Positions 1 through 38,862 of a stretch of DNA of 38,862 nucleotides are shown here, in pieces. The notes below the pieces were generated by a model. That model was not told the origin of the DNA, did not search any database, and worked only from the letters and a program-made list of their open reading frames with translations. Source of the stretch: an uncultured Verrucomicrobiales bacterium (GTDB lineage: Bacteria; Verrucomicrobiota; Verrucomicrobiia; Limisphaerales; JAYPXF01); the NCBI GenBank assembly GCA_937893495.1, contig CALBIE010000779.1, positions 1-38,862 of the forward strand, written 5' to 3'. The position numbers and the translations under genes were made by a program. Numbering within the stretch: the stretch's first letter is position 1; the number at the start of each line of letters is the position of its first letter.

Positions 1-1772
1 GCAACGCTTATTCCCGGTGGCACAATGGCTGATGCGAGATCGAGGGTGGCGAATTCATGAGTGTTCCCCGGCTTCTCGGAATAGACTTGGCGGCCTCCGG
101 GGAAAAGGACATCGGGTTTGGTGGAGCCCTTTAAACCGCATCCCAATGCGCTCACGGGGCTTGGCATCGTTTCCGACGTGATCAGGTCGATACGGTCGGG
201 AATATTTCCGGCTGGTCCGGCGTCTTCGTGTGCCGCCCCGACGGTGACCGCGTTGATGGCATCCGCAGGCGCAAGAATTCTCCTCAGCCTCAAATTCAGA
301 TATAGGGCTCGGAACAGTTCCCGTTCACGATCTTCCGGCAAGAGGTTGCGGAGTTCTGCTCGGGGCACGTTCAGCGTGATCGAACCTGTGTAGTTTCCCG
401 CACTGACACAGAACAGGACGTTGTATTTTACTGACAGCCAATCCAGGAGCCGCCCCCATGCGCTTACTGATGCATGAAACGGTTGCAAAGCGTCGCCGAT
501 TGAGAAGTTGACGACCTTTACGTGCGGGGCCGTCGCCGGGGTGTCGCCATCGCCTTCGAACATGCGCCGAACGCATCGATATGTGAGATCAAGAGAGTTC
601 TTGTAAAACGGGATTCGTTCCGTCGACGAGCCATCCCAACTTCGCCGATCCGGGCGCAGGAGTGGTCGGACATAAAGAGGACGCGGCAACGGACGCCCGG
701 GTGCGTTAAGATCGCCATGCACGATTATCGAGGCCATCGCCGTACCATGGTTTCTCTCCCTGGCGAGATAGTCCGCCGCGAAGTCATCGGGATCGTCGAC
801 AACCAGCCGATCAGTCAATTGCGAGTGATTCTCCAATGGCAGGCCATCGAGCAACGCCACCGTGGGTTCGCCAGCCGGCAAAGGCCTCGATGTGGATTCC
901 GGGCCCGGCTGCACCTCGCTCAAATCTTCCAACGGGACAGAAGTTTGGCCGGATGGTCGGAAGAACATGACTGAGTTTTCTCCCAACAAGCTTGAACCAT
1001 GATTCGCAACCAGAGTTCGTACCTGCGATTCCGGTAGATTGACCATTAGCGAATGGTAGCGAATAGGTTCGATCTCAGCGACCGAGGTTATCTGGCCGCC
1101 CATTCCGGTAATAATCTGACGCACGCGGTCGACTGATTCAGTCCGCTGGCTCACCGTTTCTCGATACCACAATTCGACTTCGAACGGAATGGGTTCGACG
1201 GAATTGTAGCCCGCGATCTCATTCCATTGGTCAACGACGCCCGTATCTAGCAGGCGATCTTCGACGGACCAGGTGCGGAGATCGTATAGCTGTCCAAACA
1301 ACCGGTAGAATGGCGCGAAACCGCGTGGTGCCCCGTCACCACGACTGTACATTCCCCAGAGCCGTAGCATCTGGGCGAGCGCCCGCTGATTGCTCATTGC
1401 CAGAAAGACCCTTCCGGTCAACGACTTGCTCGCGTCTTTAGAATCATGAAAATCCCCGTCCGGATCGATATGATCCACATCCCACTCTGCCAGGTATTCG
1501 AACCCAGGGATACGTTTGGCCGCTTTCAAGAAGTCAGCGATGGCACCAACCGTTTCAAAGACGACGACCTCTTCCGGCACATGTCCGGCGGCCGATATCT
1601 GAAGCTCGGCTTGGCGCTTGGCAAATATCGCTTTCAATGATTTGAAGCTTGGCTCCAAGCGTTCCACTTGCCGGTCGCGAGTGGGGTATTCGTTGTTGCC
1701 GCCCCCTCTTGGCGATCCGCCGGGGCGAACTCTGGCCGGCGTGGGCAACACGAGCAGTGGTCTATCGGACAT
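1..1772 (-). CDS. ietS: Subtilisin-like serine protease IetS, 3' end cut by window edge
   Basis: Reading the minus strand from the ATG at 1772-1770 gives an open frame of 590 codons that runs off the left edge without a stop. The N-terminal 300 residues are an unrecognised domain. A subtilase (S8) core follows: Asp309 in VALLDG, His342 in NHGTAM and the oxyanion Asn460 in VSAGNY. The catalytic Ser should lie beyond the edge, so activity cannot be confirmed here. The start overlaps the stop of the upstream AAA+ ATPase by one base (TAATG), which indicates translational coupling. This pair, ATPase first and subtilase second, is the arrangement of ietAS, known as a plasmid-stability locus and as an antiviral system. 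No signal peptide is visible, so a cytoplasmic location is expected. The family call is firm; the role as defence is inferred from the pairing. Confidence 0.85.
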   Translation of the reverse strand, partial: MSDRPLLVLPTPARVRPGGSPRGGGNNEYPTRDRQVERLEPSFKSLKAIFAKRQAELQISAAGHVPEEVVVFETVGAIADFLKAAKRIPGFEYLAEWDVDHIDPDGDFHDSKDASKSLTGRVFLAMSNQRALAQMLRLWGMYSRGDGAPRGFAPFYRLFGQLYDLRTWSVEDRLLDTGVVDQWNEIAGYNSVEPIPFEVELWYRETVSQRTESVDRVRQIITGMGGQITSVAEIEPIRYHSLMVNLPESQVRTLVANHGSSLLGENSVMFFRPSGQTSVPLEDLSEVQPGPESTSRPLPAGEPTVALLDGLPLENHSQLTDRLVVDDPDDFAADYLARERNHGTAMASIIVHGDLNAPGRPLPRPLYVRPLLRPDRRSWDGSSTERIPFYKNSLDLTYRCVRRMFEGDGDTPATAPHVKVVNFSIGDALQPFHASVSAWGRLLDWLSVKYNVLFCVSAGNYTGSITLNVPRAELRNLLPEDRERELFRALYLNLRLRRILAPADAINAVTVGAAHEDAGPAGNIPDRIDLITSETMPSPVSALGCGLKGSTKPDVLFPGGRQVYSEKPGNTHEFATLDLASAIVPPGISV

Positions 1773-2743
1773 TATTTCGTACGCGCCCGAGACCGGGCTT
1801 TCCACTGCGAAATCCGAGATTTTAGAATCATCGCAGCTTCCTTGTTGTCGTGTGCCAGAACCATCCGCCGGATCACATCCAGAACGAACTCCTCAAGTTC
1901 GGCAAAACTTTCGAATTTTAACTGTTCGGCAATGCTCTTCGCCGACACTCCAGACGGAAACTTCCACTTCGCTTTGGCCATCTGCATCCATTTGGCTGTC
2001 TGAGTCGGAGTTGGCCTCGGCAGTTCCAACCTGAGTTGGAATCGTCGCCAAACCGCCCGATCTAAAAGTTCCTGATGGTTGGTAGCTGCCACGACCACCA
2101 CGTAACTCGGAAGTCGGTCAATCTGCAGAAGCAGCGAGCTCACGACTCGTTTGATTTCTCCGGTGTCATGAACGTCTCCGCGCTCTTTCCCGAGGGTATC
2201 AAATTCGTCGAAAAACAGAACGCACGGGCGATTGACAGCATAGTCGAACAACTTTTGAAGCCGAGTCGCTGTTTCTCCGAGGTAACTTCCGACAAGACTT
2301 TCGTACCGGACTGATAAGAGGGAAACGCCCAAGCCCTTGGCAATCGCTTCGGCAAGGCACGTCTTACCATTTCCTGGAGGGCCGATCAACAGGACCCGGT
2401 TTCGAGGTTCGAGACTATGTGACCGAAGAATATCGGCCCGATGTTGCTCCTCGATAAGCTCCAAGCAGGCAGCGGAAGTCGGCGAGGCCAGGATAAGATC
2501 ATCAATGCTGCGACCGGGTATCTGCTCGTGGAACAGCGCCGAATGAAATCCATTGACTGATTGCGGCACATGGGGAGTGCTTTCGCCGTTCTTGGTGAAC
2601 GCTTTTTCGAGCTGTAACGCGAGCACATTGTGTTGCTTGCCCCGCTCCTCCGCGATGATGGCGTCGACGGTACGCTGGAAAAGGCTGTGGTCGCCTCTGG
2701 ACCCAGCCTTCACCAAGTTTATCAACAAGTCTGATCGCGCCAT
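1772..2743 (-). CDS. ietA: AAA+ ATPase IetA
   Basis: 323 residues with one AAA+ module of the FtsH/Vps4-like type. Walker A is GPPGNGKT (121-128), Walker B is VLFFDEFD (175-182), sensor 1 is at AATN (219-222) and an arginine-finger candidate sits in WRRF (232-235). The first 110 residues are a helical region typical of the partner-binding part of such ATPases. No membrane segment or signal peptide is seen. The gene is the first of a two-gene minus-strand operon with the subtilase, sharing the TAATG junction. In IetAS the ATPase is thought to control or deliver targets to the protease; the mechanism is not established. The start is the ATG at 2743; the ribosome-binding site upstream is weak. 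All catalytic motifs look intact. Confidence 0.88.
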   Translation of the reverse strand: MARSDLLINLVKAGSRGDHSLFQRTVDAIIAEERGKQHNVLALQLEKAFTKNGESTPHVPQSVNGFHSALFHEQIPGRSIDDLILASPTSAACLELIEEQHRADILRSHSLEPRNRVLLIGPPGNGKTCLAEAIAKGLGVSLLSVRYESLVGSYLGETATRLQKLFDYAVNRPCVLFFDEFDTLGKERGDVHDTGEIKRVVSSLLLQIDRLPSYVVVVAATNHQELLDRAVWRRFQLRLELPRPTPTQTAKWMQMAKAKWKFPSGVSAKSIAEQLKFESFAELEEFVLDVIRRMVLAHDNKEAAMILKSRISQWKARSRARTK

Positions 2744-2940
2744 CTCTGTTCAGTCCAAGAGCGTAGTCTCGCTTGGAAAGCCTCTCAAATCCTTTCTTGA
2801 AGTGTAAGGCATATTTCGGGGTCAGTTTTCACTCCAGTCTTTCCGAAAACAGTTCAGATTTTCGTAACATATTCAGGAAGGAGGTGAGGCTTCGTCACTC
2901 GCCCTGGCTGGGAAATGACGGAGTATTTCCTTCCGGACGG

Positions 2941-3280
2941 TCAACGTCTTCGGGCCAACGCATCGGTTTCCTCCATCGTGAAGCGGGTGTTCATCACGGA
3001 ATGCTTCTCGGGGCCCGCAGCATAATTGAGGTATGTCGTCGCGTAGATTGTGCCGTCTGGCAGGAGTTCGAGGCCGGAGTAGCCGCAGCCCGTATTGCCT
3101 CGTCCCGGTTTGTTTGACTCGTTGCGCAGCATTTTGTGTAAGAGCTTGATGCGGGAGTCGCCCCGCTTGCCTTCGAGGATGTCCTTGAAGCGTCCCACCC
3201 AGGCGACGTTCGCGGTGTCAGTCATCAATTCTCTACGGTCGGATGGGAGTCTATGGCTCGAGGTTGATTGACTACGGAAT
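2941..3280 (-). pseudogene. C-terminal remnant of a sialidase-like (BNR repeat) protein
   Basis: About 110 residues on the minus strand resemble the C-terminal end of exo-alpha-sialidase family proteins: the run MTDTANVAWVG, then GYSGLELLPDGTIYATTY, then a closing GPEKHSV...RFT segment, ending in a TGA at 2943-2941. The N-terminal propeller blades and catalytic Arg/Asp residues are missing. Immediately upstream, at 3278-3302, the frame enters a dispersed repeat, and beyond it the frame (to 3384) has no recognisable homology. I take this as a gene truncated by repeat insertion or deletion. An in-frame ATG at 3225 exists, but a 94-residue fragment would have no active site. Assignment rests on recognising the terminal motif only. 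Confidence 0.55.
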
Positions 3281-3302
3281 CCTTCGACGAACTCAGGACA
3301 GG
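3278..3302. repeat. Dispersed repeat with core CCTTCGACGAACTCAGGACA
   Basis: The core at 3281-3300 belongs to a short repeat seen in many unrelated bacterial genomes, often recognised in translation as a CPEFVEG-like peptide. It lies exactly where the sialidase-like homology ends, so it marks the break point. A single copy was noticed in this window. Confidence 0.5.
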
Positions 3303-3608
3303 AACGCGGAAGGGGAATGCACAAATCCACCCGCGCAAGATTCCCTGGATCATTACACCCCCTGACGGGCTCACACCTCCTCACAATCGGGATTATCGCC
3401 CGCCGTTGCTTCTGCCATCCCTTAGTGAGCCGTTCTGCTCGGTTTTTTCAGAGCCGTTCAAGTTTTTTGCAATCCCCTGAGTCGAAGAGACCACCACGCG
3501 ACAAATGACGACAATTTAGTCTTTTCGTTTTCATTGCTTTGGTGCGGGTGCAAAACCTCCTCATTGCTTCGCCTGAACCCGATCGGAAATTTGATCCGAG
3601 ATCGGCGG
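3303..3608. other. Gene-free gap between sialidase remnant and DUF2145 unit
   Basis: No convincing coding frame, RNA gene or repeat family was seen. The stretch is relatively AT-rich compared with its surroundings, with several T runs near 3450-3540. Confidence 0.4.
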
Positions 3609-3827
3609 TTAGCAAGACGGAAACTGCCGGTTCAGAAATGCTCGCTCAACCGTGCGTCCGTCTCCGTCCGTCATAATGATTTCGCCCCGTTCATCCCATA
3701 GTGTCCGCGTGTCCACTAGGTAGTCGATTGCGTGTTCGAGTTTGGGCACTCGCGACTGAAAACCCCGAATCCGCTCCACCGGAAAGATTAAGCAGCCCAA
3801 CCGATTGACCTGCGGGTTGACGTTCAA
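3609..3827 (-). CDS. Small hypothetical protein coupled to DUF2145 gene
   Basis: A 72-residue frame starts with TTG at 3827-3825 and overlaps the TGA of the DUF2145 gene by two bases, so it would be read by reinitiation. It contains one probable helical stretch around residues 20-40 and ends in Cys. I recognise no domain and no signal peptide. The overlap and co-orientation suggest a third member of the unit, but the TTG start and short length leave real doubt. It may be only a chance open frame. Confidence 0.4.
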   Translation of the reverse strand: MNVNPQVNRLGCLIFPVERIRGFQSRVPKLEHAIDYLVDTRTLWDERGEIIMTDGDGRTVERAFLNRQFPSC

Positions 3828-4636
3828 TTGACCGAAAGGGTAAAGGAGTTTTTCACGAGACCGTTTGATTCGAGAAATGATTTCAGCGAATTGTAGGAAG
3901 CGGTTTGCAATCCGGATGGGTCCATGTCTTTGCGGCTGATGTCGGCTACAAACGCGGTCCCAATCGACTTGAACAACCCGAGGCGCACGTGAGTGGGCCG
4001 GTAGTAGGCATGGATGTTTTCGTAGATTCGCGCTCGGTCATCGGTTTGGTAGATCGCGGCAAAGCAGACCTTGACCGCGTGCGTCACGCAGTTGTCGTAG
4101 CGATCGACCCACGGGTTGGTGAGCAGGTTGTAGTCGGGATTGTGAACGGTCTGGTAGGCCGGCGAACGGATGACTTTGAGGAGGCGCCGCTGGAGTTCTT
4201 CGGTCGGCACGCAGACCGCGACGTCGGACTCCATGACCCCAGCCACAAAGTCGTACGTGAAATCCTGCGCGAGGTAGCTGCGATCATTGCGCCCCTGGTC
4301 GCCCTGGTAGAGATTGTAAACCGTATAGGTGTAGGAGACGTTGCCCTCAGGCGTGCGCACCGGTTCGAACACTGCGAATGCCACGTGGGTGTAGCTGAAT
4401 CCCTTGGGCAATTCCGCGCGAGGCCGACCCGATCGAGCAATGATCGCCACGTTGACTTTTTCCTTGTCGAGGCGGTCGTTGATCCGCTGGGAGAAACTGC
4501 GAATGGAAGCTTCACCGTATTTTTCTGAACCACATTTGCTCACTGCACTGCCTCCGGCCATGGCTGAGCCCGAGAGAAAACCCAGGGCGACAAGGATGAG
4601 CGCCGAGACGTGCTGGCAATGGAGAATCGTTTTCAT
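3824..4636 (-). CDS. Secreted DUF2145 family protein
   Basis: 270 residues from the ATG at 4636-4634. It opens with a clear Sec signal peptide (MKTILH..., hydrophobic core, AMA cleavage region near residue 24), so the product is exported. The body matches DUF2145, a family with a papain-like fold suspected from its conserved Cys and His; here DNCVTHAVKVCFA holds Cys and His close together, and HVAFAV lies near the N-terminus. The function of DUF2145 is unknown. An alternative ATG six codons upstream (4654) overlaps the TGA of the preceding gene as ATGA; I prefer 4636 because it starts the signal peptide and has AAGG a suitable distance upstream. The gene is the middle of a three-gene minus-strand unit. 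Confidence 0.8.
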   Translation of the reverse strand: MKTILHCQHVSALILVALGFLSGSAMAGGSAVSKCGSEKYGEASIRSFSQRINDRLDKEKVNVAIIARSGRPRAELPKGFSYTHVAFAVFEPVRTPEGNVSYTYTVYNLYQGDQGRNDRSYLAQDFTYDFVAGVMESDVAVCVPTEELQRRLLKVIRSPAYQTVHNPDYNLLTNPWVDRYDNCVTHAVKVCFAAIYQTDDRARIYENIHAYYRPTHVRLGLFKSIGTAFVADISRKDMDPSGLQTASYNSLKSFLESNGLVKNSFTLSVN

Positions 4637-4650
4637 TGGAAGATTACCTT

Positions 4651-5094
4651 TCATTGATGGATTCGCTTGATTGCTTCGGCAGGTGAGAGGTCCCTGGGCC
4701 GCAGTGCGGATTTCTCCAGCCTGGGCAATCCGATATTATGGTCGAGTGCGGGGCGCGGGGCGGGATCGCCGGTGGCGGCATCCCACATGGTATTGGCGGC
4801 CTTCCTGGTCGCTTTGCCGGACTGCTTCAAAGAACCGCCAATATCCGTGCTGATGACACCACTACCAGTGGCGACCGCGCCGCTCATCCACACCGGAACG
4901 GCGACGACGCCTGAAACCAGCCTGACCGAGCCGGCCAACGAGTGACCGCCAGCGAGTAGCAACTCGTGGGGAGCGGCGGCGGAATGTTTGACGGACTCGC
5001 CCGCGTGACCGGAGGCAGTCTTTGATTGGGCGAGAGCAGGCAATGTCGTCATGGCGACGACCGCTGCAAAGGACAGGAGCGTAGTTGTTTTCAT
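4651..5094 (-). CDS. Secreted hypothetical protein upstream of DUF2145 gene
   Basis: 147 residues from the ATG at 5094-5092. The first 23 residues form a Sec signal peptide (MKTTTLLSFA... ending PALAQ). The mature part has a glycine/serine/valine-rich segment at about 50-90 that could form a weak membrane-active or packed helical hairpin, followed by a proline-rich charged tail. I recognise no named family. A longer frame reaches 5151, but the signal peptide decides the start. The stop lies within a few bases of the DUF2145 start, so the two are cotranscribed. A joint envelope role with the DUF2145 protein is inferred from this linkage alone. Confidence 0.65.
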   Translation of the reverse strand: MKTTTLLSFAAVVAMTTLPALAQSKTASGHAGESVKHSAAAPHELLLAGGHSLAGSVRLVSGVVAVPVWMSGAVATGSGVISTDIGGSLKQSGKATRKAANTMWDAATGDPAPRPALDHNIGLPRLEKSALRPRDLSPAEAIKRIHQ

Positions 5095-5433
5095 AACGGC
5101 GACAGCATCATCGACCGCGCTCGCGACCGTTAATCGATAAACCCGGGGCACTGCATCGACTCAAGCGATGGCCCACCACGGGGCCCACACCAGGCGGAAT
5201 TCAGAAACTGAAGATTGCCTGCCACTGCACCTGACGGATTTCAGGCAAATCAGCATTCTGGACTGAGCCGCCACAACCAGCCGGCTCCGGCAGACGACGA
5301 ACTGCAAGAGAACAGTGTTGAGTGATTAATCCCGCGCGTACATTCGGGCCGTGCCCCGGAAGCGGAAGCCGTGTCGGCGTAAAGAATTGCCTTCGAGGAC
5401 CCAAAGTGTTCAAAGCATTTGGTTCTACGATCC

Positions 5434-5596
5434 GGGGCGCGGAATTCATTCCGCAGAAATGTCCACCCACAGCCAGCGGTCACGCGCAGCTCCAGATCGT
5501 CGTCGCCCTTCACCATTTCGTGTGTCAGCCCCCCCATCGAAAACCACGAGAGCCAATTGGCAAATCCACGTCTCTGCGGACTGAAGTCCACGCTCC
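5434..5596 (-). repeat. 163-bp MITE-like repeat, family 1 (copy a)
   Basis: This segment aligns, reverse-complemented and without gaps by eye, along its whole 163 bp with 24876-25038. Each end carries a subterminal hairpin of seven-base arms: the + strand left end has GCGGAATTCATTCCGC, and the right end has the variant GCGGACTGAAGTCCAC. Interior blocks such as ACGTGGATTTG, TTTCGATGGG and ACACGAAATGGTG are shared. No transposase is encoded. It fills the intergenic gap between the DUF2145 unit and the LamG gene; the remaining parts of 5095-5689 show no gene. Confidence 0.8.
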
Positions 5597-5689
5597 CTTG
5601 CCAAGGCTCCGCCTGATTGACCCCGTTGGGGGAAGATGGCTGTTTTCCGGACTTGCCTGATGCCGGATTTACCGGGTAAGTGAGGCGAT

Positions 5690-6412
5690 ATGCATCTCCC
5701 CCATTTCATTCCATTGGCCCTCCTCCTAGCCCTCATGCCTGCCCAGCAAGGATTCAGTGCCGAGACAAACAAGCTGGAACCCATTCTGGCGAACCCCGGC
5801 GAAGTGCATCTCGCGATGGACTTCAACCAGGACTTCACCGTCAAAAAGGGCGACAAATATTTTCTGCTTGGCCAGGGGACGACCTGGGTGGCGAAGAACG
5901 GGATGTTGGTCGGGGCGCAGTCATCCCCCGAGTATCAGGCGAAGAAAAAGGCCCAGGGGAACGGACATCTGGGAACGGTGCCGCGGCTTCAATTGGCCAA
6001 CTCTCCCAAGGACGTCATCATCAAATACTCCTTCAAGATTGTCGGCGGCAGATTCACCAAACTGCTGCCCATGGTCGAAGCCGGACACCATCTGCGCCGG
6101 GTCTATTTCGGAACGGAAGGCAGCAAGATTCTGGTGGACCATGAGAAGACGACCATCGCCGAGAGCGACTTCGTCCTGAAGCTGGATACCTGGTATCACC
6201 TCATGATCGAGATCAAAGGCGATGAGTTTCTCGTTCGATTTCAGGATGGTCCGACTCTCTACGGGAAGCACAAAGGCGTCGGTGTGGAATTCGCCAATTA
6301 CAACATCGGCATCACCGGCACCGACAAGGGAACGGTGTACATCGACAACATGACCATCTGGAAAGCGGGTTCCCTCAAGAAGGATTGGCCGAAGACACGA
6401 CAGACCCTTTAG
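5690..6412 (+). CDS. Secreted LamG/DUF1080-like protein
   Basis: 240 residues from the ATG at 5690, with GAGG four bases upstream. Residues 1-24 are a Sec signal peptide ending FSA. The rest has the look of a concanavalin A-like beta sandwich: DFNQDFTV, LDTWYHLMIEIKGDEFLVRF and IDNMTIWKAG are the strand patterns seen in LamG and DUF1080 (3-keto-disaccharide hydrolase-like) proteins. No catalytic residues can be assigned. It leads a plus-strand run with the ThuA-like and SGNH-DUF1080 genes, so a role in binding or processing carbohydrates outside the cytoplasm is reasonable. It ends 95 bp before a family 1 repeat that separates it from the next gene. Confidence 0.7.
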   Translation: MHLPHFIPLALLLALMPAQQGFSAETNKLEPILANPGEVHLAMDFNQDFTVKKGDKYFLLGQGTTWVAKNGMLVGAQSSPEYQAKKKAQGNGHLGTVPRLQLANSPKDVIIKYSFKIVGGRFTKLLPMVEAGHHLRRVYFGTEGSKILVDHEKTTIAESDFVLKLDTWYHLMIEIKGDEFLVRFQDGPTLYGKHKGVGVEFANYNIGITGTDKGTVYIDNMTIWKAGSLKKDWPKTRQTL

Positions 6413-6506
6413 CCCGGTGATTGGAGCGGATCGCGGACGGGGCAGATCGTCGGCGAGGGTTTCCCACCCACCGCCAACGGGCGCATTCGGGCAAAGCCCC
6501 CGAAAT

Positions 6507-6618
6507 GGGAGCGCGCCCAGAATTCAGTCCGCAGAGGCGTTGCAGCACAGAAATCTTCCGTATATCGGTGACGATGGTTGCAAGTGGACATTTCTGCGGC
6601 GTAAACGCCGCGCGCCGG
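6507..6618. repeat. Short MITE-like repeat, family 1 (copy b)
   Basis: About 110 bp bounded by the same kind of ends as copies a and d, but with a shorter interior. The right end has the hairpin GCGGCGTAAACGCCGC, with arms of seven that differ from the GCGGAATTCATTCCGC version at paired positions. Outside the hairpins, a further inverted pair is visible: GCATTCGGGC...CCCCCG near 6483 and its counterpart near 6617-6636. A related CATTCGGGCCGTGCCCCGG also lies near 5342, beside copy a. Confidence 0.7.
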
Positions 6619-6886
6619 GGGCACGACCCGAATGCACCCGCCGGCATCGCGGTCAGACTTTTCGAGTTTCAATTCTCCGGTTTTCGATTCTCAATACCCC
6701 CGTCATGCCAAACGCTATTCCACCCTGCCTCGTTCGCCCGCTGTGCCGACTTTCCATGAACCTTCCGGATTTTGACAAAAGAATGGGGACAAAGGAATGG
6801 GTGGGAAATAATTCCCTTGTCACTATTCCCTTGTCTTTCGGTTCAAGGCCCGTGAGCAGGTCAAAATGGAACAGGAAACTCGCCAT

Positions 6887-6994
6887 GAACCAGGACGCCC
6901 CCTCACCCCGTCCGACTCGGCTGAGCTCGTCGCAGGCCTCTCCCCCGATGGGGGAGAGGGTGCCCGGAGGGCGGGAGAGGGGGCGTCCTGGTTC
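6887..6994. repeat. Inverted repeat element, family 3 (CCCTCACCCC type)
   Basis: 108 bp with perfect 18-bp terminal inverted repeats: GAACCAGGACGCCCCCTC at 6887-6904 and its complement at 6977-6994. An inner hairpin is formed by CTCTCCCCCGATGGGGGAGAG. It abuts the ThuA-like gene, so that gene's start region was partly laid down by the repeat. Related copies lie at 11521-11603 and 33934-34086. Confidence 0.85.
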
Positions 6995-6998
6995 ACTG

Positions 6999-8069
6999 TT
7001 GCGTTGCGCGAATCGAAAATCGTGGAAACTCCTCATGCTCGCCGCCCTGGCCTGCCTGCCAATCCTCGCGCCCGGCGCATCTCCGACACCCGGGCTGGTT
7101 CTCGAAGGCGGTGAGGGGCTCGGCAAGGGGCAGCATATTGTCTTTGTGACCGGTGAGGAATATTACCGGTCGGAAGAGGGTATGAGCATGTTTGCAAGGA
7201 ATCTATCCCGCCATCACGGATTCAAATGCACGGTGCTTTTTGCGACTGACCCCACGACTGGCTTCATCAATCCCAATCAGGCTCGGAACATCCCGGGCTT
7301 GGCAGCGCTCGACAGCGCGGATCTGATGGTGATCTTCGCCCGTTTTCGGGAATTGCCCGACGCGGACATGAAGCACATCGCCGACTACGTCAACGCCGGC
7401 AAACCGGTGTTCGGCATCCGCAACGCCACGCACGCGTTTCGTTACGCGGCGGACAGCACCAGCCCGTACAAGAACTGGAGTTTCCGCAGCAAGGAATGGC
7501 CGGGCGGATTCGGCCAGCAGATCCTCGGCGACACCTGGGTGGCTCACTATGGCAAGTTTCAGAAGGAATCCACACTGGCGCACGTAAACAAGGCCCATCG
7601 GAATCATCCCGTTCTGCGCGGTGTCGCCAATACGCTTGTCGTTCATACTGACGTCAATTCGGTCAACCGGTTGACGCCGAAAGACACCGTGCTCTTTCAC
7701 GGACAGGTGCTGTCCGGTCTCAAGCCGACTGATCCACCCGTCACTGATCATCGCAAAGACGTCCGCATGCCGTGGGCGTGGTTCCGGAATTACACGGCCC
7801 CCTCCGGCGCAAAGGGTCGTTCTTTCACCACGACGGCTGGAGCGTCACTGGATTTCATCAATGAAGATTTGCGACGTCTGATGATGAATGCGATGCTCTC
7901 ATTGACCGGTCATGAGCAGGAGATTCCCGAGAAGACGAATGTCGACTTCGTCGATCCCTTTCACCCCAAACCCACCGGCGCGCTCTCCGATGCCGCCTGG
8001 GGCGCGGCTAAACTGACACCTGCAAGCTTCAGTTCCTCGGCAGCCAATCGCCATCACACCCAACCATGA
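6999..8069 (+). CDS. Secreted ThuA-like (trehalose utilisation type) protein
   Basis: About 356 residues. The body is a ThuA domain, a class I glutamine-amidotransferase-like fold found beside DUF1080 genes in this phylum: [45 protein letters not shown] and [14 protein letters not shown] are its usual blocks. A signal peptide is present around [17 protein letters not shown]. The start is uncertain: TTG at 6999 keeps the basic n-region, whereas the ATG at 7035 lacks one. The open frame continues upstream to 6417 but only through repeats, so I exclude that part. The stop TGA overlaps the next gene's ATG (ATGA at 8066-8069), so the two are coupled. The substrate is unknown; a role in keto-sugar or disaccharide breakdown is inferred from neighbours. 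Confidence 0.75.
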
Positions 8070-9451
8070 AACCGTTTTTGTTCAGTCTCACATTTCTGTT
8101 GCTCGCGTGCGGTCAGCTCCGAGCCGCCACTGAAACCGACGCCTGCCTGCACGCCGACGGAAAGGGGTGGCGACTCGACAAGGCGAAGGTCACCGATTCA
8201 CAACGTCCGCGCGTCCTGCTCATCGGCGATTCCATCCTCAACGGCTTTGGCAAGCAGGTCGTCGCGGCGCTCAGCGGCAAGGCCTATGTCGATTCCTGGG
8301 TGAATCCGTATCACCAATCCGAGCATCTCAACAAACTCCTCGCGGAAGTGCTCGCGAACGGACCGTATGACGTCGTGCATTTCAACATGGGCCTCCACGG
8401 CTGGCCGGAGGGGCGTATCAAACCCGGAACGTTCGATCCGCTTACCAGGGCCTACGTCGAAGTGCTCAAGACGACGTTGCCCAGGGCAAAACTCATCTGG
8501 GCCAGCAGCACACCCGTCACCGCCAGGGACAAACCCGGTGAATTGGAGCCGGACATCAACCCCGTCATCATCGAACACAACCGAATGGCCGCGAAAGTCA
8601 TGGCGGAGATGAACGTCCCGGTGAACGACTTCTACGGATTGTTGGTGAACAAACGCGAACTCGCCCGCGGCGATCGCTTTCACTGGACCGCGCCGGCCTA
8701 CAAGATTTTGGCGGACCAGGCCACCCGTTCGATCGTTCAGGCTCTTGCCACCGAAAAGCGCACCGGGTTCACCGATCTGTCCGATGGCAACCGCTTCGCG
8801 GGCTGGACCCACGGCGGCAACTGGGTGATCGAGGACGGCGCGTTTTATCGGAAAGAGAAAGGCGGTTCGTTGACCTACACCAACGCGACCGTGCCGGACG
8901 ATTTCGAACTGCGCTTTGAGTGGAAGGTTTCAAAGGGCTGCAACTCGGGTGTTTATTACCGACCGGGTCAGGTCGAATATCAGGTCCTCGACAACGCCAA
9001 CAGTCCGTACGGCGAGAACGCCCGACAGGCCGCGGCCTCAATCTTCTTCTGCATGGCCCCAAAGAAAGATGCGACCCGTACGTTCGGCGAATGGAACACC
9101 GGGCGCGTCATCTGCAAAGGCACGGTCATCGAGCATTGGCTCAACGGGGAGCGGGTGATTTCCTTCGACTACACCGATCCGAAGTGGGCGGAATACGTGA
9201 AGCTGCTCGGCATCCGTGGCGGCGATCTGACCGGGCGTGGCGGAAAACTTTGGCTGCAGGATCACGGACAGGATGTCTGGTTTCGAAAACTGCGTTGGCG
9301 CGAGATTCCAACAACCGAAATGCTCGCACCCGACCCAACCTTCAAGCCGATGCCGGTGACGGGCGCTGCGTTGGAAAAAGAACAGGCCCGCGTGCGCGGC
9401 ATGTTGGAAAGTGCGAAGAAAAAGGCAGCGCCCACGATACGCAGGGAATGA
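8066..9451 (+). CDS. Secreted SGNH hydrolase fused to DUF1080 domain
   Basis: 461 residues with a Sec signal peptide (1-20). The N-terminal half is an SGNH/GDSL hydrolase: GDSILNG with nucleophile Ser56, Asn107 in [10 protein letters not shown], and the Asp203/His206 pair in GDRFHW. From about residue 235 a DUF1080 domain follows: [33 protein letters not shown] and VEHWLNGE-like strands, the concanavalin-type fold now linked to 3-keto-disaccharide hydrolysis. The two activities in one exported chain suggest an esterase that removes acyl groups from a glycan while the second domain binds or cleaves it; this is inference. The start is the ATG overlapping the ThuA-like stop. The C-terminal tail of about 50 residues is charged and probably unstructured. 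Confidence 0.85.
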
Positions 9452-9604
9452 CAATCATTGGGATCTGTGGCGACCGGAAACCACGGCTGGTTTCTGCCGT
9501 TCTCCGACTGACCGCGACGCGCAAAGGTCGGTCTCTCAACTCCACCCCGTAGCGAAGACCAAATAAATCAGTCGGAACTGAAGGCCAATCAAAGCAAAAA
9601 CAAC

Positions 9605-9633
9605 TTGACGCAAACCAGTTTGCAATGCAAACT
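9605..9633 (+). promoter_or_regulatory. Triple GCAAAC half-site operator and candidate -35
   Basis: Just before the membrane protein gene lie three alternating half-sites: GCAAAC-CA-GTTTGC (9610-9623) and AGTTTGC-AAT-GCAAACT (9617-9633), which share the middle one. A -35-like TTGACG sits at 9605-9610. A repressor bound here would cover the promoter. The small winged-helix protein encoded two genes downstream is the obvious candidate, so the unit may be autoregulated. Confidence 0.6.
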
Positions 9634-9641
9634 TAAACACG

Positions 9642-10283
9642 ATGAAAGATGGTTTTCAAAATCCCTTGAACCGACCCAAGCGGGGTGATGCCGGGATCGG
9701 GGAGATATACATAGGCATAATGTCATTGGCCTTTGCCTTGATCGGCTATTTGGATTCAACGCGGGGGAACGGGAACCTGCTGTTACTGCCCGCAATCCTG
9801 ATACCGGCGTGGGGCCTCGGCTATTGGATCAGCAAACTTATCCTGAAGCATGCCATGTGGCCACGCATCGGGTATTCCATTCCCTCCCAGGACGCTTGGA
9901 CGTTCTCCGGAAATACTGTGCCCCGGCGTGAAAAGTCGTTGTGGATTCCGATCGTTGTGACCGCCCTGGTCGGTGGACTGGCGGTATTCGCCTGGCCGCA
10001 AGAGGCGGCGAACTTTCTGGGAATTGGCATGTTCGTCGGCCTGATAGCGGCGTACGCGTACTGGTTCTTTTTCAATGGCTGGCGGGAATACCCGTGGAAG
10101 TGGTTGGTTCTGCTCTTCCTCGCGCTGGGGTTTTTGGTGGTTGGGCTGCCAGTTCGCGGGGACTATTTCGAAGTGTGGCCGCAGGCAATGTTGTTGAATG
10201 GCTCGGTGTGGCTCGGATCTGGCGCGGCCACCCTTTGTTCGTATCTGCGGCACGCAAAACCTTCCACCTTGAGGGCTGAATGA
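9642..10283 (+). CDS. Six-helix membrane protein, operon partner of HTH regulator
   Basis: 213 residues with about six hydrophobic segments, at roughly 20-39, 45-64, 99-118, 124-144, 152-171 and 182-202. There is no signal peptide beyond the first helix, and I recognise no family. Its last codons overlap the winged-helix regulator gene (ATGA at 10280-10283), a common arrangement in which a membrane protein of unknown role is paired with a MarR/PadR-like regulator. The start is the ATG at 9642, only nine bases after the palindromic operator and without a good ribosome-binding site, so transcript leader length is unclear. Confidence 0.75.
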   Translation: MKDGFQNPLNRPKRGDAGIGEIYIGIMSLAFALIGYLDSTRGNGNLLLLPAILIPAWGLGYWISKLILKHAMWPRIGYSIPSQDAWTFSGNTVPRREKSLWIPIVVTALVGGLAVFAWPQEAANFLGIGMFVGLIAAYAYWFFFNGWREYPWKWLVLLFLALGFLVVGLPVRGDYFEVWPQAMLLNGSVWLGSGAATLCSYLRHAKPSTLRAE

Positions 10284-10576
10284 ACCAGCAACTTCGAGCG
10301 ATTGCCGGACTGGATCGGGTCATTCATGAACCCGGGCGCTTGATGATTGTTGCCCAACTCGCGGGAGTGAAGGAGTGCGATTTTCTCTACATGATGCGCC
10401 AGACTGAACTGAGCAAAGGCAATCTTTCCAGCCATCTCGCCCGCTTGGAAAAGGCTGGTTATGTTGAAATTGAGAAGACCTATCGCGGCAAAGTGCCCAT
10501 GACGTTGCTGCGGCTGATGCCGGGAGGCCGCACCGCATTTGCAAACTATCTGAAAGATCTGAATAACGTGCGTTAA
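10280..10576 (+). CDS. Winged-helix transcriptional regulator (HTH_34-like)
   Basis: 98 residues, all of it a winged helix-turn-helix domain. The segment RLMIVAQLAGVKECDFLYMM is the first helical part, TELSKGNLSSHLARLEKAGYVEIEK is the recognition helix and wing, and the LLRLMPGGRTAFANYL tail is the dimerising end usual for the MarR/ArsR-like HTH_34 (PF13601-type) group. There is no ligand or sensor domain. It is translationally coupled to the preceding membrane protein. The operator at 9605-9633 is its likely target. Confidence 0.85.
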   Translation: MNQQLRAIAGLDRVIHEPGRLMIVAQLAGVKECDFLYMMRQTELSKGNLSSHLARLEKAGYVEIEKTYRGKVPMTLLRLMPGGRTAFANYLKDLNNVR

Positions 10577-10877
10577 AGAAAGTTCGGCCTTCGTGAAAGG
10601 GCAATTGCGATGAAGTGTAATTCTTCACGGGATCGGCTCTCACTGTCTCCGCGCCGAAAAAATAAGCTGAGTCTGCGGCCTCGTCTTGCTGAACCACGAC
10701 TGTTCACGGATTGTCACTACCACCCCGTATTCTGAGGCACAAAATTGCGGACGGACCGGTCGCATTCTGCAAAACCGCAAGAATCGTCAAGCCGAGCAAA
10801 ACCGTTTGGGCTAGCGTTTCCTGCACCGGCCGATGTGCGTTCGCGCGGAGGCCACACTGCGGGAAAATCTGCATCCT
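10577..10877. other. Intergenic stretch without a recognised feature
   Basis: About 300 bp between the regulator and the SRPBCC gene. I see no coding frame with homology, no tRNA and no member of the repeat families described elsewhere in the window. Confidence 0.4.
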
Positions 10878-11405
10878 ATGAAATCGGACGACATCCTTAA
10901 ACGAACCGGAATCGTCATCGCGTCCCTCGGTCTTGCCTGGGCGATTCTTTGCAACCTCGAAAGCGTATCCATGATCAAAGAACATCGAGAACTGACCGTC
11001 CAGAAACCTCGCAAAACGGTCTTCGAATTCATCAACGACAAGGGCAAGATATCCTCCTGGGTAAACGGAATCGTTTCCGTGGAGCCTTTCGGTGAACCGA
11101 CCGAGGGCGTGGGTGCCAAGGTCAAACTGGTGATCAACGTCCCGACTGAGACGGAATTGGTTTCCACTGTCACCGAATGGGAGCCTCCCCATCGCTTCGC
11201 ATGGACAGTGGACATCAAGGAGATTACGAGCACCCAGACCTACACGCTGGACGAGATCGAAGGCGGCACGAGAATCACGCTCGACGTCGAGCATCGTTTC
11301 AAGGGATACTTTATGAAACTGCTTTCGCCAATCATCGGTTCGCAGATCAAAACGGAGCGGCCCAAAGAAATGGAACGACTCAAACGAGCCCTGAACGACC
11401 TGTAG
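10878..11405 (+). CDS. Membrane-anchored SRPBCC (polyketide cyclase-like) protein
   Basis: 175 residues from the ATG at 10878. Residues 8-27 form a hydrophobic helix (TGIVIASLGLAWAILCNL) that anchors the protein or acts as a signal. The rest is a START/SRPBCC hydrophobic-pocket fold: VFEFINDKGKISSWVNGIVSVEPFG, the GVGAKVKLVI strand, FAWTVDIKEI and the long C-terminal helix SQIKTERPKEMERLKRAL. Ligand unknown. An in-frame ATG at 10833 exists, but the extra 15 residues look unrelated. It stands alone on the plus strand. Confidence 0.75.
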   Translation: MKSDDILKRTGIVIASLGLAWAILCNLESVSMIKEHRELTVQKPRKTVFEFINDKGKISSWVNGIVSVEPFGEPTEGVGAKVKLVINVPTETELVSTVTEWEPPHRFAWTVDIKEITSTQTYTLDEIEGGTRITLDVEHRFKGYFMKLLSPIIGSQIKTERPKEMERLKRALNDL

Positions 11406-11520
11406 CATCGTAGGCGCATTGACACGCGGTCCACGACGCCCGGTCCGCGCGCGTGTGGTTGAATGTGGCGGCAAAGCAGACCAAAGGAAGTCGAGTTCCT
11501 TGATCACGCATCGCAGCTAT

Positions 11521-11603
11521 GAACCCGATATCCCCTTCACCCGCCCTCCGGGCACCCTCTCCCCATCGGGGGAGAGGGACGGGGTGAGGGGGCGTTCCGG
11601 TTC
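11521..11603. repeat. Inverted repeat element, family 3 (second copy)
   Basis: 83 bp with imperfect terminal inverted repeats (GAACCCGATATCCCC at the left; the complement of GAACCGGAACGCCCCC at the right) and an inner hairpin CTCTCCCCATCGGGGGAGAG. It resembles 6887-6994. The rest of 11406-11907 shows no gene. Confidence 0.8.
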
Positions 11604-11907
11604 ATTAAGAGCTTCCACGATTCTCCAATCGCGTTCGGGGCCTGGAACTGGCTTTACCGCAGATTGAGTCGTCCTCTGTGGCTTCCCTGAATCTGTGGCA
11701 GAGAACCCATTCGGTTCATGCGAAGGTGGAAAGGCTGGCGACGGATAGGCGATAAACTGAGATGCGCCCAATCCCGACCATTCACCGATTCGTTATTTGC
11801 GGTTGTTTGAACTATTAATATCCGGTCAGGAATGAAACCCTCTCCCATCCAATCTTATGCACTCACCCACAATCGCCACTGTCCCGTTCAAGTCGAAATC
11901 CGAAGTT

Positions 11908-12055
11908 GGGGAGCACACCCGCCTCGGGTGTGGCTGGCCGCGCCTCGCGGCCGGCGTCTTGCGCACGACACTGTCACGAACATTCGATTCATTTCGGTGC
12001 GCCCGTGTTTTCCGCGAGGGCGCGGAAAACAGCGCCCGAGGCGGGCGCGCTCCCC
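11908..12055. repeat. MITE-like inverted repeat element, family 5
   Basis: 148 bp whose ends are inverted copies: the left reads GGGGAGCACACCCGCCTCGGG, and the complement of the right reads GGGGAGCGCGCCCGCCTCGGG. Subterminal hairpins GGCCGCGCCTCGCGGCC and GTTTTCCGCGAGGGCGCGGAAAAC lie inside. It ends 29 bp before the alpha/beta hydrolase start, so it forms that gene's leader. Confidence 0.75.
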
Positions 12056-12084
12056 TGTCCTTTCCGGAGATCTCGTTCAACCAG

Positions 12085-12948
12085 ATGTTTCGCCGCCTAT
12101 TGACCGGCATTGCCCTGCTGGCATTGACCTCATTGGCGGAGGCACAGCCGAAACCCGAACGACTTTTACTCTGGCCTGACGGCGCTCCGGTTGGCGACGG
12201 GACGACTGAGCGCGTGGATGTTCCCATCACCGTGCATCGGCCCGCGCCGGACAAGGCCAACGGCACGGCGGTCATCATTTGTCCCGGCGGCGGATACGGA
12301 GGATTGGTAACTGGAGCGGAAGGTCACGGCATTGCCAAATGGCTGAATGGTCACGGCATCACCGGAGTAGTGCTGGAATACCGGTTGCCAAAAGGGCGCG
12401 CTTTCGTGCCGTTGCTGGATGCCCAACAGGCCCTGCGCACCATCCGCGCCAACGCGGCCAAGTGGCATCTCAAGACCAACCGCGTCGGCATCATCGGCTT
12501 TTCCGCAGGCGGACATCTGGCATCGACGGCAGCCACCCATTTCGACGCAGGCGCTCCCAAGGCGGACAGTTTAATCAAACGTCAGAGTTCTCGACCGGAT
12601 TTCGTTATCCTGGTTTACCCGGTGATCAGCCTTGGTCCTATCGGTCATGGCGGCACCCGGAAGAATCTGTTGGGAGCGAATCCGAAGCCGGAGTTGATCG
12701 AACTTTTCTCCAATGAGAAGCAGGTTACCAACAAGACTCCGCCCGTGTACCTGGCGCACGCGATTGATGATCGGCCCGTGCCCCCGGACAACAGCCGGCG
12801 GTTCCATGCCGCCTTGAAATCGAAGAATGTACCGACGGTTTATCTCGAATTGCCCAATGGAGGGCACGGCCTGAACGGCTACAAGGGACCCAGTTGGGAT
12901 GCGTGGCAGAAGGGCAGCATTGAGTGGCTGAGGGAGTTGGGGTTTTAG
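12085..12948 (+). CDS. Secreted alpha/beta hydrolase (acetyl-esterase type)
   Basis: 287 residues from the ATG at 12085. Residues 1-20 are a Sec signal peptide ending AEA. The fold is the alpha/beta hydrolase of the BD-FAE/acetyl-xylan esterase kind: oxyanion loop PGGGYGGL (67-74), nucleophile elbow GFSAGGH with Ser140, Asp228 or Asp229 in HAIDDRPVP, and His261 in NGGHGLNG. The triad is complete, so the enzyme should be active on ester bonds of carbohydrates in the periplasm or outside. The open frame extends upstream to 11857 through the family 5 repeat; the signal peptide fixes the real start. The nearest GGAG is 16 bases upstream, rather far. Confidence 0.85.
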   Translation: MFRRLLTGIALLALTSLAEAQPKPERLLLWPDGAPVGDGTTERVDVPITVHRPAPDKANGTAVIICPGGGYGGLVTGAEGHGIAKWLNGHGITGVVLEYRLPKGRAFVPLLDAQQALRTIRANAAKWHLKTNRVGIIGFSAGGHLASTAATHFDAGAPKADSLIKRQSSRPDFVILVYPVISLGPIGHGGTRKNLLGANPKPELIELFSNEKQVTNKTPPVYLAHAIDDRPVPPDNSRRFHAALKSKNVPTVYLELPNGGHGLNGYKGPSWDAWQKGSIEWLRELGF

Positions 12949-12966
12949 GTGGAACGATGCAGTCAG

Positions 12967-13114
12967 AAACCACGGATTTCACGGATGGCACAGATGGAGG
13001 GCGGCTTGGCAGCGCACGGTGAATTGAGATTTCATTTCACGATCCGGTGTTTCCATCGAATGACCCAGTGGAATTCTTTTCTCAATTCTATCCGCGCAAT
13101 CTGTGGTCAGTTCA
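12967..13114. repeat. Inverted repeat element, family 7 (ACCACGGATT type)
   Basis: The ends ACCACGGATTTCACGGAT (about 12967) and, complemented, ACCACAGATTGCGCGGAT (about 13114) are imperfect inverted copies around a roughly 110-bp interior. Only one copy is in the window. It lies directly downstream of the hydrolase stop. Confidence 0.6.
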
Positions 13115-13262
13115 ACGCATGGTTGAAGTGAGCCGCGAGGCTGCGCCCAGTCGGAGGGATTGCATTCCTTGTGATTGACGGGCGCATCGGATGCAGGCGC
13201 GGGCGGGCGGGCTTTGCGCCGTGCGTTCATGGCGAGGATGTCGCGGGTTTGGAAGGCGAAAG

Positions 13263-13338
13263 GTATCCAAAGCGGTGTCGAGCAACCGCACTCCATGGGG
13301 CGCCCTGAAGTGCGCCGGCTGGACGGCGCTTTGGATAC
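13263..13338. repeat. Family 4 repeat, two 32-bp units head to head
   Basis: Units at 13263-13294 and 13307-13338 are inverted copies starting GTATCCAAAGCGG and ending GCACTCC or its variant GCACTTC. They are separated by 12 bp. The same unit occurs at 28869-28900 and 28978-29009 in the opposite arrangement. Sequence just right of this pair resembles the spacer of the second locus, so this may be the junction of two tandem elements. Confidence 0.75.
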
Positions 13339-13501
13339 GGTGGCCAGACCGGTTGGTGCGTTGGTTGCCGGAAGGGGCCCAGCACGCTGTAGTGTAGCCG
13401 AGAGCGAAGGCAGACTCGTCGCGCCGCAACTGAAAACGAAGGCGGATTCACAAAGGCATGGTCTTGATCTCGCCGCTATCGCTCCGAATCAAAGCCATGC
13501 T

Positions 13502-14017
13502 TCATTCGGTAGCCGATTCACTTGCCCTTTCTCGGACTCGACACATGACCGTGAAAGACACGAGAGCGCCGACCATTCCAGATGCAATACCTAAAGCGTT
13601 GAAGTCACAAAATATCCACTCCAAGCTGAGAAAATAAGCAGTAGTCCCCATGGTGGATCGATCAGACATCGGATCCACTAGAAATGTGGCCAGAGAACTT
13701 GATGTCACGACCGTAAGGAGCAAAACAGCGCAGGAGAGAAATGACCATCGGCGTAGAATTAGGATAACCAATCCGACTGGCAGTGAAGCTGGCAATGTCA
13801 CGAACAAGGCAATGAGGAACGATAGGCACAGAAAGGCTACACTTCCCAAGAGACGCTCGATAAAGGAAACGTCAGGTGCAAACAATGCGGCCACGGCACT
13901 ACAACTCGCTGTCACACCAGCAGCGACAAAACCCGTAATCCCAACTGCCAGGACTAGCTCTGTTATTCGACGCTTCGGTAAGGACATACGCAAACCACAG
14001 TTTCGGCTATCAGGCAT
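13502..14017 (-). CDS. Small integral membrane protein, unknown function
   Basis: 171 residues from the ATG at 14017 (161 from the ATG at 13987). It has four to five hydrophobic segments, among them TELVLAVGITGFVAAGVTAS, SVAFLCLSFLIALFVTLP, LSCAVLLLTVVTSSSLATFLV and a last one near the C-terminus (GIASGMVGALVSFTVM). The open frame continues to 14200, but that part lies in repeat-like DNA with a TTTGTGGTTCTTTGTG tract, so I exclude it. It is alone on the minus strand, with repeats on both sides. I recognise no family. Confidence 0.6.
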   Translation of the reverse strand: MPDSRNCGLRMSLPKRRITELVLAVGITGFVAAGVTASCSAVAALFAPDVSFIERLLGSVAFLCLSFLIALFVTLPASLPVGLVILILRRWSFLSCAVLLLTVVTSSSLATFLVDPMSDRSTMGTTAYFLSLEWIFCDFNALGIASGMVGALVSFTVMCRVRERASESATE

Positions 14018-14192
14018 TCGACCACCGATAGCGATTGAAGTGAGAGGGATGCGGGGGACATGACGGAAGTGTATTGACGGATATTGGCCTGTCCAGCGGG
14101 TTTCCTTCGGGTGGAAAGATCGAGAGGGTGTGGAGGTGCTTTCCAGGTTCTGCTTTGTGGTTCTTTGTGCTTTTTGTGGCCGCCCCGACTGC

Positions 14193-14273
14193 TGTTTCAA
14201 GGATTACTCGCGATCTAAAACTCCGCAAGCCGATCTGAAAATTTGCGTTTCTGCGGAATGAATTCCGCGCTCC
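14193..14273 (-). repeat. Half copy of the family 1 repeat
   Basis: On the minus strand this begins with GGAGCGCGGAATTCATTCC and follows copy d for about 80 bp (shared blocks ATCGGCTT and TGAAACA), then stops matching. The second terminal hairpin is absent. It is a solo end left by truncation. Confidence 0.65.
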
Positions 14274-14436
14274 AACCGCATTGTTCCGATTTGGAGGGCG
14301 GTCACAAACTTCGGGTGATCCTTGCCTGACCGGAACGGGTTCGACCCCTGAACGGCAGCCAGTGCGAATGCGGCAGGTTGCCCGGGCACGCTAATAGCGT
14401 GAACTCCAACTTGGGCGTCAGGTTCGCAATATTGCC

Positions 14437-14566
14437 TTCCCCCTCGCCCCGACCAACTCGGCCAATCTCGTCGCCCGCCGGTATGAACCTGGCAGCAACC
14501 GTTCGTTGGCAGGCTCATGCAATGTTCGGCAAAAGGAGTTGGAGCCTCCTCACGTCGGCTGCTACG
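14437..14566. repeat. Fragments of families 3 and 2 side by side
   Basis: 14437-14499 holds CCCCCTCGCCCCGACCAACTCGGC...CTCGTCGC, similar to the left half of the 6887 element. 14500-14566 holds CGTTCGTTGGCAGGCTCA...GTCGGCTGCTACG, the family 2 end also found at 35775-35850. Nested or adjacent insertion of two repeat families is the simplest reading. Confidence 0.6.
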
Positions 14567-14647
14567 GTTCAAGGGTTCAAAGCGCGAAACCATTTGTTTT
14601 TGTGCCTCCTTGTGTTTTTTGTGGCAATTGATCCGCCGGATTTCGTT

Positions 14648-16339
14648 TCAATGACGCCCGGCTTGGCTGTTCTGGTGAAGTTGGCTGACTTCAGCGTCGG
14701 TGAGCGCCGCGTTGAGAATTGCCAGTTCGTCGATGCGGCCGTTGAGATTGCGGATGGCGAACCAGGCGGATTCGCGGAAGGGTTGACCCCAGTTGCCAAT
14801 CTCACCATTGCCAATGCGGAGGGTCTTGATGAGGTATTCGTCAACAATTTCCCGCCGACTTACCCGTTTGCCGTTCACGTAGTGCGAGACCTGACGATTC
14901 TCGGGATCGAACACCGACACTAGATGCATCCACTGCCCGCTCATCGAGCGATCCCAAATCGACGGAGAGTAGTAAACCCGATGGAAACCGGCATCCTCTG
15001 GCATTTTTGGATTCGGCCGTTTGTCATCAACCATGACGGACAACATCAGCTTGCCGTCGTCACGGATCTGCCAGTGAGGTTCGCCGGTCTCGTAACCGTC
15101 GCCCATGAACAGCGCATTGTATCGGCGATCGAGACTGTCGATGCGCACCCATGCGGAAAAGGTGAACGCCTGAAACTCTCCCGGAATCCGCACCCGCACC
15201 CGTGAGCCCGGTCGGCGAAACTCCAGCGCCTGTTTCATCCCGGGCCAACGACCGGCAGCCGTTTCCGCCAACACCACCGCGCCGTCGAACTCCGAACTGC
15301 GAGGTTCAGCCAGACTCGCAACCACGGCCGTGGAATGTTCGCGTTCGAAGGTGTAGTAGGCGATGACCCGGGGGTCGCGCGCGAAGGCCCTGCTGTGAGC
15401 CTGCCAACGTTCGAAATCCTTTCGCAACAGCGTTCGCGCCTGGAGATCGAAACTGCCCAGTTCAGGAAACACCACACTCCCCGTCTTTGCGACCGCAGCA
15501 TCGCCGTCGCGCGGCAATCCCCACGCGGCGCCTTTCTCTACAATCCGTTCCGTGCCATTCCGATGGCGGAAGGAAATCTCACCATCGATCACCTCCACAT
15601 GCGCTTTCCCATCCCGCACTTCAAATCCGAATTCGGTTCCCAGATCAACAATCTCCGTCGCCGGACCCTGCAATTTGAACCCGCGCGCCGCCGGCGGGAC
15701 CCGCATTCTCACAACACCTTCCAGGCAGCTGGCTTCCCAGGCAGACTTCAACGCGATTTCAGCGGGTCCCTGCACGACCATTGTTGCTCCGGAAAAGAAC
15801 TGAACCTCCATCACACCGGCCTCCAATCGCAAGACTTCGGCGCCCAGGCTGTCCCCTTTCCGTCGCTCGACTTCGTTCGGCGCCCACCGCGCGTCGAAGA
15901 GATTTCCAATCACCGCAAAGCCTGCCGCAGAAGCCTCCGGCACCGGCTTCTCGACAACCGGTTTCGCAATCTGCTCGTCACCATCCGGTTGGCCCCCGAA
16001 ATACATGATTCCCAATCCCAGGAGAAACGCCAATCCAGCGGCCATCGACATTGGAAAGAATCTCGAAACGCCGAATGCGCTCTGCAACGGGATGACATTC
16101 GATTGCTCGGATTCGCTCTCCTTCCACGGATCAGACGCGACATCCGAACCACCCTCAGCCAGTGCCTGCAAACCATGGTGCAGCGCCATGCTGCGCCGCA
16201 TCACCGCCCGCAATGCCGGTCGCTCCAGCATCCGATCCTGCAACGCCGAAAACGAAGCATCGTCAATCGTGCCGTCCAGACAGGCGTCAATCCAATCCTG
16301 CTCCTCCTCGGGCAAATCTTCAAAACGCGAATCGCTCAT
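14648..16339 (-). CDS. FecR-like anti-sigma regulator with LamG domain
   Basis: 563 residues. An N-terminal cytoplasmic part (1-90) resembles anti-sigma domains, with helices around EEEQDWIDACLDGTID. A transmembrane helix spans 94-115. A FecR-type domain at about 150-265 (FSGATMVVQGPAEIAL, GPATEIVDLGTEFGFEV, GEISFRHRNG) and a LamG/concanavalin-like domain at about 355-550 (FTFSAWVRIDSLDRRYNALF, ISGQWMHLV-type strand, LNGRIDELAILNAAL) are periplasmic. It follows the ECF sigma gene with an ATGA overlap, which in this phylum marks a sigma/anti-sigma pair. The LamG part may sense a polymer. Gene length and motifs look intact. Confidence 0.85.
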   Translation of the reverse strand: MSDSRFEDLPEEEQDWIDACLDGTIDDASFSALQDRMLERPALRAVMRRSMALHHGLQALAEGGSDVASDPWKESESEQSNVIPLQSAFGVSRFFPMSMAAGLAFLLGLGIMYFGGQPDGDEQIAKPVVEKPVPEASAAGFAVIGNLFDARWAPNEVERRKGDSLGAEVLRLEAGVMEVQFFSGATMVVQGPAEIALKSAWEASCLEGVVRMRVPPAARGFKLQGPATEIVDLGTEFGFEVRDGKAHVEVIDGEISFRHRNGTERIVEKGAAWGLPRDGDAAVAKTGSVVFPELGSFDLQARTLLRKDFERWQAHSRAFARDPRVIAYYTFEREHSTAVVASLAEPRSSEFDGAVVLAETAAGRWPGMKQALEFRRPGSRVRVRIPGEFQAFTFSAWVRIDSLDRRYNALFMGDGYETGEPHWQIRDDGKLMLSVMVDDKRPNPKMPEDAGFHRVYYSPSIWDRSMSGQWMHLVSVFDPENRQVSHYVNGKRVSRREIVDEYLIKTLRIGNGEIGNWGQPFRESAWFAIRNLNGRIDELAILNAALTDAEVSQLHQNSQAGRH

Positions 16340-16899
16340 GACGCATCCCTTGGTTGCAAAGTCTTCCCTTCAACACATTTCATCAATTGGCGACGAAGCC
16401 GCTTCAATCGCATGTAAAACGCCGCCGCCGTCGAGCCTGCTTCTTTCGCCAGTTCCGTGATCTTCACGCCCGGCGTGTAGGCCAGCATGACGAATCGACG
16501 CTGCTTCTCCGGCATCGCCAATAGGCAGGATTCCAACGCTTCGTGCGCCGTGCTTCGACCATGGTTTTCTTCCGCCGCCTCCTCGGCCATCAGTTCCAAA
16601 ACATCCTCCCGAAACACGAGTCGGTCCCGGGCCATCTTGCGCCGGAACGCCAGTGTCTCGAAGCGGGTCACGACACACGCCCACTTCATGAAATTCGTGT
16701 CAGCATCGAACTGGTCAAACTTCCGCCACATCGCGATGGCCGCCCGTTGAACCACCTCATCCACATCCCCCCAGGACGGCAGAAAAGAACCCACGAACCG
16801 CCGCAGTTCCGGTTCGTGATGGGCGAACAACTTCACAAACACCTCATAACGGGCGTCTTCCGCATCGTTTGGTCTCTCAGAATCAGGCATGCGTACCAT
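16336..16899 (-). CDS. ECF-type RNA polymerase sigma factor
   Basis: 187 residues from the ATG at 16899, with GGAAG upstream at a usual distance. Region 2 spans about 15-85 (YEVFVKLFAHHEPELRRFVGSFL, DVDEVVQRAAIAMWRKFDQFD, FMKWACVVTRFETLAFRRKMARDR) and region 4 about 125-180 (LLAMPEKQRRFVMLAYTPGVKITELAKEAGSTAAAFYMRLKRLRRQL). This is the Rhodopirellula/Verrucomicrobium type of ECF sigma factor, usually encoded next to a FecR-like membrane regulator, as here. A 9-bp inverted repeat lies immediately upstream. Target genes are not shown by the sequence; the adjacent cytochrome/DUF1501 operons are candidates. Confidence 0.9.
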   Translation of the reverse strand: MVRMPDSERPNDAEDARYEVFVKLFAHHEPELRRFVGSFLPSWGDVDEVVQRAAIAMWRKFDQFDADTNFMKWACVVTRFETLAFRRKMARDRLVFREDVLELMAEEAAEENHGRSTAHEALESCLLAMPEKQRRFVMLAYTPGVKITELAKEAGSTAAAFYMRLKRLRRQLMKCVEGKTLQPRDAS

Positions 16900-16912
16900 A
16901 GTGTTACTTCCG

Positions 16913-16940
16913 TCGTCAGGGAATACTAACGCCCTGACGA
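16913..16940. promoter_or_regulatory. Perfect 9-bp inverted repeat upstream of sigma gene
   Basis: TCGTCAGGG (16913-16921) and CCCTGACGA (16932-16940) are exact complements around a 10-base loop. They start 13 bases before the sigma start codon, on the leader side. The site could be an operator for autoregulation or a leader hairpin limiting translation. It also lies in the divergent space toward the sensor kinase gene. Confidence 0.55.
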
Positions 16941-17136
16941 GTAAATGGCAGCAATCGACAGAGGGATAAGTTTATCAGGTTTTTCCGATCCCATTTCAGC
17001 GGCCTTCACAGACTGTGTTAAAACATTTCGGCGACAAGATTGAGTGCAGGGGCTTCGCTCGAATGCGTCCTACAACCATGGGGTGACGTGGTTGCGATTG
17101 CCTGTTTTCGACTGGCGGGCAATCATTCGGAGAGTC

Positions 17137-19146
17137 ATGTCATTCCGGCTTCGCCATTTTCGGCACCTCGCCGTGTTGTCGGCCTGCCTTCCATTGGGCG
17201 GGCCGGTTTCGGCGCAGTTGCGGACGGCGCGGGAGGTTCGGTCGCTGGATTTTGCAACGGCGGAGGCGGGGCAACCGGTGGATCTGGCCGCAGTGGTCAT
17301 CTTTGCCGATCCACCGGGGACGATCTTTGTGCAGGACGAGACGGCGGGAACTTTCTTCCGGTTGGAGGGCCGGGTGCCGCCAAGACCGGGCGATATGGTG
17401 CGCGTGCGGGGAAAGACGTTTCCCGGCCTCTACCTGCCGGGGATTCAGGAGTGTACGTTTGAGGTGTTGGAGCATCGAGGACTGCCAGTCGCGCGTCCCG
17501 CCACTTTCGATGATCTGATTTCCGGGAGGTATCACTACCAGCGGGTGATGGTGGAAGGAATTGTGCGGACAATTACTCCTGTAAAGGAGGACGCCAGTGT
17601 GGCCCGGGTTGCGGTCGGAACACAGATTATGGAGGTGCGCGTCCAGCAACCTCCCGGTGAACGCGTGCTGGTGGACAGCCGGGTCCGCATTTTCGGATTG
17701 GCCGCCGGCCATATCAATGATCGTCGGCAACTGGTTGACCCATACCTGCGCTGCAGCGGATGGGCCGAGTTTGAGGAACTGGCGCCCGCGCCGGCGGAGG
17801 GGGCGGTCCCCATCGTTTCGACGGAACAGTTGCTCACCTTTGAAACAGCGGGGCCGGGCGGGCATCGCATCCGGATCGGCGGCGTCGTGCTGGCGTTGTT
17901 TCCCGGCGGTGAACTTTTTATTCGCGACGAGGCCTCCGCAGTGGGCGTGCGTTTACAGGCGGCGGACACCGTCGTGCAAATAGGTGATCGGATCGACGTA
18001 ATCGGGTTTCCCGAAATGGCCAAGTTCAGCGCGTCGTTGGTGGATGCGGTCCTGTTGCAGAACGAGCCCGGCCCTTTGCCGCAGCCGGTCAGCACGGCAA
18101 TGTCCGACCTGCTCGATGGTGGCAACGACGGGCAACTCGTTTCGATTGAGGCAATCTTGACGGACTCCTATCGGACACCCGAAGGCGTGGTGCTGGTTTT
18201 GCAGGACGGCGAAAGGAGTCTTCAAGCACAGGTGCCTTCCATGTCGTCCCCGGTGGCTTCCGGATCTCATCTACGAGTCACGGGTATTTGTCGTGTTGAA
18301 TCCACCCGCGACGCCCAATACAGCGCCCGGCCGGAATCTGTCATCCTGCGCCTGCGCTCCGGACGCGACGTTCAGGTCTTGCGGGCGTCGGATTGGTGGA
18401 CTCCGCAACGACAGGCAACCGGGTTTGTGATCCTTCTGATCACCGTTCTGTTTGGTGGCCTGTGGATCATGTCGCTCAAGCGGCAGGTGATTCAGCAGAC
18501 GGAGGCACTGCGCGGTCGCATTGAGAACGAAGCCGCGCTGGAGGAGCGGCAGCGAATTGCACGCGAGTTTCACGATACACTGGAGCAGGAACTCGCCGGT
18601 CTGTCCCTGCGCCTTGACGCGGCTGCCGCCCGCAAAGGTGACGAAAAGATCGCGGAGTTCATCAAAGGATCGCGCAATCTTGTCACCCGCATCCAGACCG
18701 AGACGCGCAACCTGGTGTCCGATCTCCGCGAAGCACCCGGACAGACGGGTGACCTTGCCGCGGCCTTGCGAGAGTTGGCAGCGCTCCATCCGGAGGACGT
18801 GTCGCCCACGGTTGAGTTTGAATCAAAGGCACCGATTCCGGAACTGCCGTCGCACGAGGTCCACCATTTGAAACGCATTGCGCAGGAGGCGATCACGAAT
18901 GCCATCAAGCACGCCGCAGCCAAAATCATTACCTTGCGGACTGACCTGGCTGACAATGTCCTCGTGTTGTGCGTCAGTGACAACGGAACCGGTTTCGATG
19001 TGGCGAAGGAAACTCGCGGAAAGCCGGGCCACTTCGGTTGCATGGGCATCCGGGAGCGTTGCCAGAAACTGGGCGCGTCGGTTGAATGGCAGAGTGAAAA
19101 CGGCAAGGGCTCCACAGTCACGGTCCGCATGCCGCTGAAGACATGA
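17137..19146 (+). CDS. Sensor histidine kinase with periplasmic OB-like repeats
   Basis: 669 residues from the ATG at 17137, with GGAG five bases upstream; the open frame back to 17044 is not needed. It has a signal sequence (1-26), then a periplasmic region with three similar units: FVQDETAG...GDMVRVRG from 64, FIRDEASA...GDRIDVIG from 261 and LVLQDGER...GSHLRVTG from 353. A transmembrane helix follows at about 427-448. The HisKA_3 block is EERQRIAREFHDTLEQELAGL with phospho-acceptor His479, and the ATPase domain has the N box EAITNAIKHAAAK and the G1 box DNGTGFD. This is the NarX/DesK class. Its ATGA overlap with the next gene gives a cognate two-component pair. The ligand is unknown. Confidence 0.9.
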   Translation: MSFRLRHFRHLAVLSACLPLGGPVSAQLRTAREVRSLDFATAEAGQPVDLAAVVIFADPPGTIFVQDETAGTFFRLEGRVPPRPGDMVRVRGKTFPGLYLPGIQECTFEVLEHRGLPVARPATFDDLISGRYHYQRVMVEGIVRTITPVKEDASVARVAVGTQIMEVRVQQPPGERVLVDSRVRIFGLAAGHINDRRQLVDPYLRCSGWAEFEELAPAPAEGAVPIVSTEQLLTFETAGPGGHRIRIGGVVLALFPGGELFIRDEASAVGVRLQAADTVVQIGDRIDVIGFPEMAKFSASLVDAVLLQNEPGPLPQPVSTAMSDLLDGGNDGQLVSIEAILTDSYRTPEGVVLVLQDGERSLQAQVPSMSSPVASGSHLRVTGICRVESTRDAQYSARPESVILRLRSGRDVQVLRASDWWTPQRQATGFVILLITVLFGGLWIMSLKRQVIQQTEALRGRIENEAALEERQRIAREFHDTLEQELAGLSLRLDAAAARKGDEKIAEFIKGSRNLVTRIQTETRNLVSDLREAPGQTGDLAAALRELAALHPEDVSPTVEFESKAPIPELPSHEVHHLKRIAQEAITNAIKHAAAKIITLRTDLADNVLVLCVSDNGTGFDVAKETRGKPGHFGCMGIRERCQKLGASVEWQSENGKGSTVTVRMPLKT

Positions 19147-19778
19147 ACGAAGCGAAATTGACAACCGTGATGTTGGTGGACGACCACTTTGTCGTGCGCA
19201 GCGGCCTGGCCGCATCGTTGGAACTGGAGGATGACATCGAAGTTGTGGCCGAAGCAAATCAGGGGGAGGAGGCGCTGAAGCTTTACCGTCAGCATCGCCC
19301 AAAAGTCGTGATGATGGACCTGCAACTGCCCGGACCGAACGGGATCGAAGTGACCCGACAGTTGCTGGAGATGGATCCAGATGCCCGGGTACTCATCTTT
19401 TCCACTTTTGCCCGCGATGATGAGGTTTTGGAGGCGCTTGACGCCTCGGCCTTGGGTTACCTGCAAAAATCCGCCAGCCGCGACGATTTGATGAACGCGC
19501 TGCGGACCGTCGCGGCGGGAAAGACCTTTCTCCCCGCCGAATTGGCCGCTCGACTGACGTCCCTCCGGCAAGGGCCGGTCATCACTCCCCGGGAGCGCGA
19601 GATCCTTGCATTGATTGCCAAAGGCCGCGCGAACAAGGAAATCGCCGCCGAACTCGGCAACGCGGAGGACACGGTAAAGCGCCATATCAGCAACATCCTT
19701 GATAAATTCGGCGTCAGCGATCGCGCCCAGGCAACGGCCGAGGCGATTCGCCGCGGAATCGTGAAAGTCGGGGAATGA
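19143..19778 (+). CDS. NarL/LuxR-type response regulator
   Basis: 211 residues. The receiver domain spans 1-125, with acidic pocket DD13-14, phospho-acceptor Asp59 in VVMMDLQLPG and Lys in YLQKSA. A LuxR-type helix-turn-helix occupies about 145-207 (TPREREILALIAKGRANKEIAAELGNAEDTVKRHISNIL). It is translationally coupled to the sensor kinase. Four bases after its stop begins the palindromic motif that is also found before the second cytochrome operon, so this regulator is a candidate to bind there. All key residues are present. Confidence 0.92.
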   Translation: MNEAKLTTVMLVDDHFVVRSGLAASLELEDDIEVVAEANQGEEALKLYRQHRPKVVMMDLQLPGPNGIEVTRQLLEMDPDARVLIFSTFARDDEVLEALDASALGYLQKSASRDDLMNALRTVAAGKTFLPAELAARLTSLRQGPVITPREREILALIAKGRANKEIAAELGNAEDTVKRHISNILDKFGVSDRAQATAEAIRRGIVKVGE

Positions 19779-19781
19779 CCC

Positions 19782-19803
19782 TTGCCCCCCACTAAAGTGG
19801 TAC
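19782..19803 (+). promoter_or_regulatory. Shared palindromic motif upstream of first PSCyt1 operon
   Basis: The stretch contains CCCCCCACTAAAGTGGTAC, with CCACT-AA-AGTGG as a perfect inverted repeat. The same motif, one base different, stands at 25091-25112 before the second paralogous operon. Here it lies 197 bp before the start codon at 20001. In both places a TAGGAT follows after 33-34 bases. It may be a response-regulator site or part of an alternative-sigma promoter; it could also be a small terminator-like hairpin after the regulator gene, though no T run follows. Confidence 0.55.
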
Positions 19804-20000
19804 GTTTCAAATAGCGCGCATTTTCAGGTCGCGACGGTAGGATAGGGCTATCTTGTGCCTGGTTTTTTGAAAGCCTGCAGGAATTCCGACGTCGGTATTG
19901 CGCTGATGCGATTATTGGATTTCCTTGTCCTATAGCGTTGTCACGTGGCATTGACGGGACTGAAAGACTGATTCGCATCCAGAGCAGAATTGCCAAGAAC

Positions 20001-23000
20001 ATGATCCGAACGACTGTAATATTCTTTTTTCTGATCGCCGCCGATGCCGCGATGGCTGCCGCGAGCCCGGAAGCGTTGAAGTTTTTTGAAACGCAGGTGC
20101 GGCCACTGCTGGCAGACAACTGCTATTCCTGCCACGGACCCGACAAGGCCAAGGGCGACCTGCGTCTGAATCAAATTTCCGCCATTACGAAGGGCGGACA
20201 ATCCGGTCCGGCGCTCGTGATCGGAAAGCCCGAGGAGTCTCTGCTGATCAAGGCGGTGCGGCGCACGGATCCCGATCTTTCCATGCCACCGAAGAAGGAG
20301 CTGTCCGCGCAACAGGTTGGCGTGCTCGAGAAGTGGGTGAAGATGGGTGCGCCCTGGCCGGCCGATGGCGGCACGCGCGGTGTGGTGGATAAGAACGGGT
20401 TTACCGAGAAGGACCGGCAATGGTGGGCGGTGCAGCCCGTCCGAAAACCACCGGTTCCAACCGCTGGCTCGAAATGGGCACGCAATGAAATCGATCATTT
20501 CATCGCCCGGACGCTCGATGCCTCTGGACTGAAAGTGGCGACGGAGGCGGATCGCGTGGAGTTGGTTCGGCGGGCCTACTTCGATCTGCACGGTCTGCCG
20601 CCCACGCCGGAACAGGTCGCCGCATACGTAGATGACCGGCACCCCGACGCCTGGCAGCGGTTGATTCGCGAACTGCTCGCCAGTCCGCGCTACGGCGAAC
20701 GCTGGGCGCAACATTGGCTGGATGTGGTCCGCTATGCCGACAGCGACGGCTACAACGAGGACGCCTTTCGTCCGAGCGCCAGCGCGTTTCGTGACTACGT
20801 GATTCGCTCATTGAACGACGACAAGCCCTACAACCAGTTCGTCCGCGAACACCTCGCCGGCGATGAGATCGATCCGACCAACCCGGACGTCTTCATCGGC
20901 ACGGCCTACCTGCGCCACGGCATTTATGAATGGAACCAGCGCAACGCGCGGATGCATTGGGACCTGATCATCAACGAAATGACCCGCGTCACCGGCGAGG
21001 CGTTTCTTGGCATCGGAATCGGCTGCGCGCAATGCCATAACCACAAGTTCGATCCCATCCTCCAGAAGGATTACTTCGGCCTGCAGGCTTTCCTGTCATC
21101 GGTCGAATGGCCGCAGACGACGCCCCTGGCAACGCCCGCGGAAATCGAGGCCCATCGCAGGAAGCAAGACGCCTGGGACGACGCGACCCGGGCGATTCGC
21201 GACGAGCTGCGTTCCCTTACCAGGGCCTCGTTTGACGGCAACCAGAAATACCTCGTGGGGCAGTTCCCGGACGACGTCCAGGAAATCTATCGCAAACCGG
21301 AAGCCGAAAAGACGACCTACGAGAAGCAGTTGTCCTACCTGGTGTATCGGCAGGCCAAGCGGGCCGCCGACAGCTATGACCATGCCAAGGCACTGAAGAG
21401 CCAGCCTGACAAACTCAAGCGTTACAAGGAACTGGAGGCTGAATTGAAAAAATTCGATGCGATCAAACCCAAGCCGCTTCCCAACGCGTTTGTCGCCACC
21501 GACTACGGGACTGAACCGGCGCCCACATGGCTGCTCACGCGAACCACGAAGGAGGCCGTGGAGCCGGCATTCCTGGCGTTGCTCGGCGACAAGCCTAACA
21601 TCAAGCCGACGAAGTCCACGACCGGGCGCCGCACGGCGTTGGCCGACTGGATCACCCGCGATGACAATCCGCTCTCGACCCGAGTGATCGTCAACCGCGT
21701 CTGGCAGCGACACTTTGGTCGGGGAATCGTCCCCACTCCCAACGACTTCGGCACGCTCGGGGAACCGCCCAGTCATCCTGAATTGCTCGACTGGTTGACC
21801 CGCCGTTTTCTCGGAGGTGGTTGGAAACTCAAGCCGCTGCATGAGTTGATCATGAACAGCGCCGCTTACCGCCAGACCGCCCGCCGCGAACCGTCGGACG
21901 CGGCCGCCAGGATTGATCCCGGCAACCGATTGCTCTGGCGCTTTCCGCCGCAGCGCCTTGACGCCGAGCAGGTGCGCGACGCGATGTTGGCCGCTTCCGG
22001 CGAATTGAAGATGCGCGAGGGTGGGCCGGCTGTCGCGGGCACGTCTCCGTATCGCAGTGTCTATGTGAAGAAGATGCGCAACAAGCCCGACGAAATGCTC
22101 GGTGGCTTTGACGCGCCGCTGGGTTTTGAGTCGGCTCCCGATCGCGTCGCCACGACGACCGCGATCCAATCGTTGCTGATGGTCAACGGCGATTGGAGCC
22201 TTGAGCGCGCGCAATCGTTTGCCCGGCGGCTCCTTTCCGGCAGGTCGCGCTTGGAGGCGGCCGACATCCGTCAGGCCTACCGGATTGTCTTTGGTCGCGA
22301 CGCGGGAGAAGCGGAAATTCGCGACGCCCTCGACTTCATCGGACGTCAGGCGAAAATGGTCCCGTCAGCGCCCACGGCACCGGACAAATATCCCAACGAA
22401 ACCGGATTGCGACCGGTGACGCAGCACTTCGCTGCTGCCAAGAACCTTGGCCTGGGCGGCAAGGCGTTGTGGCTGCAACCGGGCAGCCGGTTCGAGCGGC
22501 TCCGCGCGAATCAGGCTGAAGCTCTGGGCGACGAATTCACCGTCGAGGCGATTATGGTTCTCGATCGCGTTTATCCCGATGCCAGCGTGAACACACTGCT
22601 TTCCCGCTGGACCGGCGGCACGAAGACGGATGGCTGGAACATCGGCATCACCAGCGCAAAATCCGCGTATCAGCCCCGCAACTTCATCGTGCAGTTGATC
22701 GGCCGGACGTTTCAGGACGAGCCGAAATATGAAGTGGTTGCTTCGGGACTTCGTTTCCCACTGGGCAAGCCGGTTTATATCGCCGTCGCCATTTCCGCCA
22801 CGACCTCGGCCGAGAATCCCACCAGCGGCAAGGTGACGTTTTACATGAAGGATTTGTCGGACCCGAAGGCGGCGTTGGAGACGGCGGTCTTGGAGACGGC
22901 GGTCTTGGAGACGGCCATCGTCGGAAATATTCAGAATTCCGCTGTCCCGGCCATCATCGGCGGTCGCGCGGGTCGGGGACATCAATGGGACGGACAACTC

Positions 23001-23249
23001 GCCCGGCTGGCGATCAGCCGGGGTGTGTTGCCGAAGGAGCAACTGTTGCTTGGCACTGATGCAGGCAAGGCCTCCCGCGTGTTGGACTGGACTTTCAACG
23101 GTGAGGACGGTGAACACGCTGCGCCGGAAACCGCCTGGCTACGCGAGGTGCCGAAAGACAAATCCGGCGTTTCAACCGGGACGCCAGGCGCCGTCAGCGC
23201 GTTCTGCCAGGCGCTCTTCAATTCGAACGAATTCCTCTACCTGCACTGA
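20001..23249 (+). CDS. PSCyt1-DUF1549-DUF1553 secreted cytochrome protein with LamG
   Basis: 1082 residues. The start is the ATG at 20001, which opens a signal peptide (MIRTTVIFFFLIAADAAMAAA); the longer frame from 19938 would spoil it. The order is: cytochrome c-like PSCyt1 domain with CYSCH at 41-45 and a distal Met in the DLSMPPKK loop; DUF1549 from about 165 (NEIDHFIARTL, VELVRRAYFDLHGLPPTPEQV); a second CAQCH at 342-346; DUF1553 (STRVIVNRVWQRHFGRGIV, PPQRLDAEQVRDAML); and a LamG-like region toward the C-terminus (about 830-1000). This family is abundant in Planctomycetes and Verrucomicrobia and is suspected to oxidise or bind sugars in the periplasm; no substrate is proven. A 15-bp tandem triplication lies in the LamG part. 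The DUF1501 gene follows after three bases. Confidence 0.88.
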   Translation: MIRTTVIFFFLIAADAAMAAASPEALKFFETQVRPLLADNCYSCHGPDKAKGDLRLNQISAITKGGQSGPALVIGKPEESLLIKAVRRTDPDLSMPPKKELSAQQVGVLEKWVKMGAPWPADGGTRGVVDKNGFTEKDRQWWAVQPVRKPPVPTAGSKWARNEIDHFIARTLDASGLKVATEADRVELVRRAYFDLHGLPPTPEQVAAYVDDRHPDAWQRLIRELLASPRYGERWAQHWLDVVRYADSDGYNEDAFRPSASAFRDYVIRSLNDDKPYNQFVREHLAGDEIDPTNPDVFIGTAYLRHGIYEWNQRNARMHWDLIINEMTRVTGEAFLGIGIGCAQCHNHKFDPILQKDYFGLQAFLSSVEWPQTTPLATPAEIEAHRRKQDAWDDATRAIRDELRSLTRASFDGNQKYLVGQFPDDVQEIYRKPEAEKTTYEKQLSYLVYRQAKRAADSYDHAKALKSQPDKLKRYKELEAELKKFDAIKPKPLPNAFVATDYGTEPAPTWLLTRTTKEAVEPAFLALLGDKPNIKPTKSTTGRRTALADWITRDDNPLSTRVIVNRVWQRHFGRGIVPTPNDFGTLGEPPSHPELLDWLTRRFLGGGWKLKPLHELIMNSAAYRQTARREPSDAAARIDPGNRLLWRFPPQRLDAEQVRDAMLAASGELKMREGGPAVAGTSPYRSVYVKKMRNKPDEMLGGFDAPLGFESAPDRVATTTAIQSLLMVNGDWSLERAQSFARRLLSGRSRLEAADIRQAYRIVFGRDAGEAEIRDALDFIGRQAKMVPSAPTAPDKYPNETGLRPVTQHFAAAKNLGLGGKALWLQPGSRFERLRANQAEALGDEFTVEAIMVLDRVYPDASVNTLLSRWTGGTKTDGWNIGITSAKSAYQPRNFIVQLIGRTFQDEPKYEVVASGLRFPLGKPVYIAVAISATTSAENPTSGKVTFYMKDLSDPKAALETAVLETAVLETAIVGNIQNSAVPAIIGGRAGRGHQWDGQLARLAISRGVLPKEQLLLGTDAGKASRVLDWTFNGEDGEHAAPETAWLREVPKDKSGVSTGTPGAVSAFCQALFNSNEFLYLH
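22875..22919 (+). repeat. Three tandem 15-bp units inside the coding region
   Basis: The unit TTGGAGACGGCGGTC occurs twice exactly and a third time ending CCATC. It encodes the repeated pentapeptide LETAV within a loop between beta strands of the LamG-like region. The length is a multiple of three, so copy-number change would keep the frame. Confidence 0.9.
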
Positions 23250-23252
23250 GTC

Positions 23253-24680
<1,428 letters not shown>

Positions 24681-24875
24681 CCACTCCGTCGTAGGATGGA
24701 CATCCTGTCCGTCCTGTGGCGCGTGGACAACGCGGCCGGCTTGCGAATCACTCGCAGCATCCCGATTGCGATGAACCCTCTTCCTTACGGTGTTTCGGTC
24801 GGTTTGAAATCAATCGCTTTCATTCGTGTCAGCCACATGCGCCACGGGACGGACTGAACCGAAACGATGCAGATG

Positions 24876-25038
24876 GAGCGCGGAATTCATTCCGCAGAAA
24901 CGTGGATTTGACAATCGGCTTCCGTGGGTTTCGATGGGTGATTCTGAAACACGAAATGGTGTTGGGTCTCGACGACATGGGGAAGCGCGTAAACGCTGGT
25001 GGAAAGTGGCCGCTTCTGCGGAATGAATTCCGCGCTCC
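24876..25038 (+). repeat. 163-bp MITE-like repeat, family 1 (copy d)
   Basis: Same length as copy a and alignable without gaps, with both terminal hairpins intact (GCGGAATTCATTCCGC at the left and its complement at the right). It lies between the first and second cytochrome operons, 53 bp before the shared palindromic motif. The remaining part of 24681-25090 has no gene. Confidence 0.85.
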
Positions 25039-25090
25039 CGCCGCCCCGATTGCATGGTTCCGGCTGAAAGTCCATCCTACGACGCGTCAT

Positions 25091-25112
25091 TTGCCCCCCA
25101 CGAAAGTGGTAC
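25091..25112 (+). promoter_or_regulatory. Shared palindromic motif upstream of second PSCyt1 operon
   Basis: Contains CCCCCCACGAAAGTGGTAC, an inverted repeat CCAC-N4-GTGG, matching 19782-19803 except for one base. It ends 45 bp before the GTG start at 25158, a normal distance for a promoter element. The TAGGAT at 25146-25151 probably also serves as the ribosome-binding site here. Confidence 0.6.
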
Positions 25113-25157
25113 TCTGCAATTCGTGCACTCTGGACGTTTTCAGCCTAGGATGCATCC

Positions 25158-28100
25158 GTGAACATCGGTCCCCGAATACTTTGCGCGCTTATCCTTGCCT
25201 GTGCCGGCGTGGGTAACGCAGCCAATCCTGTCCTCGAATGGCGATTTGACGGCAAAGCCCAGCCCGGAGCATGGCAGGGGAAATATGGAACTCCCGCTGA
25301 GGGTCCGCGGGTGCCCCGTTATCCAGGATTTGCCGCCGACAACATGGCTTCCTCCTTCGCTGGCCACGAAGGTTGGATTCTCGTCAAGGACCACGAACGG
25401 GGCGGGTTCACGAATGTCCGTTTTGGCGTGGGCGACACCTTTGCGTTTGAAGCCTGGGTGAAATTCAAATCCATCAGCAAAGGGGAGATGGTCTATGTCA
25501 TCGGCAAGGGGCGGCACGGCAAGCTGGGGGAAAACCTCGGCGAGAACAACCAGAACTACGCCATCCGTTTTCAAGAGACTGGCGGCGGCGCCAAGCTGGG
25601 TTTTCTTTTCACAAGCCAGCATCCAAAAACCAAAAAGACCGACTGGCATCGTTGGTGGAGCAAGAGCGCATTGCCAGTCACTGGCTGGCATCATGTGGCG
25701 TTCCAGTTCACCTTCGGCAAGGCCGACAGTCTCCGTGCCTATCTCGACAGCAAACCCGTCACGGGAGTCTGGGATCTCGGCGGTGCGACGGATCTCCCAC
25801 CGGTGCAGGACGCGGACGATCTGGTCATCGGCACCGGCTTCGGACGCAGCGCCGGCCAATCATTCCAGGGCTGGATGGACAACATCGCCATTTATCGCGA
25901 AGCCCTCCCGTCGGACGTCATCGCCGGACGTTACAAAAACGTCCCGCCGCCGCCAGCCATCACGCGCAATATGATTCCGCCGGACAAGGTGCTGGTGCAG
26001 ATCAGCGAAAAGGGTGTTCCTGAATCCAACAGATGGCCGGACGAACCCCAGGTCACCGAGTCTTACACGGAAGACGTTTTTGGGCTCTTCGAGCTTCCGC
26101 ACAAATATATCTCCACCGGCGTCCGCGGCGATCGCGCGAATCCGTCGCACTTGCGCGCATCGGCGGTGGTGAAACTCCCGAAGGGAAAGCACCGGTTGCT
26201 TCTGCGCGCGCGCGGCGTGACGCGGCTTCACATCGACGGAAAGAAGGTCCTCGAAACCTCGGCCCGACCCGGAGACCCGGGCGGACACGGGCTGTTGTCT
26301 GCACAGGACAAATACCTCGATCTCGGACCGGATTTCCGTTTCGTGCCACCAGGCAACCGGGAGGTCTGGTGCGAGTTCGAATCGGCGGGCGGCGAGCATT
26401 TTGTCGTTCTCGAAACGCAGGTTGGCGGCGTTGCCGGCAAGAACAAGTTCCGGCCGGAGCTTGGCGAAACGGTCGTCGCGGTGTCGCTGGAAGGCAGTGA
26501 AACCTGGTCGCTGCTTTCACCGGGCAAACGGCAGGTGTGCTACAACGACGCCGGCTGGGCCGCCTATGAAGCTGAACGCCGTGAATGGCTTGCCCAAGTG
26601 AACGCCAAAGCGCGCGCCGAACGCCGTGCGGCCAACCAGGATTACTGGTCCAGGCGTCGCTCCGCAGCCGCCGATTGGCTGGCCAGGACGAAGAAGGTGA
26701 CGGTGCCTGAGCTGCCGAAGGGTTACCCTTCCAGCAACGACATCGACCATTTCATTGCCGCCCGCATTGCCGATGTCGCCGCGCAGTCGAAGCCAGGCGG
26801 CAAAGGCGGCGCAGACTATTTCAAGGAAGTGCGTCCCTTGTTGGAGAAGCGTTGTTACGACTGCCATCAGGGCGGGAAGGCGAAGGGCGGACTGCGCATC
26901 AATGATCGCAAGTCCACGCTCACTGGCGGCAAGTCCGACGGTCCTGCCATCGTCCCCGGCGAGATCGATAAGAGCGCTCTGATCCGGCGAATCGCCACGA
27001 AGGATAAGGACGATATCATGCCGCCCAAGGGTGATCGATTGACCGATGAGGAGGTCGCCCTGCTGAAACGTTGGATCGCGTCCGGCGCGACATGGCCCGA
27101 GTTCAATGTCGCCAATTTCCAACTGAATCCCCTGGCCGATGACCTGGCGTTTCTTCGTCGCGTGACGCTCGACTCGGTAGGCGTGACGCCCACCGAGGCC
27201 GAGATCACAGCCTTCCAACACGACCGGTCGAAGAACCGTCGGGCGAAGGTCATCGATCGACTTCTCGCCGACAGCCGTTGGGCGGATCATTGGATGGGTT
27301 ACTGGCTCGATGCCCTGGCCGAGAACCCGAACATGATCAACCCAACCCTCAACAACACCGGCCCGTTCCGTTGGTGGCTGTACGAGTCGTTGCTCGACAA
27401 CAAACCAGCCGATCTCTTCGTTACCGAGCTCATCCGCATGGAAGGCAGCGAACGTTTCGGCGGTCCCGCCGGCTTCGGCACCGCCACGCAGAATGATCTG
27501 CCGATGGCCGCCAAGGGCATCATCGTCAGCTCGGCCTTTCTGGGTGTGGACATGAAATGCGCCCGCTGTCACGACGCGCCGTCGCATGTTTCCAAACAGG
27601 AAGATCTCCTGCAACTCGCCGCGTTGTTGAAGCAGGAGACGATTAAACTGCCGGAATCCAGCAGCGTCCCGCTCGGCCGCCTGCAACATACCGGACGAAA
27701 ACCGCTCATTCAGGTCACGCTGAAGCCCGGTGCCGAAGTGAAACCCGCATGGCCCTTTGCACGTTATTGCGACGAAACAATCGCCGACAAACTGGCCGAG
27801 AATCCGAAGAACTCCCGCGACAAACTCGCCGCCCTCATCACCGCCCCGCAGAACGAACGTTTCGCCCAGGTGATGGTCAACCGCGTCTGGCAACGCCTCA
27901 TGGGCCGTGGACTCGTCGCCAATGTTTCCGACTGGGAAAAGGGCGGCCCCTCGCACCCGGATCTGTTGCGCTGGCTTGGGCATGAGTTCGTCGCTTCTGG
28001 CTTCGACGTCAAGGCGATCACCCGTCTCATCCTGAATTCCCACGCCTATCAGCGCGCCACTGATTCGATGTTGACCGAGACCAGTCCGCTCTACATTTCC

Positions 28101-28838
28101 CCTGCACCTCGCCGACTGAACGCCGAGCAGATTGTTGACTCCGTCTTCCACGCGACCGGTACGCCGTTTGATTTGGAGGAAGTCAGCCTCGATATCGACA
28201 GCGTCCGTGCAGTCAATATCGCTCTCGCTCTCGGCAAGCCGCGCCGCTCATGGATGCTTGCTTCCACCTCCAATGAACGCGATCGCCCGAGCCTTGGTCT
28301 CCCGCGCATCACCGCTGTTGCGAACGTGCTGAAAACCTTCGGCTGGCGCGGCGCCCGGCAGGATCCGCGCAGTCTGCGCGAGACCGAACCCAATATCCTG
28401 CAACCCGCCATCTACGCCAACGGCGTCATGGGCAGCTGGCTGACCCGACTCAGCGACCGCCATGGCATCACCCGACTCGCCCTCGAAGATCAGCCTTTGG
28501 ACCGGCTCATCGATCGTCTGTTCCTCCGCCTTCTTACCCGCAAGCCCTCCACGGAAGAGCGGCAGCGCTGTGTCAACGTGTTGAGCAAGGGATACGACGG
28601 CCGGATCGTTCCAGAATCGAGCCGCCTCTCGCCCAAGCCCGGCAAACGCGAACCGGTTCGCTACGTCAGTTGGTCCAACCACGTGGACGGACCCGCCAAC
28701 TCCCTCGCCCTGCTGAAGGAAGCCGAAGCCCGCCGAGGGGACCCGCCGACCAACGCTCTCGACACCGACTGGCGTCTTCGCATGGAAGACGTCCTTTGGG
28801 CGGTTCTCAACGCGCCAGAATGGATCTACACGCCATGA
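25158..28838 (+). CDS. Large PSCyt1-DUF1549-DUF1553 protein with N-terminal LamG
   Basis: 1226 residues from a GTG at 25158 with AGGA seven bases upstream. The signal peptide (1-21) ends GNAA. A LamG domain spans about 75-265 (FAFEAWVKFKSI, GWHHVAFQFTFGKADSLRAYL). An uncharacterised beta-rich part (300-430), possibly PA14-like, comes next, then the opening of DUF1549 (NDIDHFIAARIA, about 527-538). The cytochrome-like PSCyt1 segment with CYDCH at 566-570 then intervenes before the DUF1549 frame resumes (FLRRVTLDSVGVTPTEAEI, about 665). CARCH lies at 801-805, and DUF1553 follows (AQVMVNRVWQRLMGRGLV, APRRLNAEQIVDSVF). The domain order differs from the first copy, where the cytochrome precedes DUF1549. 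Its likely role is the same, with another ligand. A DUF1501 gene follows after 240 bp. Confidence 0.88.
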   Translation: MNIGPRILCALILACAGVGNAANPVLEWRFDGKAQPGAWQGKYGTPAEGPRVPRYPGFAADNMASSFAGHEGWILVKDHERGGFTNVRFGVGDTFAFEAWVKFKSISKGEMVYVIGKGRHGKLGENLGENNQNYAIRFQETGGGAKLGFLFTSQHPKTKKTDWHRWWSKSALPVTGWHHVAFQFTFGKADSLRAYLDSKPVTGVWDLGGATDLPPVQDADDLVIGTGFGRSAGQSFQGWMDNIAIYREALPSDVIAGRYKNVPPPPAITRNMIPPDKVLVQISEKGVPESNRWPDEPQVTESYTEDVFGLFELPHKYISTGVRGDRANPSHLRASAVVKLPKGKHRLLLRARGVTRLHIDGKKVLETSARPGDPGGHGLLSAQDKYLDLGPDFRFVPPGNREVWCEFESAGGEHFVVLETQVGGVAGKNKFRPELGETVVAVSLEGSETWSLLSPGKRQVCYNDAGWAAYEAERREWLAQVNAKARAERRAANQDYWSRRRSAAADWLARTKKVTVPELPKGYPSSNDIDHFIAARIADVAAQSKPGGKGGADYFKEVRPLLEKRCYDCHQGGKAKGGLRINDRKSTLTGGKSDGPAIVPGEIDKSALIRRIATKDKDDIMPPKGDRLTDEEVALLKRWIASGATWPEFNVANFQLNPLADDLAFLRRVTLDSVGVTPTEAEITAFQHDRSKNRRAKVIDRLLADSRWADHWMGYWLDALAENPNMINPTLNNTGPFRWWLYESLLDNKPADLFVTELIRMEGSERFGGPAGFGTATQNDLPMAAKGIIVSSAFLGVDMKCARCHDAPSHVSKQEDLLQLAALLKQETIKLPESSSVPLGRLQHTGRKPLIQVTLKPGAEVKPAWPFARYCDETIADKLAENPKNSRDKLAALITAPQNERFAQVMVNRVWQRLMGRGLVANVSDWEKGGPSHPDLLRWLGHEFVASGFDVKAITRLILNSHAYQRATDSMLTETSPLYISPAPRRLNAEQIVDSVFHATGTPFDLEEVSLDIDSVRAVNIALALGKPRRSWMLASTSNERDRPSLGLPRITAVANVLKTFGWRGARQDPRSLRETEPNILQPAIYANGVMGSWLTRLSDRHGITRLALEDQPLDRLIDRLFLRLLTRKPSTEERQRCVNVLSKGYDGRIVPESSRLSPKPGKREPVRYVSWSNHVDGPANSLALLKEAEARRGDPPTNALDTDWRLRMEDVLWAVLNAPEWIYTP

Positions 28839-28868
28839 TAACCATCTGCCCGGACGCAATCACAATTT

Positions 28869-29009
28869 GGAGTGCGGTGGCTCGACACCGCTTTGGATAC
28901 GGCGGCGTGGCACAACCCTTCTGTTTTCATCCGACGCGAGCGACCTGGAAACAAGAACGCCCATCGGCCACTCCGCGGTATCCAAAGCGGCGTCCAGCCG
29001 GCGCACTCC
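28869..29009. repeat. Family 4 repeat: two 32-bp units flanking a 77-bp spacer
   Basis: GGAGTGCGGTGGCTCGACAC... (28869-28900) and its inverted partner GTATCCAAAGCGGCGTCC... (28978-29009) can pair as long terminal arms. The element fills most of the gap between the cytochrome gene and its DUF1501 partner, so any transcript of the operon would carry a strong stem there. The units match those at 13263-13338. Confidence 0.8.
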
Positions 29010-29078
29010 ATATTGGCCATTAGATGCCGGGTAAGTTGACCTGAACCATACTGTTCTCCATCCCAAACAACTCCAGTC

Positions 29079-30359
29079 ATGAATCGACGAAACTTTCTCA
29101 AACAAACCGGTGCGCTGACCGGCGCTGCTCTCGCCGGCTCGTCACTGTTTGCCTCACCGGCTGCCGCCAAACTCCCCAAAGGTAAAGCCGAGAATGTCAT
29201 CTTCATCTGGCTCGGAGGCGGCATGGCGCAGATCGATACCTTCGATCCAAAGCAGCGTGGCAATTCCAAGGCCTCGCCCAAGAAGGCCGGGTCCGAATAC
29301 GACGCCATCGAAACCGCCGTGCCGGGTGTGAAATTCTGCGAACACCTGCATCGCACCGCGAAGCTCGCCGACCGATTGACCGCCATGCGGACGATCAATC
29401 ATCACCTGATCGACGAACACGCCTTCGGGACCAATTTCGTCCACACCGGACGCCTCATCAGCGGTAGCATTACGTATCCTTCGATTGGTTCAATCATCGG
29501 CCATACACTGGGAGCCGCGAATCCGGACGTGCCGGCCTACATGCTCGTCGGTTACCCGAACGTCAGCCGCGGCCCCGGCTTTCTCGGCGCCAAAGCCGGC
29601 TACGTATATCTCACCGACACCGAAAGCGGCCCCGCCGGTTTCACGCGTCCGGAGGACGTGACGGCGCTTCGCGTCGCGCGTCGGCGGGAACTCCTTGAAC
29701 CGCTGACCGACCGCGTTCCCGAAGGCTCCGTCATCGCCCAATACCGCACGGCTCAGGCCGAGGCCCTGCGCCTCGCCGGTCCCGGATTCATGCGCCACTT
29801 CCGCTTGAAAGACGAATCCGCCGAGCTGCGCAACGCCTATGGCGGCGAGTTCGGCCAGCGCTGTCTCCTTGCCCGTCGCCTCGTGCAGGCCGGCGTTCGA
29901 TTCATCGAGGTTTCGCACAACCTGAACTTCATCAATGGCACCGGATGGGACACGCACAACGAAGGCCAGCGGAATCAGCATATCCTCATCAAGGAACTCG
30001 ACGTCGCCCTTTCCGCCTTGATCTCCGATCTGGAAAAACAGGGCATGCTCGACAAGACCCTCATCGCCATCGGCACCGAGTTCGGCCGCCCCGCCGCCTA
30101 CGATGCGCGAGGCGGTCGGGGACATCAGGGCAGTTGCTTCAGCCTCCTGCTTGCCGGCGGTGGTCTCAAACATCGCGGCGCCTACGGCGTCACCGATGAA
30201 CTGAGCAAAAAGATCCTCAAGAGCCCGGTCTCCGTTTCCGACTTTCACGCCACGATTTACGCCGCGCTCGGCGTCAACCCGTCGCTCGAACTCTTCGACG
30301 GCTCCCGCCCCGTACTAATTACCGACGGCGGCAAACCCGTTGCGGGACTGTTCGGTTGA
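29079..30359 (+). CDS. Tat-exported DUF1501 protein, second copy
   Basis: 426 residues from the ATG at 29079. A twin-arginine signal (NRRNFLKQTGALTGAALAG) is at the very N-terminus. DUF1501 motifs are NVIFIWLGGGMAQIDTFDPK, GGEFGQRCLLARRLVQAGVRFIEV, WDTHNEGQRNQH and AIGTEFGRPAAYDARGGRGHQG, with the metal-binding type Asp/His residues retained. It is shorter than the copy at 23253 and divergent, so the two operons are paralogous rather than a fresh duplication. It is probably cotranscribed with the upstream 1226-residue protein across the family 4 repeat. Function unknown. Confidence 0.88.
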   Translation: MNRRNFLKQTGALTGAALAGSSLFASPAAAKLPKGKAENVIFIWLGGGMAQIDTFDPKQRGNSKASPKKAGSEYDAIETAVPGVKFCEHLHRTAKLADRLTAMRTINHHLIDEHAFGTNFVHTGRLISGSITYPSIGSIIGHTLGAANPDVPAYMLVGYPNVSRGPGFLGAKAGYVYLTDTESGPAGFTRPEDVTALRVARRRELLEPLTDRVPEGSVIAQYRTAQAEALRLAGPGFMRHFRLKDESAELRNAYGGEFGQRCLLARRLVQAGVRFIEVSHNLNFINGTGWDTHNEGQRNQHILIKELDVALSALISDLEKQGMLDKTLIAIGTEFGRPAAYDARGGRGHQGSCFSLLLAGGGLKHRGAYGVTDELSKKILKSPVSVSDFHATIYAALGVNPSLELFDGSRPVLITDGGKPVAGLFG

Positions 30360-30388
30360 GAATCACGCTTTTCGCCGGAGCCGAAAGC

Positions 30389-30515
30389 TTGCACGCAGTG
30401 CGCTTGAATCCGCGAGATGGCCTGCCGAACTTCTTCGCCAACGGCGCGGCCGGCAAATCGGTCAAGGTCACCTATCTCGGCGGCAACCTGTCTGGTGACA
30501 GGCATGTGGCTTGTC
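30389..30515 (+). pseudogene. N-terminal remnant of an SGNH hydrolase-like gene
   Basis: The plus frame reads LNPRDGLPNFFANGAAGKSVKVTYLGGNL, close to the opening of a secreted SGNH hydrolase family in which this segment leads into a GGSIT catalytic block. Here the block reads GGNLSGD and homology ends at once, so the nucleophile is lost. About 40 residues remain. No other gene is seen in 30360-30766; the stretch from 30516 shows nothing recognisable. Confidence 0.45.
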
Positions 30516-30766
30516 GCCGCCGCAGTCGCCGTGCTTGACCTGATGGGAAAGCTTGAAGGCTGATTTGTCACGAGCGTGACATTGGTCAAACGAGGCGTCC
30601 TCAATTCTGATCGACCGGCATCACAGAAGAAATACCTGCCCTATGTGACCGGTTTGGGGAACGGTTCGAATCATGTACGACACCGTCCGGTTGTTGAACT
30701 CGATGCGAGCGTCAATCACGCGGCGATCGAATCAACCTCGTGTTCGAATCGGGGCATGAGCCGGAT

Positions 30767-31369
30767 TTAAAGCGAAAGCCTGACGACTCGTTCCTGAACC
30801 TGTGCCTGCCAGCGCTCGTAATAACTCAGATGCCGATAAATGTTTTCAAGCTTTGGCAAGAGCTGATCGCGCCCGACCGTTGCCTCGAGCCATTCGGCAT
30901 CGATGTTTTTTATTTCGTCCGCCAACCCGGCAAGGCTGGTGCGAATTCGTCCGCCCGTTTCATTCAACTGATCGGTCCAGGTCATCCCATCCTGAAAGAT
31001 TTTCACCTTCAACAACGGTGAGGTGGCCTGCTCTTTTCCCTTAAGGAACGCATCGACCTCACGGAGTAATTTCCCAACCCCAAAAAACAGGTCCATCAAC
31101 TCAGCGGGAGTTTTCTGAATGTCTTCGGGCGGCGCGGATCGCTCCAGTTCCAGCAGGTGTTTCAATCGCGTGCGATCGCGTGCGAGACATTCATACGCCG
31201 CGTTCAATTCGGTGTATTGCCGGGTGGCATTGGCCTTCTCAGCGACGGGCGCGTTGTGAAACCGGTCGGGGTGGCAGGTCGCCGAGTGTTCGAGAAACCG
31301 TGTTTTCAATCGCTCAACGTCTATCCAGGGCCGGCGAGGTTCGTCGAGAAGCGCGAAGAAATCGGTCAT
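30767..31369 (-). CDS. hscB: HscB-like J-domain co-chaperone
   Basis: 200 residues. The N-terminal J domain has the HPD motif in TCHPDRFH (about residue 34) and the helix ATRQYTELNAAYECLARDRTRLKHLLEL. The C-terminal part (90-195) is a three-helix bundle of the HscB type, which binds the Fe-S scaffold IscU. The protein would recruit an Hsp70 (HscA) to help transfer clusters. HscA is not in the window. The gene sits directly downstream of the A-type Fe-S carrier gene with a 27-bp gap, in line with a shared operon. Start at the ATG 31369. Confidence 0.8.
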   Translation of the reverse strand: MTDFFALLDEPRRPWIDVERLKTRFLEHSATCHPDRFHNAPVAEKANATRQYTELNAAYECLARDRTRLKHLLELERSAPPEDIQKTPAELMDLFFGVGKLLREVDAFLKGKEQATSPLLKVKIFQDGMTWTDQLNETGGRIRTSLAGLADEIKNIDAEWLEATVGRDQLLPKLENIYRHLSYYERWQAQVQERVVRLSL

Positions 31370-31396
31370 TGAATCCGTAGATTGGCGGTCGCGGAA

Positions 31397-31807
31397 TCAG
31401 GCGCTGAAACTTTCGCCGCACGAGCAACTTGTGGCGGCATTGGGATTGTTCACCTTGAATCCGCCATCGGTCAGCGAGTCCACGTAATCGAGTTCGCTGC
31501 CGGTGACATAAAGCGCGCTCTTGGGATCCACCACGACCTTGACGTTGGCTGATTCGACGAGAATGTCACGATTCTGGGGGCGATCCTGCAGGTCCATTTT
31601 GTACTGCAACCCGGAACAGCCGCCGCCCATCACGGCCACTCGCAAGACGCCTTCGGGTCGCCCCTGCTTGGTCAGCAGCGATGAAACTTTGTTGCCCGCA
31701 CGTTCCGTCAAACGCACCAGATTCTCGTTGCCGACGCGAAATGTCGGTTCATTTTTAGCCTCGTTCGATTGAACCGGGGCAGATTTTCTGGCCATGGATG
31801 CCATCAT
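31397..31807 (-). CDS. A-type iron-sulfur cluster carrier (IscA/ErpA family)
   Basis: 136 residues. The conserved core runs from about 32 to the end: LTERAGNKVSSLL, GGGCSGLQYKM with the first cluster Cys, then DPKSALYVTGSELDYVD and the closing TSCSCGESF with the remaining two Cys. The arrangement Cys...CxC is that of IscA/ErpA/SufA, which accept and pass on Fe-S clusters in the cytoplasm. The N-terminal 25 residues are an extension; three ATGs (31807, 31804, 31795) are possible starts. It lies upstream of hscB. The exact subtype cannot be decided. Confidence 0.9.
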   Translation of the reverse strand: MMASMARKSAPVQSNEAKNEPTFRVGNENLVRLTERAGNKVSSLLTKQGRPEGVLRVAVMGGGCSGLQYKMDLQDRPQNRDILVESANVKVVVDPKSALYVTGSELDYVDSLTDGGFKVNNPNAATSCSCGESFSA

Positions 31808-31859
31808 AGGCCGGAGAAGCTAACGGCGGCCGGGGAGCGCGTCAACCGGCGCGAAAGGG

Positions 31860-32897
31860 TTAGATGAAGACCAGTTGCCCGGCGGCAGCGCCCCGTTCGC
31901 GGATCGACATTTCTTCGCCTTCGCAAATCTCGACGGCGCTCAGGCCGTTTTCGGCGGTGACGATCGACGGCTTTTCATTGTTCTCGATGGAATCGACGAA
32001 GTGACGCAATTCCCTGACGTAGCCATCGGGCCCTTCCGGTGTGATAATTTGCGGTTCCTGGTCGGCTTCGATGATGCGCATCGGTTTCTCGCCGCGCGAC
32101 AGGTCGTAATCCACGGTGGCGTTCTCGAAGTTCACGAGATAGCTCATGTTGAATCCGAAGCCTTTGGCCATGGCCCAACTGCCCTCAGCCGTCACCATCG
32201 CGCCGGAAGGCACATGGTACTCGGTAATGACGTGGTCAACCGCGCCACTGATTTTAATGTATCCAGTCGATTGCACAGCCCGGGGGCGCCCGAAACAGAA
32301 CTGCACGAAATCTGTATCGTGAATGTGCAGATCGAATAACGCGCCACCGGATCGCTGACCGTCGAGGAAGTTGCTCTGGCCCCACGCGGGCGGCTCGGCG
32401 ATGCGTCTGAACGAAGCCGAGAGAACTTTGCCGTAGCGCTCATCCTTGACGATCTCTTTCAGGTCCGACCAACCGGGCCAGAAGCGGAGGCACATCGCGG
32501 GCATCAGAATCTTTTTTGCTTTGCGCGCCGCTTCAACCATTCGCCGGGCCTGACGAACGGAGCGGGCCATCGGCTTTTCGCACAGCACATGTTTGCCGGC
32601 TTCGAGTGCCAGGACGGTCAACTCGGGATGCGCAAAGGTGGGCGCGCAGACGTCGATGGCGTCGATGCCCGGATCAGCGAGCATTTCCTTGTAATGCTGA
32701 TAGGCCTTGAAGCTGCCGGGTTCGAGCTTCACCGGCGCGTTGTCGCCGACATTGCCGGCGACGCCGGAAAAATCGCCGTCGAGATGCCGGCCACTGGGAT
32801 TGCAAAGTGCGGTGACCCGGGCGTTCGGCACGTCGCGGTAAGTCTTGAGGTGAGTGGCGGCCATGAAGCCGAGACCCACGATGCCAATGTTCGTCAT
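31860..32897 (-). CDS. Gfo/Idh/MocA family NAD(P)-dependent oxidoreductase
   Basis: 345 residues from the ATG at 32897. The Rossmann start is NIGIVGLGFMAATHL, the family signature CEKPMARSVRQARRM is near residue 110, and the substrate-side His pair occurs in FDLHIHDTDFVQF. The C-terminal alpha/beta domain is complete. These enzymes oxidise or reduce sugars and inositols in the cytoplasm; specificity cannot be told. A TTG seven codons upstream keeps the frame, but the Rossmann motif fits the ATG. No clear ribosome-binding site is seen. It precedes the Fe-S carrier gene on the same strand with a 52-bp gap. Confidence 0.88.
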   Translation of the reverse strand: MTNIGIVGLGFMAATHLKTYRDVPNARVTALCNPSGRHLDGDFSGVAGNVGDNAPVKLEPGSFKAYQHYKEMLADPGIDAIDVCAPTFAHPELTVLALEAGKHVLCEKPMARSVRQARRMVEAARKAKKILMPAMCLRFWPGWSDLKEIVKDERYGKVLSASFRRIAEPPAWGQSNFLDGQRSGGALFDLHIHDTDFVQFCFGRPRAVQSTGYIKISGAVDHVITEYHVPSGAMVTAEGSWAMAKGFGFNMSYLVNFENATVDYDLSRGEKPMRIIEADQEPQIITPEGPDGYVRELRHFVDSIENNEKPSIVTAENGLSAVEICEGEEMSIRERGAAAGQLVFI

Positions 32898-33144
32898 AGT
32901 TTGAGTATCGGCCGGCAAATTGAGCAGTGCTGATACCGCGCCGAGGATTGGAGCTTGTTTTCGGTAATTATCCTAGCTTTCACTTCTGCAATTGACGCGC
33001 CGCGATCCTGTTTCGCCGTTTGGCATTCCACGGACAGTGTTGCTTCGGCACCCTCCAACCTTCGCCGACATGGGGCAAAAACCGCACCCCGCAATCGTTT
33101 GGTGGGGCTTTTCAGGGCCTCCGGCAATGCGAATTCTGAGTGGC

Positions 33145-33404
33145 TCTTAGCGGGGATCTCGATTTTACTCATTATCAGCAGCGCCAGTTCCGCCAGCACC
33201 CGTTTCGGATCTTTCTGCGAGAACAGGCCGTGCAACTCCCGCTCCCACTCCAGGTCCACCGTCATCACCGACTCGAACTGCCCCGCCCCCCCAATGCTCC
33301 ACCAGATACGTTTTCCCCACCTGCCGCGCGCCCCGCAAGACCAACGGCTTGCGACCGGGACGGTCCCGCCATTCCGACAACAATGCTTGCGCGTTCCTTT
33401 TCAA
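33145..33404 (-). pseudogene. Remnant of an AAA_14/DUF4143-type ATPase, frameshifted
   Basis: From a TTG at 33404 the frame reads LLSEWRDRPGRKPLVLRGARQVGKTYLVEHW, the start of the ATPases of the AAA_14/DUF4143 group with an intact Walker A (GARQVGKT). In a run of seven G near 33290 the reading must shift; the next frame continues QFESVMTVDLEWERELHGLFSQKDPKRVLAELALL, the following segment of the same family. Homology stops near 33145, before Walker B, and the frame then runs through 32919-33144 into sequence I do not recognise. The gene is broken by frameshift and 3' loss. Confidence 0.65.
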
Positions 33405-33933
33405 ATTGGGTTGGATTTAATCAAACTATTCGCTAAAAGACAATTGGATTTCATCACGTCTGCGGTTGGAATCCAAGCCTGAGTTGGTTCAGCGCCCCCA
33501 CCGTCATCCCCTGCTTGTGGGCTTCTTCGTCGATGAAACCGGCAAAGTAGTCGCCCATGCCCATCGCCAGCTCGGGATCGTATTCGTTGTGCCATTGCTT
33601 CAGCCAGGGCAGTAGATCCACCAGGTCGGCCAGCAACGGACGCAGCTTCTCCGCCGACCAGCCGCGGTTCTGGCTCGCGTCGATATAACACGCGGCAAGG
33701 GCTTTGGCCTGTTGCAGAGGATCCCAGCCGGCCCAGGCGATCACAGGGCTGCCGTCCTCGTCCCGTTCGGCCCCGGGATAGATCACCCAGCGCTCCTTCG
33801 GCACGTCCAGCTTGCCGCGCAGTTTCCACCAGCGGGATTTCTTGAAATCCTTGGAGGCGTATTTCGGCGGGACCGGGATTGTGCCAATCCCGCGTTGCTT
33901 CAAATCTTTTGCCTGCCCTGCTGTCAGTCAGTC

Positions 33934-34086
33934 GCGTTCCCCCTCACCCCGGCCCTCTCCCGTCGGGAGAGGGGGAATGGTATCCCGCGTTTGGACGGAG
34001 CCGGACGCTCTCGATTTTCCGGCGACGCTCGTGGCTTCTCCCTCGCCCCTCGGAGGGGAGAGGGCCGGGGTGAGGGGGGGCGAACC
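33934..34086. repeat. Inverted repeat element, family 3, inserted in pglX
   Basis: About 150 bp with perfect inverted ends CTCACCCCGGCCCTCTCCC (left) and its complement (right), each with an inner hairpin. It interrupts pglX between codons for EDAIDA and LTAGQAKDLKQRG. A GACTGACTGAC tandem lies next to the left end and might derive from a target duplication. Confidence 0.8.
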
Positions 34087-35639
34087 CGCGCGTCAATCGC
34101 GTCCTCTTTCCGCTGCAGCTCCCACACGTGTTCCCAGTCCGCGCGCTTGCGCAGGCCTGTGTTCTTGTAGCGCTGGAACGGCAGGAACGGCACGGACGCG
34201 GACTCCACCAGTTGGCGCACGAGTTTACTGATGGAGAAACCGGGCCCGCCGCTGTAGGCCTCCGCCACGCAGAGAAACGCCGTATCCGCTTCGACCGCCG
34301 CTGCCAGTTGATTGGTGGAGACAAGCGCGGGTTCTTGACCGGCGACGAAGGCGTTGCGGAGTCGCGCGATGTCTTCCCCCTCTCCCTGACCCTCTCCGCT
34401 CTGAGCGGTGATGAAATCGGGAGTCGTCGTCCGGCCGTCCTCCATTCCGCACTCCGCATTCAATCATCCGCTCTCGGGGTGCCCCAATTCGCCAGCGTGG
34501 CCGCCGGCGACTGGCGCGGCAGGGCCGTGCTGATTTGGACGAGCGCGGTCGGTAGCTGCGCGGGCTGGGAGGCGGGAAGTGGAAAGTCGGCGACCTTCGT
34601 TCCGTTCATTTGGTAGAAGCGTTCCCACATCTCCGCTTTCGCGCCCTCGTTGACTCCTTGGCTACCTTTGCAGTGGCAAACTTGCTTAATCCAGAAGCTG
34701 CCGAACGAACTATTAAGCACCCCCGACCAGAATCGTGTAATCGGGTTCAGTCGCGGACGAATCCAACTTGATTACCGGCGCAGAGTTCTTGAAGACCGGC
34801 GGGCCTACGTTGAGGACGAAGTTATTGTGGGTAGCTACCTCTCCCCAGCAGATAGCGGTCGGCGTTTTGAGTTTCGACGGATACAGCTCACGCCATTCAT
34901 ACCATTCCAAGCCACACTCCATAACAGGCATGCTGAATCGTTTCCGTGACTTCAGCGCTTGGCGCGTAGGCCACAGGACCATGTGAGACCGGGGAATTTG
35001 GTCGAGTGTCAAGACATCGAACGATCGGTCATAGACCCAGATCGCTTCGTCGCTCTCTTCGAGGCCCCAGTCGCGCACGGCATTTCCTTCAATAAGCGTT
35101 ACCAAATGTTCGAGGTGCAATCGTCTGGCCGTATCGAGTCGGCCAACCACGAAGATTTCGTCCTCACCGTGATTGCGCAGCATCCAATTTCACTGACATA
35201 TCCTCTAACGCGTTGCTGCGCCACTTCTTCGATGCGCACTTTCAACTCGGCAGCGCCACCGCCTCCAGTGCTCCACGGATGCTTGTGGAAATTGGTGCGC
35301 GGAGAATCACCCGCACTAACCCATTCGCTCTCGCTTCCGGGTTCGTCGATTTGCCGGACGATGGCCTGCCAGACAAGGCCCTGCGCTGGGTCGGCGGGAG
35401 TAGGCGGTTCGCCACGAATGCTGAGCACAGTGCGGATGGTGCCACTCACGGGCGGCTGATTTTTCCAAAAAAGTATGACCGTGGGCGTGCCGGGGCCGGG
35501 GATGTAGGTGCCCGCGGTGTCGAGGACGTGCGTGAGGTCCCGGCGCGGGAGGTATTCCACGATGAGGTTCTTGCCAAACTCGCGCTTCATGAAGGCATTC
35601 GCCGTAATCTGCCCGACGAATCCGGCCAGTGTGTCTTCC

Positions 35640-35850
35640 GTAGCAGCCGACGTGAGGAGAATCGGAGCGCCAAAAAGGTGCGGCATAATGCCGTCGAACT
35701 TGGGGAAAAATCAGGGTGTGCCATTTTTACTCATTATTCGGAAGTGCCTCTCTTTCAATACGTTGCAGAAACCGTTCGTTGGCAGGCTCAGACTTCCTGC
35801 TTCGGCTTTAGATGGAGCCTCGTTACCTCGGCTGCTACGAGGGGAACCTT
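35640..35850. repeat. MITE-like element, family 2, inserted in pglX
   Basis: About 210 bp bounded by GTAGCAGCCGACGTGAGG (from 35641) and, inverted, GTAGCAGCCGAGGTAACG (ending at 35847). It sits exactly between the pglX segments FDLAVKG and GFVGQITAN. A single end of the same family, with CGTTCGTTGGCAGGCTCA, is at 14500-14566. No protein is encoded. Confidence 0.75.
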
Positions 35851-35924
35851 TGACCGCGAGGTCGAACAAGCGCTCCATGAAGGGCACGGAGAGCGAATAC
35901 TCGCGGTGGCACGAGGGATAGCGC

Positions 35925-37290
35925 GCGTGGTGGAGCTCGCTGACGGAAACGGGAAAACGGCGCAGCTCCTCCAAAGCGCGAGTCATCCATTGCGGCTCCA
36001 CCGACAAAACCAGGAACGCACCCTCCCGCGCCGAGTAGCGGAGCTTCTCCTCCAGACCGCGCGCGTCCGCCACGTCAGGCGAAACTTCCACACCCGGCTG
36101 CAGAGTCTGGATCGTGGAGAGGCGCGAAGGCAGGGAACGACTCGTCTGGTTCGTGAGCAGACTCTGCGCCTCCGGCTGATGGGCGCCCGCGCCGTCGGCG
36201 AGATGGGAACGCCATTTCAGATCGATGCCCAGCGATTCAAACAGGCCATCCAGTTCGGGATGTCCGGGAAGCGTTTCGGCCTGCGGATAGCGGGCGGAGA
36301 CCCATTGCTGGATTTCTTCCGCGGACCGGGACGCACCGGCTCGTCAATCGTCTCGAAGATGCGCAGCCACTCGTTAAGCATCTCTTCGAGATTATCGAAT
36401 CGTTCGGCGTAATTGGGGCGCAGGGCTTTGGCAAAAAAAAAGACGAAACGCGCGTGCAACTCCGAAGGGAAGAGTTCGCCCACCAGATTGACCTCGCCCT
36501 TGGTGAGGGAGGGCACGGCTCGCCCGTCGCCCCACTTCGGCAGGCTGCCGGTGGCCATTTCATGCAACGTCATCGCCACCGAGAACAACTCGGACTTGGT
36601 ATTCCAGCGTTTGACTTTTCGTTCGCACAAAAAGGGATCCAGGTAAGGAGGCGTGCCAATGGAGATGTTCTCCGCCGGTGCTCCGGCCAGTGAAAAATCG
36701 AACAGGCAGAGTTCGTTGCGTTTCTTGGTCTTACCGACACGGACCCCGATGTTGTCCGGTTTGATGTCTCGATGAGCGACGCCATTTTCGTCCAGGTAAC
36801 GCACCGTCCGGAGCAAATCCTCGCCGAACTGCCGGAGCAGCGTCAGATCGAGTGCCCCATCTTCTCGTATCTGCCGGGCGAGGGTTTGATCCCCGGCGTG
36901 ATCCATCGAAATGCCCAACAGATCGTCGAACTCGTGGAGAGCGTGGACCTCAATCAATTGCGGCCAACCGAGCGATTTGAGAAGTTCAAACTCGTTGCGT
37001 ATCCGGGCGTTCGAATCCGGCGACCGGGCCACCTTGAGAACGAACTGGCGATTCTGTTGTTCGACCAGCAGAGCCACGGCGGTGGCACCTCTGCCGAGAA
37101 TCCGTTTTACAATAAACCCACCCTCCAGGACACAGCCCACCGTCGCTTCATACGGATGAACTACCTCGTAATCGGGACGCGTGAGTTGCTCTTCCACCTC
37201 GTCGAGCTTCTCCAGAAACTCGTCCGCACCGTAGCGAAGAGTCACATCACCGAGCCAAGCTGAAACCGAAGGCCGGAAACGGCGCGCCAA
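35925..37290 (-). pseudogene. pglW: Truncated, frameshifted BREX-2 protein kinase gene pglW
   Basis: The minus frame from 37290 to 36217 holds a Ser/Thr kinase of the PglW type: glycine loop GRGATAVAL, Lys in QFVLKVA, catalytic HRDIKPDN, DFS in place of DFG, and GTPPYLDP. Near 36330 the frame must shift by one base; the next frame gives EEIQQWVSARYPQAETLPGHPELDGLFESLGIDL and then REGAFLVLSVEPQWMTRALEELRRFPVSV, matching the PglW region after the kinase. At about 35925 it joins pglX without a stop, so the end of pglW and the start of pglX are deleted. The N-terminal nuclease-like part usual in PglW is missing; homology starts near 37260 behind a TTG. In BREX-2 the kinase is essential for defence; here it cannot work as such, though the kinase domain alone is an open frame of 357 residues. 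Confidence 0.78.
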
Positions 37291-37405
37291 ACGCCAGTTT
37301 CCGCATGGATTTAAGGAGGCTTACAAGCTAATTCCTTGATAACAAAAAAGACTCATCCACCCTTGTGGGGAAATTTCCTAAAACTTCAAAAAACCATTTA
37401 AAAAG

Positions 37406-37450
37406 TGGTACGCCCGGAGAGACTCGAACTCCCAACCCTCTGATCCAAAG
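37406..37450 (-). tRNA. 3' fragment of a tRNA, probably Gln(TTG): att site
   Basis: On the minus strand the order is: anticodon loop CTTTGGA (anticodon TTG), 3' anticodon stem TCAGA, five-base variable loop, T stem-loop GGGAG-TTCGAGT-CTCTC, 3' acceptor strand CGGGCGT, A and CCA. The 5' half is absent: the bases before the loop (AAGAA) cannot pair with TCAGA. Tyrosine recombinases of integrative elements often use the 3' end of a tRNA gene as att site, and one lies 45 bp to the right. Given the orientation, the element is on the right and the original chromosome on the left. The Gln call depends on which three loop bases are the anticodon. Confidence 0.8.
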
Positions 37451-37494
37451 TTCTTACATTGCTTATGTTCCCTCGTGTGGTTTATTGACCCTCA

Positions 37495-38811
37495 ATGAGT
37501 ATCACAAAAGAGGAACAACCCAATAACGACGGGGCTATTATTCACCATTCCGAACAAGTCACAAGGGGTCATCAGCAAGCAAGGTTGAACGGCACGGGTG
37601 CAAGGAAAGTGCAAGACAAGTCCAAAACCTTTCCCAAGACTGATTCGCGTCACTGGCTCCCCAGGCTTCGCAAGTGGGATCGCTCGCCCTATTACTCGAT
37701 CCAAATTCAATTTCGTGGTCGGCGCGTGTCGTTATCAACAGGCACAGGGAACAAGGAAGCTGCTGCGAGGACGGCAGCGGGCATGTATAACGACATGCTT
37801 GCGTTGGGCATGGAAGCGACCGTCGCCAAGTATCGCGGCACGGCCAAGGACAGTGAACAGGTTGCCACCGTCGGCGAGTGGGTTGAAGCCGCCCGTAAGG
37901 TTTCAAGTGTCAACGCCTGCACGTTCGGATGTTATGCGTCGAGTCTGCGGAAGATCGCCGGTGACATCCTCGCTTTGGAAAAGACTGCCAAGCGGTTCGG
38001 TCCGAAGAAAGGCGGCGCGACAAGCTACCGGGCGAAGATCGATGCCGAACTCCTTAGCGTCATCACCTTGGAAGGCGTTCAGTCATGGCGGTTGGCGTAT
38101 GTTGCTGCGGCCAAGAATCCGGCAGAGGAAAAAAGCCGGATGACTACGGCAAATTCTACCATACGGCAGGCGAGATCGTTGTTTTCGCGAAAGATCGTGA
38201 AGTACCTGACCAAGTTGAAACTGCCCGACCCATTACCCTTCGCCGAAGTGGAGTTCTTCCCCCATCAGAACGCGAAATACTTTTCCCGTATCGATCCCAA
38301 GGCATTGCTTTGCAGTGCGCGGGACGAACTTGCACAGAACGATCCCCCGGTCTTTATCGCGATGCTGCTGGCTCTCGCAGCGGGCCTGCGTCGTGGAGAA
38401 ATTGACTCCCTGCGCTGGGATCAAATTGACTTCGTTCGCGGACTTATCCGGGTGGAAAACACCGAATCCGCCACCCTGAAAACGGTCGATTCGCGGGGTG
38501 AAGTTCCGATTGATGACGGCACGCTGGCGCTCCTCCGTGGCTTCCACGCCAAAGCATCCGGTGAATTCGTGATCGAGGGTGATGACCTGCCCTTTGGTCC
38601 GCGTTCGTGGGGGCGAAGGTATCGTTCACTGAACACACTTGACCGGCTGACTCACTGGCTACGGAAGAAGGGCGTAACGGCGCGCAAACCGCTCCACGAG
38701 CTTCGCAAGGAGTTGGGAGCACTCGTGACAGCCGAACATGGCATCTACGCCGCCAGTCGCGTCCTACGACACTCAAACGTGGCAACCACGGCAGCGCACT
38801 ACGCGATTTGA
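37495..38811 (+). CDS. Tyrosine recombinase/integrase
   Basis: 438 residues. The N-terminal 200 residues have the DNA-binding arm and core-binding regions (YYSIQIQFRGRRVSLSTGTGNKEAA is the usual arm-type strand set). The catalytic domain carries Arg in AAGLRRGEIDSLRW (about 300), Lys in SATLKTVDSRGE, the HxxR box HELRK (about 401-405), His in LRHSNVATT and the nucleophile Tyr436 in AAHY. The chain ends two residues after the Tyr, shorter than most relatives, though all catalytic residues are present. The gene points away from the tRNA fragment into the element. It would catalyse integration and excision at the tRNA site. The 51 bp right of its stop hold nothing recognisable. Confidence 0.9.
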   Translation: MSITKEEQPNNDGAIIHHSEQVTRGHQQARLNGTGARKVQDKSKTFPKTDSRHWLPRLRKWDRSPYYSIQIQFRGRRVSLSTGTGNKEAAARTAAGMYNDMLALGMEATVAKYRGTAKDSEQVATVGEWVEAARKVSSVNACTFGCYASSLRKIAGDILALEKTAKRFGPKKGGATSYRAKIDAELLSVITLEGVQSWRLAYVAAAKNPAEEKSRMTTANSTIRQARSLFSRKIVKYLTKLKLPDPLPFAEVEFFPHQNAKYFSRIDPKALLCSARDELAQNDPPVFIAMLLALAAGLRRGEIDSLRWDQIDFVRGLIRVENTESATLKTVDSRGEVPIDDGTLALLRGFHAKASGEFVIEGDDLPFGPRSWGRRYRSLNTLDRLTHWLRKKGVTARKPLHELRKELGALVTAEHGIYAASRVLRHSNVATTAAHYAI

Positions 38812-38862
38812 AAATCCGTCCGATTGTTGAAATCGGTTCGTGGATTGGCGGCGCGGACAATG

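What the first reader, a model, noticed from the sequence alone, without database searches (positions are those of the whole stretch)
5434..5596. 163-bp repeat copies with compensatory changes in terminal hairpins
Copies a (5434-5596) and d (24876-25038) have the same length and align without gaps, and copy b and a half copy at 14193 share their ends. The subterminal hairpin changes at paired positions: GCGGAATTCATTCCGC becomes GTGGACTTCAGTCCGC (A-T to C-G, plus C-G to T-G) and, in copy b, GCGGCGTAAACGCCGC (two pairs changed). Paired changes suggest selection on structure, in RNA or in single-stranded DNA during transposition, rather than simple inheritance of a palindrome. No transposase is seen, so the family is non-autonomous or acts otherwise.
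Basis: partly seen in the sequence, partly recalled or inferred. Interest (0 to 1): 0.62.

Follow-up and report, generated by a model that had tools for sequence, protein, structure and literature searches.

The report
REP hairpins inside IS1380-type miniature transposons
The repeat is the inner part of a dead 205-base miniature transposon that carries two small hairpins, and those hairpins stay intact, with matched changes on both stem sides, while the rest of the old insertion decays; this gives a way to ask why bacteria keep such hairpins.

Summary
The repeat and its paired stem changes are real, but 163 bp is not the element. In its own genome it is the inner part of a 205-bp miniature transposon (57 copies examined) with 16-bp inverted ends (CCGGAAC[C/G]ATGCA..) and 5-bp YTNAR target duplications. 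In related genomes the same ends flank IS1380-family transposase genes; this genome shows none, so its copies look immobile. Window copy d is complete (24859-25063, TSD CTGAA) and inverted relative to copy a, whose arms are gone. Copy b is a different element family carrying the same hairpins.

The hairpins (GGNG-C-GCGNNN-TTNA-NNNCGC; 445 exact matches, control 1) look like REP sequences: GGAG tag, inverted pairs, TTNA loop as in published RAYT requirements, and a RAYT gene in this genome flanked by the same design. Covariation is strong (96-99% Watson-Crick against 44-53% shuffled).

Main new result: interior and target duplication decay together with age (rho 0.47, p 0.001), while fixed hairpin positions stay about 1% mutated. 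Stem changes are mostly jumps between a few stem types, so exchange of whole hairpins is as plausible as stepwise compensation. No RNA role is supported.

The parts
24859..25063 (-). Copy d: complete 205-bp MITE (arms + inverted pair of REP-like hairpins)
   Evidence: TIR CCGAAACGATGCAGAT at 24859-24874, left-type arm 25039-25063 ending CCGG
24854..24858 (.). 5-bp target-site duplication CTGAA, left of copy d
   Evidence: direct read
25064..25068 (.). 5-bp target-site duplication CTGAA, right of copy d
   Evidence: direct read
24875..24895 (+). Copy d hairpin GGAGCGCGGAATTCATTCCGC
25018..25038 (-). Copy d second hairpin (reads GGAGCGCGGAATTCATTCCGC on the minus strand)
5434..5596 (+). Copy a: inner hairpin-to-hairpin part of the same MITE family; outer arms decayed or absent
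   Evidence: blast in own genome; arm identity 0.47
5434..5454 (+). Copy a left hairpin GGGGCGCGGAATTCATTCCGC
5576..5596 (-). Copy a right hairpin, type ACTTCAGT with one T.G pair (GGAGCGTGGACTTCAGTCCGC on the minus strand)
6508..6616 (+). Copy b: hairpin pair of a different, about 105-bp element family (outer arms GGGCGCATTCGGGC.. from about 6479)
14203..14289 (+). Half copy: right half with hairpin 14253-14273 and right arm AACCGCATTGTTCCGA 14274-14289

Best explanation
[quoted passage not shown] It has 16-bp terminal repeats and leaves a 5-bp YTNAR duplication; it was most likely moved by an IS1380-family transposase (shown: ends, duplications, and the same ends on IS1380 elements in relatives; inferred: that this enzyme moved it). 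Just inside the ends it carries two GGAG-tagged hairpins in inverted orientation. They have the anatomy of REP sequences recognised as single-stranded DNA by REP-associated tyrosine transposases, RAYTs (inferred from tag, stem and TTNA loop; the genome holds such RAYTs). The same hairpin module sits in other, unrelated miniature elements of the genome. After insertion the arms, interior and target duplication drift, but the hairpins are kept near-perfect and change only by matched pairs (shown). The cause is either selection on the hairpin (for RAYT or another single-strand DNA-binding protein) or replacement by other hairpins of the genome (inferred, not separated).
For: 205 bp in 40/48 copies; TSD matches 3.69/5 against 2.59 shuffled, maximum 3.02 of 2000. 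193 terminal-repeat hits against 13 control; order-wide spread and a 1524-bp IS with the same ends, TSD CTGAG and an IS1380 transposase (NF033539, 3e-75); the end beside IS1380-like genes at further loci. 445 exact hairpin-pattern hits, control 1. Pairs 96% and 99% Watson-Crick against 53% and 44% shuffled; covariation score 0.447 against 0.114. Loop T 113/113, T 111, N free, A 112 of 113, matching RAYT loop rule T-T-N-A in PMC8266576. RAYT (NF047646) at C326 flanked by GGAG-c-GCGACC-ttca-GGTCGC. Hairpin fixed sites 1.2% mutated while corrected TSD identity is 0.47; no age trend in hairpins, age trend in interior rho 0.47 p 0.001. G007, another family, has the same MITE ends with different stems but the same loop.
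Against: The tag is GGAG, not the canonical GTAG, and the C326 RAYT's own REPs differ in three inner base pairs and in the 3' flank (TTCAA, not AGA), so the cognate enzyme is not proven. No IS1380 transposase was found in this genome (MAG 88% complete), so the mover is inferred from relatives. Part of the copy set was found with hairpin-containing queries; the TIR-selected subset gives 2.5% fixed-site mutation and hairpin identity 0.968 against interior 0.828, so the effect is somewhat smaller there.
Confidence: 0.8

Rival explanations
1. The hairpin-to-hairpin unit is itself the mobile element (a REPIN moved by a RAYT); the outer arms are a preferred target or later association.
For: Copy a has no recognisable arms. 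One copy (C19, L024/L061) has its inner part inverted relative to the arms, and L006 has two arms of the same type. Hairpin pairs of other lengths occur in other contexts and genomes.
Against: 56 of 57 inner units keep at least one arm (by inspection), arm spacing is constant, and the target duplication lies outside the arms. The hairpins may still have spread as REPs before being captured.
Confidence: 0.15
2. The element is or encodes a structured RNA and the hairpins are kept for RNA function (terminator, mRNA stability, small RNA).
For: GC-rich hairpins; REPs in other bacteria can act in mRNA (PMC3733652).
Against: No Rfam match in the window. Alignment folding finds no covariation in the interior (covariation term -0.19). 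Single-side departures do not clearly favour G.T over A.C on either strand (counts). No T-run follows the hairpins in the copies printed.
Confidence: 0.08
3. Palindromes are kept perfect without selection by template-switch repair within the stem or by gene conversion among hundreds of copies.
For: 20 multi-site stem-type changes against 2 single-site ones on the tree; 19 of 20 double pair changes are transversion pairs although ts/tv is 1.17 elsewhere in the element; type ACGT has loop base C in 24 of 24 while type AATT has C in 24 of 38. Conversion has long been proposed for REPs (Higgins 1988, as cited in PMC3116915).
Against: Template switching would not keep the unpaired head GG.GC and loop TT.A at 98-100%. 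Conversion tracts of about 21 bp are short for homologous recombination (own knowledge).
Confidence: 0.35

Closest known systems
REP / REPIN sequences with RAYT (TnpA_REP), group 3, e.g. Marinomonas REPtron Mb (PMC8266576)
   Same: Short perfect stem, tetranucleotide tag 5' of it, TTNA loop with the third base free, stem mismatches not tolerated, inverted pairs, RAYT genes with flanking copies in the genome
   Different: Tag GGAG instead of GTAG; one spacer base and a 6-bp stem instead of two bases and 5 bp; most copies examined lie inside transposon-like elements; cleavage not tested
GTAG/CGTC REP dimers inside long palindromes (Anabaena variabilis GTAG-15, Halothiobacillus CGTC-1; PMC3733652)
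   Same: REP pair regularly embedded in another repeat with inverted ends; alternative complementary stem residues define subfamilies
   Different: Here the outer repeat is identified as an IS1380-type MITE with target duplications, and its decay dates the hairpins
IS1380 family insertion sequences and MITEs derived from IS ends
   Same: Terminal repeats shared with an autonomous IS1380 element, target duplication, no coding gene
   Different: Subterminal REP-like hairpins that outlast the ends

Membership tests
MITE of the IS1380 family | terminal inverted repeats shared with an autonomous IS1380 element | tested here: met
   16-17 bp end GCCGGAACGATKCAG shared with the L145 IS1380 element
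MITE of the IS1380 family | short target-site duplication | tested here: met
   5-bp YTNAR, 13/45 perfect, well above shuffles
MITE of the IS1380 family | small fixed size, no transposase gene | tested here: met
   205 bp in 40/48
MITE of the IS1380 family | autonomous partner in the same genome | tested here: not met
   none found, MAG 88% complete; present in relatives, so this lowers current mobility, not origin
MITE of the IS1380 family | mobilised by the IS1380 transposase | not testable with these tools
   needs a transposition assay
REP / REPIN (RAYT substrate) | high-copy short palindrome with a 5' tetranucleotide tag | tested here: met
   445 hits, control 1; tag GGNG rather than GTAG
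REP / REPIN (RAYT substrate) | canonical GTAG tag | tested here: not met
   second base G in 112/113, third base A in 93/113; so filed as REP-like, not as a GTAG REP
REP / REPIN (RAYT substrate) | inverted pairs | tested here: met
   84 pairs, 50 of 164 bp, 9 of 105 bp
REP / REPIN (RAYT substrate) | RAYT gene flanked by the same repeats | tested here: inconclusive
   C326 RAYT is flanked by the same design with three other inner pairs; no RAYT flanked by the exact AGA-type hairpin
REP / REPIN (RAYT substrate) | cleavage of the hairpin by RAYT | not testable with these tools
   needs purified enzyme
structured non-coding RNA | match to a known RNA family or interior covariation | tested here: not met

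The most novel reading that the evidence does not exclude
REP hairpins in dead transposon copies are rewritten in place as whole blocks, by RAYT-catalysed strand exchange or a conversion process, so that hundreds of hairpins are kept alike and functional long after the surrounding element has decayed.
Probability: 0.2. Interest if true: 0.75.

Novelty: new variant of a known kind. Interest (0 to 1): 0.5.

Why it matters
Whether REP sequences persist by selection, by conversion or by continued transposition has been open since the 1980s. Here the hairpins sit in a carrier whose age can be read from its own target duplication and interior, so the rates can be separated: hairpins barely change where neutral neighbours change strongly. 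The same carrier with different hairpin stems in another bacterial family makes the comparison repeatable.

Tried and rejected
Three-base TNA duplication and an IS5-type mover: first reading; replaced by a 5-bp YTNAR duplication and IS1380 after the autonomous element was found. Structured RNA: no Rfam hit, no interior covariation. Any RAYT of the genome as cognate: most have their own GTAG-type hairpins; only C326 has the GGAG/TTCA design on both sides. Strand bias of wobble pairs as an RNA test: too few events to decide. The literature searches found no description of GGAG-tagged REPs or REP-bearing IS1380 MITEs in the held library; the GGAG search returned only unrelated papers, so this is weak evidence of absence.

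Full report
OBSERVATION. The two hairpin-ended repeats exist at the stated places. A search of the window's own genome (G000, an 8.0-Mb draft in 900 contigs; window = contig C779) scored 40 of 285 candidates, and essentially all are full-length relatives at 73-79% identity.

TRUE BOUNDARIES. Printing flanks in one orientation showed conserved sequence beyond both hairpins. Of 57 distinct copies extracted, all but copy a keep an outer arm on at least one side, judged by inspection. In 48 copies with both arms the length is 205 bp in 40. Outside the arms lies a 5-bp duplication with consensus YTNAR: mean 3.69 of 5 matches against 2.59 when left and right flanks are shuffled among copies (maximum of 2000 shuffles 3.02). 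Copy d is a clean example with CTGAA on both sides. The arm pattern has 193 hits against 13 for the reversed control.

WHICH TRANSPOSASE. The end sequence occurs in 27 of 58 searched genomes, own included, all of the same order. In G021 two copies lie 1524 bp apart around one open frame, with the duplication CTGAG. The protein is an IS1380-family transposase (NF033539, E 3e-75; PF13701). The end also lies beside IS1380-like genes in a second G021 contig and in G018, and degenerate forms do so in G037 and G053. G000 itself has no IS1380 transposase at E 0.001, so the element is probably immobile there, with the caveat of 88% completeness. Other 190-bp elements with the same ends but without these hairpins also occur.

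THE HAIRPINS. In 113 hairpins from the 57 copies the unpaired head GG.GC and the loop TT.A are nearly invariant, while the third head base and third loop base vary. The degenerate pattern GGNGCGCGNNNTTNANNNCGC has 445 exact matches in the genome and 1 in the control. Among the 100 listed, the two variable inner pairs are Watson-Crick in 96% and 99%, against 53% and 44% expected by shuffling. On 21 distinct sequences, including two from G007 and one from the RAYT locus, the covariation score is 0.447 against 0.114 shuffled and at most 0.113 for slid partners. Each of four representative hairpins folds alone as DNA into the same 6-bp stem and 4-base loop.

REP ANATOMY. Published tests of a group 3 RAYT show that loop bases T12, T13 and A15 are needed, position 14 is free, stem mismatches greatly reduce cleavage, and the tag guides cleavage (PMC8266576). 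The natural variation here follows the same rules. The genome has about 20 RAYT-like genes; one (C326, NF047646) is flanked by GGAG-c-GCGACC-ttca-GGTCGC on both sides. The exact AGA-type hairpin was not found flanking a RAYT, so the cognate enzyme is inferred. Hairpins of this design also sit in other element types of the genome with different outer arms, in related genomes, and in MAGs labelled Acidobacteriota, Chloroflexi and Akkermansiaceae, in other contexts (MAG contamination not excluded).

AGE TEST. If hairpins were inherited passively, they should decay with the insertion. Matching of the target duplication correlates with interior identity to consensus (rho 0.47, p 0.001), so both record age. 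Corrected duplication identity is 0.47 (95% bootstrap 0.35-0.59), while fixed hairpin positions are mutated in 16 of 1350 cases. By duplication class the hairpin rate is 0.8%, 1.7% and 1.0%, without trend. Because some copies were found with hairpin-containing queries, the subset found by outer ends alone matters most: hairpin identity 0.968 against interior 0.828 and arms 0.89, and 2.5% fixed-site mutation in a less filtered set. The effect holds but is smaller.

MODE OF CHANGE. On a tree of interiors and arms, parsimony gives 20 double Watson-Crick pair changes, 13 of them at the innermost variable pair with no mismatched state there. 19 of the 20 are A-T/C-G swaps, that is two transversions, although transitions are slightly commoner elsewhere in the element (571 to 487). 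Counted as whole stem types, 20 changes involve two or more sites and 2 involve one. Loop base and stem type are linked. This pattern suggests exchange among a few standing hairpin types, or very tight limits on allowed stems; it is not the pattern of ordinary stepwise compensation through G.T. Short alignments and parsimony limit this inference.

OTHER CHECKS. RNAalifold of 31 complete copies finds no interior covariation and Rfam has no match in the window. Window neighbours are ordinary genes (DUF1501, planctomycete-type cytochrome/PSD1, ThuA-like).

PRIOR KNOWLEDGE. REP stems with alternative complementary residues, REP dimers inside long palindromes, and REPs in Verrucomicrobia are described (PMC3733652); REPIN structure and compensatory changes in its spacer are described in PMC3116915. 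What is added here is the identity of the carrier, its use as a clock, and the mode of stem change. Hence 'new variant of a known kind', interest 0.5.

Noticed in passing
L024/L061 (G000 C19:6299-6462) and L006 (C807): One copy has its inner part inverted relative to the outer arms, and one has two arms of the same type, suggesting inversion or arm exchange at the hairpins.
   Followed up: partly
window 6479-6640; L062, L063, L065, L066: A second element type carrying the same hairpins (about 105 bp inside, arms GGGCGCATTCGGGCGAAGCCCC) may have 8-9 bp target duplications, so a different mover.
   Followed up: partly
L054/L299 and L080: A third type, arms CAGCAATTCNCATTNTGA, one copy beside a RAYT gene.
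   Followed up: no
G007 loci L146, L147, L251-L270: MITEs with the same IS1380 ends but hairpins GGAAC-GCCGGA-TTCA-TCCGGC or GCCGCA-TTTA-TGCGGC, in another family of the order.
   Followed up: partly
window 13262-13369 and 28863-29015: Another inverted-repeat element family (TGGAGTGCGGTGGCTCGACACCGCTTTGGATAC), unrelated to the finding.
   Followed up: no
window 33939-34078: 26-bp near-perfect inverted repeat CCCCCTCACCCCGGCCCTCTCCC with 88 bp between the arms.
   Followed up: no
G000: About 20-25 Y1 transposase genes, several flanked by their own GTAG hairpins: many coexisting REP systems in one genome.
   Followed up: partly

Follow-up and report, generated by a model that had tools for sequence, protein, structure and literature searches.

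The closest described system is BREX type 2 (Pgl) with its gene pairs pglW-pglX and pglY-pglZ, which has been characterized in Streptomyces coelicolor (PMC4365076) and is covered by a survey (PMC12839542). In the absence of PglZ, the PglX of Streptomyces is toxic, and its gene undergoes phase variation at a G tract (PMC4365076). Species genomes were scanned with the last PglX piece of the locus described below, which yielded 15 loci, including loci from Verrucomicrobiota with long intact genes. The closest complete pglW and pglX genes are those of loci L036, L037 and L038. All three possess full-length W and X genes plus PglY, and L036 and L038 also contain PglZ. The gene order is W, X, Y, Z in L036 and L038, and W, X, Y in L037 before the contig ends. 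The L037 frames for PglW (1436 codons) and PglX (1318 codons) were used as references.

The window, i.e. the whole stretch of DNA that was analysed, is the complete contig C779 with 38862 bases. It is one of 900 contigs of a 7.98-Mb MAG that is 88% complete and 6.7% contaminated. Profile searches showed that every long open stretch from 37290 down to 33454 on the minus strand matches PglW or PglX of BREX-2. The PglW pieces come first and are followed by the PglX pieces, collinear and in several frames; the first-pass annotation had described such ordered segments on one strand, and the best E-values are 5e-110 (PglW) and 1e-62 (PglX), much better than chance would give. Because L036, L037 and L038 show the same order, the W-then-X arrangement of the window is the native one. 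The locus thus shares with BREX type 2 the PglW and BREX-2-type PglX sequences, the strand and the W-to-X order, but both genes are broken, the catalytic front of PglX is gone, and PglY and PglZ were not found. Compared to L037, about 30% of PglW and about 50% of PglX have been kept. With high confidence, what remains at 37290-33454 is the wreck of a BREX-2 (Pgl) locus that no longer functions; the MAG carrying it has Pedosphaera-type Verrucomicrobiota among its relatives. The earlier claim of a dead BREX-2 locus is borne out by alignment to the intact genes of L037, L036 and L026, and the pieces fit both pglW and pglX in native order. The features are as follows (residue ranges in L037 numbering).

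36337-37290, minus strand: PglW piece 1, Ser/Thr kinase domain (PglW ~514-811), NF033442 5e-110
35948-36337, minus strand: PglW piece 2 (~1167-1298), NF033442 positions 1132-1251, 3.3e-17, 41% identity to L037 PglW
35933-35960, minus strand: pglW and pglX joined in frame by deletion (~35945); relative to L037, ~1.63 kb is missing
35842-35947, minus strand: PglX piece a (~445-475), NF033451 positions 378-412, 1.9e-7
35639-35839, no strand assigned: family 2 element, 201 bp, inverted ends CGTAGCAGCCGAnGTnA, inserted in pglX (repeat searches)
35183-35638, minus strand: PglX piece b (~476-638), NF033451 1.3e-62
35160-35183, minus strand: small shift of frame from PglX piece b to piece c (alignment to L037)
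34725-35168, minus strand: PglX piece c (~641-787), NF033451 5.8e-33
34718-34726, minus strand: small shift of frame from PglX piece c to piece d, at five consecutive G (alignment to L037)
34463-34720, minus strand: PglX piece d (~789-876), NF033451 2.7e-19
34370-34462, no strand assigned: patch of ~90 bp where PglX has its second deletion; 34380-34397 resembles a degraded family 3 end
34083-34349, minus strand: PglX piece e (~1064-1150), DUF7008, PF22654 2.3e-25, NF033451 5.4e-26
about 33939-34078, no strand assigned: family 3 element, ~140 bp, inserted in pglX (repeat searches)
33454-33909, minus strand: PglX piece f (~1175-1317), DUF7008, PF22654 1.3e-53, NF033451 1.9e-53, 76% identical to L025

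Three internal deletions are visible on comparison with intact verrucomicrobial relatives. The first, of ~355 codons and accompanied by a change of frame, lies at ~36337 between the two PglW pieces. PglW piece 1 also matches the PglW model PDLC02512 (2.5e-108) and Pkinase (1.8e-21), is 49% identical to L037 PglW (tblastn), and has kept HRD and DFS motifs. The front, middle and end of PglW are gone, and the kinase domain and a C-terminal piece remain; as judged from L037, the lost front carries a NERD domain and a first kinase-like region. PglW is present in fragments only, its best match to NF033442 being under the full-length cut-off of 990 bits. The second deletion is the direct pglW-pglX junction, which the first-pass annotation had seen near 35925 and which is confirmed here and placed at about 35945. 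It joins PglW residue ~1298 to PglX residue ~445. In L037 PglX, the SAM-binding motif DPTCGSG is located at 287 and NPPY at 435, both inside the part deleted here; the fusion deletion has thus taken both methyltransferase motifs.

The remainder of PglX consists of six pieces that match NF033451 in rising profile order (378 to 1179) with E-values of 1.9e-7 to 1.3e-62, none of them above the full-length cut-off. Piece a comprises 34 codons that are 85% identical to the L037 frame, and piece f reaches about the native gene end. Between pieces d and e, residues ~877-1063 are missing, which is the second deletion within PglX. Phase variation at the GGGGG frame shift (~34722) was considered and rejected, given how short the tract is and how many other lesions the gene has. 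A further PglX or PglW of BREX-2 type was not found in the MAG (88% complete).

The insertion of both repeat elements into pglX, described earlier as lying at precise points, is confirmed, since relatives are uninterrupted at both places: L037, L036 and L051 run straight through at the family 2 insertion point, and L025 and L026 do so at that of family 3. L036, L037 and L038 likewise are without the insertions of the window at the points compared. The inverted ends of family 2 occur at three sites in the window, compared to 0.05 expected. Family 2 has 49 matches in the genome, the best being 99% identical over 152 bp, and its complete copies mostly measure about 201 or 290-370 bp. Copies of this family (L054-L082) are spread genome-wide, often as ~300-bp versions with palindromic-looking AT-rich flanks. 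Family 3, with 65 matches in the genome, has inverted ends of 26 nt that are 96% complementary. With their inverted ends and many copies, both families are candidate non-autonomous MITE/REP-like elements; a target-site duplication was seen for neither element. Both elements belong to families that are common throughout this genome and were inserted secondarily. The family-3-like end of the patch at 34370-34462 is a weak match with 3 mismatches, and no other copy of the patch was found in the genome. It is possibly a third insertion or a repair patch.

An assembly in 900 contigs with 6.7% contamination might have collapsed an intact locus, or the loci of two strains, into a chimaera in which the repeats are misjoined ends. 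Both repeat families do occur dozens of times in the genome, and one of the frame shifts sits at a run of five G. However, lesions of several independent kinds (deletions, frame shifts and insertions) are found in native order within 3.8 kb, and the deletions at 36337 and 35945 are clean and without repeats. Moreover, the missing ends are nowhere else in the assembly: the search for the PglW end matched only ordinary kinases, and that for the PglX end gave only other methylases. Such an artefact is therefore very improbable.

The first-pass annotation had called the locus one in advanced decay. The gene structure fits this description but the point mutations do not, as the retained blocks of ~1080 codons contain no internal stop. 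A Nei-Gojobori comparison with L025 over 224 codons yielded distances of 0.17 (nonsynonymous) and 1.18 (synonymous), i.e. a ratio of about 0.14, which indicates that most of the divergence arose while the gene was still under selection. These sequence comparisons suggest a recent inactivation driven by deletions. One could argue that the leftover PglW kinase frame of 357 codons was retained as a free-standing kinase when the other BREX-2 parts disappeared, since it is open across 300 aligned codons and has the HRD and DFS motifs. But the clearly dead PglX blocks are equally stop-free, so that an open kinase frame says little, and no in-frame ATG start precedes the kinase domain. A retained kinase is thus very improbable indeed, and the remnant as a whole appears to be without any function now. 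Least probable of all is that the pieces belong to other genes, namely a type IIG restriction-methylase that came to lie beside an ordinary Ser/Thr kinase by chance. Type IIG models do match the PglX pieces, and L026 has a full-length PglX-like gene away from PglW, but every PglX piece scores higher with PglX models than with the type IIG model, PglW models score far above other kinases and also recognize the second PglW piece, and the W-to-X order agrees with intact BREX-2 loci.

The absence of the other BREX-2 proteins, asserted earlier, agrees with the searches for PglY and PglZ. For PglZ, no PF08665 match was obtained in the 88%-complete MAG, whereas two control genomes matched; for the PglY/BrxC ATPase, the query that gives 1e-196 in genome G086 produced no match in the MAG. 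PglY and PglZ are thus likely to be absent from the organism, and the 12% of the genome that is missing could hold PglY, PglZ or a second locus. Given the toxicity of PglX without PglZ in Streptomyces, the catalytic front of PglX was probably lost before or along with pglZ.

The BREX-2 remnant goes back to a locus in which pglX came after pglW, the arrangement of intact verrucomicrobial and proteobacterial loci. From pglW, this locus lost the front and ~355 internal codons; one deletion removed the pglW end along with the first ~444 codons of pglX, and another took ~187 codons within pglX. It also acquired two small frame shifts as well as insertions of two non-coding inverted-repeat elements. 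The proposal that the fusion came first and the repeats later is possible but not supported: the junction and the two elements are separate and do not overlap, and therefore neither the fusion nor the elements date each other. The repeat-like patch lies directly on the breakpoint of the second deletion in PglX, and repeat and deletion may be linked there. The family 2 copy looks young, because it has a 99% match elsewhere in the genome.

The sequence closest to the pglX of the window (76%) is that of L025, from uncultured Pedosphaera sp. Umea_bin-10158. Like the window, L025 holds a remnant, which consists of the pglX C-terminus only (L025, 1-1697; residues ~939-1318); its frame is uninterrupted where the window has the family 3 element, and its downstream neighbour is different. 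Unrelated sequence lies upstream of this C-terminus, at the contig end. The separately truncated pglX in this Pedosphaera MAG hints at recurrent BREX-2 loss in the group. L026 (1-11983) carries a full-length PglX-like methylase without PglW beside it, outside the ordinary BREX-2 order; the end of a PtuA-like ATPase precedes it, and after it comes a frame of 1957 codons that partially matches TmtA.

Two further features are located beyond the PglW end of the remnant.

37398-37451, minus strand: att-like duplicate of the 3' part of tRNA-Arg(TCG), matching the end of contig C186 over 54 nt at 98% identity
37495-38811, plus strand: tyrosine integrase beside the att-like site, Phage_integrase PF00589 2.1e-11

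Contig C186 carries the intact tRNA-Arg(TCG) at its extreme end, and ARAGORN detected no complete tRNA in the window. The integrase had no relative in the phage collection searched. It lies on the upstream side of the tRNA 3' copy, and the BREX remnant lies on the other side. For tRNA-targeting integrases, the upstream side of the 3' copy is usually the island side. The earlier placement of the remnant just on the chromosomal side of a tRNA att site therefore holds, based on the 54-nt copy and the position of the integrase. A third partial 3' copy of tRNA-Arg(TCG) occurs near a contig end (L047, 1490-1541; G000, contig C817), which suggests that integration has targeted this tRNA repeatedly. 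The comparison with sister genomes, which the first-pass annotation had proposed, revealed intact BREX-2 loci in relatives but no empty site: none was found in the tRNA-Arg neighbourhoods of 30 related genomes, in which 19 regions were read over up to 19 kb, and the flanking genes of the window were not at the same place there. The remnant may be part of either the ancestral chromosome or an older island. Genome G009 was rejected as a case of the same junction, because its iscA-hscB genes, although close to the tRNA, lie on the opposite side of it.

Among the accessible literature, no paper was found that treats BREX with PglW together with pseudogenes; two papers mention broken BREX genes beside other systems. 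The locus is real but an ordinary dead defence locus, probably inactivated recently, and changes no general picture. It illustrates clearly how a large defence system can disappear, mostly through several big deletions and with few point mutations; the deletions took the catalytic front of a methyltransferase whose toxicity in the absence of its partner is known. A further dead gene, the remnant of an AAA_14-type ATPase with broken frames (33240-33436, minus strand), lies directly downstream of what is left of pglX; its P-loop reads GARQVGKT, and its match (1.3e-4) is under the Pfam cut-off. The same contig also carries an IetAS-type defence pair (3-2743, minus strand), in which IetA, an AAA ATPase (3e-143), is followed by IetS, a subtilase (2.4e-207) that runs off the contig end.
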